A stretch of 64,000 nt of DNA from Saksenaea vasiformis B4078 (taxonomy: Eukaryota; Mucoromycota; Mucoromycetes; Mucorales; Saksenaeaceae). The notes beneath the pieces were generated by a model that saw only the letters and a list, made by a program, of their open reading frames with translations, had not been told where the DNA came from and ran no database searches. Every line of letters begins with the position of its first letter. Position 1 is the first letter of the stretch. Below are positions 1-64,000 of this stretch, one piece after another. Made by a program: the position numbers and the translations under genes. The stretch covers positions 248,001 through 312,000 of the forward strand of contig JNDT01002355.1 of NCBI GenBank assembly GCA_000697055.1. The letters run 5' to 3'.

Positions 1-1410
1 GCTTTGTCGATGTTTTTCTTTTCATCTCTGTAAATATCTCCGAGTCTCCGTTGCACATATTTATCTCCTTGATCCGCTGCTTTTTGATACCATTCGATTG
101 TTTTGTCGATGTCTTTCTTTTCATCTCTGTAAATATCTCCAAGTTGGATTTGAGCATCTATATTTCCTTTATCAGCCACTTTTTGAAACCATTCGATTGC
201 CTTGTCAATGTCTTGCTTCACTTCTCTTCCCTGATGGTACATCCTTCCAAGCGTGTATTGCGCATGTTCATTTCCTTGATTCGCCGCTTTTTTGTACCAC
301 TCAAGTGCTTGGTCAATGTCTTTCTTCATGTCCCATTCCGTTATGTAAATATATCCGAGTTCGATTTGAGGCCTTTCACTTCTTTGATCTGCTGCTTTTT
401 GGTACCATTCAATTGCCTTTTTCGTGTCTTTCATCACTCCATGTCCCAAACGGTACATGTCTCCAAGCGTGTATTGCGCATCTTTATCTCCTTGATCCGC
501 CGCTTTTTGGTACCATTCATACGCCTTTTTCTTTCTGTCTTGATTTACGCCTAACCCATGGTGGTATACTTCTTTAAGTTTAGTTTGCACATCAGCATTT
601 CTTTGGTCCGATGCCTTGATGTAGACTTTATCCATACCTATTCCGCAGTAATGCTTCTCGCCAAGATTGAACTGCTCCCATTTGTCGTTCCAATCGATTG
701 GATCTTTGTACAGGCTAATACCCTTTTTGTTACCTTTGCCCACACCATCTTCATGACTCTGTATTTTCACGTCCATCTTGCGCATCTTCATCTTTGTGAT
801 CATCTGCTTTTTGTATTATGCTAATATAGTTAACATTGGTGTCATTTTCAGCATCCTCGTCGTTCGACAGGCTTCCTTCATGTCTGTTTTGTCGATTGGC
901 TGCTTTTGTTCCCAGATTGGATTCTTGTTGATCTCTATGCAAGCGGCCTTCGCAGCTGAGTGGACTATTGGAATCGCTCGATTTCTCTCCACTTTCTCGG
1001 TTAGCAACTTCGCGTTGTATGCCAATATCGCTGGGACTACTGTCACCATCAGAATCGCCAAATATATCTTTTTCAGGTTGGTTTTGCAAGTTGTCATGTC
1101 CATTGTCTATGGCTCTGTTGTTGTCTTGATCCAGAACTTGCAACCGACTCATGTCTTCAACATCGTGTTCCATACTTTCATGGCTTCTGGCACACTGTTT
1201 GGATACTTCAGCGGGATTCTCTTCCGCTGCATGCTCAAGTTCATTATCAGAAAATGCTTTGTCATAAACCCCCTCCACTTGTAGACGTTTATCGTTCTCA
1301 AGGACGCTATAAATCGGCTTAAAATCTTTGACCCGTATAGTGGCTGGGTTTGATATTGTAATTTCCAGTTTCCTAATCCATCCAGGAAAAATAACTCGGA
1401 TTCATATTCT
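1..1410 (-). pseudogene. Sel1-repeat protein, truncated tandem paralogue A (runs off left edge)
   Basis: On the minus strand an open frame from about 1,410 carries the family hinge (WIRKLE, then KPIYSVLE) and an acidic Ser/Asp-rich linker, and closes at a TGA at 751-753. Another frame then carries about seven Sel1 repeats (EWYQKAADQG, LGDIYRDEK type) to base 1, so the C-terminus lies outside the window. Beside the related copy at 63,371-64,000, two bases appear to be missing close to the TGA, which suggests a frameshift. No MACPF-like exons lie upstream: the hinge abuts the last repeats of paralogue B. Sel1 repeats are helical protein-binding scaffolds; the role here is unknown. A sequencing error cannot be excluded. 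Confidence 0.7.
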
Positions 1411-4050
1411 TGCGCTGCACCTTTCCAAGTCGAGACGCATCGCCAACGCGATTCTGCGCCTCAGCATCGTTCTGTTCAGCTGCTTTCTTGAAACAATCAA
1501 CGGATTGATCGTAATCCCTTTCAACGCCTCCCTCATCTCGATATGCACATCCGACTCTCCTTTGGGCATAGCTGTGGTTCTGTGCTGCAGATTTCTTATA
1601 CCATTCGAATGCCTTGGTATAGTCTTGAATAACACCGTTACCAGCTTTGTAGGCATCACCAATACAAGCCTGTGCTTCAGCGTCGTTTTTCTCAGCTGCT
1701 TTTTGGAACGATCTGAATGATTCAGCAGAGTTCTGCTCAACGCCTTCGCCATTGCGGTATACACAGCCAACACCATGTCTGAGCGTACACGTAGTCTTGA
1801 CGCGCCGATTTGCTATACCAGTCGAAAGCTTTGATGTAATCTCGCTGCACACCCTGTCCTGCTCTATATGCATCACCAATACAAGCTTGTGCCTCCGCAT
1901 CGTTCTGTTCTGCTGCTTTTTTAAACCACCCAAATGACTGCGCGTAGTCCTGACTGACGCCTTCTACATCTCTATAAGCGCACCCAAGCTTTCTTTGAGC
2001 ATAAGCATTGTTCTTTTCTGCCGGCTCCTTGTACCATTCAAAGGCAGCCTTGTAATCTTCCTTGCTACGGTCTCTGGCTATATACACGTCGCCAAAACGT
2101 GCTTGCACTTCAGCATCGTTTCTTTTAGCCGCTTTTTGGAACCAGTCGAACGATTGTCCAAGGTCCTTTTCAACGCCTTTGTCGTCTCTGTAGGCATGGT
2201 CCAGCCACGTCTGTGCGTAAGCATATCCCTGACGAGCGTACTTTTTGTACCAGTCGAATGCTTGCTTATGATCTGATTCTACACCCAGTCCTGCTCTGTA
2301 AGTGTCGGCAATAGATGCCTGTGCTTCTGCATCATTTTGTTCCGCCGCTTTTGTGAACCACTCGAATGACTGTGCATAATCCTGACTGACTCCTTCGCCA
2401 TCTCGATATGCGCATCCAACTCTTCTTTGTGCATAGCTATGATTCTGTTTGGCCGAACTTCTGTACCATTCGAACGCTTTTTCGTAATCCTGACTTATGC
2501 CATTTCCACTTCGGTACGCGTCACCAACGCATGCTTGCACCTCAGCATCATTTTGCTTCGCTGCTCCTTGGAACCACTTGAATGATTCTGCATAAGCTTG
2601 ACTGAAGCCTTCTCAGTCCCTATATGCATATCCAACTTTTTCTTGTGTGTAGATTTGTTTCTGATTTGCCGAACCATGTTTGTTTTCTAGATTAGCTGCT
2701 TTTGAGTCCAGATTGACGACTTGCGGATCTCCATGCAAACTGCCTTGATGGCTGGGTAGATCATTGGAATCATTTGGTGTGTCTCCACTTTCTCGGTTAA
2801 TAACTTCGTGTTGTATGCTAGTATCGTTGGTATTACTATCATCATCAGGATCTTTACCGAATATATCCTTTTCCAGTCCGCTTTGCAAGCTTTCATGCCT
2901 ATTGTCTATGACTTTGTTGCTGCCTTGGTCCAAAAGTTGCAGTCTCCTCATAGCTTCAACTTTGTCTCCCGTACATTCATTGCTTTTGCCAAACTTTTTG
3001 GAAAATTCAGCGGGGTCCTCTTTGACCGGATACCCACGCTGGTTATCCGGAAATGCTCTGTCATAGATCTCCTCCACTTTAAGCTGTTCATTATCTTCAA
3101 GGATGTTATATATAGGCTTCAAGTCTTTGAACTGAGTAATGGCTGGTTCGGACGTAGTAGACTCTTTCAGCTTCCTAATCCATCCAAGAAAAATAATCCA
3201 GGATCACCACCTACCACAAATTTATCCAGCAACTATCGCGTATATGTGATGAAGATTACCTATGATCTTGTAACCTTTGATTACATCCGGGCGTCATCTA
3301 CTATCTGACGGATGGACCGGATTTTGTTACATTCAGTCTCCAGTTCACGCCCCTTCCTGTTCTTCATCTTCGGACTCTCTTTCTTACGAGCAAGTAGGCC
3401 ACCTGAACCAGGGAGATAGTTAGATAATGTTACACGTGCAGTAATCATTATACCAAGCAAGATTTTGGACGGATAATAGTATCCAAACCGCTCAAACACA
3501 GTTTGCAGGGCTCTATACTTCGTGTTATCGGTGCCTTCCTTCAAAGCATCTTGTACAGCTTTCCTGAAACGGTCCGTTGCTTTGAGATATTCCGAAGACA
3601 GTTGTACCTGTAGGAGTCCTATGAATTGAACCATCGGTAAACGTCTGTTCAGTCACTTACTTCTCCCCAAAAAACGTAAGAAATGGTGTATTCAGCTGAG
3701 CCCCTTCCAGATGACCGTTGCTCTTGCTTATGTGCAATGCAACTAGCTTCAGCAGCAATGTCGTAAGGACACGTTTTAGACGGTAAGTGGTGGAAGCTGC
3801 CATCTATTAGTAACTTATTCATGAAAGTATCCGTGTCGATGGTCCTCGTGCACGTATATTCCACAAATGGTTTGTCATAGGAATACTTATGAAGAAGTCT
3901 GAGCATATTATGCTTTCCCCCTTCAACGTCTATTGCAGAGTACTCGGCGGCGTATCCATCAAAATGGATGCCTCGTGTGCAACGACTGGCAACGTCATAC
4001 GTCAAAAATTGATTGAACTGTGAAATGTCTGATAAACACATAGAAGACAT
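1373..4050 (-). pseudogene. MACPF-like/Sel1-repeat gene, broken paralogue B
   Basis: The ATG is at 4,048-4,050. Exon 1 (3,661-4,050) has the family GIHFDG motif. Intron 3,608-3,660 leads to exon 2 (3,454-3,607), which ends in FGYYYPSKILLG. A 51-base intron (3,403-3,453) then rebuilds LGG. Exon 3 (3,260-3,402) is 143 bases against 144 in the intact paralogue D, so it shifts frame and meets a stop. The hinge after 3,210 also differs by one base from its paralogue. About twelve Sel1 repeats follow, interrupted by an in-frame TGA at 2,613-2,615 inside a YRDGEG motif and by an extra base near 1,775 that moves the rest into another frame ending at 1,373. Four separate lesions make this a likely pseudogene. 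The MACPF-like call rests on motif spacing (FGxxY, six residues, GG). Confidence 0.75.
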
Positions 4051-4218
4051 GGGCTTATTTTATTATATTAGATAGCAGTTTATCTGTTGCATCGTAGGAG
4101 TCCATTTAAAAGGAGGAGAAGAAGTTGTTGTGTCTCATCCTTTTATCGAAATGAGCATTCGGAATGGCGCCGTTTAAATTCTGTTAGGCTTTGTGCTAAG
4201 TCCATGTCAGACATCGGG
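4051..4218 (-). promoter_or_regulatory. Copied upstream segment, copy 1 (paralogue B)
   Basis: About 165 bases directly upstream of the ATG of paralogue B recur upstream of paralogue C, of the start relic at 7,774 and of the right-edge copy. Shared landmarks on the plus strand are CCTTTTATCGAAATG, then a GCATTCGGAATGG-like stretch and a TGTGCTAAG-like stretch. Conservation right up to the ATG suggests that promoter and 5' leader were copied with the gene. No TATA box is obvious. Confidence 0.6.
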
Positions 4219-4439
4219 TGCCTCATAATCTTAAAATGGAAAGCACTAAGGTTTGTACGTATGTTGGGTGGATGCATCAATAACAGGCATGTAAGGGTAA
4301 ACCATGTACTCCTTATTCAAAATATATAGCAAAATGCTGGGGACATATGCTCAACGAAATGTACCTCTTTTTCTGCTCGGTTTATACGACACGATGTCAA
4401 AAACAAAACACAACCCCGAGATTGAGGAAATAAAATCAA

Positions 4440-6960
4440 TTATCTTAATCGGTTGTTCATCCTTTTCTTTTTAAAATCATCGAAGTCCTGATATGGTTGC
4501 ATAATATCCTCCCTCAGCTGATTCTTGGTATCTTTCAATTCCCACTGTATTACTCGTCTTGTTCGTCGTCTCTTTAAATACAACCAAGCCTCATGTGTGT
4601 GCATATCTATGTTTGATTTGCCGTTTTTCTGATACCATTCCATTGCTTTGCGCTTGTCTTTCTTTTCATATTTGTAAATATCGCCAACATCGAGTTGTGC
4701 ATATACATTCCCTTGATCAGCCGCTTTTTGATACCATTCAATTGCTTTATCGATATCTTTCGTGTAACGACTGTAAATAGCATCAAGTGTCATTTGCGCA
4801 TCTTCACTTCCTTGATCCGCCGCTTTCTCGTACCATTCAATTGCTTTATCCGTGTCGTGTTTTTTATGTTCGTAAATGTCACCGAGTCTTATCTCCGCGT
4901 CTTCGCTTCCTTGATCCGCCGCTTTCTGGTACCATGCAATCGCTTTGTCGATATCTTTCGTGTAATCTCTGTAAATATCACCAAGCCTTATTTCCGCATC
5001 TTCATTTCCTTGGGCCGACGCTTTCTGGTACCATTCAATTACTTTACTGTAATCTTTAACCACGCCTCGTCCATATTCGTTCATAATTGCAAGCTTGGTT
5101 TGCGCATCGCCATTTCCTTTATCTGCTGCAAGCTTGCACCATTCAAGCGCTCTGGAGTACAACTCTTCCGCCTTCTCCTTGTCTCTCCGCACGAACCATC
5201 CAATAGAATACATCACCCCAAGGTTGTGTTGCCCAATGCCGTGTCCCTGATCAGCTGCTTTTCGGTACCATTTGAATGCCTTCATGCCATCTACATGCAC
5301 GCCTCGTCCGTGATAGTACATATCGCCCAGTTTTGCCTGCGCATCCCCATTTCCCTGCTCCGCTGCCATTTCGTACCATTCAGCTGCTTTCTTGCTGTCC
5401 CGAGCTACACCTCGTCCGTATCTGTGCATATCTCTAAGTCTGGTCTGCGCATCGCTGTTTCCCTGATTCGCCGCTTTTCTGAACCATTCGTACGCTTTAA
5501 CGTAGTCTTTATCCATATCAATTCCATGGTAGTATTTCTTGCCGAGTCTAAAGTGCTCCTGTTCATCTTTTCTATTGAATGCATCATCGTAGACACCAGT
5601 ATCCTTGTGATAATCTTCGGTCGCATCACTCTCATCGTTGTATGCATTCTCCGGTTCGTTTCGCGCAGTTTCCTGCCAATCATCGATTGCTCTGTCGATG
5701 ACTTGACTCAAGTCAAATCGGCTATGACTCATGCCTTCAGGTTCGCTTTGATCTGTTCCGTTTCCGCAATCGGCTGCTTCATAATCCATTTAACCTGTAA
5801 CTCGCAACTGCCAATCCGCGCCATCACGCTTACCTTGCGTATCTTCATTCTTTTCCCTGCATTCTTTGGCAATCGTGACATTGTTGTTTTCTAGTTCATT
5901 TCGAAAATAGCCGTTAGAATACGCCTTCTCGTAAACCTGCTCCGTCTGAAGGCGTTCATCACTATCGAGGATATCATATAGCCGCTTCACCGTTCTGAGC
6001 TGGATGATTGCTGGTCTGGACTTGGTGGACTCTTCCCACTTTTTTGTTCCATCCACGAAATATAGACCGGGAACACCACCTATCACAGGTTTTGTCTAGT
6101 AACTGCCGCAGATAGGTGATGAAAATTTACCTATTACTTGGTAATCTTTGATTTCATCCCTAAATTCTTCTGCTGTCGAATGGCCCGACTGAATTGCCGT
6201 ATGTTCAAATCACCAATTTTGCACTCTGTTTCCGCTTTGTACCTTTCTACTTACTTTCGCATAAATGAACACGTAATCCATACCACTCTCTTTTGTACGA
6301 GCAAGAAGGCCACCTATCAAGGTCAAGTTAAATAATGCTACACATCTATGGATCACAGTACCGAGAAAGATCTCTGAAGTGTAGTAGTAGTATCCAAATC
6401 TTCCGAAAACGGACTGCAAAGCCTCATACTTCTTCTTATCGGTGTTTTCGTTCAAAGCGCTTTGCACAGACTCCCTGAAACTGACAGTTGCTTTGACAGA
6501 GTTGGAACATAGGCGGGCCTAAGATGAAACATTGGGTCATCCATAAAAAGATCTGCCTGATATCTTACGTTTCCCCGAGGAAACGCGATAAAAGGGATAT
6601 TCAACCAAGTGCCTTCCAAACTTCTGTTGGCTCTGTTTACATCCGCTGCAACTATCTTGAGCAGCACCATCATATGCGCATGTCTTAGACATCGAACGAG
6701 GACAGTTGTCAACCAATAGTGATCCATCCATGCAAGCATCAGCCTTGATGGTCACACAAACATACTCCTCGAATGGCTTATCACAGGAATATTCGTCGAG
6801 GAGTCTAAGAACGTCGTCCTTCCTCTCTCCAACGTCTATTGCAGAGTACTCTGCAGTGGATCCGTCATGATGAAGACCTCGTGCGCACTGGTTGACAAGA
6901 TCATGCCCAAAAAATTGAGTGAATTATCAAAAATGTCTGATAAATGCACGTAGAAGACAT
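4440..6960 (-). pseudogene. MACPF-like/Sel1-repeat gene, broken paralogue C
   Basis: The ATG is at 6,958-6,960. The layout matches paralogue B: first exon with GLHHDG, then a GYYYY-type exon, a short intron that rebuilds LGGLLART, an IGG hinge near 6,086, and Sel1 repeats to 4,440. There are several lesions: an extra T in a T-run near 6,915, a one-base difference at the first donor near 6,570, an in-frame TGA at 6,210-6,212 and a TAA at 5,790-5,792. The last 449 codons (4,440-5,789) are uninterrupted and hold about nine Sel1 repeats (DKAIEWYQKAADQG type), so a truncated Sel1-only protein starting at the ATG at 5,787-5,789 is possible. The partial repair of motifs by splicing supports descent from a functional gene. 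Confidence 0.72.
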
Positions 6961-7131
6961 GTGCTTTTTCTGTTACATCAGATGGTACTGCCTGTTTTTC
7001 GATGTAGCAAGTCATTAAAAGCGAAGAAAGGGAAGTTACAGCGTTTGTCCTCCTTTTATCGAAAGGAGCATTCGTAATTACACTATTTGAATTTTTAAGG
7101 TTTATGCTGAGTCGATACAAGACATCAGGAG
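6961..7131 (-). promoter_or_regulatory. Copied upstream segment, copy 2 (paralogue C)
   Basis: This segment aligns by eye with the segment upstream of paralogue B, including CCTTTTATCGAAAGG, GAGCATTCGTAAT and a TTTATGCTGAGTCGAT stretch, up to the ATG at 6,960. Confidence 0.55.
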
Positions 7132-7608
7132 AGAGAAAACATCCTGGTTTATGTTGTTCTCTCTTTTACCCCTAAATAAACGTTGTGTTCTGTAGCTTTA
7201 AATCTTTTACTGTGTTGCGGCGTTGTTCTGGTATGTTGCAATGCGTAGGTTCAGCCAGTGTCCGGTTAAAAATATGTTTCAAAGAACACTTTGTAGTGAG
7301 TATTGAAGGGGAAAATCGAATTCTCTTTATGGTTTTGTCATCATTGATTAGATTCTGATAAAGATATCAATGCATCACGTATACGAAATTGTTCATATCT
7401 CTTCGTTTAGGATGTGGGACCATGGAAACAAACTATCCTGGCCATGCTGGCATTCTTTGCCCATTACTTGAGCAAACACCTGTTACTATACTTCAGCACC
7501 GCCCTTTTCACACAATTGAGCACATTATGTTGCGTCACTCCAAGCCCCTCTGCAGGGCCTATTATTACACCATTGACCTTTCAAAACCAGGATAGCGAAT
7601 ATAAGCGA
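7132..7608. other. Spacer, nothing recognised
   Basis: Only short, unconvincing open frames occur here on either strand. No family motif, RNA gene or repeat was recognised. Confidence 0.4.
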
Positions 7609-7776
7609 TTACTTCTGGAAATTGTTGGTGAGAATCCTACATTCGCTGTATATAGATACATGATTTGCTTCCGGAAGAGATGCAGAGAACATAAAGATTT
7701 GGTCGCATTGGTTGGCAACATCACACGTCAAAAATTTATTGAACTGTGAAATGCCTGATAAACACATAGAAGACAT
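7609..7776 (-). pseudogene. Orphan 5' start fragment of the MACPF/Sel1 family
   Basis: The ATG at 7,774-7,776 opens with MSSMCLSGISQFNKFLT, nearly identical to the start of paralogue B. Similarity stops after about 25 codons and the frame ends at TAA 7,609-7,611 (55 codons). The usual GIHFDG motif and all later exons are absent. Together with the copied upstream segment this is a relic left by duplication followed by loss of the gene body. Confidence 0.65.
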
Positions 7777-7940
7777 AGGATTGTTTTCTTACATTAGATG
7801 GTAATTTCTCTGTCGCGTCGTAAGAGGCCATTGAAAAGGAGAAGGAGATGCTGTAGTGTCTGTCACCCTTTTATCGAAATGTGCACCCGGAATGGTACCA
7901 TTTAAATTCAGTTAGCCTTTATGCTAAGCCGATGTGAGAC
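7777..7940 (-). promoter_or_regulatory. Copied upstream segment, copy 3 (start relic)
   Basis: Same arrangement as copies 1 and 2: CCCTTTTATCGAAATG, GTGCACCCGGAATGG and TTTATGCTAAGCCGATG, ending at the relic ATG. Confidence 0.6.
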
Positions 7941-8369
7941 TAATTACAAATGTTTCATAGTACCTTCATCGAATAGATAATTCCCGTTGCACAGCTGCTA
8001 CCGTCATCGTATTCATACGTTCATATGCATATGTGGCTTTATCGAAGACATGGCAAACCGCGTCGGTGTTCGACGTTTACAGACACCAATATGTTTATTC
8101 TATATGGTAGCCCTTAGAGTTACGCTTTCGATGCCTACCTTCTCTTGACTCATCTGTTAAGAATAAATAATAAAGCAAGAGACACTATCAGTGCAGTGGC
8201 TAGGAGGGCAGAAGCAAAGAATAACAGGGTTCGCAGAAAATGGGACAAAGCTCGGCAGGTCCACTAAGATTATCTTCGATTTTATTTTATAAATGGAAGA
8301 GATACAGCGTAATGTCAAATCTCACATATTTATCGTTGTTTTGTTGACGGAGTACAGTACTTCCTGATG
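7941..8369. other. Spacer between paralogue D and the start relic
   Basis: A/T-rich, with no coding signal or repeat recognised. It probably holds the 3' end of paralogue D. Confidence 0.4.
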
Positions 8370-10811
8370 TCACAATCTCTTATTTCGCCTTATCGAACCG
8401 TACAAAATTGCGAGTTTCTTTTTCGCTTCTTTCATTCCCTGATTGAGAGCCCGTTGGTACCAATACGATGCTTTATAGTTGTCCTTATTTACATATTCAC
8501 CGCTGTAATATATGTCACCAAGTTTCAGTGAAGCCGCGCCATCCTGTTGATTCGCCGCTTTTTTTAACCAAGTAATTGCCTCGTCCGGGTCTTTGTTCAC
8601 ATCAGTACCTTTCAGGTACATGTCTGCAAGTTTCTTTTGAGCCACTTTGTTTCCTTGTTCCGCCGCTTTTCGCAAGCAAGAAACTGCCTTGTTTGCGTCT
8701 CTATCCACGTCGTTACCGTTCCCGTATACATTTGCAATTTTTTTTTGAGCCTCCGTGTCCCCTTGATCTGCCGCTTTTCGGTACTGTTCAAGCGCTTTGT
8801 CGATGTCCTGGTCCACGCCAATTGCATCTCTGTATGCATTTCCAAGTTTCTTTTGCGCTCCCGCGTGTCCTCCGTTGGATGCCACTTCGTAGTATTTTAT
8901 TGCTTCTTTGACATCCATAGCTATGCCTCTTCCGTATCTGTAAAACGTTGCGATCTCGTGGCAGAGCTGTGGATCTTTCTGGTCTCTGACCCTTTTGTAC
9001 CATTCGGATGCTCTTTTCACATCTTTTGCGACGACATTTCCCAGCCTGTATATATCACCAACCTCCTTGCACGCTCGGCTATGCCCTTGATAGCCAGCTT
9101 TTTGGTACCACGATAAAGCAAGAGAATGGTCCTGCTTGACCCCTATGCCGCGTTTGTACATGAAACCAACACGGTATTGTGCTTCGACATCGTTCAGGTT
9201 GGCGGCTCTCTTGTACCATTCAAATGACTTGATGGGATCTTTGTCCACAAATTGACCTGCGTTGTACATGGACCCAAGTTTATACTGCGCTCGGGCATGA
9301 TCCTGGTTCGCCGCGCTTTGAAACCATTCGGACGCGTCGGTGTAGCTCTGCTCTACACCTTGTCCGGACAAGTACATCTTGCCCAGACGATACTGTGCAT
9401 CGGCATGGTGTTGAACAGCCGCTTGATAAAACCATTTGAATGCTTCGGATAGATCCTCACTGTCTTCATACATACGTCCCAGGTAATACTGGGCGCTACT
9501 GTCGTACTTTTCTGCTGCTTTGAAGAACCATGAGTATGCTTTCTCGTCGTCCTTGTCCACGCCTATGCCATTCATATACATGACACCAAGTTTGGTTTGT
9601 GCCGTTGCGTCGTTATGAACCTCGGCCTGCAGCAGGCATTCACAGGCATCGATATGGTCCTGGTCGCACCCGAACCCATTTGCGTACATAATGAATAATC
9701 TGTGCTGCAAGGCAGGTTCACAAGAAAAGGATATGGTTACATAGTTTCTCATCACGTCGCTATCCTCATGGCTTATGTAATTCATCTTGAAATACTGCTC
9801 TCGAAAACGTTTCTTCATGATATCCTTTATTGTGTCCTCCACGGCGTTCCTCAGATCATCCGGTAGCAGGAAATAGGTTGGGACGAATTCCTTGCGTTTG
9901 ATAACCACGGGATTTGACGAAACGGATTCTATCCATCGGTCGATCCTTGGCTCGTACGAAGATCCGATGGAAACGTCATAGGAATTAAATAGAAGGGATG
10001 GATCACCTCCTAGTGGTAGTTAGTATCCTACTATTCATACTTGTAATAAGCTCGTTTCCTTACCAATCACGTCGTATTGCTGACCACTGCTAATAGCATG
10101 TTCAATCGCGCGTTTGACTTTCTCGGTCTCATTGTCCAACGGTCCATCGTGAATTGACAGCCATGTTCTTTCAAAAAGAGCATTCCATTCAACTTTAACG
10201 CTTCCACCTACGTACAGTTTGTGAGAATCAGCCTCCGCCTGCTGTCAAGGTATATTACCGAGAACTATTTTCATGGGATAAAAATACCCATATCTTTCAA
10301 AAATTTCCTGTAGAGCACCGGATCTCTCTTCATCAGAAGAAAAGTTTAGAGCACGTTCGACGTCGGTTCTAAACGATGTAGCTGCCGATACGTTCCCGTC
10401 AAGAGAAAGCTAGTATAGATGCTGTTTATTGCGACACGTTTCACTGTACACTTCACTCACCTCATAGCATGATGCGTACAACGACAGCTTACTGAATCCG
10501 GGCTCGCCACTTAGTCCAATTTCTTGCCCCAGCCGAAACGAAGCATCAAACGTCGTATCGCTACATAGTGCCCTCGTACGGTCACTTCCTTCGTGATCTA
10601 CTTCAGTTTTGGGGCGGAGATGTTGGAAAATGAACGACGCCTCTTCTTCGAGACCATCCTCCGCATCAGCGTGCTCTGAGGTGTAGCTGTGGTTCAGCAT
10701 GTCAGCTACAATTGAGTCCGTTGTTTGACCATCGAGCTTGATTCCTCTGTTCCAGGAACCACCTAGCGCTCTCATTACTTGTACTGGTAAAAGAGCATCA
10801 GGCAGCGTCAT
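8370..10811 (-). CDS. MACPF-like domain/Sel1-repeat protein, intact paralogue D
   Basis: Exons 10,461-10,811, 10,259-10,409, 10,064-10,207 and 8,370-10,009 join in frame through GT-AG introns of 51, 51 and 54 bases and give about 761 residues. Residues 1-245 form the MACPF-like module: RGIKLDG near 22, YGYFYP near 158, LGG at about 167 (codon split by intron 2) and VIGGD near 216 (split by intron 3), followed by WIESV. This fits the MACPF spacing YGxxY, six residues, GG, but the usual Thr-His is replaced. Residues about 311-750 hold about twelve Sel1 repeats (SEWFQSAANQ, LGKMYLSGQGV type). No signal peptide or membrane helix is seen. The start is the first ATG in an open exon. Pore formation is not shown; the module may be a scaffold or recognition unit. 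It is the only undamaged member of the left array. Confidence 0.8.
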
Positions 10812-13377
10812 TGGTACCAAGGATCTATCGGTCTTATCAAAGAGTCAGCTAAGCATGAATGACAAAGTAATTAGCTTTGTTACATTTGATGGAGACATTC
10901 TTTCGTTGTAGGTCGCCATAATGAACTAGGAAGAAGATCCCTCTTGTTTTCCGCTAATTTGCCAACTAATCGCTCGGAATGGTCCTCTTTTATCTATAGC
11001 TCTTTTTTTCTTTTTTCTTTTTTTTTGCAAAGCCGCTATCCCGTACCAAATATCAAAATAAAGGCTGTCAGTACAAAGCCCAATTCTATTAAAAGAAGCA
11101 GCGCTGTGCACTGCCAAATGTCAAAATAAACATTATTACATACAAAGCCCATGCTTGTAAGGGGAGTTCAGCCGGTTAATCCAGATCATAGAGAAATCCT
11201 CTAAACTCCAACGTTTATTTGTGGCTCCGTAGTCTATGCAGGCCTGGTTCTATAATTATAACCTATGGAAATCCGAAGGGCCGTAGGGCAAGCTTCCCAT
11301 TGATAATAGGTAAAAATCGAGCGCGGTGATAATAAGGAACTGTCGAAAATCTTCTGTTAGGACGGGTCAAATCCTCTTTTACCCGACACTCCAAGTAAAG
11401 AGTTAGCTTCTACATTGATTGTAACTGAGTTTGATGTTTATATATGGTGAATACCAGCTTCTATGATAGACTTTCCGAAACAATATGAATAAAAGGAGGT
11501 TGATTGGAGAGCACCAAAGGCAACAATCCACATGTCCGAGCGGCGAGGCTATGATGGGTGATGAAGCAAATCCTCATCTCTTGGTTCGACAAACAGGTGC
11601 CACTTCATCGTAACGTGCCTCCAAACATTACGAGCCATGCAGCCAAGTTTTGTCATACCTTCCCATACTACGACCATGATAGCTGGAAAGCAAATCCTTC
11701 TCGATTGACAGAAAAGGGCAGGGACAGAGAAAATAGTTGTTCTAAAATTAAATGAGCCGGATTAGAACCGAACGTCTACCATACTCTTGAATGCCCCAAT
11801 GATCAACTATGGTCATTAGTTCACGATCAACCTAGAGCGAAAATACATCGAGAGAGAAATATCCGATATCGATCATTTACTTTACGCAAAGAACGCTACG
11901 GAAAATAGATATCCTGTAATAACCTTGTACTGTGCTAGGAGTATGTATTGTATCTGTCATAGATCCGGAAATTTACTGTTTTGTACGACAATCACTGAAA
12001 TTATCTGGCATCAATGCAGCCTGTGTATTGACCGCGTGTACCATGCAGAGACTACGCAATCATCAACGGAAGAAAGCGCTGCGCCAGTTGAAATAGTCAA
12101 ACCATGCTTATAGCTACCGTATTGGTATCTATTCAAATCTGCAAATATCCTTATGAAGACTGTAGAACTATAATCGACATATCAATGGGGTTGGAGATGC
12201 AGTGGAGACATAGACTCTATAGAAAACAGACTCCAGTACGTTCTATTTTATTGAATCACATTTTACGCCACTCTAAATAGATCATGCGTCCATCAAGAAC
12301 CAAGCTTACGCTAAGGAGGGAATCAACTATGCGGTCGTTAGTATAGAAATTGGCGACAGCGTTATACTTGACTTACATTAAACCTAGTTCTCTGGTGGAT
12401 GCAAAATTCATTTGTGTAGCATAAAAGTTCATGTTATGGTTAGTAAATGGAAGATGCTTTGACGTCAATTCGTTTACGTCCGAGGGAGCACCCCTGCCCC
12501 GTACGTTGACTGGCGGGGACGGTGAGCTTGGGTTAGACACGGTGTGAAGCCAGCTTATTGTTTAACGACCATGAGTCTAAACAGTAGATCAAAAGACATG
12601 AGTATTCCTGCATCTATAGTCCATGCAAGTACGTTCCAAGGATGCGATACAGAAAATAGACTGAAAAATATTGATGCATACCTTTAAATACTGTCGTTTT
12701 GCGCATTTCTATTGATGCATTGGGGAGTCTATTACGCTGAATCAGTGCGACGCGCTCCTGATTCGACGTAAAAGCATCAGCTTCTCTCCCTAAAAGCCTA
12801 CTGCTCCTCGCCACAGGATTAACGTGGTGTCAACGTAAAGCGATACTTAGATGACGCGAATGAATCTTCCAAAATCCTGTACATGCGATGCAGATATGCG
12901 CAATGTACACGTCAAGTAATCCGGATTTGGATAAGGAACAAAGAACTAAATGTATAAATGAGTAAACACATCAATATGTAGAAGATACTGCAAAGAATTA
13001 TGCGCTGTCGTCTAGTATCCAGCTTGGAGATCTCGTAGCGCCGACGCTGATTGTCTGATACGCGGCAATGGGTGTGGCTACACGATGTACCTTATGTCAC
13101 TAGTTGACGGAATGTACTCGGAGGGACAGTTGAGGACAATGGAGAGTCCAGAGTCTGCCATTCTTCCGAAAGTGAGGAACCGAAATTAGGCAATATTAAG
13201 AGCCATGCGTCATGCCACTTACTGCATGAAGATCCGTCTATCTGAAACTAACCGAATTATGAAGAAGGACGTTATCAAATTCACTTTTAGGCCCCGTATG
13301 AATGGAGCGACTAAGAAACCTATATATTCAGAGACAAAACAATATTACTGCTTAATCTCATTCTCCTACCTGTAAAG
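10812..13377. other. Gene-poor spacer
   Basis: About 2.6 kb with only short scattered frames. It contains one copy of a dispersed repeat (12,246-12,535) and a pyrimidine run near 11,000. Two similar stretches near 11,046 and 11,114 (CCAAATATCAAAATAAA and CCAAATGTCAAAATAAA) look like a small imperfect direct repeat. Nothing else was recognised. Confidence 0.4.
12246..12535 (-). repeat. Dispersed repeat, copy 1
   Basis: About 290 bases resemble 33,462-33,762 in the same orientation. Shared blocks on the plus strand include TTTATTGAAT, TTTTACGC, GGATGCAAAATT and GATTAGTAAATGG or GGTTAGTAAATGG. Read on the minus strand both copies end in ATTCAATAAA, an apparent polyadenylation signal, so each may derive from a transcribed element or the 3' end of one. 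The two copies have diverged by substitutions and small indels. No coding frame was recognised. Confidence 0.6.
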
Positions 13378-13563
13378 ATGGATTCAGACCAAGAAAATTT
13401 TCAGATTCTGCTGGCAGCGGTGAAGGATTTAGACGCAAAAGTTACCCGTGAATTCGCAGAATTGCGTAGGATGCTCGCTGAACAGACAGCTGCCATTGAA
13501 CGTTTGGGAGATAAGCTGCAGGTAGAATATGAGGAAGACGAAACAGAATATAATAACAACTAA
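13378..13563 (+). CDS. Small putative coiled-coil protein
   Basis: An ATG-started frame of 61 codons follows a pyrimidine-rich stretch (CTCATTCTCCTACC). The translation is highly charged and helical, with Leu/Ile/Ala at heptad-like spacing (LLAAVKDLDAK, then FAELRRMLAEQ) and an acidic tail. It stands alone in a gene-poor tract. The helix-like composition argues for real coding, but the short length and missing homology evidence leave it uncertain. No function can be assigned. Confidence 0.35.
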   Translation: MDSDQENFQILLAAVKDLDAKVTREFAELRRMLAEQTAAIERLGDKLQVEYEEDETEYNNN

Positions 13564-14819
13564 TCCCATAAACTATATTTAGCGGGCCAACGATCGCAGT
13601 AATCTGAACGGTGGGAAAAAACGCTGTCGTAGAATGGAGTAAACGGCGGTTCATCCGCTTGACTACAATTGTAGGCCCCAGGAGGGACTTGTATTTACCC
13701 TGCTCTCCAGTTGCTTGTCAAAACGAAGAACATTGAGCTGCTGAGGTAGTCAGAAAGCTTCATCGAGATCTTTCATATGTAAAACCAAATCATTCACCTC
13801 TCCAATGTATTCAAATATCAGAATAAAGCAGAAGACCCTGAATCTAGACAGAGAGCGAAAGACTTACCTCCAACCACCTAGAAAGCGTCAACATCATTTT
13901 CACAGTCATTCGTCGCTGCCCCAAATTGAGGCCGAAGTTCTCTAATGGGTACCGTCAGATAGTCATCGTTTTCTGGAATTGTTATAGAGGGTAAAATATT
14001 CAGACCTGGTCCACAGCGCCAAAATCGGTAGTAAACTGACAGATCAACCGATTACAGTCCGGCCCATTCGTTTTTCGTTGACATAAACAGGCTTATGTAG
14101 GAAGACACGTCTAAAAGCCCCAAATGACCAGGATCCTGCTAGTAGTTACGAAAACCAAAGAGTTGCTCACAGCCCCATCGAGTCTCTCAACGTATCTAGA
14201 TATGTATGTAGGAAAAGTGCGCGAGGCAGATGGAAAATCTATAGCTCTGCTAAGTCTGTCATTTAATTTGGAAGTAACGTCAAAGCTCTAACTGATCATG
14301 CTAGGGGATGTCGTTTGGATTTGATGTTCGGTCTGAACTTGATTGGACGTAGCCTGCAATAAAGAATGCTTTTAAACTTTACAAGACTAAATACTGTGAA
14401 GAAGCAGCAGCAATTGTTTCCCTCGTTGTCGCTGTGCAGAGAACGCGTAGTGTCGGTATCCAGGTCAGTAACCTCAGGGCAGTCGTTGTCCTACCCCATG
14501 TTCTTGTTTAGGATCATTGTATGGGTCTCATCTTAGACGTGCCTATCCTATGTGAAACTTCTCCACGAGAGCCGATGCACCGCTAATCATGCTGATTTCA
14601 AGAACCAGATCCTCCTGTTTTCGCTAGACTACGTAGGAAAAACACTCCAATGCATGTCGATGGAATGATTATGTTTTGTTTATTCCGGCATATCTATGAA
14701 GACCCGCTGTGCGATAAAATGGTACAAGATGGATGATTCAATGAAAACAATTAGCTTCATGAGTTGTGTGGATCGGTTGCTTTCTGCGTTTTTCTTTTTC
14801 TTAATGATATGGTAAAGTC
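13564..14819. other. Spacer, nothing recognised
   Basis: No convincing gene, RNA or repeat. The RPA43 3' end adjoins at 14,820. Confidence 0.4.
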
Positions 14820-15701
14820 TTACAATGAACCAGCAACAGTCAGAATGTCATTTGCCTCTACGATACTACAAATGGTTCAGAAACCTCGATCGCATCCATT
14901 TTACATTCTTCTACTTACTCGTGAACGTTGAATTCGAGAACACCGTCGTCACCACCGACATTTGTGTTGGTCTTCTTGTTCACCCACGATCCATACTGAC
15001 TTCGCTTTCGTTCATCATTGCTGTTTTCTTCTTCTCCCTCTCCCTCTCCCTCTTCTTCTGCAACGTTTGCCGTTTCATCTTCCGATGCACGCCATTCATA
15101 CAAGTCGGATGGTATACGTGAACTTGGGATGGATGCGTTGAATGTACCGTAAATCAATAGACCAATGTGATCTTGTGATTGTAAATTGATTCGACCCACT
15201 ATCATCTCACCTGTTACTAACGTTCCTTTGATAACGCCTTACGATGCTTACCGAGCCGAGATCCTTTCTTTGGTTTCCAGACAAGGAATTTGACGCGGAT
15301 GAAAAAGTGACAAAAAGGCGAATCGTACAGAATAATGCCCTTATCTGTCAACAGTTCGATATCAGAATGGGCAAGAACAATGCCATCCAGTTCGGGAACG
15401 TATCTGCCATAGATAGTAAGTATCTCGCGAAATCACCTAATTTCTAAAGGACGTACTTCATCAAGAATGCATTCAGTTGTTCAATGACACCATCCATGGT
15501 TTTTCCTGACCACATTGGAGCCAGGTGAATATATAACTTGGCGACGATTTCGGAGAAGGAAGAGGTTGGCAAGGTGGATGACTTCTTCACTGACGATGCG
15601 ACGGGTTCTACTTCGACGACGGCAGGTATTTTCTGCTTTTTATGACTTTTGTCCTTTTTCTCTTTCTTATCATGTTTACGCTTCTTCTCTTCGTGCGCCA
15701 T
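14820..15701 (-). CDS. RPA43: RNA polymerase I subunit RPA43
   Basis: RPA43 is the Pol I stalk subunit that, with RPA14-type partners, docks initiation factor Rrn3 for rRNA transcription in the nucleolus. Four exons (15,457-15,701, 15,252-15,403, 14,919-15,210 and 14,820-14,865) close in phase with introns of 41-53 bases and give 244 residues. The N-terminus is lysine-rich (HDKKEKKDKSHKKQK). The family pattern follows: IHLAPMWSG, then a LMK-Y-VPELDGIVLAHS joint across intron 1, DSPFCHF, and the OB-fold part HIGLLIYGTFNASIP, then an acidic loop and a short last exon ending in VAGSL. It is divergent from the aminotransferase gene, with 189 bases between the ATGs. Identification rests on this run of family motifs. 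Confidence 0.88.
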
Positions 15702-15890
15702 GGTGGTAATGTAAAAAGAATCGAAACTTTTTTTTCTACGAAGTCCTTTATTTTGTGGCTTTTTCAGGTAGAGCGGGGACAGAAATTCGCTGAGAGAAAA
15801 TTAGTTGTGCGTAATTCGCATGGATTGGGAACATGGGTTTTGGGTTATTACCCGACAAAACCACTTTGTTCCTCTTTGTTTTTGTTTCTT
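15702..15890. promoter_or_regulatory. Shared divergent promoter of RPA43 and the BCAT gene
   Basis: The two ATGs point away from each other across 189 bases, so the spacer must hold both promoters. No clear TATA box is visible. Co-regulation is an inference from spacing only. Confidence 0.5.
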
Positions 15891-17178
15891 ATGAAAAATA
15901 CATTTGAATTTTGTGATATTGATGTTGAGAAGGTATCTCATAGGAAAACACTTATTCCGAACAAAGATCTTGTGTTTGGAAAGTACTTTACCGACCATAT
16001 GCTGATGGTGAAGTGGGACGCTGACAAAGGCTGGCACCGACCAGAAATCAAGCCTTATGAGAAGTTATCCTTGGACCCAAGTGCATCTGTGCTTCACTAT
16101 GGATTTGAGGTGATGCAACGCTGCGTCTGTGTCAGCTACTGACTCGGCTTTCGCTAGTGCTTTGAAGGCTTAAAAGCATACAGAGATTTAGAGGGCAATA
16201 TTCGATTGTTTCGACCAGAAGCAAGTTTGGAACGACTGAATCGATCGGCTGAACGGTTACAACTTCCTGTAAAAAACTATAGTTATTTTTATCGAAGGGA
16301 TACAAACATATTCTTCTTTTTTTAGACATTTGACGTGAATGAACTGTTGAGATGCATCACATTACTGCTTCGTGTGGATGAGATGTGGATACCACGAGAT
16401 CGAGGGTACTCACTGTATGTACGGCCATCTATTATTGGTACTGAAGCATCTTTGGCTGTACACGCGCCAAGTCGGGTGTTACTCTACGTCATTGCTAGCC
16501 CAGCGGGGCCTTACTATCCTACGGGTTTCACAGCGATTTCCTTAATGGCCACAACCAACTACACGCGTGCTTGGCCGAATGGCACGGGGGATATCAAGGC
16601 CGGAGGTAACTACGCACCTTGTGTAAAGCCCCAAGTGATTGCGCACCAGCATGGTCATCAACAGAATCTATGGCTGTTTGGAGGTAAACAAATCAAAACG
16701 TTAGGTTTTTTTTCCTTTTCACAGGGGCACGATAGAGGATCGTCAAATCACTGAGGCTGGAACGATGAACTTTTTTATGCTATGGATCAGTCCAGAAGGA
16801 GATAAAGAACTTGTCACACCTCCACTCAATGGATTGGTTCTTCCGGGTATTACACGCGACAGTGTGATTGAGCTTGCTACAGCATGGGAGACAGAACTTG
16901 GGTTTAAAGTCTGTGAAAAGAAGATTACAATGGATGAGGTGACATTGGCGATCCAACAAGATAGGGTACTTGAAATGTTTGGATCGGGTACGGCTTGTGC
17001 CGCAACACCTATCAAACGGATTGGCTATGGAGGTCATGAGTTTACCATACCTTTGGACCCTGACGATCCTTCATCTGAAGCAGGGCCGCTGACAAAAAAG
17101 ATTAACCAAACTGTCCTTGATATTCAGTATGGTGTCACGAAACACCGTTGGTCGGTGAATATTTCACGTTACGAATGA
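15891..17178 (+). CDS. BAT1: Branched-chain amino acid aminotransferase
   Basis: A PLP-dependent class IV aminotransferase that interconverts Leu/Ile/Val and their 2-oxo acids. Exons 15,891-16,109, 16,158-16,268, 16,326-16,683 and 16,736-17,178 close in phase and give 376 residues, the usual fungal length. Motifs in order: FTDHML, HYGFE joined to [27 protein letters not shown], then [13 protein letters not shown] with the PLP lysine. The last intron uses the acceptor at 16,734-16,735, which restores [14 protein letters not shown]; the earlier AG at 16,722-16,723 would give a stop. LPGITRDS and FGSGTA follow. The N-terminus starts at MKNTFEF without an evident mitochondrial presequence, so a cytosolic isoform is likely. 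The frame is open upstream but lacks an earlier ATG. Confidence 0.92.
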
Positions 17179-17316
17179 AAAATAATAATTCTTTATTATG
17201 CAAAAATTTCTTGTTTTTTTTCCTTTTTGCTTGCAGCCTTTAGGGTGGTTGTGGGAGGAGAGTAGAATTCTTCAGTGTTTTACTTTTACACATATTTCTT
17301 TATCTTCATGTTTGCT

Positions 17317-19276
17317 TTAAAGCAGAGCGGAAATGGCGGCACCTGCAGCACCTAGAACAAGGGTCATGACAGGAGCAGATACCGTGCCGGCATTTTCTGG
17401 CTTGCCATTTTGTGTTTGTCCATTAGAACCCGAGTTGGTGTTACCCTTGCCATTGGTGCTGTTCTTTGTGCCATCTGTAGGCAAAGCAACATCCTTGTAA
17501 GCGCAGCTTGAAGTGGTGCACAGACACTGGCCAGCAACAGGATCCCACCAGATACTGTTACAGGTATCAGGCACCGGGTGACGGTACTTGGGATCGTTAT
17601 TCTGGACAGCCGAACCAGGTGTGGGTGTCTGCAATGAGGGGGCAGCACTGGGACAGTTGTAACAGGTGCTCCAGTTGGTGGTGTTAAAGTTACAGGTGTT
17701 CAACAAGGTAGAAGAAGCAACGCCCACGTCGGAGATATCGATCTTTTCAAGACCGTTACAGATCTCCTTACCGGTGTTGGGCAACTCGCATTTCATGTAA
17801 TCTTGCTCAGCAAGCTTGCTGGCAGGCACAGGGTTCTTCATCCATTCCAACAACTGTTCGTTGCTCACAAACCAGACATCGGGCTTGCCAGCAATGGATT
17901 GAATAAACTCAACCACACCCTTCTTCATGGCGGAAGGATCGGCGAGACCGGGATAGGTGGTCAAATGCGTAGGATGGGTATAGATACCGAAAGGTTGTCG
18001 GTTGCCATTGTAATGTCTATCAAAGTTGGTCTTGGTCCATTGCATCACATCCTGTACGGAACCAGCCAAGTAAACGTCCATCAACTGAGGTGTGTTGGCG
18101 TTGTCCACCACGGCATACATGGGGATTTCCCACACACCGGGAAGCTTGACTTTACCAGGATCACAAATACCGGTCCAGCAATCATTGGCCATACCGTTAT
18201 CCAAAGTATAAGGCCAGTAACAATCATCGGTTACAGCGGTCGAAGAAGAGTCGTACATGAATCCTTGTTTGTGAATTTCGTTCAACGTATCGGCAGTGTA
18301 ATTTACTGTGTTCCACAAATAATAGTTATTTAGCAATGATGAAGCAATTGATTTCCAATTTTACTTACAGAATGGGGCTCGGAAACCTTTCAATTTTCCT
18401 AATGGGACACCTGCATATTCGTGAAGCATAGCTCGGGCAGCGGCGATTTCTCTGATCACATGGTCATAAGTTCAATGAACGATTTCGTAAATAGATCAAC
18501 TTACTGTGCAGAGGGGCTACCTGTATATAAGATTAAAAAAGAAATAGAATGATTGGTTAGCTGTGAAACGTTGTTCGATGAGGGGTCTTTTTTTTTTTTT
18601 TTACTTGCCCACATGAGAGAAGGTATGACTATTAAAAGAAAAGAATTCAGGTCAGTGATTCTGTTGATTCGGGGAATCTTAGACTGAAGCACTTACTCCG
18701 CGACTTCGTTGCCATTGGCGTACCACTGCTGGACAAGCGAGAAATCGGTATACTCCATTGACACGTACCACGAACCCTAAATTACGTGAGATTTTTTTAT
18801 TTTAGGAATCAAACAAGAATAGGTTATTTTTACCTTTGCAGGACAGCCATTAGGGTTTCTAAGGAGGAACGAATCAGAAAAAAAAAAGACGAAAAAAGAA
18901 AAAGAGAAAAAAAAAGAAGGTACTTACTTCACATTCAGCAATTCCTTGGCAGTTGCCAACAACTTTGCCTGGATACTGTCATCAAAGGTGATGGTCACAA
19001 ACTGAAGAGAGAGAGAGAGCGGTTCTCATTAGCAACCGACTACGTTCAAGAATGATGTGTTTTCTTTACCTGAGGAACATCTTTAGCAGCCAAACCACCT
19101 GGTGGAGAGGTGGAAGCACATTGACATTGAGGCAATTTACAGGTATTAGGGTCACATGTATAAGAAGAACCACCAGCACTGGCAGCCGGGATATTAGGTG
19201 AGCCGTCCTGCGCAGAGGACAATTGCGTCAAGGCAAGGATTGATAATATAGCTGCGCTAATGCCAAAAGTTTTCAT
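17317..19276 (-). CDS. GPI-anchored chitin deacetylase (carbohydrate esterase 4)
   Basis: Deacetylates chitin to chitosan at the cell wall or plasma membrane. Eight exons (19,070-19,276, 18,928-19,001, 18,834-18,858, 18,697-18,776, 18,609-18,628, 18,505-18,520, 18,369-18,451 and 17,317-18,305) close in phase and give 497 residues. There is an N-terminal signal peptide (MKTFGISAAILSILALTQ) and a Cys-rich start. The CE4 motifs are TFDD (catalytic Asp/metal Asp), HTFSH (metal-binding His pair), RAPF and a downstream YDSSST/YWPYTLDNG segment. The C-terminus is Ser/Asn/Gly-rich with a hydrophobic tail (APVMTLVLGAAGAAISALL), a GPI signal. Exons 3, 5 and 6 are only 25, 20 and 16 bases, and the intron after exon 5 appears to be a GC-AG intron. 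The activity is predicted, not shown. Confidence 0.9.
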
Positions 19277-19910
19277 AGTAATAAAATAAAAAAGAAAAGA
19301 AAAAAAAAGGGGGAAAAAGAAGAGGAGAAGAAGAGATTTGTATATATTTTCACAAAAAAAAGTTTTTTAACTAAAAAAGGATCTACTTTGTATCTTTATT
19401 TTCCTGGGAGTTATCTACGTACCACGCCACCTTTTAGATGCATTTCGTGGACCGGGAAAATTACAAATATGAAATTGTCTCAGCAAGGTAGTACCAAAAA
19501 ACTCATTTATTTTTGTTTTAGGCTAAGAAAGGAAGGGGGAAAATGTAACAACTCCTCAACAATTTGCATACAGTTGCTCACACCATCTTTCAATATACCG
19601 ACTAGTGTAAAGAGCTCGAGGACTCCAAACCATATAAAAGACATGATGTGCACCCTAAAGAGTAATAATAATGTAAATAAACAAATAAATCGATTGCCGG
19701 TAATTTTCCCGGAACTTACCGGCACCGCCAAAAAGGAACATTTTGACTTGACTTGATTCTCCTCAACAGCTAGATTGTTTAATCTAGTTTTACTATCGGG
19801 TCCCCTTATAACTGCTCAAAACCCCCTATTTTTGTTTCCCTCCTTCGCTCCGCTCTTTCCCCTAATAACTGTTTTCCGCGGCTCCTTTTTTTTTTTTTTT
19901 TCCTTTTTTC
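19277..19910. other. Spacer with T- and A-rich runs
   Basis: It contains the upstream region of the chitin deacetylase gene and the 3' flank of the esterase-like gene, with a run of about twenty T near 19,890. Short frames here look non-coding. Confidence 0.4.
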
Positions 19911-21316
19911 TTAAATTCTTTTAAATTCCTCGGTAATTGAACGATGATACAACACGTCGGATCCACCGACAAGTGTCAAAAATGGCACTAATTTGTTTTG
20001 ACGTGCTGCTGAAGGAACAATTGTAATAGGTGAATGTTTGTCAAGGAAGTCTTGTCCAATGTTGGGATTTAAAACCACTTGATTCACAAAGTACTCTTTG
20101 TTTTCTTTGTCACATTGCGTATTCACACAACCACTTAACGTAATTACTCCGCGAACGGATGTGTCCACTTGCTCAAATCCTTAAAATGGGCATTAATGTT
20201 AGACAAAATCAACTTTTGGATGTAACAGACACCTTACCTGGTTGATATTCCGGCTCATTTGCCGTGAGAGCTACCATGGATGCTAAATGTCCTCCCGTAC
20301 CATCACCTTCCATGATAATGAAGTTTGGATCTCCACCAAACGAAGCAATATGTTGTTTAACCCATCGTAATGCACGTTTGACATCAATAAGATGTGTAGG
20401 ATAAGGGTTGGCGGGTGCAAGACGGTAGTTAACACTGACTACCACCCAGTCGTGTTTGGCAACCAAGATTTGCTCGTATGGAAAAAATACATTCTTGGAT
20501 CCCATTCGCCAAGCCCCGCTATGAACATGAACCTATAGCATTGTTCATTTCACAAGACAGCCCTCCCCGGAAGGTTAAAAATTTACCAGAACCGGTCGGA
20601 GTACGGTACTGTCGCTGCTGCGCACATCCTTCTTACTGGCTATGTCGCGGGTATAAACATCAAGGGTCATATTTCGGGGTTCATTGTAGTCTTTGGTTCT
20701 TTCAATTGCTTCAACCGACTCTTCATTCGTTGCATACGTGATATTCGCATGGACAGTGACTGGGATATGGTAGAAGGGATTCAATAGAAGTTTCAAGTAA
20801 GGCCAACTGAGGAAAGATGTGATGAATGGTAGGTTTCGCATGGTCCTTTTTCTTTTTTCTTTTCTTTTTACCTCAAGATACTGTCCAGTGGTTTGTCCTC
20901 TCCATTCAATTGTTGAATTGCTTTTTCGATTGCTTGTTTGGATTGTTCAGCCTTTCGAAAAAGGAGTACAAGGCCACCCATGGTAGCAAGATCAACGGAA
21001 TAATAAAGCACCCTGGCAAACGTATGGTCTAAAGCACAATGAGAAAACTCCTTTCTTTGTTCCTGGACATTATCAATTTCTTACCGAGGCCGCCGAATGC
21101 CTTGGTTAATTTGACTATAACCGCCTTAGCCAGTAGGACGTGTAAAGGAAGCTCCGACACGAGGGAACATGAGAGACAAAGTAAAATGAGAGGGACCTGT
21201 AACCATTTGTGATGTCTCAGTCTGAGTACGATCTGTCCGTCAAAGGCACTGGCAACCGAGATGCCGAGAAGGGTTACTGAGAACGCGTAGCTCGAGGCAA
21301 CAACCGTTGTGAACAT
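19911..21316 (-). CDS. Membrane-anchored alpha/beta-hydrolase (esterase/lipase-like), probably inactive
   Basis: Exons 21,085-21,316, 20,872-21,028, 20,587-20,806, 20,238-20,532 and 19,911-20,179 close in phase and give 390 residues from the ATG at 21,314. Residues 1-110 contain hydrophobic helices (SSYAFSVTLLGISVASAF; QVPLILLCLSCSLVS). The hydrolase part matches the hormone-sensitive lipase/carboxylesterase type: NYRLAPANPYP, then RALRWVKQHIASFGGDP. The HGG oxyanion motif is HSG, the nucleophile elbow GxSxGG reads GDGTGG with no Ser, and the protein ends shortly after the acid motif GGSDVLY, before the usual His. It is either a pseudoenzyme or a decaying gene; all frames are open, which favours the former. 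It lies tail-out from DGAT2, and a lipid-related role is only a guess. Confidence 0.7.
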
Positions 21317-21589
21317 AACTCCGTCCACTATGCAGGTAAGAGAAAAAAAAAATCACATAAAAAAAAAAGATGTAAAAAGGAACCAGCGGAATAACGTTCT
21401 CGCGTGAAAACCATGTGAAAATGAATACATTAAAGTTGCACAAAAAAAAGTAACAAAGCACGTTCATAGACCAAGAAAAAAAAAGAACATAAAGGTTGCA
21501 GTAGAAAAAAAAAAGAACGCACAGACACATAAACACATAAACCTAACTGGAGACTTCCTTTTTCTTGCATTCATCACTTTTCTAAGCAA

Positions 21590-22805
21590 ATGACGGAAAA
21601 AACCAAAGGACATGCCATTCGTTGGGCACCTTTAAACATTCCATTGGAACGACGATTGCAAACGTTGGCTGTTGCCTGCTTCCTTTCGTTATTCTTTGGA
21701 TCTATTATTCTTTTCCTTTACCTATGTACCTTTCCCATTTTATGGCCAATACTCATTCCGTATGTGACCTATACGTACCTTGACAAAGCACCTGAACGAG
21801 GTGGTCGCCGTGTTGAAAGTACTCGACACTGGGCCGTTTGGAAATATTTTGCAGCTTACTTTCCTGTCAAACTTATCAAAGTAAGGATCAAAGGACATAA
21901 GAAAACCGATTACTTATAGAAACCTTTAGGAACAAGATTTAGACCCTAAAAAAAATTATATCTTTGGTTACCATCCCCATGGTATCATCTCAATGGGTGC
22001 TTTTGCAAACTTTGGAACGGAAGCTACCGGTTTTTCCAAAGTTTTTCCGGGAATTACGGTGTCCCTATTGACCCTCGTCCAAAACTTCTATTTCCCATTT
22101 CTACGAGACCTCATGCTATGTCTTGGTACATGTGCCGTCTCGAGAAAGTCATGCGAGTACCTCTTGTCTTCGGGTCCCGGTCAATCCATCATGATTGTTG
22201 TCGGTGGTGCATCCGAATCTCTAAGTGCTCGGCCCGGTGTCGTTGATCTCGTCCTTCGAAAACGCCTCGGATTTATTCGCCTTGCTATCAAACAACAAGC
22301 CTCCCTTGTTCCCGTTTTCTCTTTTGGTGAAAATGATCTTTATGAGCAGATGGATAACACCGAAGGTACCACCATCTACAAGGTGCAGAAAAAAATACAG
22401 TCTATCTTTGGCTTCACCATGCCAATGTTCCATGCCCGTGGCATGCTTAACTGTAAAGTATTCGCTGGCATGACTTCTTTGCTTTTGGCTTACTCATGCC
22501 GGATTCTTAGATGATGTGGGTATTATTCCGTTCCGTCATGAAATTGTTACAGTCGGTAAGTAAAAAAAAAAAAATTGAAGTAAAAAAATGCAAGATCCCG
22601 TTCCGCTGCAGTGCTAATCATTTCTGTTGCCTTAGTGGGTAAGCCTATCGATGTTCCAAAACTCGAGAAAGACCAGACCGAGCCTACCCAAGAGCAACTT
22701 TTGGCAGTCCAGGCCGAATATATCAAAGAACTTGAAGCAATTTACAACAAGTACAAGGATACTTACGCCAAAGACCGGAAGCGAGAGCTCCGTATCATTG
22801 ACTAA
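21590..22805 (+). CDS. DGAT2: Diacylglycerol acyltransferase type 2
   Basis: Esterifies diacylglycerol with acyl-CoA to triacylglycerol at the ER or lipid droplet. Exons 21,590-21,880, 21,930-22,452, 22,511-22,555 and 22,636-22,805 close in phase and give 342 residues, a normal fungal length. Near the N-terminus is a hydrophobic hairpin (LAVACFLSLFFGSIILFLYL). Family motifs: YIFGYHPHGI with the HPHG signature, GAFANFGTEATGF, IVVGGASESL, RLGFIRLAI, LVPVFSFGEND, ARGMLN joined to YDVGIIPFRH across an intron, and VGKPIDVPK. Intron donors and acceptors are canonical; the third intron has a long A-run after the donor. Substrate preference, including possible monoacylglycerol use, cannot be read from sequence. 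Confidence 0.93.
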
Positions 22806-23091
22806 AATAGCACGTGCTACTTCCCTATCTCCTGCGCGCATTAATCATTATCTGTAATTCCTCTTCTTCCATAAACCTATCATGCAAAAAAAAAAAAAAA
22901 AAAAAAAAAAAAGAGAGCATTTCACACGTGATGGTTACGAAAAACATGTGAATTGGTCCTACCACAAGGATATGGCGATCACTTTTTATCACCCTACATA
23001 CACCTTCCCGAAAAGAAAAAAAACACAAAAAGAAAAGCTATAATTACATATCGAACGTATAACTAGCCCTATCATTAAGCCTCAAGAAATT

Positions 23092-26000
23092 CTATCTTTT
23101 CTCCTTCACAAAGAAGATTAGCCAGATGAAAGCAAAAACGATAAAAGACATAAACATTACACCTAGTTTGATAACATCAGGCCAGTAATTCTTGGCATTA
23201 AATCCGAATGTGGATAGGATGGTGGCGCCAGGTACCTATTGGTAGAACCGTTAAGTCTCACAAAGAAGTAGTACCTTAAAATAAATAGAACTTACATCAA
23301 TGTTCAATCCATAACGTTCCTCCACCAGCTGCAAGTAAAGTAATTCGTTTACAAGCAACGCCTCCAGTGCATAGTTGAAGAAGGATAGATGTTTGAGCCA
23401 TCCAAAATAAGGCGACATGGTGTCTATTCACGTTGGCGTAAGTACCTTTTCTTCGTAAATCCTTGTTTACCTTTGTTCAGCAAAAGGCCAGCGAAAAGCA
23501 TGGAGAATAACATCACCATACAACTCAACAAATTCGCCATGGATAAGTTCTTGAACACGATACCAATAGCAAGGCATACGGCAGCAGCCGTGAGATTGAA
23601 TAGAACAAGAACTAGCAAGAACTTGAAGAACTCTGGCACTCCTTCGACAAGTCCGACCATATAGTAAGAAATCAAGCCCATCATCAATGGTGGTACAACA
23701 CGCAGAGGAATAATATCAAACAAGACCTTGCAAGACAGTCAGCCTTACACCACGTCGCACTGTTTTCTTATGTTACCTTTGACAAAAAGTATGTTCCGGG
23801 TGAATAGTAACCGTTGGCTCTCTCCCGGATAAACAGAATTCGTTCGCTGGAAAAGACTTGCAAGGACGTCAAGCACATGAATCCCAACAGCGCTTCGTAA
23901 AAGAAGAACAAGCCCATACGGTTCTGGAATCCCGCAATCGTACTCGATACCTGGTAGAAAAGACCACCACAAATCACTAGAGACATATCTTGTTAATCCC
24001 TGTATCTTCACAATGAAGCAGTACATACAAGCAAGAACCACTGCGATGGTGTAATGTGCAAACATGAGCATCGGGTTTCGGTAAAGGTTTTTGAAGGTTC
24101 TGTCTGCTAGAATTCGGAACTGTGTAATCCATCCAGGACGTTCGTGCGTGGTCACAGGTTTCATCACCAAGGGTACGCTTTGCTCGCCATTTTCTGGCGT
24201 GTTATTCCTACAATCGAATTGTTAAGAAGATTTGTAAGGTCATGAACAACTTACGCAGCGGAGAGCGATCGATCGACTTCCTCCCGTAAAGTTACCGCCA
24301 CCGCGCTATTGTCATACGCGTCTACAAGTTGTCTCAGATGCGGACTCAGACCCTCTGGGTCGGGGTTTTCGTTATCCACTACGACGTCGACGGGCTGTAA
24401 ACGTTGTCTTCTCGTTCGTTCTTGACGTAATCTTTCCTGTCTGGCACCCAATTCAGACGCCCATTCTTGGCTGGTGTTTTCGAGTGCATCCGGCCGGACA
24501 GCATTGTTGCCACCGAAAAAGGCGCGATCCTCCAGGTCGTTAGTAGGCTCATTTGGATTGGCTGCTTCGTTGAGAGGAGTTGTTCCTTGCATGGTCAGAT
24601 CGATCAAATAATCGGCGATATTGAAACCTGGAGGACAGGCATGGCCAATATGATTGAAGTAGGACTGTGCGCGAAGTTGAGGGCCAGAATAGATGATGCG
24701 ACCTTTTGCAAGTAATACAAGCTGATCGAACAGTGTAACAATGTTGGACCGAGGTTGATGAATAGTAAATATGATAGTACGGTTGTAATCCCTTGCCAGC
24801 GTCACCAAAGACTCTACGACGTTGTAGGCATTGTAAGCATCCAAGCCTGTGGTTGGTTCATCCAAGAACAAGATGGATGGCGACGTCACCAATTCACAAG
24901 CAATAGCTACACGTCGTCGTTCACCGCCACTGATCGACCGATCGCCTGTCTGACCAATCTTTGAATCCTTAATTGTGTCAATACCAAGTTCCTGCATCAC
25001 TTCCATCACTCGGAATCGTTTTGCTGCATCACTCATCGAACGTGGCAGACGCAGAAGAGCCGAGTACAAGATGGTTTCATAGACAGTCAATGTAGGTATC
25101 ATGGTATCTTCTTGATCAACGTAGCCAATCAACCGCTTGTACTCCGTGTTTGACAGTTTGTGCCCGTTCACGTACACCTCGCCCGTAACCAGGCCAGCCT
25201 TGGTACGGTTTGCCAGGATGTCAAGGAGAGTGGTCTTACCAGCGCCGGACGGACCCATGATGGCCATGACTTCACCTGGTCGCGCCATGCCTACGGCATC
25301 TTTGAGGATGGTTTGTTTGTTTACGCTGTAAGAAATGTTTTGGAAGATAAGGCTTGTCGGCGTATGTTCCGACATCAGTTTGCCTGCCTCATCATCGGCC
25401 AATTGCAGATAGGTTCCAGAACCACTGGATTTTCTGGCAAGGTAGGTCACCAAAGCAATCACGATGATAAGGAAGACACCCACGCCTGCCATACCACTGG
25501 TAATCATCACCCAGTTGATCGGTCTCTCGGGACGCTGTAGGACCGATTAGCCTATTCGATCCTAGTCTTGTGTCACATTTTATGAAACTTTACCGCAAAT
25601 CCAGGGACCATCGTGTAATGCAGACATTCACCCGAATTACAAGAAAGGAAAATAGAATCATCGCCAAAGATCTGCGAAATGATTTCATCCATGGCAGGTT
25701 CTAATAATAGAAAGTTAATAAATCCGTGGGGTTTGTGTCCATGTTTCTTCTTCTTACCAGAAAATGCACAATCAGAGCCGACACAGTTAAAGCTTGCTGG
25801 GCCTTTAATTTCATCTCTGAGCAAATCGGTAAGATCTACACAAAAACAAGATGAGCTATTATTTTCTGTAGATATCGCAAGATGCTGTATACCAATGGAT
25901 CCATCTTTTCCACAAAGCATGGCATCTTTAATACACTCGCACTCGATAGATTGACATGTATACTTGGTTGAATCATAATCGTATGCATGTTCTAGTTACA

Positions 26001-26887
26001 TCAGATACATGTGTTATAACAAGAAATGAACCCCTTTGCGATTTACCTTGGGAGAATTCGCATGATTTCAAATGACAGTAGAACGACTCGATTTCATCTA
26101 CCCAAACTGGAAGAGAACGACCAATTGGGTCAGATCACATATTTCTAAAAATGGACAATATCTTACACTGGAAATCACACGTCTGTTCGGGCTTCTTACA
26201 GGAAAACGTAACTTGAGGAATCTGTGTCTTGAGCTGTTCAAAAATTTTGCGATCTATATATTCCTATAAGCTTTACTCTTACTCACGTTTTCCTATGTGT
26301 TACTTACTTGTGACATTGCACATCTGATGATTCTCAAACACAGTCAATCCACCTCGATAGCAAGTTCCGTTTTGGCCGGTTGGGACCAGCGGATCACACA
26401 CGCTGTCTGACTTACACACTAGCACAAAGCGATCAGAAGGGATCGGGTAATTTTAGGTTTACTCAGCCATTTACCGTTACAATTGATTCCTTCCCATCCT
26501 TCTGGACACTCGCAGTGATCATCCTCTCGAGGTGTTCTGTTTCGACCGTCTGCCAGAGAACCACAGACTTTATCGGAGAAAGGTGGGTTAAGGAACAAAA
26601 AGGCAATAAAAAAAAATAGGTCATAAAAACTTACGAGGTTCTCTACAGTCATCACCTCCGAATCCGGGGGGACAGTTGCATTTGCCATTGTACTCACTAC
26701 AGTTTGAGAAATGAAGACATTCAAAGCCAGGTAACATGCAGTTGAAGCATGGAGGGCAATCCTTGTCACCAAGAAGAGATAACGTAGGGGATATCACTGG
26801 AGTATAACCGATAGATACATTTTTCTGAAGTTGTGCAAGACACAGCGTTATTGTCAGTAATAGTAGGTACAGAGAACGATAGCGCAT
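23092..26887 (-). CDS. ADP1: ABCG-family transporter, Adp1-like
   Basis: A fungal half-size ABCG transporter with an extracytoplasmic Cys-rich N-terminal domain. Fourteen exons between 26,887 and 23,092 close in phase and give 1,024 residues, close to yeast Adp1. In order: signal peptide ([13 protein letters not shown]), EGF-like Cys clusters ([31 protein letters not shown]), a helix near [21 protein letters not shown], then the nucleotide-binding domain with Walker [10 protein letters not shown], signature ISGGERRR, Walker [13 protein letters not shown] and H-loop TIHQPR, and an ABC2-type membrane domain with [32 protein letters not shown] and [16 protein letters not shown]. The largest exon is 24,255-25,534. 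Two introns needed choice among acceptors; the chosen ones restore FWVDEIESF and RPERPINW. The transported substrate is unknown. Confidence 0.92.
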
Positions 26888-27483
26888 CGTCGCTCATAGA
26901 ATACTAAGCGGAAAGGGGAGGGGGAGAGGATATATTATTATGCGTTGAGAAAGAACAAGACAAATGCGCAATCAGCAGAACCGCTGACCTCCAAAAGTCA
27001 CGACTGTCTGACGTAAGACATTGGCTATCCATTTGAGATGCCGCAGTGTCTTAGTCTTTATGATAAAATGTTCGAAGGAGAGAGGGGGTTTGAGTACATA
27101 TAAAAGTAGAAAAAAATGAGAATAAGGTTATAAAATCAAAAAAAAAAATTGGATGCGAAAAGGATAGGAATGTTATATTCATATTTTATTTAGAAACCAT
27201 AGGGATATTTTTTCTATAGTTATCGTTGCTAGGATAGAATCATGCAGTGAGTCCCAGTGTAGGATAGAGACGGGCAAACGGACCAAATTTTTTTTGGGCG
27301 TCGTCGTCGTTCGGTTTCTGACTTTAAAAGGAATCTAACTTTTTTTTTGAATGTTTTTTCTCCGCCCAACAACGCTCTCCCCTTTCCATTTGCCATTATA
27401 TTATTGTCTTTTCTTGTAACTTTTTTTTTAGCTGTTAAGACTAAAAGAGTTATTCTCTGAATTATTGTAAAATAGTATCATCC
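26888..27483. other. Divergent spacer between ABCG and HDAC genes
   Basis: About 600 bases between divergent start codons that must hold both promoters. A/T-rich, with no clear TATA box or repeat identified. Confidence 0.4.
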
Positions 27484-30400
27484 ATGGTACGTATTTCAAA
27501 AGTGGTAAATCCACATGTGGAACCTACTTGTTAATTTTTTTTGTGTATTATATATATATTTTTGCTGTACTGATTTATCTCTTTCACTAGGTTTCCTCAG
27601 CTATCCACGATAGTCTATCCATTCAACCATCAAGTGCCTCTGATCAGTCATCATGTGCTTCAAATTCTTCTTCTCCTTCAAGCAATGACGTCGTCCTCAA
27701 AAGACGACGTCCCGGAAGACCATCCAAGAAGGAACTAAAAGAAAGAAAAGAACAAAAAGATCCAACTGTAGATCATAACAAACGAAAAAGAACAAGAACT
27801 TTAAGGTCTTCCTCTGAAAACAATGGTACGGATTTTTTTTTTCCTTTACCTTCCTTTTCCTTCTTCTTACTTCTTCTTGGTCCGTTGTTGTTCTTTCTTT
27901 TCTCTCTCTCTCTTTCTTTCTCTTCTTTACTTACTTGTCGATGCTCTACAGTATCTTCTACAAACCTATGTCCTTCAATGACTTCATCATCCTATTTTGT
28001 GGGTGATCAAGTGGAAGCAGTCAAGATTACAGGCGACTCGAAGGAATGGTACTGCGCCCGTGTGGTGGAGTATCTCAGAAACTCTGATCAATCCGATGAC
28101 GACATTCTCCTCGTCTTCGTTCACTATGAAGGCTGGCCTCCAGACCAGGCAGATTGGTTAAATCCTTCTGATGTCCGCATAGCCTCGCCTTCTGCTTCTT
28201 TACGATATGGTCCAGCGGGAAAGGAAAGCGATGATTCGTGGAAAGACTATGCCAATTTCTATTATTCAAAAGCCGGTGCCCGTGTAAGACAACACACTGG
28301 CCTCGTTCATGATCGACAAATGGGTTTGCATACTTGTCCTTGTCATTCTCGTAAAACGATACATCCAGAAAGACCCGACAGAATCGTTTCCATTTTCCAG
28401 GCCCTCCACAGCAATCGGTAAAACAAAAACAAAAAAAAAAAACAAACAAGAATCGGATGAAAGAAAACAGAACTAAACACACTCTTCTCCCTCTCTCTCT
28501 CTCTCTGTTTTTTTCTCTCTCTCTCAATCGATAGACTTCTTCGTTATTTTCACCGATTATACGCACGTGAGGCAACATCAGAAGAACTTTTGCACGTTCA
28601 TACTTTTGCGCACGTCCGTAACTATTATCCGATTCACCAAACGATCACCAATGAAAATAATCATACGTCCGACACTCCTACTCCAATCAAAATCACATCC
28701 ATTGCAGCCCTGTTAAATCATCCCACGTCCCCTACAACGCGCTCATCCCAACGACATGGTTCTATCGCCGGTCCCACGTGCGGCGTAGGAGGTGGAGAAG
28801 TTGTCAAAGCAGATCAAGATCACATCAGACGTCAACGACGACGATTTTCCAATGCATCGGATACCTCAATTCCTATCACACCTCCCGAACTTGTCTATCA
28901 AATGAGTTGTGGCGAACTCGGTATAGGTAAAGGAAAAAAAAATTCAAATGAGAAATGCATAGTTACTGCAGTCTATAACACGTTTTTTTTTGTCTTAAAC
29001 TCATTTTAGCTGTCGATACAACGTTTCACCCACTGCATTCGAGTATCTCGGCTCGAATAGCTGCAGGTGCTTTGATCAACTTGGTTGATCAGATCGTTCA
29101 AGGTCATTTGCGCAATGGTTTTGCACTGATTCGACCTCCAGGTAAAATGAACAAGCAAACGGCTTTACTGTCCAAAATAAGAAAAAGAGGGGGTTTGCTA
29201 AGTAAAACAAAATGTTGTTTAGGTCACCACGCAGAAGACGACAGTGCCATGGGTTTTTGCTTTTTCAACAACGTTGCCGTGGCAGCCGCAGCCACCTTGG
29301 ACAAATATCCCTCCATAATTAAAAAAGTGCTTATCATTGACTGGTAAATACATATACATCCCTGTCTTAAAACGACTTGATTCTAACCGGATAGGATGTA
29401 GGGACATACAGTAAGCCTAATTTTTGTTTTTTCTTATTTCTACTTCCTATCATCACAGTGCGCTAAAGTTTGAACATCTTTCAGTCACGGGAACGGCACA
29501 CAAAAGATTTTCTATGATAATCCAAATGTACTCTATGTTTCACTGCACCGATGGGATCACGGTCGCTTCTATCCCTTTAGCGGTGCTCCCAATGAATGTG
29601 GAGAAGGTACCGGGCTTGGACGGAATGTCAACATTGCATTTAATGTGTCTCAGGACAAGCCTCGTAAGTGATACAGAACAAAAAGCTGCGTTTTACAGAA
29701 TGAACTGACTGATCTTTGTTTAAATAGGCCCTATGGGGGATACAGAATTTATAGCTGCTGTTTATCATATTCTGACACCCATTGCACAACAATTTGCACC
29801 CGACATGGTAAGACCCGGATGCACCCAAAAAAGCAAAAAAAAAAAAATTTTTTTTTCTTCTGTTCTCTTCTCTAACCCTGGATAAATCCATCTTTACTAG
29901 ATTTTCGTATCTGCTGGATTTGATGCGGCGGAAGGACACCCGGAAAACGTAAGGTTGACTGGGTGGATAAGCACACGTTTTTTGACTTTTTTGTCCACTA
30001 GCTCGGGGGATATCATGTCACACCACGAGGATTTGCGTTGATGACAAAAATGGTAAAAGATCTGGCGGAAGAACTATGTGAAGGTCGTTTGGCTCTTAGC
30101 CTGGAAGGTAGGACAACAAAGGGAAGCTATCAATGAATTGTGTTATACTGATTGATTGTCTGGGATATAAAAACAATAAAGGCGGTTATGAACTACAACC
30201 ACTTGCCAACAGTGCCGCAGCCAGTATGGCACAACTTTTACCAGCCGACCAGTTACCCGACCCTCCGCTCGAATTTATCCACTCACTTAACGCGATTAAA
30301 CCAAATCAAGGGGCCGTTCAATCATTACAAGACGTCGTCAATATTCAAAAACAATACTGGGATTTACCAGCACATGTACTATCTCCGTCCTTTCGTTTCC

Positions 30401-30495
30401 ATCTACCAACAGAATGGCGCGCTACCGACAGTATCACCACTCGTCCACGCCGTGATAAACGACCTACGAAAATAACTATCATTGAAGGCTACTAA
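27484..30495 (+). CDS. HDA1: Class II histone deacetylase with AT-hook and Tudor-like N-terminus
   Basis: A zinc-dependent lysine deacetylase of the HDA1 class. Twelve exons close in phase and give 694 residues. The first coding exon is just the ATG (27,484-27,486) before a GTACGT donor; no other early ATG is in frame. An AT-hook ([11 protein letters not shown], near residue 35) and a basic stretch are followed by a Tudor/Tudor-knot-like segment ([11 protein letters not shown], then [21 protein letters not shown], about 90-150). The deacetylase domain follows: [64 protein letters not shown] and LEGGY. The DIHHGNG motif is encoded across a 9-base exon (29,402-29,410). Active-site His and Asp motifs are intact. 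The N-terminal reader suggests chromatin targeting. Confidence 0.9.
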
Positions 30496-30778
30496 AACCA
30501 AACAAACAAGCAATAACAGAAAAAACACCATTATGATTTTTTTTTCTTTGCATTTCCCATTTTTTTTTCTTTTGTCATATGCCTCAAAAAGCAATAAATC
30601 CGTCCTGTCCATTCGTTTGCTTTGAACTGGGTTTCAGGTGATTGTGTATGGCAATTTGAACCAATCAAAAACCAACGATGAATTGATGGATTAATCAGCC
30701 TGAGCATTGTTTTTTTTTCTTCGCTTTGCTTTTTACTTTCATTGATCTAAACCATTCTCCCCTCTCATTGCAAACATT

Positions 30779-31921
30779 ATGGTATCCCCAGTAACTGACC
30801 TGAACCAAGGTGAAGCGATCCTTTTTGTCGCACCAGCCAGCGTAGATCAGGAGGCTTTTTTAAAGACGAAATCAACAACGGAAGCACAAGTTGGTCCCAA
30901 TGGTACAACCGCATTTGAAGTACTGGAACGTGTGGCCGATGGTGAGTTCCATGAACAAAGATAAGACCTGTGAACTAATGATTCTATGATACAGCACCTC
31001 TTAAGAAATCGAGTTATAACAAGATCTTTTCCAATACCTTTTCTCCTTCTGTTTCCGTACATACACCTGCTATGTTTTCGCAGTACCTATCCACACTTAC
31101 TGCAGGCGGTACCCTGATTCTCACTGAGCCGGTCTTGGTAGCTGATTTGAGTAACACGGTGTGTCCAATCACACGCAAAGAGAACGATCTGGTATCGATG
31201 CTCAAGTTAGCCGGGTTCGTGGACGTCTCTGCGACAGTAGATACTGTATCGGACGAAGAACTAGCCACCTTTTTCAAATTGTGGGGTGCCTCCCGTATAG
31301 AACAAGGTGTTGCCCGTCTATCAGGCAAATTTGGTGTTGCCAAATTGATCGCAAAGAAACCATCTTATGAAGTCGGACAGAAAGTCATGCTGAACTTTAG
31401 AAAGCCCGCAAGCAATGCAAACAACAACAACAAAAAGGCAGTATGGACCATTTCTGCAGCGGATGAAAACGATGACGACATGGAATTGGAGGATGAGGAC
31501 GCATTGCTTGACGAAGAAGATAAAGTCAAACCAAGCAAAGAATCATTAACGCGTAAGTGGCACGAGGTGGAGAAAAAGGCGGCGATCTCGGTACTAAAAG
31601 GTGTAAACGATCTTTTTGTTAGGACCGGATGACTGTGAGATGGAGGGTGGTCGACGAAAGGCATGTAAAAACTGTACTTGTGGAAGAGCAGAGATGGAAG
31701 AAGGCGAGAGCAATGTTGTCTCGCTGGACTTGATGGACGATGTCGAAGAAGAGGTTGTGGAAGTGGATCCTACACCCAAGAAGGTAGGAGGATGCGGTAG
31801 CTGTGCATTGGGTGACGCATTCCGATGCTCCACCTGTCCCTACCTGGGTATGCCTGCATTCAATCCCGGCGAGAAAGTGAGCCTTGGTGGTATGTTTGGC
31901 AAGGACGATATTGACATCTAA
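30779..31921 (+). CDS. DRE2: Anamorsin/Dre2, cytosolic Fe-S cluster assembly factor
   Basis: Dre2 accepts electrons from Tah18 and feeds cytosolic Fe-S protein assembly. Exons 30,779-30,941, 30,995-31,552 and 31,623-31,921 close in phase and give 339 residues. An SAM-methyltransferase-like N-terminal domain includes [13 protein letters not shown]. An acidic linker contains [12 protein letters not shown]. The C-terminal CIAPIN1 domain has two cluster sites: the Cys group in [18 protein letters not shown] and the twin CX2C pair [15 protein letters not shown]. It ends in MFGKDDIDI. It is tandem with the HDAC gene, with 283 bases between. Orthology is clear from both Cys motifs. Confidence 0.95.
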
Positions 31922-32058
31922 GCTTCCCCATCCCCCACTCACTCGCCACTGTGCTTCGGAGTGTAAAATTTCAACCACTCCTATAAAAGAATGAAAATTG
32001 ATGACAAAGAGTACACTCAAAAAGCTTTCTCCTTTTTTTTGTTGTTTTTGTTGACAAA

Positions 32059-33309
32059 ATGGCATCTATTTCTCGTACTTGTATAGCAAGAATTATTCAA
32101 AAACAATGTTTATCTATTCCCGTAAGATCTGTTCAAATGCAGAGGATATTCCTGCGCCCTGTAGGCCAACCAAGGATGTATTCCAGTCGGCCGTTGGACA
32201 CCTCAAGCTCATCTTCTGCGGGGGACTCCGTAGCACGTAAGTCTTGTACTACCTTCTCCCTAACATTTACCCGGAAACGTGCACTTACCCTTGCGATCAA
32301 AAGGTCGATCGAAGGTGACGATCAAAACGTTGGAGCGCATGTACAAGCATGGCGAACCCATCTCCATGATGACTGCCCAAGATTACCCTTCCGCTCTTAT
32401 GGTTGATCAGGCTGGGATCGACGTTTGTCTTGTCGGTGATTCCCTCGCTATGGTTGCCCTGGGCTATGAGTCAACAAACCCCCTTACGGTCGAGGTAGAC
32501 TGATTGATTATTTTCCTTTTATGGACCTGTGACTAAGCAGAAATGACAGGAAATGCTCCATCATTGTCGTGCCGTAGGAAGAGGTTGCAGAAAAGCATTC
32601 CTAGTGGTCGATCTCCCCTATGGTAGCTATGAGACAAGTCCCAAAGAAGCTGTGCAGGTGTCTCTGCGCTTCCTCAAAGAAAGCAAAGCAGAGGTATGAA
32701 AAAAAAAGACCTTTGTTCCTACGTTATGTTTACTTAAGAACAATCTAGGCTGTCAAGTTGGAAGGTGGCAAAGAGATGGCAGAAACCATTCGACGCATCA
32801 CAAGTGTCGGTGTACCTGTGGTTGGCCATATTGGTTTAACTCCACAGCGTCAATCGGCGCTTGGAGGTTTCCGTGTGCAAGGCAAAACGGCGAAACAAGC
32901 CAATGCGTTGGTGGAAGACGCTCTTGCTGTCCAAGAAGCCGGTGCGTTTGCTATTGTCCTCGAAGCAATGCCTGCGGAAATTGCGGGGTACATTACCCAA
33001 CAACTGCGCGTACCTACCATTGGCATTGGCGCTGGCGCTGGCACCTCCGGTCAGGTGCTGGTGCAAAATGACGCGTTGGGCCTGTTTGATAGATTTGTCC
33101 CCAAGTTTACAAAACAGTACTGCAATCTCAACCAAATTATGACCAAGGCGCTGAAAGAATATCACAATGATGTGAAGTCAAGAACTTTTCCCGCAGTGGA
33201 AAACACCTACCCAATTGATCCCCAACAATTGGAGAAATTCTGGGAATCGCAGCGCGTAAAGAACCAAGAAGAAGAAGAAGGACAAAAATCAGTGCATGTT
33301 CATGCGTAA
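32059..33309 (+). CDS. panB: 3-methyl-2-oxobutanoate hydroxymethyltransferase (pantothenate pathway)
   Basis: Transfers a hydroxymethyl group from methylene-THF to 2-oxoisovalerate to make ketopantoate, the first committed step of pantothenate and CoA synthesis. Exons 32,059-32,236, 32,304-32,494, 32,550-32,693 and 32,749-33,309 close in phase and give 357 residues. Residues 1-55 are Arg/Ser-rich with few acids, a likely mitochondrial presequence. Motifs: [26 protein letters not shown], shortened here to [10 protein letters not shown] and VGDSLAM; then [31 protein letters not shown] and IGIGAG. Exon 3 uses the AG at 32,548-32,549, which restores [10 protein letters not shown]. The substrate is a product of valine transamination, so it links to the aminotransferase at 15,891. 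Confidence 0.93.
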
Positions 33310-33461
33310 AAAAAAAAATGCTCTTAGCTAGGACATAGACCCCATCCTCTTTTCTATATTTACCCCACTTCTCTATACAGTTTTTTTTAAAAGAAAAGAC
33401 AAATAAATAAGCGCAACAGGATAAACTTTTAAAAGCATATAACTTGGTTGTCCCCACATAC
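33310..33461. other. panB 3' flank
   Basis: A/T-rich; contains AATAAATAAG near 33,401, a possible polyadenylation signal for panB. Confidence 0.4.
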
Positions 33462-33762
33462 TGTTTATTGAATTATCTTTTACGCTACACTGGATAAATC
33501 TTGCGCCTCTGAAGAGACAAGTTTGCGCTAAAGAAGAATCGAATATGCGGCCATTAGTACATCAATGTTTCGTCTGAGGATTAATCAACTTGCATGAACT
33601 TGGTCTCTCCAGTGGATGCAAAATTTATTCGGGCAGCATAAAAAATAATTCATGATTAGTAAATGGACAATGCTTTGGATGCCATTTCACTTACCCCGAA
33701 GGGTAATTCCGCCCATCGGCGGAGGCCAAAGCCCCGCACCTGAAGCGGTGGGGGCGGCGAGA
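33462..33762 (-). repeat. Dispersed repeat, copy 2
   Basis: Homologous to 12,246-12,535 in the same orientation; see that entry for shared blocks. This copy has a GC-rich end with a small hairpin (CCGCCCATCGGCGG, near 33,710) and on the minus strand ends in ATTCAATAAA. Confidence 0.6.
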
Positions 33763-33869
33763 GGTTGGTAGTTGACCCGATGGCATCGGAGCGGCTATTT
33801 TTGAACGGCGTGCAGAGGACTTGAAGCGATACATCGTCTGGCAATCTGTTGCGGGAGATGAGCGATACT

Positions 33870-33908
33870 GAGAGAGAGAGAGAGAGAGTGTGTGTGTGTG
33901 TGTGTGTG
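33870..33908. repeat. (AG)n(TG)n microsatellite
   Basis: About ten AG units run directly into about ten TG units. Length variation between strains is likely. No coding frame depends on it. Confidence 0.85.
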
Positions 33909-34149
33909 ACAACGTTTACGTACTTTGAGTGTGGGCATAAAGCACCAACACGGCCAAGACGGTTCGGGACAGCGGTCATGCAGCCTAAACGGCATACAAA
34001 GAAATGAGTGATCCTGGATATGTAATAAAAAGTTGACATCCGTACCGCGGATGTTTGTACCAACAGAGCCAAAGAAGAAGAAGAAGAAGAAAAGGAAAAA
34101 GAAGTGCTCGCTTTAAATATGCATCACTTTCCGTTATCTGAGACATCCT

Positions 34150-34505
34150 TTTTGTGTGAGATAAAAGGAACCTATCCTTAACACACTTTTTGCATGAGAC
34201 GATGGAATCCTGTTTCAGAGATACCGTTTTATGAGTCAAAAGAACCCGATCACTGATTCACCACTTTGCGTGACACGATGGTACCCTATCATCGACACGC
34301 CTTTTGTGTGAGATAAAGAACACCGTACCTTTCACATACTCTTTGCATAAAATAAAAAAAAATCCGATCACTGATTGATCGTTTGCACAAGACGATGGTA
34401 TCCTATCTCGAACACCAGATATAGAGCCCTATCTTTATCACGTCATTTGCACGAGACAATGAATTCCTGTCTCTGCCTTAGATAATGGAAAGCTATCAAT
34501 GACAC
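34150..34505. repeat. Degenerate tandem repeat of about 38 bases
   Basis: Roughly nine diverged units share the pattern TTTTTGCATGAGACGATGG followed by AATCCTGTTTC or AACCTATCC-like ends, for example at 34,151, 34,187, 34,259, 34,302 and 34,380. GATCACTGATT recurs at 34,247 and 34,366, so two higher-order units of about 115 bases are also visible. No gene is associated. Confidence 0.6.
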
Positions 34506-35385
34506 AAACGTAACGTGGAAGAGTATGATACGAAAATCACAGCATCGGATAAACGTAAAAATACGTGCTCCAAGACGCAGAGTTTATCTGGAAGTAACGT
34601 CAAATATCTTCGAATAGACGCAAATGGGTATTCAAAATCCAGTAATTTACAGAACACACATTCACATAGAACGGTTGTATGGAAGGGCCCCTGCATTAAC
34701 ACGGCAAAACATACAAATCAATCTTACGTTGGCCCTCTTTCGTGACGGTGGCACGATTATAAGGGCGGCTTCTCTCGTTTCGATGTTGTCGTACCCTGCG
34801 GTTCCGCGGCTTAACATCAGTCGACAAGTAGGAACTCTGTCTGACATGTTCGATTTGGTAACCTATGTAGAATCCGAGCAAAGCTCCCGGTATGTAGGTA
34901 CGGATGATAACTTTTTTTTTTCTTCGCGTCAGCCGATCAAATTTTTGTAGGTTTACATTGAGACAACGCGTTACCTAGACAAATCAAGCTTAGACTAAAA
35001 AACTCTTTTTTTGGGTCATTGCCTACCACAGTGTAAGTCCGTTCCTTTTTTATGTTTGGGTCTCGATGGTACGACAGAATAGACATGGTTATCTCGTGAT
35101 TGAACAATGGGTGTACAAGGAAATGAGTTTGCTGATGGTTTTTGAGCAGTAAATTCATAGCTGTTGCTATTTTGGCTTGGAAGTTGTTGATAGGGTACTT
35201 GTTCCTAAGACAACAGGCAGAGCATCTTCCTTGCAAACCAAACCAGTACGTAAAAACGTCTCAACAAAAAGCGAAGTGTACGTTATGGGTTTGGAACCCC
35301 GCGATGGCACAGTCTATGTGTCCGTCGGCACAAAATTTGCTTGTAGTCAGCTCTTCTTGTTTTATTTTCTTTTTATTCAGAGAAG
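34506..35385. other. Spacer upstream of mtIF3
   Basis: Only short frames on both strands without recognised motifs. The mtIF3 promoter must lie close to 35,385; a pyrimidine-rich stretch precedes the start codon. Confidence 0.4.
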
Positions 35386-36072
35386 ATGTATAGATTGTTA
35401 CGACCTGTAAATGGTTTACGTTATTCCATGCGACTTGGCGTCCGCCATCTGGGGAGCCTGGAGAGCATTCTGCAAACATCATTACCTGGTAGTAGTACTC
35501 GCGCAACACAGAAACAACAACAACCTACGACTGCGTCAACTACTACTTCTACTGCTAAACCGGCATCATCATCGCCCAGTGGTCGCGCGCCTCGCGATGA
35601 AGAAATCAGTTCACGTTACATTACGTACGTCGATGCCGAAGGTCAGCTCCATGGAAAATGCCGACTAGATACTGTTCTGCAACAGTTCGACAGGACAAAA
35701 TACTTTTTGATTGAAGTGGATTCTTCTTCTCGACCTCCTGTGTGCAGATTATTTGATAAGAAGGCATTGTTTGAGAAACAGAAGGCGGCGAAAAAGAAGC
35801 AGGCTGTACCTCAAAGCGTTCTAAAAGAAGTTTCGTTTGGATGGAATGTTAGCGCACACGATCTAGAACACAAGTTGGGAAGAGCGATACAGTTTCTGGA
35901 AAAGGGCAACAAAGTCAAGATTGATATTGTACACAAAAAAGGACAAAAATTCCTTGATGAGGAAACAAAGCAAAAGGTGGTCAGTGGTGTCACCGAACAA
36001 CTGGGTGGCTATAAGCTAGCAAAGAAACCAACCTTTGTTGGAAAGAATTGCATAATCCAGTTTGAAAAATAA
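35386..36072 (+). CDS. Mitochondrial translation initiation factor IF-3
   Basis: Binds the mitochondrial small ribosomal subunit, keeps subunits apart and helps select the start codon. Single exon, 228 residues from the first ATG. Residues 1-30 are Arg-rich and amphipathic (MYRLLRPVNGLRYSMRLGVRHL), a mitochondrial presequence, followed by a Ser/Thr-rich linker. The IF-3 N domain has ISSRYITYVDAEGQ, and the C domain has LKEVSFGWNVSAHDLEHKLGRAIQFL-type residues (LKEVSFGWN, HDLEHKLGRAIQFL, KGNKVKIDI). The C-terminal half is divergent, as in other fungal mtIF3 (Aim23-type) proteins. Confidence 0.88.
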   Translation: MYRLLRPVNGLRYSMRLGVRHLGSLESILQTSLPGSSTRATQKQQQPTTASTTTSTAKPASSSPSGRAPRDEEISSRYITYVDAEGQLHGKCRLDTVLQQFDRTKYFLIEVDSSSRPPVCRLFDKKALFEKQKAAKKKQAVPQSVLKEVSFGWNVSAHDLEHKLGRAIQFLEKGNKVKIDIVHKKGQKFLDEETKQKVVSGVTEQLGGYKLAKKPTFVGKNCIIQFEK

Positions 36073-36902
36073 AAAGTAAAAAAATTAAAAAACAAAATGC
36101 GACTAGACACATGTAGTGGTAAATCTACCCGTTTGGTTAAGTGTCTTTGATCATTTTGCATAAACAGCCAACTACACGTGGACTCTCCTCAAATTGCATT
36201 GTGGTGTGTAGGGCATGTGGAATGGGGAATGACGTGCCGCCTTAAACCTTGCCGCGCTCGGGCCTCTGTACGTAATAAGAGGGTCCGCGGGAAAAAGTTT
36301 AAAAACATAGCGTGGTTCGTCATGCTAAATCATTGCCTGCTTTTAGTTCTGTTTTTCGTTGTCGACGGAAATTGTCCATAAATGGTGAAGACGCGCGTCC
36401 AGCTCACCACTTCCCCCAAAAGACCAAGCATTTCTTACGAGTTGCCTGAGCTATGGGGTTAGTTGCATGACTTACACTCCCTTCTCCCCTCCCCTCCCCC
36501 ACAAAAAGAACATTGGAATGGCGTCACCAAAAAAAAAAAAAAAGTGATAAATGAAATGCATCTTCGTTAAAGTAACAATGAAACATACATAAAAAAAAAA
36601 GGAAACGATAACCAGGTTGCATGTTATCGGCTGCACCCCGATGTTTTCGATCAGAGGCTTAGCTGTCATTTGTGCAGCATCGTGGAAAGCATCTGACAAA
36701 AAGCAAGGGAGGACGATCGCATTCTAATGGCATGTGAAGATGGTAGAATCCCCAAATATGGTGCTTTGTGTAAGCCGAGACGATGAAAAGTCGTGAGCCC
36801 AAAGTCCGATGAATAGGATCGGTACGCTTATCGGCAGCCATGTGAAAACAGAAAAGCGAAAACCAAAAAAGAAAAAAAAGTGAGGTGGTTTGACCGATCT
36901 GG
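36073..36902. other. Spacer
   Basis: No coding signal. Contains A-runs near 36,530 and 36,590 and a purine/pyrimidine-rich block at 36,480. It ends at the TATA box of the next gene. Confidence 0.4.
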
Positions 36903-36910
36903 TATAAATA
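36903..36910 (+). promoter_or_regulatory. TATA box of the small secreted protein gene
   Basis: TATAAATA lies 54 bases before the ATG at 36,964, with TTCACTTTTTATCTACACACA leader-like sequence between. A strong TATA suggests high or inducible expression. Confidence 0.65.
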
Positions 36911-36963
36911 GGAAGACATGTCAAGTTTCCTGTTCACTTTTTATCTACACACATTTGTTCATC

Positions 36964-37299
36964 ATGAAAACCACTTCCATCTTCTACCTAACTATTCTCT
37001 GTGCTTCCTTGGTCTCTGGAGCTCCTGTCCAAGAGCCTGTCAACAGTACAGAACCTGATCTCGAGGTCGTCTCGCATTCCATATCAGAACTCTATCATAA
37101 TGGCGTTGATCCCAGCATGCCCAATGCTACAGCCATTGCAAGTATCCGTATCATCTTTCCAACACCAACACCAGAACCAGTACCGGAACCAAACGCTGAA
37201 GTCCATGCTGCCGAGTTTCGTTCCTCCGGCCAAAAAATAGCCCCAGGCGCAATCGGCGCACTTGCTCTCGCCTCTACTCTTTCTGTCCTTTTCTTCTAG
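36964..37299 (+). CDS. Small GPI-type cell-surface protein
   Basis: Single exon, 111 residues. The N-terminus is a signal peptide (MKTTSIFYLTILCASLVSGAP, cleavage likely after SGA). The middle has two Asn-Ser/Thr or Asn-Ala-Thr sequons (NST, NAT) and a PTPEPVPEPN proline-rich spacer. The C-terminus is a hydrophobic tail ending in LSVLFF after GALALAST, as in GPI signals. No domain is recognised. The layout (signal, short spacer, GPI tail) and a strong TATA box suggest an abundant cell-wall or plasma-membrane peptide. Function unknown. Confidence 0.75.
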   Translation: MKTTSIFYLTILCASLVSGAPVQEPVNSTEPDLEVVSHSISELYHNGVDPSMPNATAIASIRIIFPTPTPEPVPEPNAEVHAAEFRSSGQKIAPGAIGALALASTLSVLFF

Positions 37300-37690
37300 A
37301 CGTCATCCTTTATTTCCAGCTATTTCATCTAATAATCTACCATCCCCTATTAACTATTGTAAATGCTATGAATCTATAACGTAACACACACATCTTACCT
37401 ATTTGTATGTACCCTTGCCCTATAACGCTCTTTTTCTGTATCTATGATAATACAATAAATTCTACGTATCTTAGACAAAATCAATCAAAAACATCATAAT
37501 GCATGTGATGCATGTCTCACGTCAGAAGTAGCTATAATCTCATCATTCGTTCTTTTTGTTTTTTCGTTTTTTTTTCTTCTGTGTGAATGCATAGCATTCA
37601 TCAGTTGACACCAAAATCCGCCGTTTTTCATTCTTTTCGTTTGTCTTGTATGTTCTCTTCTTTCCCTCTCTTTATTTCTATTGGTAAATT
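37300..37690. other. Spacer between small surface protein and GPCR-like gene
   Basis: Holds AATAAATTC near 37,453 as a possible polyadenylation signal and T-rich promoter sequence next to 37,691. Confidence 0.4.
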
Positions 37691-40517
37691 ATGGAAGAGC
37701 CTCTTCCACATCTAGCCCTAAGCTTTTCGGCGGCGCAAATGAAAGGGCTGACTATATTAGGCACTTTTCTTGGAAGTCTCTCGCTTCTCGCATTTCTTGT
37801 TACGCTCATTGTCCATTTTTTTATCTTACATTATCGACCTTCGATGGTTAATCGTGTCTCGCTCCGTATGATTGTTCTTGCAACCGCCAGCGGCACTGTG
37901 TTTCAGGTCGCGCAACTTATCACGTACAATATTGACAGCACAGACACTGCTTGTGTTGTCATCTCATTCATCGCTGCAATCACACAGATCATGTTATGCG
38001 CAGCTCTCACTATGGTCGGTCTTAATCTGACACTCATTATTGCCTTTAAATTGGCAACGCCTGAGTCTTTGGAAAAGTACTATTTTACCACAGTTATTGT
38101 CGCCGGCCTGTTGACGGTTGTGATTCCTGTATCTGTCAATGCTGGACAAGGTGGACAAAACCAATGCTGGTAGGTATTAGGTTGGCATACCGTGAGACGG
38201 AAATTCACAGAGGGCTTTTGAACAAGGTACCAGCACTATTTCTACAGTAGTAGAACGCATGATTTTACTTGGGCAAGTGGTCACAGACAATCCTTATTGT
38301 TGTCTAAATGCAAAGACTCTATCCCAGAAAAAAGAAAAAAGAAAAAAAAGGATAACAACGTAACCCACTCTAGCCATTCACTAAGTTCGTTCGTTTTGTT
38401 TTTTTTGTTTTTTTTTCCCATTAGCCGTGGTACTATTCCTTGGTCTTGTTTTTTGCTCTTTTTGCGGTCATCTGTTCCGCCATTTCCCTTTGGAAGCTAA
38501 CCAAGGAAAAAGACAACTTTGCCGGGACATTGAATATGCGACGTTCGTCTCGTAGTACCGACAGGTTTCGACGTGGTGAAATTGATCGAAAAGAAGCCTT
38601 CAAGAAGATCGTGGCTCACTGCGCTTACTACCCTATGAGTAAAAAAACAAGAAAAAAAACCAGCATCCATTTATTTCTTTCAAACTAACAGGACCCATTT
38701 TTGTTCTAGTTCCTATTTCAACGAAGATCTGGGGTATCATCATTCAGTTTTTACATATGAAAAGGAACCATTCTTCGTATGCTCTTGTTGTTCTGGACCG
38801 TATTTTCTCTTCAATACAAGGTTTACTGGCATCCGTCATGGATCCAATGCTGACTAACCAGGAAAAGGAAACACTAGGTCTCATGATCGCTATCGTCTAC
38901 TTTACCGATCCGGCGGTCCTCAGCGTTAGTCATGAGTTTATGCTCTATATACGGTCATGTTACGTGGACAACTATTACATCATCGTGGCTGAACCCGACG
39001 AAAAGCAACGAGAAACCAATGTGGGTGAGTACATGTTATGCGCTGTCTTCCGCTAAACGTTCGAAAAAGAACGAACGGTTAGACCAAGTCTACCAAATGT
39101 TGCTGGTCCTTCCGAAGAGACTGTTGAGCATCAATTGCTGATGGCATCAAGACCAGCAAAACCTGCAGTATACAAAATTGACATGGAAGACAAGCGCCTT
39201 TGCATTCGTGACATGCAGCTCTCTGGTGATAAATATGTTATTGAACTACGTGAAGTACAGCGCCATCCCAATTCCGAGTGTGCCTTTGTCGCTTTGACGG
39301 AATGGTACCCATTAACGAATTTGTGTTACAAACGAAGGCACACGCCGCAACGAGAAGCGCCAATGTACCTAGTCGATCACAACAGTATCGAGACATTTGA
39401 TTGGGATAGCGAAGGGTCAACGAGTTCTATGAAAGGGATGGTGACAACGGCAATAGGTCGTCCTATTACAAGCGATACGTTTGAACCATACATCTGCCCC
39501 TTGTTTGCTACGGCCTTTCGTTGGTTCCTCATACACGTATGTCATCTTTCGCGTCGTCAAAACTATGATGTTTTTGAAGAAAGAAGAGAGCCCTTTGTCC
39601 CACCACACGCAGAAAAACGTGTGTCGCAAGAACCTAGAGAAGAACCAGAGGTACCGTTGCAGACTTTACGCAGAGCGACGTTCAATGCTCAGTTACCAGC
39701 AGAAGGTGTACCCACCGCTTCAACACCTGACCTTCCAGAAACAGCACCACCCTCCCCTGTGGGCCGTCCATCCATCACAATCACTGGTCCGCAACAAGAA
39801 GAGATAGAAAAGAAGGGAAGACTAGTACCATTCTTATTAACACAAGGAGCGCATTCGGCACCTACGTTAAGACGTCCTTCTGCTTTCAGAAAAATGACAG
39901 GTCTAGGGTCTCTTTCGCCTTGGCGATTTGAGCGAGGCCCTAAGGAAGAAGGAGGAGAAGGAGAAGAACAAGAACAAGAAGAGAAAAGTGACGAAGAAGA
40001 AGAGGAAGAAGTTTCGGAAAAAGCGAAACAGGGTGAAGCCTATCAGCAACGTATGATCCCTCGACATCAAATGATTCCCCCACGTTTCCCTCTTTCACCA
40101 CCACCGTCACAACGTCGCGCCAAAGAACCTACTGATCTAGGTCGGTCTGCCTCATCGATTCAGATGTCCCGACCACCCACATTTGTTGAAACCGATGTGG
40201 GCGGGCTGCCTACGTTACAACTTGTACCACCACCACTGCCTCTTCCTTCTACACTGCCACCGCCACCGCCACCTTATATACCGGGTGTGAGGGAAAAAGG
40301 CAAGGTGCCGTTACATTATCAGCATTCTGCGCCACACCGGCTGTCAGGTGGCAAAGGCAAGGAGAAAGCCACAACATCATCTCGCTGGCCATCGCAACGT
40401 ATCCATCGAAGTGCAGCCACACCCCCTCCTGTGCTAGATCCTCGACAAGGTGCAAGGCGTTGGAGAGCAAAAAGTCCATCCAAGGAAGAAGAAGAAGACG
40501 GTGAAGAAGAACGATAA
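37691..40517 (+). CDS. Seven-transmembrane receptor-like protein with long cytoplasmic tail
   Basis: Likely a G-protein-coupled receptor of the fungal cAMP-receptor/Git3-like type; ligand unknown. Exon 1 (37,691-38,169) encodes four hydrophobic helices (TILGTFLGSLSLLAFLVTLIV; LRMIVLATASGTVFQVAQL; FIAAITQIMLCAALTMVGL; VIVAGLLTVVIPVSV) and an extracellular QNQCW Cys. Exon 38,425-38,638 gives helix five (YYSLVLFFALFAVICSAISLW) and a basic loop. Exons 38,710-39,028 and 39,083-40,517 give the last helices, then a tail of roughly 500 residues, rich in Pro, Arg and acidic runs. Exon 2 (about 38,227-38,359) is uncertain: the only phase-compatible donor leaves a Lys-rich loop. Other phases close. The tail has no recognised domain. 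Confidence 0.72.
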
Positions 40518-40751
40518 AATTTACTTCTAGGAAATTTCGCTGTACATGACATTTATTCGTATTAAGGGAAAAAAAAAGGCAAAAATATAGAGCAAGTGTA
40601 AAATTAGGATAAGGATACATCGCTTGGATGCATGTGTTGTCTCAAAAAGTTCCGTCCAGTGTTTCCTTCGAATGTCTGCAATGAAATTTTTTTTTTTTTT
40701 GCTAGCCGTTATTATCGTAGAAGCGTCTTTCTTTTTCTTTTTTCTTTTCTA

Positions 40752-41931
40752 CTACGCTGCCGTAAGCGAATTCAGGATATCAGTCAGTGGGAATTGGGGT
40801 CCTGGAGGCGCAGGAGCGGTTACGGTCGTTGTTGTTGTTGTTGTTGTCGTTGTCGTTGTGGGTGTGGTTACAGTCACTGTGCAGAAGGAAGTAACGATGG
40901 AGGTTGTTGTGCAAGTAGAGGTGGAAGTCAGTGTTGTTGAGGATGTGATTGTTGTTGGTATTTTGATTTTCTTTTTTTTGATGGAGATGGATGTCTGAAT
41001 AGAAATACTTGTCAATGTCGTTGTCGAAGTAAGCGTAGTCGTTTTTTTCTTGACTTTTCTCCGAGTCACAAGACTTACGGTGGTAATGGTTGTCGGAAAA
41101 GGAGACATGATAATTTCTTTGATAGTGACTGTAGAAGTCGGAGGCGGCGATGGAGGAGGAGGAGGAGGAGCAGCAGCAGGAGGAGCGATAGGAGGAGGGG
41201 TTTGCACGACTTGTTGCAGAAAAGCTTCGGGAATAATGAATCTGTCCTCGGGAATAAGGAACTTTTCCTTGCGCCAGTGCCAACCTCCTCCTCCTCTTCC
41301 TCCTCCGCCGCCGCCGCCGTCATGGCGTTTTTTACGATGACGGCCGTTCCGGCTTCGTTTCTTTCCCCTGCCTTCTTCGTAATCATACATGTCTCCGTCC
41401 CCCTCATCCTCCTCCTCCTCGTCCTCCTCTTCCTCCTCATCATACCCATGACCATAGTGATGATATCTGCCTTCGTCGTCTTCATACTCGTCGTCCTCGT
41501 CGTCTTCGTCGTCATGGTACCATCTGCGTTGCCAATGATGTTGTTGTTGTTCTTCTTCGCATAAGTTGTTGCGTCGCCAAAGATGGTGGGGATTGACATC
41601 TAGACGCGACTAGCTCAATCTTTTACTCGCGTTCGATCTGCATTTCTTATGCCCTGACTTTTACCTGGGAGCATGCCAGTTTTGGCGCGAGCATTCAATG
41701 TAAAGTGTGTGGGCCCCCCGTTGCTGCTGCCTCCTAGAAAGCAAAAAACGTAAAGATACCAATTTAACCTGTTCCGAATGACAGGATTGTCCTGATATAT
41801 ATATAGCAGAACTTACTGTTCCTTGTTAAGGCATTTATCGATAATTTAGTCGGAAGCGATGTTTTCACTGACGGCTCGACTGTTGATCGATGTGTTGCAA
41901 AGAAAACAACCAAGAAAAGCAGAAACTGCAT
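40752..41931 (-). CDS. Secreted low-complexity, mucin-like protein
   Basis: Exons 41,817-41,931, 41,665-41,733 and 40,752-41,599 close in phase and give 343 residues. It starts with a signal peptide (MQFLLFLVVFFATHRS). Then come, in order, a short ordinary segment, an acidic Asp/Glu/Tyr/His-rich block, a basic block with Gly runs, a segment with FLIPEDRFIIPEAFLQQVV, a poly-Pro block (PPPPPPSPPPTSTVT), and a Thr/Ser/Val/Lys-rich block with a run of Thr. The model relies on two introns and on one frame surviving 848 bases of repetitive DNA; composition shifts sharply between blocks. It could be a cell-wall or extracellular-matrix protein. No homologue family is recognised. Confidence 0.55.
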
Positions 41932-42310
41932 TTGAAAGGATAAGAACGCGAAAAAAAGGAGCTGTCATTTGAAAACGATCACCGCGAGTTGAATTTATCA
42001 GACATTCCCGAGAATAAGATTTTAGTGCGAATGTAAATAAAGCTAGCTTCGCGAAAAAGATATATAGTAAAATAACAAATATAAGTTTTTGTATTTGGCA
42101 CAAGAAAAAATCATATACAAATATATGGTAAACGGGTCAAAGATGAAAAGGAAGAAAAAAAAGAAGCGAGCAAAAAGGATAAAAAAAAAAAGGAAGGGAA
42201 TAATAATAAATGGAACAATAAAATGGGTGTGGAATAATATACTACAACAAGGAATCTTACACAACAAAACCACCCTTTTTTCTTTTTTAGATTTTTTTTT
42301 CTGTTCTTTT

Positions 42311-43674
42311 TCACCTTAGTTCGACTTCTTCGTATTTGATGTGATCTCGCATTTTTTTCCGACGAAAACAGGTCCGAAGACGCCATCGTTGTAGTTTGTA
42401 TGCTAATTTGCTGTTCATGATGCGTTGAATGATATTCTGGTTTTCTACAATTTTATCGCTGCGTAACGTTTCGCGGCTGTCGATAAGTACCACAAGACAC
42501 GCCTATCGTATGACATGAGTCCATAATGCGTCACTTTCCAAAGTGAACCGAAAAAAAAAAGAAAAAGAAAAAAGTAGAAAACCTTACCACTACAACCATG
42601 ACGACACCAAGTGCACTACTGGAAGCGACCATGAACATGATACATTCTTGATAGATCACTGCATCCATCATTGGGGTCCCTGCCATGATTTGACCTGTCA
42701 TCATACCCGGGATATTGATCATTCCCATGACACTGAGTTGTGTAATAATCGGTAAAAGGGCGATCCGGATAGCATCGATAGCCAGAGGTAATCCTGCCTC
42801 ATACCTCGTAGCACCGAAAGCCAGGCGCGTTTCCAGAAGAGGGGCATGAACACTGAAAAAAAGAAAATAGTTTAAGACATGCTTCAACAAAAAAGTCATA
42901 CATTTTGATTTACCTGAATTGGTCCAAGCACCTTTCGGTTGCCATTGCTACGCTACCCATGGAGTTGCCCAACAGCATGCCGATGATGGGGATAAATTTA
43001 GTCGGAGACCAGAAAGGCTGTTCTTGAAGTACAAAGGCTGCACCGATTAACCCGACCACAAAGTTGCTGATAAACAAAATGACAAACATGAGAATAAACT
43101 AAGACAACAATAAGTAACAAAAACATGAGTGGTGGTTGCTGTTCGTTATTATTATTTACCAGGCCTTCAAATGTTTTTTTTGATCGATTAAATACAGTCT
43201 CGTAAGCACCCAGGAGGACAAGGACCACTAAATTGCGAGTTGAGTCTTTTTTTTTTTTGGTTCAAGCATAAATGCACATGCTTACGCGACAGTAGCATTA
43301 CAATGCCAGCATTATTTGCCTGAAATACATCATCTAATACATAGCCCTATAAACAGTATTATTGGTTTTTAGTTGGATTGAAAGGAAAAAAAATTTTTTT
43401 TGGTAGAACGGCATTTCTCTTTTTTTTTCTCTCTCTTTTACCATCATCGTAAGTTGTACTACACATCGTATACCCGAGATGATAAGTGATACTTCGAGTT
43501 TCATGCCAAGCGCCAGGCTAACAGCAGCTAATGATTTATAAAAGTGTCAGTTTCTATTATTATTTTCCTGCTTTCTTATTTCAACGAGTTACCTGCTATA
43601 AACATAAATGATGATGCTTCCAAGACATTCCACCAGTCTAATGAGGGCTGTGTGGCTGGTACGTCCGCGTCCAT
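42311..43674 (-). CDS. FetB/UPF0014-family membrane permease
   Basis: Related to the permease half of the bacterial FetAB iron/metal exporter and plant ALS3/STAR2 proteins. Seven exons (43,593-43,674, 43,442-43,527, 43,286-43,346, 43,160-43,227, 42,914-43,098, 42,588-42,852 and 42,311-42,502) close in phase and give 312 residues. Family motifs: GMLLGNSMGSVAMATER, LETRLAFGATRYEA, AIRIALLPIITQLSVMGMINIPGMMTGQI and AVIYQ. About seven hydrophobic helices are seen. The C-terminal 60 residues are basic and cytoplasmic (RRKKMRDHIKYEE). Members normally pair with a separate ATPase; none is adjacent here. The transported ion is unknown. Confidence 0.85.
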
Positions 43675-46313
43675 TTCCTAGGTTTCGCGGAGAAAGAAGA
43701 AAAGGAGGGAAAAAAAGAAGAAAAGGCAGAAAAAAAGAAAAAGAAAAAAAAAAAAGGCACCGTTATTTTTTTTTGGAGTCAGGTTGTATCAGATTGGGTT
43801 ATAAGATTCGCGTCGTCATATCACGTGTAGGACTTGCAACGTTCTTTTTTTTTTTTTAACTTCTCCTCTTTCTTTTCCGGCCATTACACAACACGAAGAG
43901 GAGAGAAAAGCACGAACACTATCACATCTGCGAAAAAGAAATTCCGACGGACAAGCCAGATCTGATAATTTTTTTGTTTTAAGACAGTCACCGTCACTCC
44001 AAGTTGTTTCTCACTTTTATTTTTTTCACCCTTCATTCCTTTTATTATTTGAATATCTATCTTTTTCTCCTCTGTTTTCTAATTTCTTTAATAAAAAGAC
44101 ATTTCTTACTTTATTCTTCTTTTTTTTTTTTGGTTGTTGTTATCAGGGATAACATGATCGATGAACTGAGAAAAAACTTAGACCCGTGCAAATCTCCGCT
44201 GTTGGACAACTAAACCACATTTGGGTTTGTCTTATTTAATACATCGGACGCCCCGGTTTGTTGTGCCTATCACAAAGATCGACCTCCTCGATGGAACTAG
44301 TAATACAATCAGATGATCCTGTACAAACATCAGAAAAGATGGTCCCTTATTTGTTCCCGGTAATCCACTTGTACCATCGTCGTACGAATTCATCTGTCTC
44401 TTTGTAATCCATTTGTTTATATGATGACGCTGATGTATTTATTTATTTGTTGTTATCCTGCGTATGCAACGATCTTCATCTTTGTTTAGAAAGAAAAGAA
44501 AAAAAAACCAGTAAATGTTTCAGGTACGAATGTCATCAGTCCCTCTTCTTTTTTTGTCAAAGCAACAATAATGCAAATCCATCCAACATCCACTTAGTAA
44601 CAACACAAACTGGTTGCTGTTGCAACAATAGTTTGTGGAAACCAGTTACTTAGCAACAAAGCGTTATAAAGATCGGATCTTTTATTGTTTATAGCAGCTC
44701 AGAATTTAATTTGATCTGCAAAACCTGCTTGTTGGTTTCCACTATATTCTCATCTCCATGTGACACATCACCTGGCACTTGTCCATTGTCCGCCGGTACT
44801 TAAAAAAAAGGGATCTTTCGCTTCCATTGCATTTACAGTCTGCATTGCATTTTCGATCGGTGTTTTCTTTTTTTTCTTTTGCTGCCGCCCGTGCTCCGAT
44901 TTTCGTTCGAACTTTTTATTTTAACGACTATTCCCGGATAGACGGTACATTCGTTTGTTTTAGTCTTTTTTTTTAAGTGTAACCGTTCCGTATCTTTGTG
45001 ATCTATGCCTCAGCTCGCTAAAAACAGGAACTTGTTTGCAGTAACCGTCTTAAGCATTTTTTATCGGCAAAGATATAAAAACCAAGTCTTTCTGTGTGCA
45101 ACCTTCACATTACCAATGGAGAAATAGTTTAGACGCGTGTCGTCAGTGCAGGCCCACATCATCATCATCATTTTTTTTAACTTGCATGACAATAACAAGG
45201 GTTAACCTGAAACGAGAAGCTTAGTTGCACATATTTTTTCTTTTCTTCCAAGGAGAAGGATAAAATCAAAAGACGGCACGATCTTCTCTTACGTTGTACA
45301 GCTATAAAGGACGGCCCATTCCCTTTCAGGCGTGGTTATCAGCTACGTAATGCATCTTCCAAAAAGACATACAACTTATTCTACTTCGCATTCGTGTTTG
45401 CAGCATGTTTGAATATCCTTCAGCTCCTTTTCGGTGTGGCAAATGACTACAGGTTCTACATGTTCAGGGAAGTTGCCACAATCTTCCCACGATACTCAAC
45501 ATGCTCTCGGTCTATGACTCAGATTTTACAAATCACTGCATTGAGGTGATGAAACGTATGTATCCATGCATTCGTCCGTGGGCAGTTGCTATTGTCTTGA
45601 ACAATAGAAATCATGGCAGGTCTTACCACCATACAGCTAAGGGGTGGTGGTTGATGTTGATCGTTGGATGTCGAACATACAATGAATTGTTTCTAGTAAG
45701 ATGAATGTGAAAATAGCGTGATTCTATGAGTGAAACAAGGGTTGGAAAAGATGCTGGATGGATTATATCTTGCGCTGGATGTAGATCCATCTTGTATTTT
45801 GACCGAATGGCGGTGTTTTATGTTTCCAACGCTCTCCTTCTTTGCCCCTCTACATCTTAACCTCCTCCCCCTGGATGTACTATAAGATTGTATGTACCAT
45901 CCGCATAAGACAACCTTAATACCAGAAAACCTGTGATGACGAAGCAAACAAACAGTGGGCATTTATAAGCCAAAAAAGAAAAACGCCTAACTCATTGGTA
46001 GCTGCAGAACCTTCTTTTTTTTTGGCACCATTCGCTTGGTACATATATGAATGGGGGCTTCCCGGACAGTGCATCGCGTAGTGCATAGAATAAAATAGAC
46101 AGTTCTTTTTTTTTCTCCGTACTGGTGATGAATAGACTAAGGGAAAAAAAAATCCTTTTTTTGTCAATGATATTTCCCGTTCGGAACTGCGGTGGTCCAC
46201 GCTGAAAGAGCTCGTGTAGGTTGATCAAGTATTATTATTGTCATTATTATTATTAGAAAAATAAGGAAAAAAAAAAAGAGGAACGTGGATTACAAAGAAG
46301 AAGGAACGCAAAG
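43675..46313. other. Gene-poor spacer
   Basis: T-rich, about 2.6 kb. It contains a possible promoter TATA (GATATAAAAACC, near 45,071) and an 8-base inverted repeat (AACTGGTT/AACCAGTT, near 44,608-44,647). One open frame without a start codon at 45,253-45,549 looks like an orphan exon (see findings). No complete gene could be assembled. Confidence 0.4.
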
Positions 46314-47255
46314 CTATTCGAAGTTGGATGCTTCAGCAGTATAAGCTCGGATCCGTGCTACGAGACCGCTGACTTCGCCGCGGCATTTTGTTACTGCGCT
46401 GTGGAAATCATCTGTACGGTTGGCTGTTCTGTACACATCGTTCATCAATGTTTGAAGTTCTGAGCGTACTTGATCCACAAAACGCTGTGTGTTGGCCTCC
46501 ATTTGGGCCCTTACAGCATTTAGTTGACACATCAGTTGCCGCCTATCCATTGTTCTTTGCTTGATTTTTGTTTCTACTCCATTTGCCAGGATCAGGCTTC
46601 GCTCGGCCATTACCCGGATCTGACCTTGGACGGTCTCTAGGTCCTGCCTCAGTCCGACCACTTCACTCTCGAACCGCATTCCCAGCTGTCGTACGGATTC
46701 TTTGAGAACAATATGCTGTCGTTCGATCTGTGCTTTTTCTGTCACTGCCATATCCCGATCGCGTTCAAGCACCCGTTCTTTACGCCGAAGATCTTCAAGT
46801 TGCTTTCTGGATGCCAATGCTTCGTCTTTTAATTTTTTAACTTGTGTTTCGAGATGGACAGATGACCGTTTTGTTGAATCGAGTGATTTTTGCTTGGATT
46901 CCAATGTTTGTATCAATTCTTGGATGGTGACTCGGTACTGGACGTTTGCCTCGGTATAGGATTTGGATTCATCTTCGCTTTGTTTTTTGATTTGACGAGC
47001 AGATTCTAACTGGATAACAACAACAAACGGGTAAGTTCCTTCTGCTGTTATGGTTACTGTTTTTATTTTAGGATATACCTGTTTTCGTGTGGATTGAACT
47101 TCTTTCTGGATACTTTCTAATTTGTCTTGCAATTGTTCGATCACCCGAGTGGATCTCGAACTAGATACGCTTGGTTGAGGATGGATTGGTTGTGATTGTA
47201 GAATAGATGAGAGTAGTAGGTTATTGTGCGATAATGACTCTTGAATGTGAAGCAT
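46314..47255 (-). CDS. Coiled-coil protein of unknown function
   Basis: ATG at 47,253-47,255. The frame is open throughout, but 47,010-47,078 has GTATAT and ATCCAG ends and reads as a hydrophobic insert (VVVIQ) unlike its flanks, so it is probably a 69-base intron; splicing gives 290 residues. The rest is almost entirely predicted coiled coil (EQLQDKLESIQKEVQ, LRRKERVLERDRDMAV, LRQDLETVQGQIRV). No transmembrane helix or signal is seen. The sequence is not specific enough to name a family; cytoskeletal, spindle or trafficking scaffolds are possible. Confidence 0.75.
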   Translation of the reverse strand: MLHIQESLSHNNLLLSSILQSQPIHPQPSVSSSRSTRVIEQLQDKLESIQKEVQSTRKQVYPKIKTVTITAEGTYPFVVVIQLESARQIKKQSEDESKSYTEANVQYRVTIQELIQTLESKQKSLDSTKRSSVHLETQVKKLKDEALASRKQLEDLRRKERVLERDRDMAVTEKAQIERQHIVLKESVRQLGMRFESEVVGLRQDLETVQGQIRVMAERSLILANGVETKIKQRTMDRRQLMCQLNAVRAQMEANTQRFVDQVRSELQTLMNDVYRTANRTDDFHSAVTKCRGEVSGLVARIRAYTAEASNFE

Positions 47256-47769
47256 AGCGGTAACAAATGAAAGGAAGAACGGGGGGGATAATAAACGAAT
47301 GAAAAGAAAAAGATGTTAGTTGAAAGAAGAGAAAGCTGAGAGGAAAAAGAGTTAGGAGCCCTTTTGAAATGTCTGACAAGCATAAATAACACAGTTTTTT
47401 TTTGTTTCTGTCCCTATTTTACTGTCAGGGTGAAAGAGAACGGCAGGGCTTTAAAGAGAGGCCATGTCGGTTACCAAAATGTAACAAACACGAGTCGTTT
47501 TTGCAGTAAGGGGTCCCCTCATCCCCGTCCCCTCTTCTCCTCTTGAACATGGATCGTATTCCTTTTTTTTACCTTCCTATATTCCCCTCACTATAGATAT
47601 AGATCCACAACGCAACTGCCAGCCACGGTCATCTTTCCACAGGGGCCAGAAAAGAGGAAAGGGAGTTTGACCCAAATGATAACGTCTCAATGAAAAGCCG
47701 TCGCATCGATAACCCCTCTGGTCACTGCACAAGGGATTACATCAGCATACGCCACGGTACAAATGGGTG

Positions 47770-47773
<4 letters not shown>

Positions 47774-47811
<38 letters not shown>
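47774..47811. repeat. (GA)n microsatellite
   Basis: Nineteen or so uninterrupted GA units, about 330 bases upstream of the kinase start. Possibly length-variable and promoter-proximal. Confidence 0.85.
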
Positions 47812-47813
<2 letters not shown>

Positions 47814-48144
47814 CCGGAGAGCTGTATGTTGACCTACATACGCATTGCTTAGTTTGCATCCCGCACAAACAAATTTTTTGCTTTTTTTTTTTTGACTGGA
47901 TACAAATGGTCTCAGAATTAAGTATATTTGTTTCAAGAGAAGCGGAACTGGCTTTTTATTTTTGTTCTTTTCATTGGACGAAAAAGACTTGACACTTTCC
48001 CACTTCTTCCACTTACAATTCTGACTGTTCATAGAAAACCCCAGTCGTTTATTTAGTTACCATTTGTAAAATTCACTTTGTCCATTGTGCTCTTCGACGA
48101 CCTACTCTTTCGCTTTTCAAGAGCATTCCGATCAACTTCGCGTC

Positions 48145-49790
48145 ATGACAAGTTTTCGGTCAGACTCTCTTGGTGTTCGTAATGCCTCTATCGACAGCAC
48201 GCTTTCTGATCTAAGCGTCAACAGCCGCGATGTCGTGGTTGCCGAGCAATGGGTAGTACTGGGAAAAATTGGAGAAGGCTCATTTGGCGAAGTGTTTGAA
48301 GGTAAGAAAAAAAGAAATATACTACAAAACGAAAACAGGACTCATTGGGAAACCATGCAACAGTTCGCGATGTCCGTACACGACATCACTATGCTATTAA
48401 AAGGGAACCTGTCAAGATGCGACACCCTCAGTTAAAGCATGAGAGTATTGTTTACGATGTTTTGGCTGGAGGACGTAAGTAACCGAAAAAAAAAAAACGA
48501 AGCGAGAGAAAACTCCGTTTTGAGATGGATTCAGAAACTGACCAGTAATCATGTGCCCTAGCTGGTATCCCACAGTGTCATTGGTACGGTCAGCATGATG
48601 AGTTTAATTGCATTGTCCTCGATCTACTTGGTCCCAGCATAAATCAGCTACGACAATCTGTGACAGATATTCCACTGGATGTGATGATTGAACTTGGATG
48701 TCAGATGGTAAGAAGTCAGAGGATCGGGACTGTGAGGATTCATCCACTGATAATACTTGGGATTTAGGTATCTACGATAGAACATATCCATAACCGCGGT
48801 TTGGTGTTTCGCGATGTCAAACCCGACAACTTCCTGTTCCCGGCATCGTGTTACCTTCCTGAACCGGAAATGGTAAAAGAGGGTGATGTGTACAAGAGTA
48901 AAAAACCAACTTGCAACGAGTTGTTTCGTCAATGGGGTGGTATTCCTAAATTGTATGTGGTTGATTTTGGATTGACATCGTGGTGGCGAGATCCCAAGAC
49001 AAATGCACCGTATCCAGAAACACGAAAGCATCACAAAAACAAGACAGGCACGGCAAGATATGCATCACTGAATGTGCATCGGGGCAAAACACATGCGAGA
49101 CGTGATGATTTGGAAAGTTTGGCATACTTGTTGTTGGATCTTATACTGGGGAACTTGCCATGGACAGGTATCCAGGCACGCAACTCACGAGCGGGATGGG
49201 ACAGGATGCGCCGGTTAAAAGAGGAAACATTTTTGAGCGACCTGTGCGCTGGCCTGCCACGTGGATTGCTCGAATTTGTCGAGTATGCGAAACGGTTACG
49301 ATTTGCAGAGCAGCCAGATTACGAGTACATGCGACGTTTGTTACGAGGATCCCTTCATGGTGGAGAATACTCGGACGTCGTTCGATCACCCTTTGGTGGT
49401 CGTACCAGCAGACGTCCTTACAGCTTGGAGAATCCAGAACTGGAAGTACTGGAAGCCGATAATAAGAACAGAGTCAACGGTTTCATGACACGACCAACTC
49501 ATCCTCAACAACAAGGGATGTTTGCCATGGATGACTTGGCACATGCATTACCCGATCAGGACAATCAAGATAGATCAACAAGCTCGATATCATCTTTCAA
49601 ACGATTGATAGCAAAGAACAACCAAATGCAGAAACGTGTGGGCTGGAATACACACAAACATGATCAACAACCATGGATACCCGAAACAGACTGGCAGACA
49701 CCTGAACAGCCGGAAATACATTCAAAATCATGGGGTGATGACCAACCAGACGCAACCTGGGCCGCTAATGTCAAACTTCCTTGGGCATAA
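48145..49790 (+). CDS. Casein kinase 1-like protein kinase
   Basis: Exons 48,145-48,301, 48,364-48,474, 48,562-48,707 and 48,768-49,790 close in phase and give 478 residues. Kinase motifs: glycine loop GKIGEGSFGEVFE, VAIK-type Lys in HHYAIKREP, alpha-C Glu in LKHE, CK1-type LLGPSI, catalytic loop FRDVKPDNFL (His replaced by Phe), DFGLTSWW, and CK1-type GTARYASLNVHRG with DDLESLAYLLLDLI and PW. The C-terminal 130 residues are Gln/Asn-rich, without a prenylation or palmitoylation Cys motif at the end, so not a typical Yck-type membrane kinase. It contains Lys, Asp and DFG residues needed for activity. The target is unknown. Confidence 0.88.
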
Positions 49791-50994
49791 CGCAACATAC
49801 CTTTGTTTCCACATTATCATTATTTGTCAGATCTTTGTTTTGTATAAAAAAATTTGTTACACCATATCAAGATGCGATAAGATGGAAAAAGGGGGGTTGG
49901 GTTGGGTACCAAGGAAACGACAGATACAACAGTAGTAATAAAAATTGTCATTCTGAACACCGAGTGGGGGCAATCCATTCTATGCTAAAAGAAGTCGTGA
50001 AATCGGAGTTGGGTATTTTTTCATCTTTGCAACCGCCCCAGACAACCTTTAGATTTGTGAGACCCTGTGAGGCAAAAAAAAAAAAAAAAGAAAAAAAACA
50101 GAACCTTGATGCCAGTTTTTCGTTTACATCACGCGTTATCTACACTGGAAATAGGCGTCTTTTAGCTTTTTTCCTTTTCTTTTATAAAAGAGGATCACAT
50201 GTCGCTTGTGTGATGACAGAGGACGTATTGTGTCTGACTGTCAAAATGGAACGCGTTTTCTCTCAGTTAATAAAAGCAGAATGCGTGGAAGGGTTCTCTG
50301 GGGTCCATGCTTTTTTGTTCCCCGCGACCCGATAGTCTGGTGCTCCGAAGAAGACTGACAATACTATGAGTAAGCATCCATATTTGTTAATTTTCAAGAT
50401 CCAGTGAAACCGTCCCCATTCTATACCAGATTTTCCAGGTATACCTCATGGGGTAAGACAAAGTAAAACTCTAATGCTTTTAGATCGCTCACCCAACAAG
50501 ATGAAAAGAAAAAGAAAGAGGTCTTCCCGTTGTCTTATTGACAACGCGTTTTTTCTTTCGGAGGAGTCATTCAAATGCTGGCCCTGAACTGCATCTGTGA
50601 AAGCCGATACACCGGAATAAAGGACGGACATTAAAAGAAAAGATGAGTCCACTCTCTGTCTCTCTCATTCTGCCTGGTTTTAAGGGCCTCAAGGGTTTGT
50701 CTCCGCTCTCATCATCAAATAACGGTGTTCGAAAAAATAATTGTCCCGTTTACAGGTCAGCTTTTACTTTTTTCCGAGTGGTAGCGGTGATTAAAGGGTC
50801 TTCGTTCCCCACATTTCCCCACATTTCCCGCAGATTTCCCTTTAACCAGAGTGGGTAACTGGGAGAAAACATCATCTTTCGGAACAGTAAATTTTCTCCC
50901 ACCCGCCTATTTTTTTCTCTATATATATATAAAGGCTGACTACGTACTTTGTATCGGTACCTTTTCTTTCTCGGTGCAACGCCACATATACATC
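49791..50994. other. Spacer between kinase and MFS gene
   Basis: Short frames only. An A-run lies at about 50,074. The end holds TATATATATATAAAGG (about 50,921-50,936), a probable TATA box for the permease about 60 bases before its ATG. Confidence 0.45.
50921..50936 (+). promoter_or_regulatory. Probable TATA element of the MFS permease gene
   Basis: TATATATATATAAAGG lies roughly 60 bases before the ATG at 50,995, with a C/T-rich leader. Position and sequence fit a fungal TATA promoter. Confidence 0.55.
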
Positions 50995-52812
50995 ATGTCA
51001 AAAACGGATGATAAACGTAGTGAAGTTGAACGACGTCTCATCCGTAAGTTGGATTTACGTCTTATGATCTGGGCTTTCTTTGGTTATTTCGCAAATGGTC
51101 TTGATCGAAACAACATGCGTAAGTCTAAAACTACCAAAAAAAGTGAATTACGTTACGTACTCACATTGACTTTCCGTCATCATAGCAAATGCCTATACAA
51201 ATGGTATGAAAGAAGACCTCGACCTTGAATCCGAAAAATACAACTGGGCTCTCACCATGTTTTTCATTGGTTATATTGTGTAAGCGTCAACAGGATAAAA
51301 GAAAGAAAGAGGAAAGGAAAGAGGCGCTCATTGTAACTGCTAGTCTCCAAATTCCTGCCAACGCAATTATTACCAAGGTGCGCCCTTCACTGATGTTACC
51401 TGGTGTTGTCTTTTTGTGGGGTGCCATTGTGTGTTTTATGGCTCTTGTCAAGGACTTCCGCGGTATCTATGGTCTTCGAATCTGTCTTGGTTTCGCGGAG
51501 GCTGTACGTGGAAAAAAAACAAACAAATTTCTTTTTTTGGTAATTAATCCCGCCCCCCTTTTTCTCTTTTTAGGCTTTCTATCCTGGTATTGTCTTTTTG
51601 CTGGGAAGTTGGTATACCAAGGAGGAACTCGGTACACGTACAGCACTCTTTGTGGCTGGTTCACAAATGTCAGGTGCTTTCAGTGGTTTGATTTCGGGTG
51701 CGATTGCACAGGGTCTAGATGGTGCACACGGCATGCGCGGTTGGAAGTGGCTGTTTATCATCGAAGGTCTGATTGCCGTTGTCATTGGTCTCGTTGGTTT
51801 CTTCTTGATTCCCGATTTCCCCCATAATACGCGTTTCATTCGTGGCGAAGAACGAGAAATGGCCATCCAACGTTTGGAACGTCAGGGTCGAAAGACAACA
51901 CTGAGCGGTTTGAACATGGCAACGTACGTCCTTCTTTTTTTTTCGTTTTACCATCACATGGTTCCTAACTCTACTCTAGGTTACGCAACCTTCTCATCAC
52001 ACCATACGTCTATCTTTACCTGTTGATGTTCATCTGTTTCCAGGAAGGCATGGGTCTCTTGCAATACTTCCCTATGATTCTGGTGCAAATGGGTTATACA
52101 TCCTCTTTTGCCAACTACATGATGGTACCCATCTGGATCTGGGTCGGCATTGTCATTATTGCTCAGGGCTGGTTCTCTGATCACTATGGAAAGCGTGTTT
52201 GGCACGTTGTGGGTGGCGGTGTATGGACCTTGATTTGGTACATTCTGTTGGTGGCTATCAATGGCGAAAGTGCTCGCGTTGGTATTCACTTTGCAGCTGC
52301 TTATATGATTCCTCCCATCGTAAGTGAATTTATCCGCCGTGGCAACACCTGTTGTTAACGTTTCCTTTGTTTCCTTTCTTTTTACTAGTTTGGTGTATCG
52401 CCTATCATGATGACTTGGCTAAACGTAAGTACACGAGATAAAAAAAAACCAAAACACAGTTTCTCACACGGTTATGCTATAGGAATTGTATCAATGTGAT
52501 ACTGAAACAAGAGCTTTGGCTATTGCCATTGTCAATGCACTTGGTAACCTTGTACCCAATTTCGTTAACATCGAAGCATGGAAGGTTTCTTACGTCGTTG
52601 ACTTTTATCGTAAGTAGAGAAAGTAATAATAGCCGTTCGGTACTCATTTCTTTGTAGATCTTGGTAAAATCGTGACTATGGCAATGACAGCTGCGATGGT
52701 ACTGTTGGCTCTTCTTACCCATTACTTGGAATCAAAGAAAATCGGGCTTCCCAAAGCACAGCAGCGTGTCGGTTCCGAAGAAGACGGAAAGCAAGATATC
52801 GAAATCGCTTGA
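50995..52812 (+). CDS. MFS anion:cation symporter (allantoate/pantothenate/nicotinate permease type)
   Basis: A plasma-membrane transporter of the Dal5/Fen2/Tna1 family, which import small organic acids. Eight exons (50,995-51,118, 51,186-51,279, 51,344-51,503, 51,574-51,923, 51,980-52,319, 52,389-52,424, 52,483-52,609 and 52,658-52,812) close in phase and give 461 residues. Motifs: RKLDLRLMIWAFFGYFANGLDRNN, shortened to LDLRLMIW and GLDRNN, then WALTMFFIGYIV, QIPANAI, LRICLGFAEA, FYPGIVFLLGSWYTKEELGTR, GWKWLFIIEG and IPDFP. About twelve helices are seen. Pantothenate would fit with panB in the same window, but the substrate cannot be read from sequence. Confidence 0.9.
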
Positions 52813-54116
52813 TCACGTTGAGTTACGCTGTAAACTACCATTTCCCCTTTTTCAGTTAGTCGTCCTCTTTGTTTATTGATTTCTCCACTTGTTTGTAAAT
52901 ACACCCGTATATATATTATTGTTAATCGGGCGATTGTGCGCCGACAATATCCTTCTTTTTTGCGTTCACTCTGCTGACATCTATGTTGCATACTCTCACA
53001 CGTCCATGTCAGTTATAGATCTCTGACATAAAAGGCGGTTACAGATAATAGGATGAGATGGGTACTTTAAAAGGAACGCGTGAATCATTTTTGCCTCTTC
53101 GGTAGTGTTCTCAACAACGTTCTGGGAAAGGAGATCAATTGAGACTATGTAAAGGGCAATCCGTGATCCACGCTTATATTTTTAGCCTACAAGCTCTCTG
53201 ATCGAGCCTCCTCGTCTGAGAGACTAGATGAAACGAGGTCGTTCCTATTCTATTTCTTGTTTTTGGAATGGGAGCAAAGTTCCAAATTCTATTTTTCGCA
53301 CAGGTCGCAATGAGCGGCGCGGACAACAGAGAGTTCCTTTGTATGGACAGCCATCACTCACCGATATCCTTCAAGCCCACCCCGGGCGCTGCTTCTTCCA
53401 CCTCCGCTGTATTGCGTTACCCAAAAGGTCCGCTGTCTATCCACTTACTGTTTCCACTGGACCTACCGGTGCAAGGTATGGTAACGGTTCTGACAACAAC
53501 GTGAGAATAACTCTCGCGGTAAGTTTTATGCTCCTTGAATAAGCAGCACCTGTTAATCAATGAAGAATCTACGTCCGAGAATATGGACCAATCATAATCC
53601 ACCAAGCGGAACCTTCCAGCGATTTCGTGGATAACAGCGAGCAAAGGGTACAGTATGCGCGTAATTGTTCTCAACCTCAGTAATTAACACAATACAGAAT
53701 GCCGCGCCGAAGAACGTGTCTGCATAGGCCATGCACTTGATATGTGCATGTCGCAACTAGAATCAGGCTCATGACATTTATACACGAACCGTTTTGCAGA
53801 GACATGGTTTTTGGTGATAACCCTTCCTCTCTTTCTTTCTTTCTTTTTTTTTGGAAATTGGGCGTATGGCTTAAACGAAGTTGAAATTCTATGAAATCAA
53901 GTATATGTACGCATAGCATAAAAGGAAACTTCCAGCTTGGCATCGTGTTGTCAACCCGGGAATTATTTCCGATTATCCACGTGTCTCACAGTAAATAATC
54001 TCTGCAACATACAAACTGATATTGGCTTTCTATTTTCTTTTATTGGAAAGATTTATCAAGGACATCGCATGTGTGCGTGGGAAGTGATCAAGAGGAACTG
54101 AATGTAAGAGGGTTTC
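52813..54116. other. Spacer, possible short gene remnant
   Basis: One ATG-started frame (53,268-53,504) reads like protein (FKPTPGAASS, LRYPKGPLSIHLLFPL) but has no recognised family and no supporting exon. Otherwise non-coding. Too weak to call a gene. Confidence 0.3.
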
Positions 54117-54948
54117 TTACTCTTCAGCTTTGCTGAGAAGGATTTCTGCTCGCCACTTGTCATTTTCGTCGCGTTCAGCGCGGAAGCAAGTAACTTCATT
54201 AGCTCCTTCGAAGAATTCTTCATCATGACTATGCCTGTGATATATGGTTAATAGACTTTACCTGAGAACATCTCGGAAACTTACAAAGTGAAGCCGGTCA
54301 ATTTATGACGGAGGACAAAGCCCTCATCAGCGCGCCAGAACTAGAAAAACAGTGTTAAGAATTGAATGAGAGATGCTTTTTACCTTGTCGTCCTCGTCCC
54401 ACTCTTCATTCCAGTTTTGAACGATCCAGATATCATTCTCATCGCTAGTGTAGTCATCGCCAAAACAGGTCACTTCTTGCTGCTCAGTGACAGGACTATC
54501 AAAGCCATCATGGGAGTGCAAATTACGTCTGGTAGGAACATGCTTGAGACGAACTTCGTCATCCCAGCCGACTTCATAGCCAGGCTCTTCCTCGCTTTCT
54601 GGAGGAGGCATTACGATAAATGTAGACCATTCGTCAGCTGACCATCCGCCAGCAAACACCTTTCCATGACCAGGCGAGACTTAGTTCCCATTTTTATCTT
54701 GTATCTAACTACATACCATCTGCTGTCTGCTGCCATCCTCATAGGATGCCTCATTTGAAGTGAGAAACCGACCGGTTTGATTATGCTTGAGCGCGATGTG
54801 GTCACTAGCGGAATAAGATGTTAGACAACATGCTCTTTATCCACGCCGTACACCTACCCGTAGCGAATAATAGCTAAAGACCAATTTTACAACAATTCGG
54901 CTATTTAGTGACATTGTACTAGGAATATTAGAAGTGGTACTCACACAT
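54117..54948 (-). CDS. Small MIR-domain (beta-trefoil) protein
   Basis: Exons 54,945-54,948, 54,858-54,873, 54,717-54,804, 54,384-54,659, 54,285-54,340 and 54,117-54,234 close in phase and give 185 residues. Three MIR-type repeats: YGDHIALKHNQTGRFLTS, DDEVRLKHVPTRRNLHSHDG with QEVTCFG, and GFVLRHKLTGFTLHSHDEEF with NEVTCF. MIR folds occur in protein mannosyltransferases, SDF2 and IP3 receptors and usually bind sugar or protein partners. Here there is no signal peptide, no membrane helix and no partner domain, so it is a stand-alone MIR protein, probably cytosolic. The first exon contributes only ATG plus one base, and the second 16 bases; both are inferred from splice sites and phase. Confidence 0.8.
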
Positions 54949-55300
54949 GGTTTTCTGTAATGTAGGTTAAAGAGCTGTAATTGAGCTGTCCTCGCTGACA
55001 ACCAATTTATATTTATCCTTCATGTTACACATGAGGACATCGCAGAGGCTGGGTGTGGCACCGGTTCAAACTGAGTTGAATGCATGACGCAATACAGGTG
55101 TCTTTATATGTTGCGCCAGGAACACTTGTATTACTATTTACAGACTCTAAGCTTGTATGGACTATTTGGCTCGCTTGGCTGAGTGAAACAGCAGCTTTCC
55201 ATAGCGCAATTCCGCGTGTTGAGTATTCATTGGTATTTTAGTCACATTAAGTGATACAGAGACAGATTCCGTAAAATGTAAAACGTGGGAGCTGTACGTG
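54949..55300. other. Spacer upstream of the MIR gene
   Basis: Nothing recognised apart from the left boundary of the miniature transposon at 55,301. Confidence 0.4.
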
Positions 55301-55582
55301 CACTACGGGAAAAAAATGTTGGATAAATCTGTGGCAGATCTGTAGTTAGTCTCATACCAAAGTATTGGAGAAATCTCTGATTTTGGCCCCTTTGTCAGAT
55401 TTGTCCAAGATTTTGGATATGAAATTTCTACAGATGTGATCCAGACACTTCAGACTCCTTAGGAATACCTCAGATTTGCCCGAGGTACTTTAGATATGTC
55501 CAAGGTCGGGTAAGATTTGTCGAAGGCATTTTACGTTTGTCCAAGATATTTTGAAGATTGTTACAGATCATTTCCCGTAGTG
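55301..55582. mobile_element. CACTA-like miniature inverted-repeat element
   Basis: A 282-base element bounded by CACTACGGGAAA (55,301-55,312) and its exact inverted complement TTTCCCGTAGTG (55,571-55,582). The ends begin with CACTA, as in En/Spm (CMC) transposons. Subterminal repeats are present: AGATTTGTCCAAG-type motifs on the right (about 55,398, 55,471, 55,493, 55,514 and 55,535) and the inverted form TTGGATAAATCTG on the left (55,320). It has no coding capacity, so it would need a transposase from elsewhere. A clear 3-base target duplication is not seen; the flanks are GTG and CTG. Confidence 0.65.
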
Positions 55583-56558
55583 CTGAAGAAGAAAATTGTG
55601 CGCATAACTTCCAATTGACACGATAGAACTTCGCCCATCTCATTATATTCCATAAAATTCAATGCAAAGCCTTTGCCACGGAGGGAAGCTACAAAGCTAC
55701 GGACAAATGATAAGAAGCTCGGGTACGGATACATCAGTCAAATTAAGTCGACAAACTTAGCTTGAAAGTCGTAGCAGTATCCTAGAATGTAACCCAAAAT
55801 AACAAGCGTAACGAAAAATATAGCCTTTCTCCACTTTTTTGCTTATTAAAATTGTTGCTGTGTTCCGCCTACACCACCGAAGTATATATGTTAGGTGACA
55901 GTGAAGGATCAGAACGAGAAGGTGAACGAGCTACGTAAAAAGTGCGACAGTGTTTCATCAGTTCGACAATAATTTCGAGTGTTGCTATTGAAATCTGAAG
56001 ATAGGATTGGTGGTATCCGAGGTATCCATTTGTTTGCCTAATTGTTAGAGGGCTTCCTTGATCGTTTACTTCTCATTGTATGCGATGCTCTTAACACGGT
56101 TACGACGGCACAGGCTCCTTCCTTTAGACAAATCGTTGATACCCTCATTCACGTCCTCTCCTGTTGCATACATAATATAAGCAAGAGTGACCTGAAAAAG
56201 AAACTTGTAGGACTTAGCGGTAACCTCTTATGATACCCTTCCTACAAATGTATTCGTTGTAACAAAGGCAGAAGGGTCGTTAACCTCAATCTCTTAAAGC
56301 TCGGTAGTTAAGCACTTGGACATATAACTCATTTAGTATCTGAAGTCCCGCGATTCTTCTATAGCCGTTGGATCCAATTTACTAACAACTACTTAGGCTT
56401 TAGATCACAATGTATTATCTCATACAGAACCAATGACCAACCCTCTCGGTCTAAATGCATCCTAAAGTGAGTCTGATCAACGCAGAACACAGTGTACTAA
56501 GAGTTTACCAAGTTAAGGATTTTGACTCGAAAGTCTGGAAACTACTGTACTCCCTATC
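55583..56558. other. Spacer between MITE and the large MACPF/Sel1 gene
   Basis: No gene recognised. A stretch near 56,270-56,350 vaguely resembles part of a 5S rRNA but is too diverged to call. Confidence 0.35.
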
Positions 56559-59500
56559 TCATCGACCTGCCAGATTTTGGAACGCAGCAGCTTTTTCAAG
56601 GTCACGCTTCACTGCAACTCCATTTTTATAACACTCTGCTATTGCTCGCGGTACCACATCCATTTCTGACTCGACGAGGCCCATCAAGATGTCAAACCCG
56701 AGATACTGGTCGCTCGTCGGACCACACCATTTTTTCAGATGATATACAGCCACCATCAGCTTCGCATGTGGATCAAATAGAGCGATCGATTCAAATAATT
56801 GGTATGCCTCCTGCCGCAGCTCCTTTTCTTCGGAAGGTGTTTTCGACAGGCCCGCCAAACGGTGTTTGAGCTTTGCGATAGCCAGCTTTGCAGGTGTATC
56901 TCTCCCAAGCTGGTCCTTAGGTCCAGTAAAATATTTCAGAGCATGTTCATACCATCTCAAAGCCTTTGTGTAATTGACACCAAGTTCTTCATGATATCCT
57001 CCTTCATAATATTCACCTATTATCAGAGCTGCTGTTGCATTCGATTGTATTGCGGCGACAAAATCATGTAGGTAGGCTATTTTTCGGTTTTGTGGGATAA
57101 CGTATGGGTTGTCTGGGTCCGCTGACAAGAATCCTGAACGATAGAGGTCGCCTAACATCTGACGAGAGTTACGTTCTAATAGACGCGCTTCTTCTTCAAA
57201 TATCTGCACTGCTTCCTGATACTCCTTTATGTCCCATAGATGCTTCCCAAGTATATAGCCAGCGTTCTTATCCTTTCCCCTCGCTTTTCTCAGATATTCC
57301 ACGGCCACTGACTCATTGAAGGTAACTCCTCCTGTGCCATTCAGTGATTTGCATCCAAACAAATACTGGCTGGTTGCATCGCCGTTGTCGGCGCGTTCTT
57401 TTAAGGCAAGGGGATCATATGTATTCTTCATACTGGAGCGAATTCTTCCTGCGAATCTATACTCAAGGCGCCACCGGGCTGTACGAAGCGTATCTTTAGT
57501 GTTACAGTTTGCGACTATTCCGATCATATTTTCGGCGCAGCTACGTCTGATGTCCTTTTCGAAGTCGAAACCTAGATAGACTCTTTTATCGCCATCCACC
57601 GTTGCTATACTTTCAAAAACTATCGTGTCATCTAAGTGAGCATATCCGGAATCGATTGTTTGTAATGCTCCCTCATTCGTATCGTCGCTACACGGGAAGC
57701 AGCTTATAATTTTCCTACCAGCTTGTAAGTATATCTGATCATGTGGGGTTGACAACTAACCATTGGCAGTTAAGCCTGGAGTTTTCGAGTTCGAGACTCC
57801 TTTGCCTATGCGACTCATCGTTTAACAGTCGACTGACGAGTATGTCTTTGGCGCTTGAGGTGACGCCGTTCTTGAGACGAACTGTGTCACCATATTTCAC
57901 ATATCTTTTGTCCTGATTTTCTGCACCGTACGCAGCAGATTCGTTATAGAGTGTAATAGATAGACAATACCTCTTTTCAGGCGATGGTGCTTTATCGTGC
58001 GATAAGTCATTCTCTCCTATAAGTTTGTGATTGTGTTCTGATTCTTCGAGATTTGCAAATTTACAAAACTTCCATCTTGCAGCGTCGTCTTCAAGCAGCA
58101 TAATACCCCATTGGCAAGGATTTTTTGGAGTCGCTTTGGGAGACGGTTTTTGAGAACTTTCTTTCGATAAACCGCGATGAGAACAGTAAATACATATCAT
58201 CTGCGTTGCATTAAGCGACTAATTCGTATTTTTACGCTTTGTCTTACATGATTCGTTATCTCTTCTTTTATAATCGTAAACCCGTAGTCCATACAAGCAT
58301 TACTGCAATACTTTATTGCAGTGTCGCTATCCGAAAACTCCTTCGTCAACAGATCTTCGAACAACGCATCCGTCTATAAACAGGTATTCTAGAAAGTCGA
58401 TCTTTAAACCTCTCTGTACCTACGGGTGTATTGATTCCTGGCGGTGCCGAACCTTCTCCACTTGTGGATGGTGGGCCACACGGCATTAACGCATATGGGT
58501 ACTCATATATTAAACGCTCTTCGGCTGCGACTACATAGTCGAGAGTTCCTATTATCTTCTGCTGCTGGTCTTTATCTAGCAGCCGGTAGATTGGCTTTAG
58601 TTCTTTCAATTGAATAACAGCTGGATTGGAAGCAATTGTATCCACCCATCTATCAACATCGTTCCAAAGCAGTAACTGCGATTCTCCACCTTGTATATAC
58701 CACGCATCTGTTAGTGTAATTGAAGAATGTATCTTTCTACCCACCCACAGCGTCCCAGTATCTACTCTTCTGTAATGCCTTCTCCAGGTCTGTGGTGACT
58801 ACTCTCTTGGCAAGTTCCCTCCCGGCAGTAGCTACGGTACCGCTTTCCTCTAGCTCGCTACTCCACTGGTCGTGCTGTTCTGAGAAAGGCAGCTTGTATG
58901 AGACCTTGTGGCCAGCTTTTGCAAGGGAAACATTTTTGAATGCTTCGTCTTGCATTTCTTGCTCCTTTTCCTCATCTTTGATAGATGCTTCATACATAAC
59001 TCTACCGCCTGAACATTGTCTTAGCTTATCAGGCACGTTTCGAGTTAAGTATATTACCAAGTTGCACGACGGTAGGATAATAATAACCGTATTGCTGAAA
59101 AACATCTTGTAATGCACTGTACGTGTCGAAGTCCATGTTTCCCACTTGCAATGCTCTGTTTATAGATTCTCTATATTCAGCAGTTGGTCGTACGAGATCA
59201 TCATACAAATTCAACTATACTTATGTTTCAGCCTTTTCCGTTATTTTTCTGGTGCTGTAGAGATCCTACCTCCATGGACGTTAGATAAACGACACGACAT
59301 TCAACATTTGGTGCGGAAAACTGAGAGGGTTTAGCGATGCACCGTTTGTTATATGCCCCGATGGCGCTTTCGGTAAATCCTGTTCCTCCTGGTAATTGGG
59401 TAACCGTATCGACATCAAATAATGCATGCTTTACTATAATGGTTGAGTCGGATACAGTTCGTTCTGGACGTTCAATATCAAGGCCCTCTGGGAACTTTCT

Positions 59501-61669
59501 AAGCATAATCGTTTTAGAAATTATATCATGCTTGCTTAGTTCCAGAGCCTGACTATTCGCCTCAACTCCATCAAAATGTATTCCTTGAACTAACTGAGGG
59601 AATTCGACCATAAGACCTTCGTTTTTGCTGTATAGCCTTTTGATCTCCAAACTCTGTTCGTCAGCAAGAAGCTCATACGTTGGCTTCAATGACTTAAACT
59701 GAATACGCTGTTGATTTCTTTGCGTGGACTGAATCCACTCTTCGTACTTTGTGAATGAGTGACCTCCTTCACAACAAAAGCTTGTGAATACGACTTGGGA
59801 TTTCAATAATAAGGGTATTCATACCGGTTATCTCCAAATGCTTAGATGTCATACTAAATATCTTTCCAATAGCACGCACGGGATTGTTTATCATCCAACT
59901 CTCTGGAGGACCACTCGGACCAATTGTATATATCATTCTCCCGCCTATAAAGGATCATATTAATCTGACTGTAATGACAATATAAAAAGAAAGAAAAGTA
60001 AAGCAAGTCTCTACCAAGAGCGATAACAGAAGGGTAGTAGTATCCGAAGCAACCAAACACTTTCTGTAAGCATTTGTACTTTTCTGTATCAGATCCGATT
60101 TTCAACGCCTTATCGACCGCTTCTTTGAATTTTTCGGTTCCTTTGATAAATTTTCGATCAAGCACAAGCTACCATATGTACGTTAGTTAACTTTTGGATG
60201 TTTGCTCATCATAATAACAGGCGTAATTTTGGTAGTTGAGAAAGGATTTTGATTTTGGGTTGTGTGCAGCTTACCTCTCTATGAGTTAAGTACACCACGT
60301 AGTACCTACATTCTCGTGTTGAAGACTGCAATCTACCGCCATTTTTGTATAGGTGGTGTGATATGGCACCCCGCAAAAACCCAACATCGTCCACAGACGT
60401 TTCAGACAGTTCGGTGTGAAGAAACGCATGTGCGTCACTGGTGGCTCCTAGCATTTTTTCGCGTACCTCGCATTCTATTAATGGATCATCTCCAATGGAC
60501 ACCAGTCGCAGTAAGTGACAGATATCACTTTTGTCAATTAGCTCGACGGTCATCTCGTCGGATAAGGATCCATCGACATGGACACCCTTAGCTATGCCCG
60601 TTTGCTGCATCCTAGTGGAATGAATAAGGCTATTTTGCATTTCAGAAGGGCCTATAAGAGCGTCTACGGGGTGGCCAAACGATTCAGGAGGGTAACCAAC
60701 TAAAGGCTGCATCTGGTTACGTTGCAGATATTGCGTTTTGTATATACGTTGAATCTCTGCGCTGCATATGTCGTCCAAAAGATCATATATCGGGTTTACA
60801 TCAAGTAACTTAACGGAAAGCTCGGAGTTGGATGTACTTTTCAGCCAACCTTCAAGATCATGATTGTCATATAATAAATTCGTGTCTCCCCCTAAATATC
60901 CGTATCATTAATGCTTGGGTTAAGTCAGGTGGCATAGCATACCAAAAGCTTCCCAATGGAGATCGTCATTAAGAACTGTTTGGAAAGTGTTATATATGCC
61001 GACGCTTGTATCAGGTGTAGACTGGTCGTATCGAAACTTCCCCCCTGCCCATATGCTTTAATGATATACCAACAATACTGGTACTAACCTGTTATTATCC
61101 AGTATGGATAATAGTAGCCGTATTCCTTAAAAATATTCTCTAATGCCATGAATTTTTCACGATCATCAGGTGCCTGGATTGCTTTATCGACCGCCTCTTC
61201 AAAATCTTTAGTTGTTTGAACAGCAGTGGGTGGAATAAACACCTATTTGAAGCAGTTATTGCTGGACTTCTTCATACTTATTTGCAATACTAACGTATCG
61301 TCTGTATATATCATAACCTCTTTCTTGCTCCCGATGCTCTTTCAATACAGCATTTTCGGCGGCGGCGTTAAAGGGAGGTATTCCAGGGAGTGGAGTCTTG
61401 ATGTATGATCCTATATTGCCTGAACTCACAAACCTAATCGACTCTGGAATTGGGATAGCTCGATCTGGATATGCGTAGATACGCTGGCCGTGCTTTAACT
61501 CGGCTGCCTGCTTGGTAGCTGGTCGAGCTTTAGCATCGACTCCACGTACCCAGCTTGGGAATGTATTTGTGCTTAGCTTTCAAAGGATTGTTACTAAAAC
61601 GCAGGGCTCGTTGCAGATGTTCCTCACAGAAAATATGTAATCTTCCAAATGTACTTGTGGTTTTCTCAT
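56559..61669 (-). CDS. Triple MACPF-like/FAR1-finger/beta-trefoil/Sel1-repeat protein
   Basis: Fourteen exons (61,628-61,669, 61,295-61,576, 61,089-61,242, 60,943-61,044, 60,275-60,891, 60,015-60,168, 59,825-59,944, 59,270-59,766, 59,058-59,214, 58,745-59,008, 58,424-58,689, 58,248-58,373, 57,761-58,200 and 56,559-57,714) close in phase and give about 1,458 residues with no internal stop. Three MACPF-like modules: motifs RGVDAKA, KGVHVDG and QGIHFDG; GYYYP then GG near 150, 441 and 699; FGGD, TGGH and VGGE near 193, 490 and 796, each followed by a W and a PIYDLL, PTYELL or PIYRLL stretch. Residues about 890-985 look like a FAR1/WRKY-GCM1 finger (C930, C956 and HNH 983-985). Residues about 995-1120 resemble a MIR/beta-trefoil (VKYGDTVRLKN). 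Divergent Sel1 repeats run to the end. Exon 1 is the weakest; function unknown. Confidence 0.75.
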
Positions 61670-63216
61670 GGGAAAAGATACTCTGATGATTCTCTCTCAG
61701 CTGTTATTTTATATAAATTTGCAAGGTTAAAGTTCGGAACAAGACAGCTTTTAGGGTGTCACAATGATATTGTTGGAAGGTTAGACCAGCGACTGATGCA
61801 ATCAAAGAGACACTGATACTACTTGGTATTCTCATTTTGTCAAGTAAATGTACATATCAAATACCACCGCTAAACTACAGTGTACTGCAAAGAAAGCTGC
61901 AAGAGACGATAACCGAGGAACTATTACGTAACACCATCCGGTGCCTTTGTGCTCCCTCAACAGATTCGGTCATATCGTTCGCGACAACCTTGTATTCATC
62001 TTTAACCGCTATCGATTGTTTGGAATTAATCAGGATAAATGGTTTGGTCCTTTATTAGAAATAAATGATAGTTGCGGCCACCGATTGCACATTACACTGA
62101 GGCTCTTGGATATGAAGAGAGCAGTTTTCGGATTGCTATTCAACTCAATGGCAATCGAGCGTATGCAATCAGCATGGGCTACACTTCCGCGGACGGATTC
62201 TATAACGCCACTTGACATGGGTATTATCACACGAGCAACATCTGACAAAAAGCGCCGCCGAGAATCATTCTATGAATCACGAAAGAAGTTGAGATACTGT
62301 TAGCAACTGCAAGTAAAGTGTCAACAGGAATGAAGCAGAGATGCGAACGGAGATAGAGGAAGCGATAGATAATGAGGAAACCACAAGGAAGCTGTCCAAG
62401 GAAATCGCTAAAGAAGGAAGAGGCATTGCCGCGTTAAAGCAAGATATCGCCGTTTTAACACATCCAGACATGTCCAAAACGTCGAATACAAAGTCAGACA
62501 CGATCAACCGTCTTCGCCAGGCGAAACAACGAAGAACCGAGAAGGAATTAGCATTAAATTCTGAAAGGACAAGACTTTCAAGTGCTAGGAGCAGAACATA
62601 TATCTTAAGAAAGGTAAATACACATATCTTTTGAAGAATAAGATCTAAAGAAATGCATCGCTAGTAACTGCATAATTTGCTCTCCAACAAAATGAGGCAC
62701 GAAAGAAAATGCGAAGGACAAGAGGGTAAGGCAACTGAAGACGCCTTCCCGGCATTCTAGAAGCTTGGCTGCGAAGATCCATCTGAACACATGAAATTAA
62801 ACAACCTTCCAGATGCAAAGAGCACTTCTGCAGGACCGATTACTGACTAGTGACTATGTCGACAACTGTTAGCGTTCCATCTCCTCAGTACAATTTCCAT
62901 ATCGAGATATACGAGAGATATAGCATCTTGGAAGCCCACGATGATGGATCGCCTGTTAAAATTTCGGCATTCCACGGATGATCGAGCCAACGTACTCTCA
63001 GCGGGAGTCTAGGAGACAGCTGACACTGCCAGATTCAGAGTCCGGAGCCTATGGAGGAGGTAAAGATTCCCTCTTCTTTTTTTTGGCTGCGATTTCTGTG
63101 TAATCTCTCTCTTTTGTTTAGACCGTCGCCACCCTCTACGTAGCATGTCCTTCAAGACGTTGTGCCTGAGCGAAGCAAACGTTGTAGCTTCTATGATATT
63201 ATTGTTTGGTGTTTTA
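61670..63216. other. Region with degraded plus-strand coding remnants
   Basis: Several plus-strand open stretches without a common frame: about 61,941-62,303 (no ATG; MKRAVFGLLFNSMAIERMQS), 62,341-62,634, and near 62,870 (PSPQYNFHIEIYERYSILEA). An intron-like GTAAAG to TTTGTTTAG stretch lies at about 63,061-63,121. Together they look like a decayed gene, perhaps transposon-derived, but no family is recognised. Confidence 0.35.
62341..62634 (+). CDS. Charged coiled-coil open frame, possible exon
   Basis: ATG-started frame of 97 codons rich in Lys, Glu and Arg (EIEEAIDNEETTRKL, KQRRTEKELALNSERTRL), probably helical. It ends just after a good donor-like AAG/GTAAAT (near 62,613), so it may be an exon of a larger decayed gene. 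No family recognised. Confidence 0.35.
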   Translation: MRTEIEEAIDNEETTRKLSKEIAKEGRGIAALKQDIAVLTHPDMSKTSNTKSDTINRLRQAKQRRTEKELALNSERTRLSSARSRTYILRKVNTHIF

Positions 63217-63370
63217 GCGTCGGCTTAGCATAAACCTTATGGAATTTAAGCGGAGCAATTCCGAGCTTCCAGATGGATAAAGATGTGACAGAATCTACAA
63301 CAAACCTTCCTTCTTTTCAATGAGCTCTTACAACGAAAATGAGAATCGATCAGCGGGTGTAACAAAAAAA
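63217..63370 (+). promoter_or_regulatory. Copied upstream segment, copy 4 (inverted, right edge)
   Basis: Reads on the plus strand as the reverse complement of copies 1-3: TCGGCTTAGCATAAACC, then GAATTTAAGCGG, ATTCCGAGC, GATAAAGATGTGACAGA and TTTTCAATGAGCTCTTACAACG, up to an ATG at 63,371. So the family upstream segment lies in both orientations about 55-60 kb apart. Confidence 0.6.
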
Positions 63371-64000
63371 ATGCCATCTTTTATGTGCGGCTTTCTGAGG
63401 CTATCAATAGGTTAGTTGGTTTTTGGCACATGAAGGCAATTTGCGCAGAGACCAGCAAGACGTTACTCTGAGTAACAAAGCAGCCGATCAAGAACATGAA
63501 GCTTTGCAACGCAAAAACGAAGGAAACCTGTTCAGTGATGAGGACGCCGAGCATGATGGCGTCATTGACCTTATCAGCATAATGCAAAAAGCAGACGGTC
63601 ATCAAAATGAAGATGCGTAAGACGAGTGTGAAAATACACGGAATTATGAAGGAAGCGTAGACAAAGATAACATAAATGGTATTAGCTTGCACCAAGACTC
63701 AATTGATCTGGATGCTGAACGGGAGCAATTCAAAGCTTGGCGAGAAACACTATCGTGGGTTAGATACGGACAAAGACTACGTTAAAGCAATGGAATGGTA
63801 CAGAAAGGCAGCCGAGCAAGGAAATAATGAAGCACAAACTAGACTTGGAGATATGCATAGATATGGTCGAGGTGTGAGTCGAAATGACAGGACAGCAGCT
63901 GAATGGTACAAGAAGTCGGCGGATCAAGGAAATGGTGATGCGCAAACCAAACTTGGGGATATGTACTATCGTGGGCTAGGCGTATATCAAGATTACAAGA
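63371..64000 (+). pseudogene. Sel1-repeat gene fragment F, internally deleted (runs off right edge)
   Basis: The ATG at 63,371 begins MPSFMCGF, like the family start MSSMC, but after about 14 codons the frame stops. Linker sequence matching paralogue A resumes at once (EGNLRRDQQ, NEGNLFSDEDAEHD), so the whole MACPF-like part is missing. A TAA follows at 63,618-63,620, and one extra base near 63,737 shifts frame before intact Sel1 repeats (DKDYVKAMEWYRKAAEQGN, LGDMHRYGRGVSR) that most resemble paralogue C. The frame is open to the window end. It is a mosaic of paralogues, on the opposite strand from the other members. Confidence 0.65.

Follow-up and report, generated by a model that had tools for sequence, protein, structure and literature searches.

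A conserved gene of Saksenaea vasiformis joins three perforin-like modules, a zinc-finger-like part and protein-binding repeats

Introduction

MACPF proteins typically have a single MACPF unit and form pores from the outside of cells. Their fold contains two helical clusters able to turn into membrane hairpins; one pore-forming hairpin is expected in the segment after the MACPF signature, classically Y/W-G-T/S-H-F/Y-x6-G-G. Pleurotolysin B has one MACPF unit and acts from outside together with an aegerolysin. Fungal NLRs and gasdermin-like proteins are described as large families with sensor repeats and membrane-attacking proteins (PMC10197012, PMC12881547). A subset of the NLR sensor ends is reported to carry very highly conserved repeats (PMC10197012), and Ascomycota are said to be particularly rich in the pore-forming executioners known from fungi (PMC12881547).

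MACPF is not mentioned in the main text of PMC10197012, PMC12881547 or PMC9815663, and neither perforin nor MACPF nor Sel1 appears in that of a genome paper on A. variabilis (PMC5604411) or a mucormycosis genome survey (PMC4961843). Searches of the open-access journal literature, including one on arbuscular mycorrhizal fungi, found no paper pairing MACPF with Sel1. Among the matches listed, none on tandem fungal MACPF named such a protein in its title, and those on MACPF and fungal allorecognition concerned animals only. Apophysomyces with MACPF matched a paper on salt-tolerant endophytes and MACPF with Mucoromycota one on a mushroom; the matches listed for Mucorales, perforin and Sel1 mostly concerned mucormycosis.

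Here we describe a gene in a 64,000-nt stretch of S. vasiformis B4078 (GCA_000697055.1, contig JNDT01002355.1, forward-strand positions 248,001-312,000), hereafter the window, whose numbering is used throughout. W denotes the predicted protein of this gene, L-numbers denote loci fetched from the same genome and P-numbers database homologues.

Results

Gene model and selection

The W gene (Table 1) has introns of 44-106 nt, all GT-AG, and an uninterrupted reading frame with a terminal stop. This model gives the same count as the sequence-only reading, which had claimed 14 exons and about 1,458 codons without an internal stop. The gene finder, a splice-site and codon program, was not independent of W, because open stretches of the same gene had served as training data for its codon scores. 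Three penalty settings yielded an identical ATG and stop with 21, 14 and 13 exons. The program's 14-exon solution encoded 1,426 aa and placed two acceptors elsewhere; both were shifted by hand to match paralogue L009. This variation in the predicted exon count could point to an artefact in which the reader and the splice model fused at least two adjacent genes. Such a fusion is extremely unlikely, however: the full part order (three modules, finger, Sel1) was found at 7 of 16 fetched loci, and Apophysomyces proteins of comparable length, which were annotated separately, show it as well. A further fetched stretch, L028, ends at a contig end and was left out of the analysis.

Table 1. Features of the W gene and of neighbouring MACPF-Sel1 genes in the window
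Feature	Positions	Strand	Basis or remarks
Whole gene, 14 exons, 1,458 codons	56559..61669	-	Gene model, colinear paralogues, Apophysomyces homologues
Exons 1-7	61669-61628, 61576-61295, 61242-61089, 61044-60943, 60891-60275, 60168-60015, 59944-59825	-	
Exons 8-14	59766-59270, 59214-59058, 59008-58745, 58689-58424, 58373-58248, 58200-57761, 57714-56559	-	
MACPF module 1, about residues 20-265	60677..61561 (introns included)	-	
MACPF module 2, about residues 266-530	59648..60676 (introns included)	-	Signature FGYYYPSVIALGG at residue 440; HMM; HH
MACPF module 3, about residues 531-860	58499..59647 (introns included)	-	86-residue charged segment after signature
FAR1-like C-C-H-H finger, about residues 886-987, exon 12 and start of exon 13	58021..58373	-	
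Half-repeat region, two Y-h-+-x-G-D-h...W half-repeats, about residues 988-1167	57435..58020	-	Alignment A4, 7 sequences
Sel1-type alpha/alpha solenoid and stop, about residues 1168-1458	56559..57434	-	
Neighbour single-module MACPF-Sel1 gene, predicted 761 aa	8370..10811	-	Sel1 2e-84; MACPF_1 28.3 bits (cut-off 27.5); MACPF 23.8 (21.5)
Neighbour single-module MACPF-Sel1 gene, predicted 736 aa, 5' end uncertain	4440..7015	-	Core 6381-6500; Sel1 1.3e-65
Neighbour MACPF-Sel1 gene; uncertain, the model may have fused two genes	313..4041	-	Core 3458-3601, predicted exons, Sel1 units

Comparison of W with its closest paralogue gave an overall dN/dS of 0.174 (0.135-0.289 across six regions), a rough ratio because dS (1.2-2.1) is near saturation. 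All six regions tested are under purifying selection, and whole-region dN/dS for this pair revealed no diversifying selection. The suggestion that selection has kept the gene intact is borne out by this value of about 0.17 and by the recurrence of the part order in paralogues. W is a genuine, conserved fungal gene that joins three perforin-like modules, a zinc-finger-like part and protein-binding repeats.

Paralogues and Apophysomyces homologues

In a tree of 20 proteins, W and three paralogues formed a fully supported four-gene clade of this genome alone; other paralogues of this genome were placed beside Apophysomyces proteins. The Apophysomyces proteins (DFQ28_002564, EC973_002405 and others; P0001-P0012) have W's part order where their models are complete, and P0001 shares 33% identity with W over 99% of its length. 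The models of P0008, P0010 and P0012 are truncated and that of P0011 has no finger. These homologues bear automatic names ("MACPF-like domain-containing" or hypothetical) with no function attached. MACPF and MACPF_1 matches were present in 12 of 12, and Sel1 matches in 11 of 12 at E 0.01. The architecture thus defines a subfamily that also occurs in Apophysomyces and is not unique to W.

The homologue search found one protein with W as query and one partial Apophysomyces protein with the C-terminal half of P0001; it also returned P0013 from Mucor velutinosus, which has Sel1 and TPR domains only. Because the search tool requires shared exact words, this near restriction to Apophysomyces is no proof of absence elsewhere.

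Three MACPF modules

Pfam analysis of whole W revealed MACPF (PF01823; 66 bits, E 7e-18, cut-off 21.5) and MACPF_1 (PF22693; 63 bits, cut-off 27.5). When scanned singly, modules 2 and 3 exceeded the MACPF cut-off with 28.5 and 40.3 bits; module 1 stayed below cut-off for both families (MACPF_1, 22.9 bits; MACPF, 16.9 bits). HH comparison matched module 1 to the other two at 99.7 and 99.9%, and module 2 to the other two at 99.7 and 100%. The pattern [YF]G-Y-Y-Y-x6-GG occurs once per module, at residues 149, 440 and 698; relative to the classical signature, its spacing and GG are preserved and the T/S-H pair is replaced by Y-Y. Of the 21 proteins examined, 11, including W, have three strict copies; the others have fewer, partly because of truncated protein models. 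Pfam and HH support the claim of three head-to-tail MACPF-like modules: the modules are mutually homologous and of MACPF/perforin type.

In a predicted structure of homologue P0010, modules 1 and 3 most resembled pleurotolysin B, followed by perforin, C9 and MPEG1. A non-MACPF fold had been named as the finding that would speak against the reading; as judged from this model, modules 1 and 3 have the MACPF/CDC fold. The module 2 region of the model was of poor quality, so its assignment to the MACPF fold is based on HMM and HH evidence.

FAR1-like finger

FAR1 domains have C-C-H-x-H zinc ligands, and in FAR1/MULE-type factors the finger targets DNA. In alignment A5, the ligands C50, C73, H100 and H102 were invariant across 14 rows. 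The pattern C.W...H[NS]H is present in 18 of 20 proteins, from which A5 took 14 and left out L015, P0002, P0005 and P0008; the invariance holds for the chosen rows, since P0008 and L015 are without the first Cys (judged by eye). Pfam FAR1 (PF03101) scored 22.5 bits on the W finger alone (E 2e-4; cut-off 28.1), and the matches on exon 13 (E 9.4e-4) and whole W (E 0.011) were likewise below cut-off. With E values of 1 or lower, FAR1 was matched by 9 of the 14 family members in the alignment. Among competing zinc families, BIR was matched in 2 of 14 members (best E 2e-4) and IBR reached E 0.0017 in W. The finger profile gave a best E of 1.1 against PDB sequences. The reading of a FAR1-like finger is supported, with conserved C-C-H-H ligands but a Pfam score below cut-off.

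The invariant ligands and the FAR1 matches could indicate a nuclear protein that the finger directs to DNA, with the MACPF modules as mere passengers. We consider this very unlikely: BIR and IBR score comparably to the sub-threshold FAR1 match, and the MACPF modules are retained in P0011, P0008 and L015, where the finger or its first Cys is absent.

C-terminal half-repeats and Sel1 solenoid

The label MIR or beta-trefoil was not supported for residues 988-1167. Alignment A4, comprising 7 of 9 excised segments, and W itself had no Pfam match to MIR or trefoil families, and the profile of the region reached a best E of 0.26 against PDB sequences. Pfam gave isolated weak matches on the 7 segments (AIM3_BBC1_C at 0.0047 in one, POT1PC at 0.011 in W).

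The C-terminus of W, in which Sel1 repeats had been read from the sequence, is a Sel1-type alpha/alpha solenoid. Sel1 (PF08238) scored 23.3 bits in W itself, below the cut-off of 30.7, and 38.5 bits in paralogue L014. Each of the four triple-module proteins examined had 1 recognisable Sel1 unit; this part is degenerate in such proteins and is thus not itself a fast-evolving sensor.

A large MACPF-Sel1 family

The 38.7 Mb genome contains about 188 MACPF module cores, a count that merges searches at E 0.01 and 0.001 and includes weak matches to E 0.0023 as well as some matches with stops. One search alone gave 150 cores at E 5.2e-7 or better. The count came to 190, with two likely double counts, in one tally and to 188 in the other. 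The best 150 Sel1 matches represent 90 distinct ORFs. Of these, 62 have a MACPF core upstream in the same orientation and no more than 6 kb away, as against 14/90 with one downstream and 2/90 with one on the other strand; 28/90 had no upstream core.

All six single-module MACPF genes that were read, three of them in the window, lead into Sel1 arrays. Each has 7-11 well recognisable Sel1 units, with a mean identity of 32-48% (closest pairs, 44-85%). Like W, these genes combine the same module core with a C-terminal Sel1 array; unlike W, they have one module and clear Sel1 units. Pfam found no FAR1 match at E 0.001 in the three single-module proteins scanned, and no MACPF match at E 0.001 in the predicted protein of 4440..7015. 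Scanning the window against Rfam and for tRNAs gave 0 matches. The perforin-like family in this mould is unusually large, and may provide it with an inbuilt means of recognition or of killing cells.

Discussion

As the likeliest of several readings, we tentatively propose that W acts in the cytosol as an effector directed at membranes, its Sel1 part sensing or docking partners. W has no hydrophobic N-terminus and no clear membrane helix (mean hydropathy over 19 residues peaks at 1.13); in relatives L015, P0003 and P0005, stretches above 1.6 all fall within the C-terminal solenoid. The Sel1 end, with the finger, would bind a partner or non-self cue and keep the MACPF units inactive. Upon binding, W chains would gather, and the covalently linked units could align on a membrane of the same cell and contribute to an arc or ring there. 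The assembled arc or ring would then damage or mark that membrane. The three MACPF modules, with a pleurotolysin B-like fold for modules 1 and 3 of P0010, the Sel1 solenoid, the purifying selection and the size of the family speak for this model. Against it, the post-signature segments of W (32, 38 and 86 residues in modules 1, 2 and 3) are hydrophilic, and membrane insertion is doubtful because those of modules 1 and 2 are short and that of module 3 is highly charged (35%). The degenerate Sel1 part of the triple-module proteins and the 28/90 Sel1 ORFs with no upstream core also speak against it.

Pleurotolysin B chains are the closest solved relatives of the MACPF part in both sequence and fold, which would suit a weapon aimed at competitors, predators or hosts and either exported non-classically or set free by lysis. 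That W is such a weapon is nevertheless unlikely: its N-terminus is not signal-like, and the finger and Sel1 solenoid suggest an intracellular protein. The MACPF fold could instead have been kept as a rigid element for oligomerisation or binding, with W building complexes by way of its Sel1 part and finger and forming no pores. We regard this non-lytic scaffold as somewhat less likely than the effector, since the modules retain the signature spacing and GG, their best matches are pore formers, and so large a family would be unusual for a housekeeping scaffold.

If W is an effector, the expanded family could be a repertoire of sensors plus executioners, similar in its working to fungal NLR and gasdermin systems but unrelated to them. 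On a more speculative extension, which we hold to be a long shot, MACPF-Sel1 proteins would be an undescribed intracellular recognition-execution repertoire of a Mucorales lineage, with MACPF in the executioner role that gasdermin and HeLo have in Ascomycota. The triple-module proteins would then be conserved hubs, covalent MACPF trimers: four such chains might complete a ring of twelve units, or the trimers might nucleate mixed rings that also take in single-module proteins. Three linked MACPF units in a probably intracellular protein and about 188 cores would allow a test of whether early-diverging fungi own a sensor-executioner system, and W provides a natural covalent trimer for studies of MACPF ring assembly.

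Pfam (E 0.1) gave no match to NB-ARC/NACHT or gasdermin domains in W, and 5,027 anti-phage models gave 0 matches against three homologues. Pleurotolysin B of Pleurotus ostreatus (PDB 4ov8, 9do8) differs from W in having neither finger nor Sel1 part. Fungal NLRs and gasdermin-like proteins, as described in PMC10197012 and PMC12881547, resemble MACPF-Sel1 proteins in sensor repeats, membrane-attacking proteins and large families; W differs from them in having neither a nucleotide-binding nor a gasdermin domain. The Sel1 units of the six single-module genes resemble the very highly conserved NLR repeats described in PMC10197012 only in part.

Gene model of the triple-module gene

In the spliced reading, the gene under study had fourteen exons, 1,458 codons and GT-AG introns of 44-106 nt, the exon and codon counts given by the sequence-only reading. 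A program that scores splice sites and codon usage, with open parts of the gene itself as its training set, left start and stop unchanged at three penalty settings, with 21, 14 and 13 exons; its 14-exon model had two acceptors elsewhere, and both were placed by hand to match the paralogue L009. The observation of a 14-exon gene with three MACPF modules is confirmed. Of the proposed fold assignments, MACPF is right and Sel1 likely.

Positions of genes, module cores, repeats and damaged paralogues
Feature	Location	Strand	Remark
Window	C623:248001-312000		38.7 Mb assembly, 666 contigs
Triple-module gene	window 61669 (start) to 56559 (stop)	minus	
MACPF module core	window 3458-3601	minus	leads into Sel1 array
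MACPF module core	window 6381-6500	minus	leads into Sel1 array
MACPF module core	window 10266-10394	minus	leads into Sel1 array
DNA tandem repeats	window 51-519, 4626-5047		99-108 bp
L010	C98:1-4600		partial triple-module copy; match starts 358 bases from contig end
L017	C230:20700-30600		partial triple-module copy with frame damage
L012	C117:59800-69700		C-terminal part alone left, with stops

Conservation and relatives

The order of three modules, finger region and Sel1 part was kept in 7 of 16 loci fetched from the genome (L009, L011, L013, L014, L015, L016 and L018). Two others (L010 and L017) were partial, L022 had one module plus Sel1, and five (L019, L020, L021, L023 and L024) matched in the Sel1 part alone. 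Judged from this comparison, the gene did not come about by open frames lining up by chance; members of the family may have been lost as well as gained, as L012, L017 and L010 suggest. The Sel1 exon alone had 25 matches in the genome, and one Sel1 unit was recognisable in each of four triple-module proteins. dN/dS against L009 was 0.174 over aligned codons, with values for six regions ranging from 0.135 to 0.289; these ratios are rough because dS (1.2 to 2.1) is close to saturation, and they agree with the earlier proposal that selection has kept the gene intact.

Protein searches, which depend on shared words so that the restriction need not hold for other genera, turned up the full architecture in Apophysomyces (Mucorales) alone. 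The studied protein as query gave one match (Apophysomyces); the Apophysomyces homologue P0001 gave twelve family members and one Mucor Sel1 protein without MACPF, and a further search gave one partial Apophysomyces member. MACPF and MACPF_1 matched in all 12 Apophysomyces family members. P0007 (Apophysomyces ossiformis EC973_003364) carries ~440 additional residues N-terminal of its first module, which would be an extra domain or else an adjacent gene fused to it. In a tree of 20 proteins, the studied protein, L009, L013 and L011, all from one genome, formed a fully supported clade; L014, L016 and L018 clustered with Apophysomyces proteins, apart from it, suggesting that the triple-module type probably predates the split of the two lineages. 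Either the clade expanded in this genome, or Apophysomyces has lost its members or they did not turn up in the Apophysomyces data searched.

Size of the MACPF-Sel1 family

More surprising than the architecture of the gene is how large the MACPF-Sel1 family is. Two exon-sized module queries each gave at least 150 genome matches, all 150 listed for the first at E 5.2e-7 or better; PF22693 gave 61 (9 above cut-off). Merged cores occupied at least 190 places on 106 contigs (at least 188 in a cleaner list), a count that includes weak matches and some with stops, its true number being uncertain upwards. Grouped by distance, the 190 places gave 163 alone, 3 in pairs and 7 in triplets. For 90 distinct ORFs behind the best 150 of 3,284 Sel1 candidates, a same-strand core was present no more than 6 kb upstream in 62 and absent upstream in 28; it lay downstream in 14 and on the other strand in 2. 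The window's contig has at least 20 cores among the matches listed, among them six at ~138-157 kb and, a short way past the end of the window, one at 313,681.

The left end of the window holds a cluster of three single-module MACPF-Sel1 genes. These and L025-L027, three further such loci, were read with a gene finder, the first of the window's three possibly being two genes joined; the six Sel1 arrays had 7 to 11 units (mean identity 32-48%, closest pairs 44-85%). Pfam gave a strong Sel1 match in all three single-module proteins scanned; MACPF was above cut-offs in one, MACPF_1 below cut-off in another, and no MACPF match was found in the third at E 0.001. The tandem repeats have the length of a Sel1 unit (33-36 residues).

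Finger and following region

A FAR1-type finger, as proposed, is plausible at residues ~886-987: the match has E 2e-4, its 22.5 bits falling below the cut-off of 28.1. The family label is insecure because BIR (2 of 14 aligned rows, best E 2e-4) and IBR (0.0017 for the studied finger) match too. FAR1 matched 9 of these 14 rows at E up to 1, and two cysteines and the H-x-H end were invariant in them. The rows come from the 18 of 20 proteins with C.W...H[NS]H; the alignment omits P0002 and P0005, and also L015 and P0008, where the first cysteine is missing. FAR1-type fingers occur at 11 other places in the genome, 6 above the Pfam cut-off, none close to a MACPF core among the matches listed. The next 180 residues hold two half-repeats around Y-h-+-x-G-D plus a tryptophan in seven aligned rows of nine cut out; no MIR or trefoil family match was found in the seven, leaving the suggested MIR/beta-trefoil part unsupported.

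Proposed function

Function is proposed by analogy. In the reviews PMC12881547 and PMC10197012, fungal immune sensors combine an effector end with a repeat end, and pore-forming executioners are also described; the word MACPF is absent from the main text of these two and PMC9815663. By this analogy, the MACPF units would be the membrane-directed part and the Sel1 part would serve sensing or docking. The segments following the MACPF signature are short or highly charged, which counts against a membrane-directed role, and a non-lytic scaffold is nearly as likely. No hydrophobic start was found at the N-terminus, and the finger and Sel1 solenoid would be compatible with a cytosolic protein. Degeneracy of Sel1 in triple-module proteins counts against sensing or docking. 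A subset of fungal sensor proteins has very high internal repeat conservation (PMC10197012); the single-module Sel1 arrays are just moderately uniform, which counts against likeness to fungal immune sensors.
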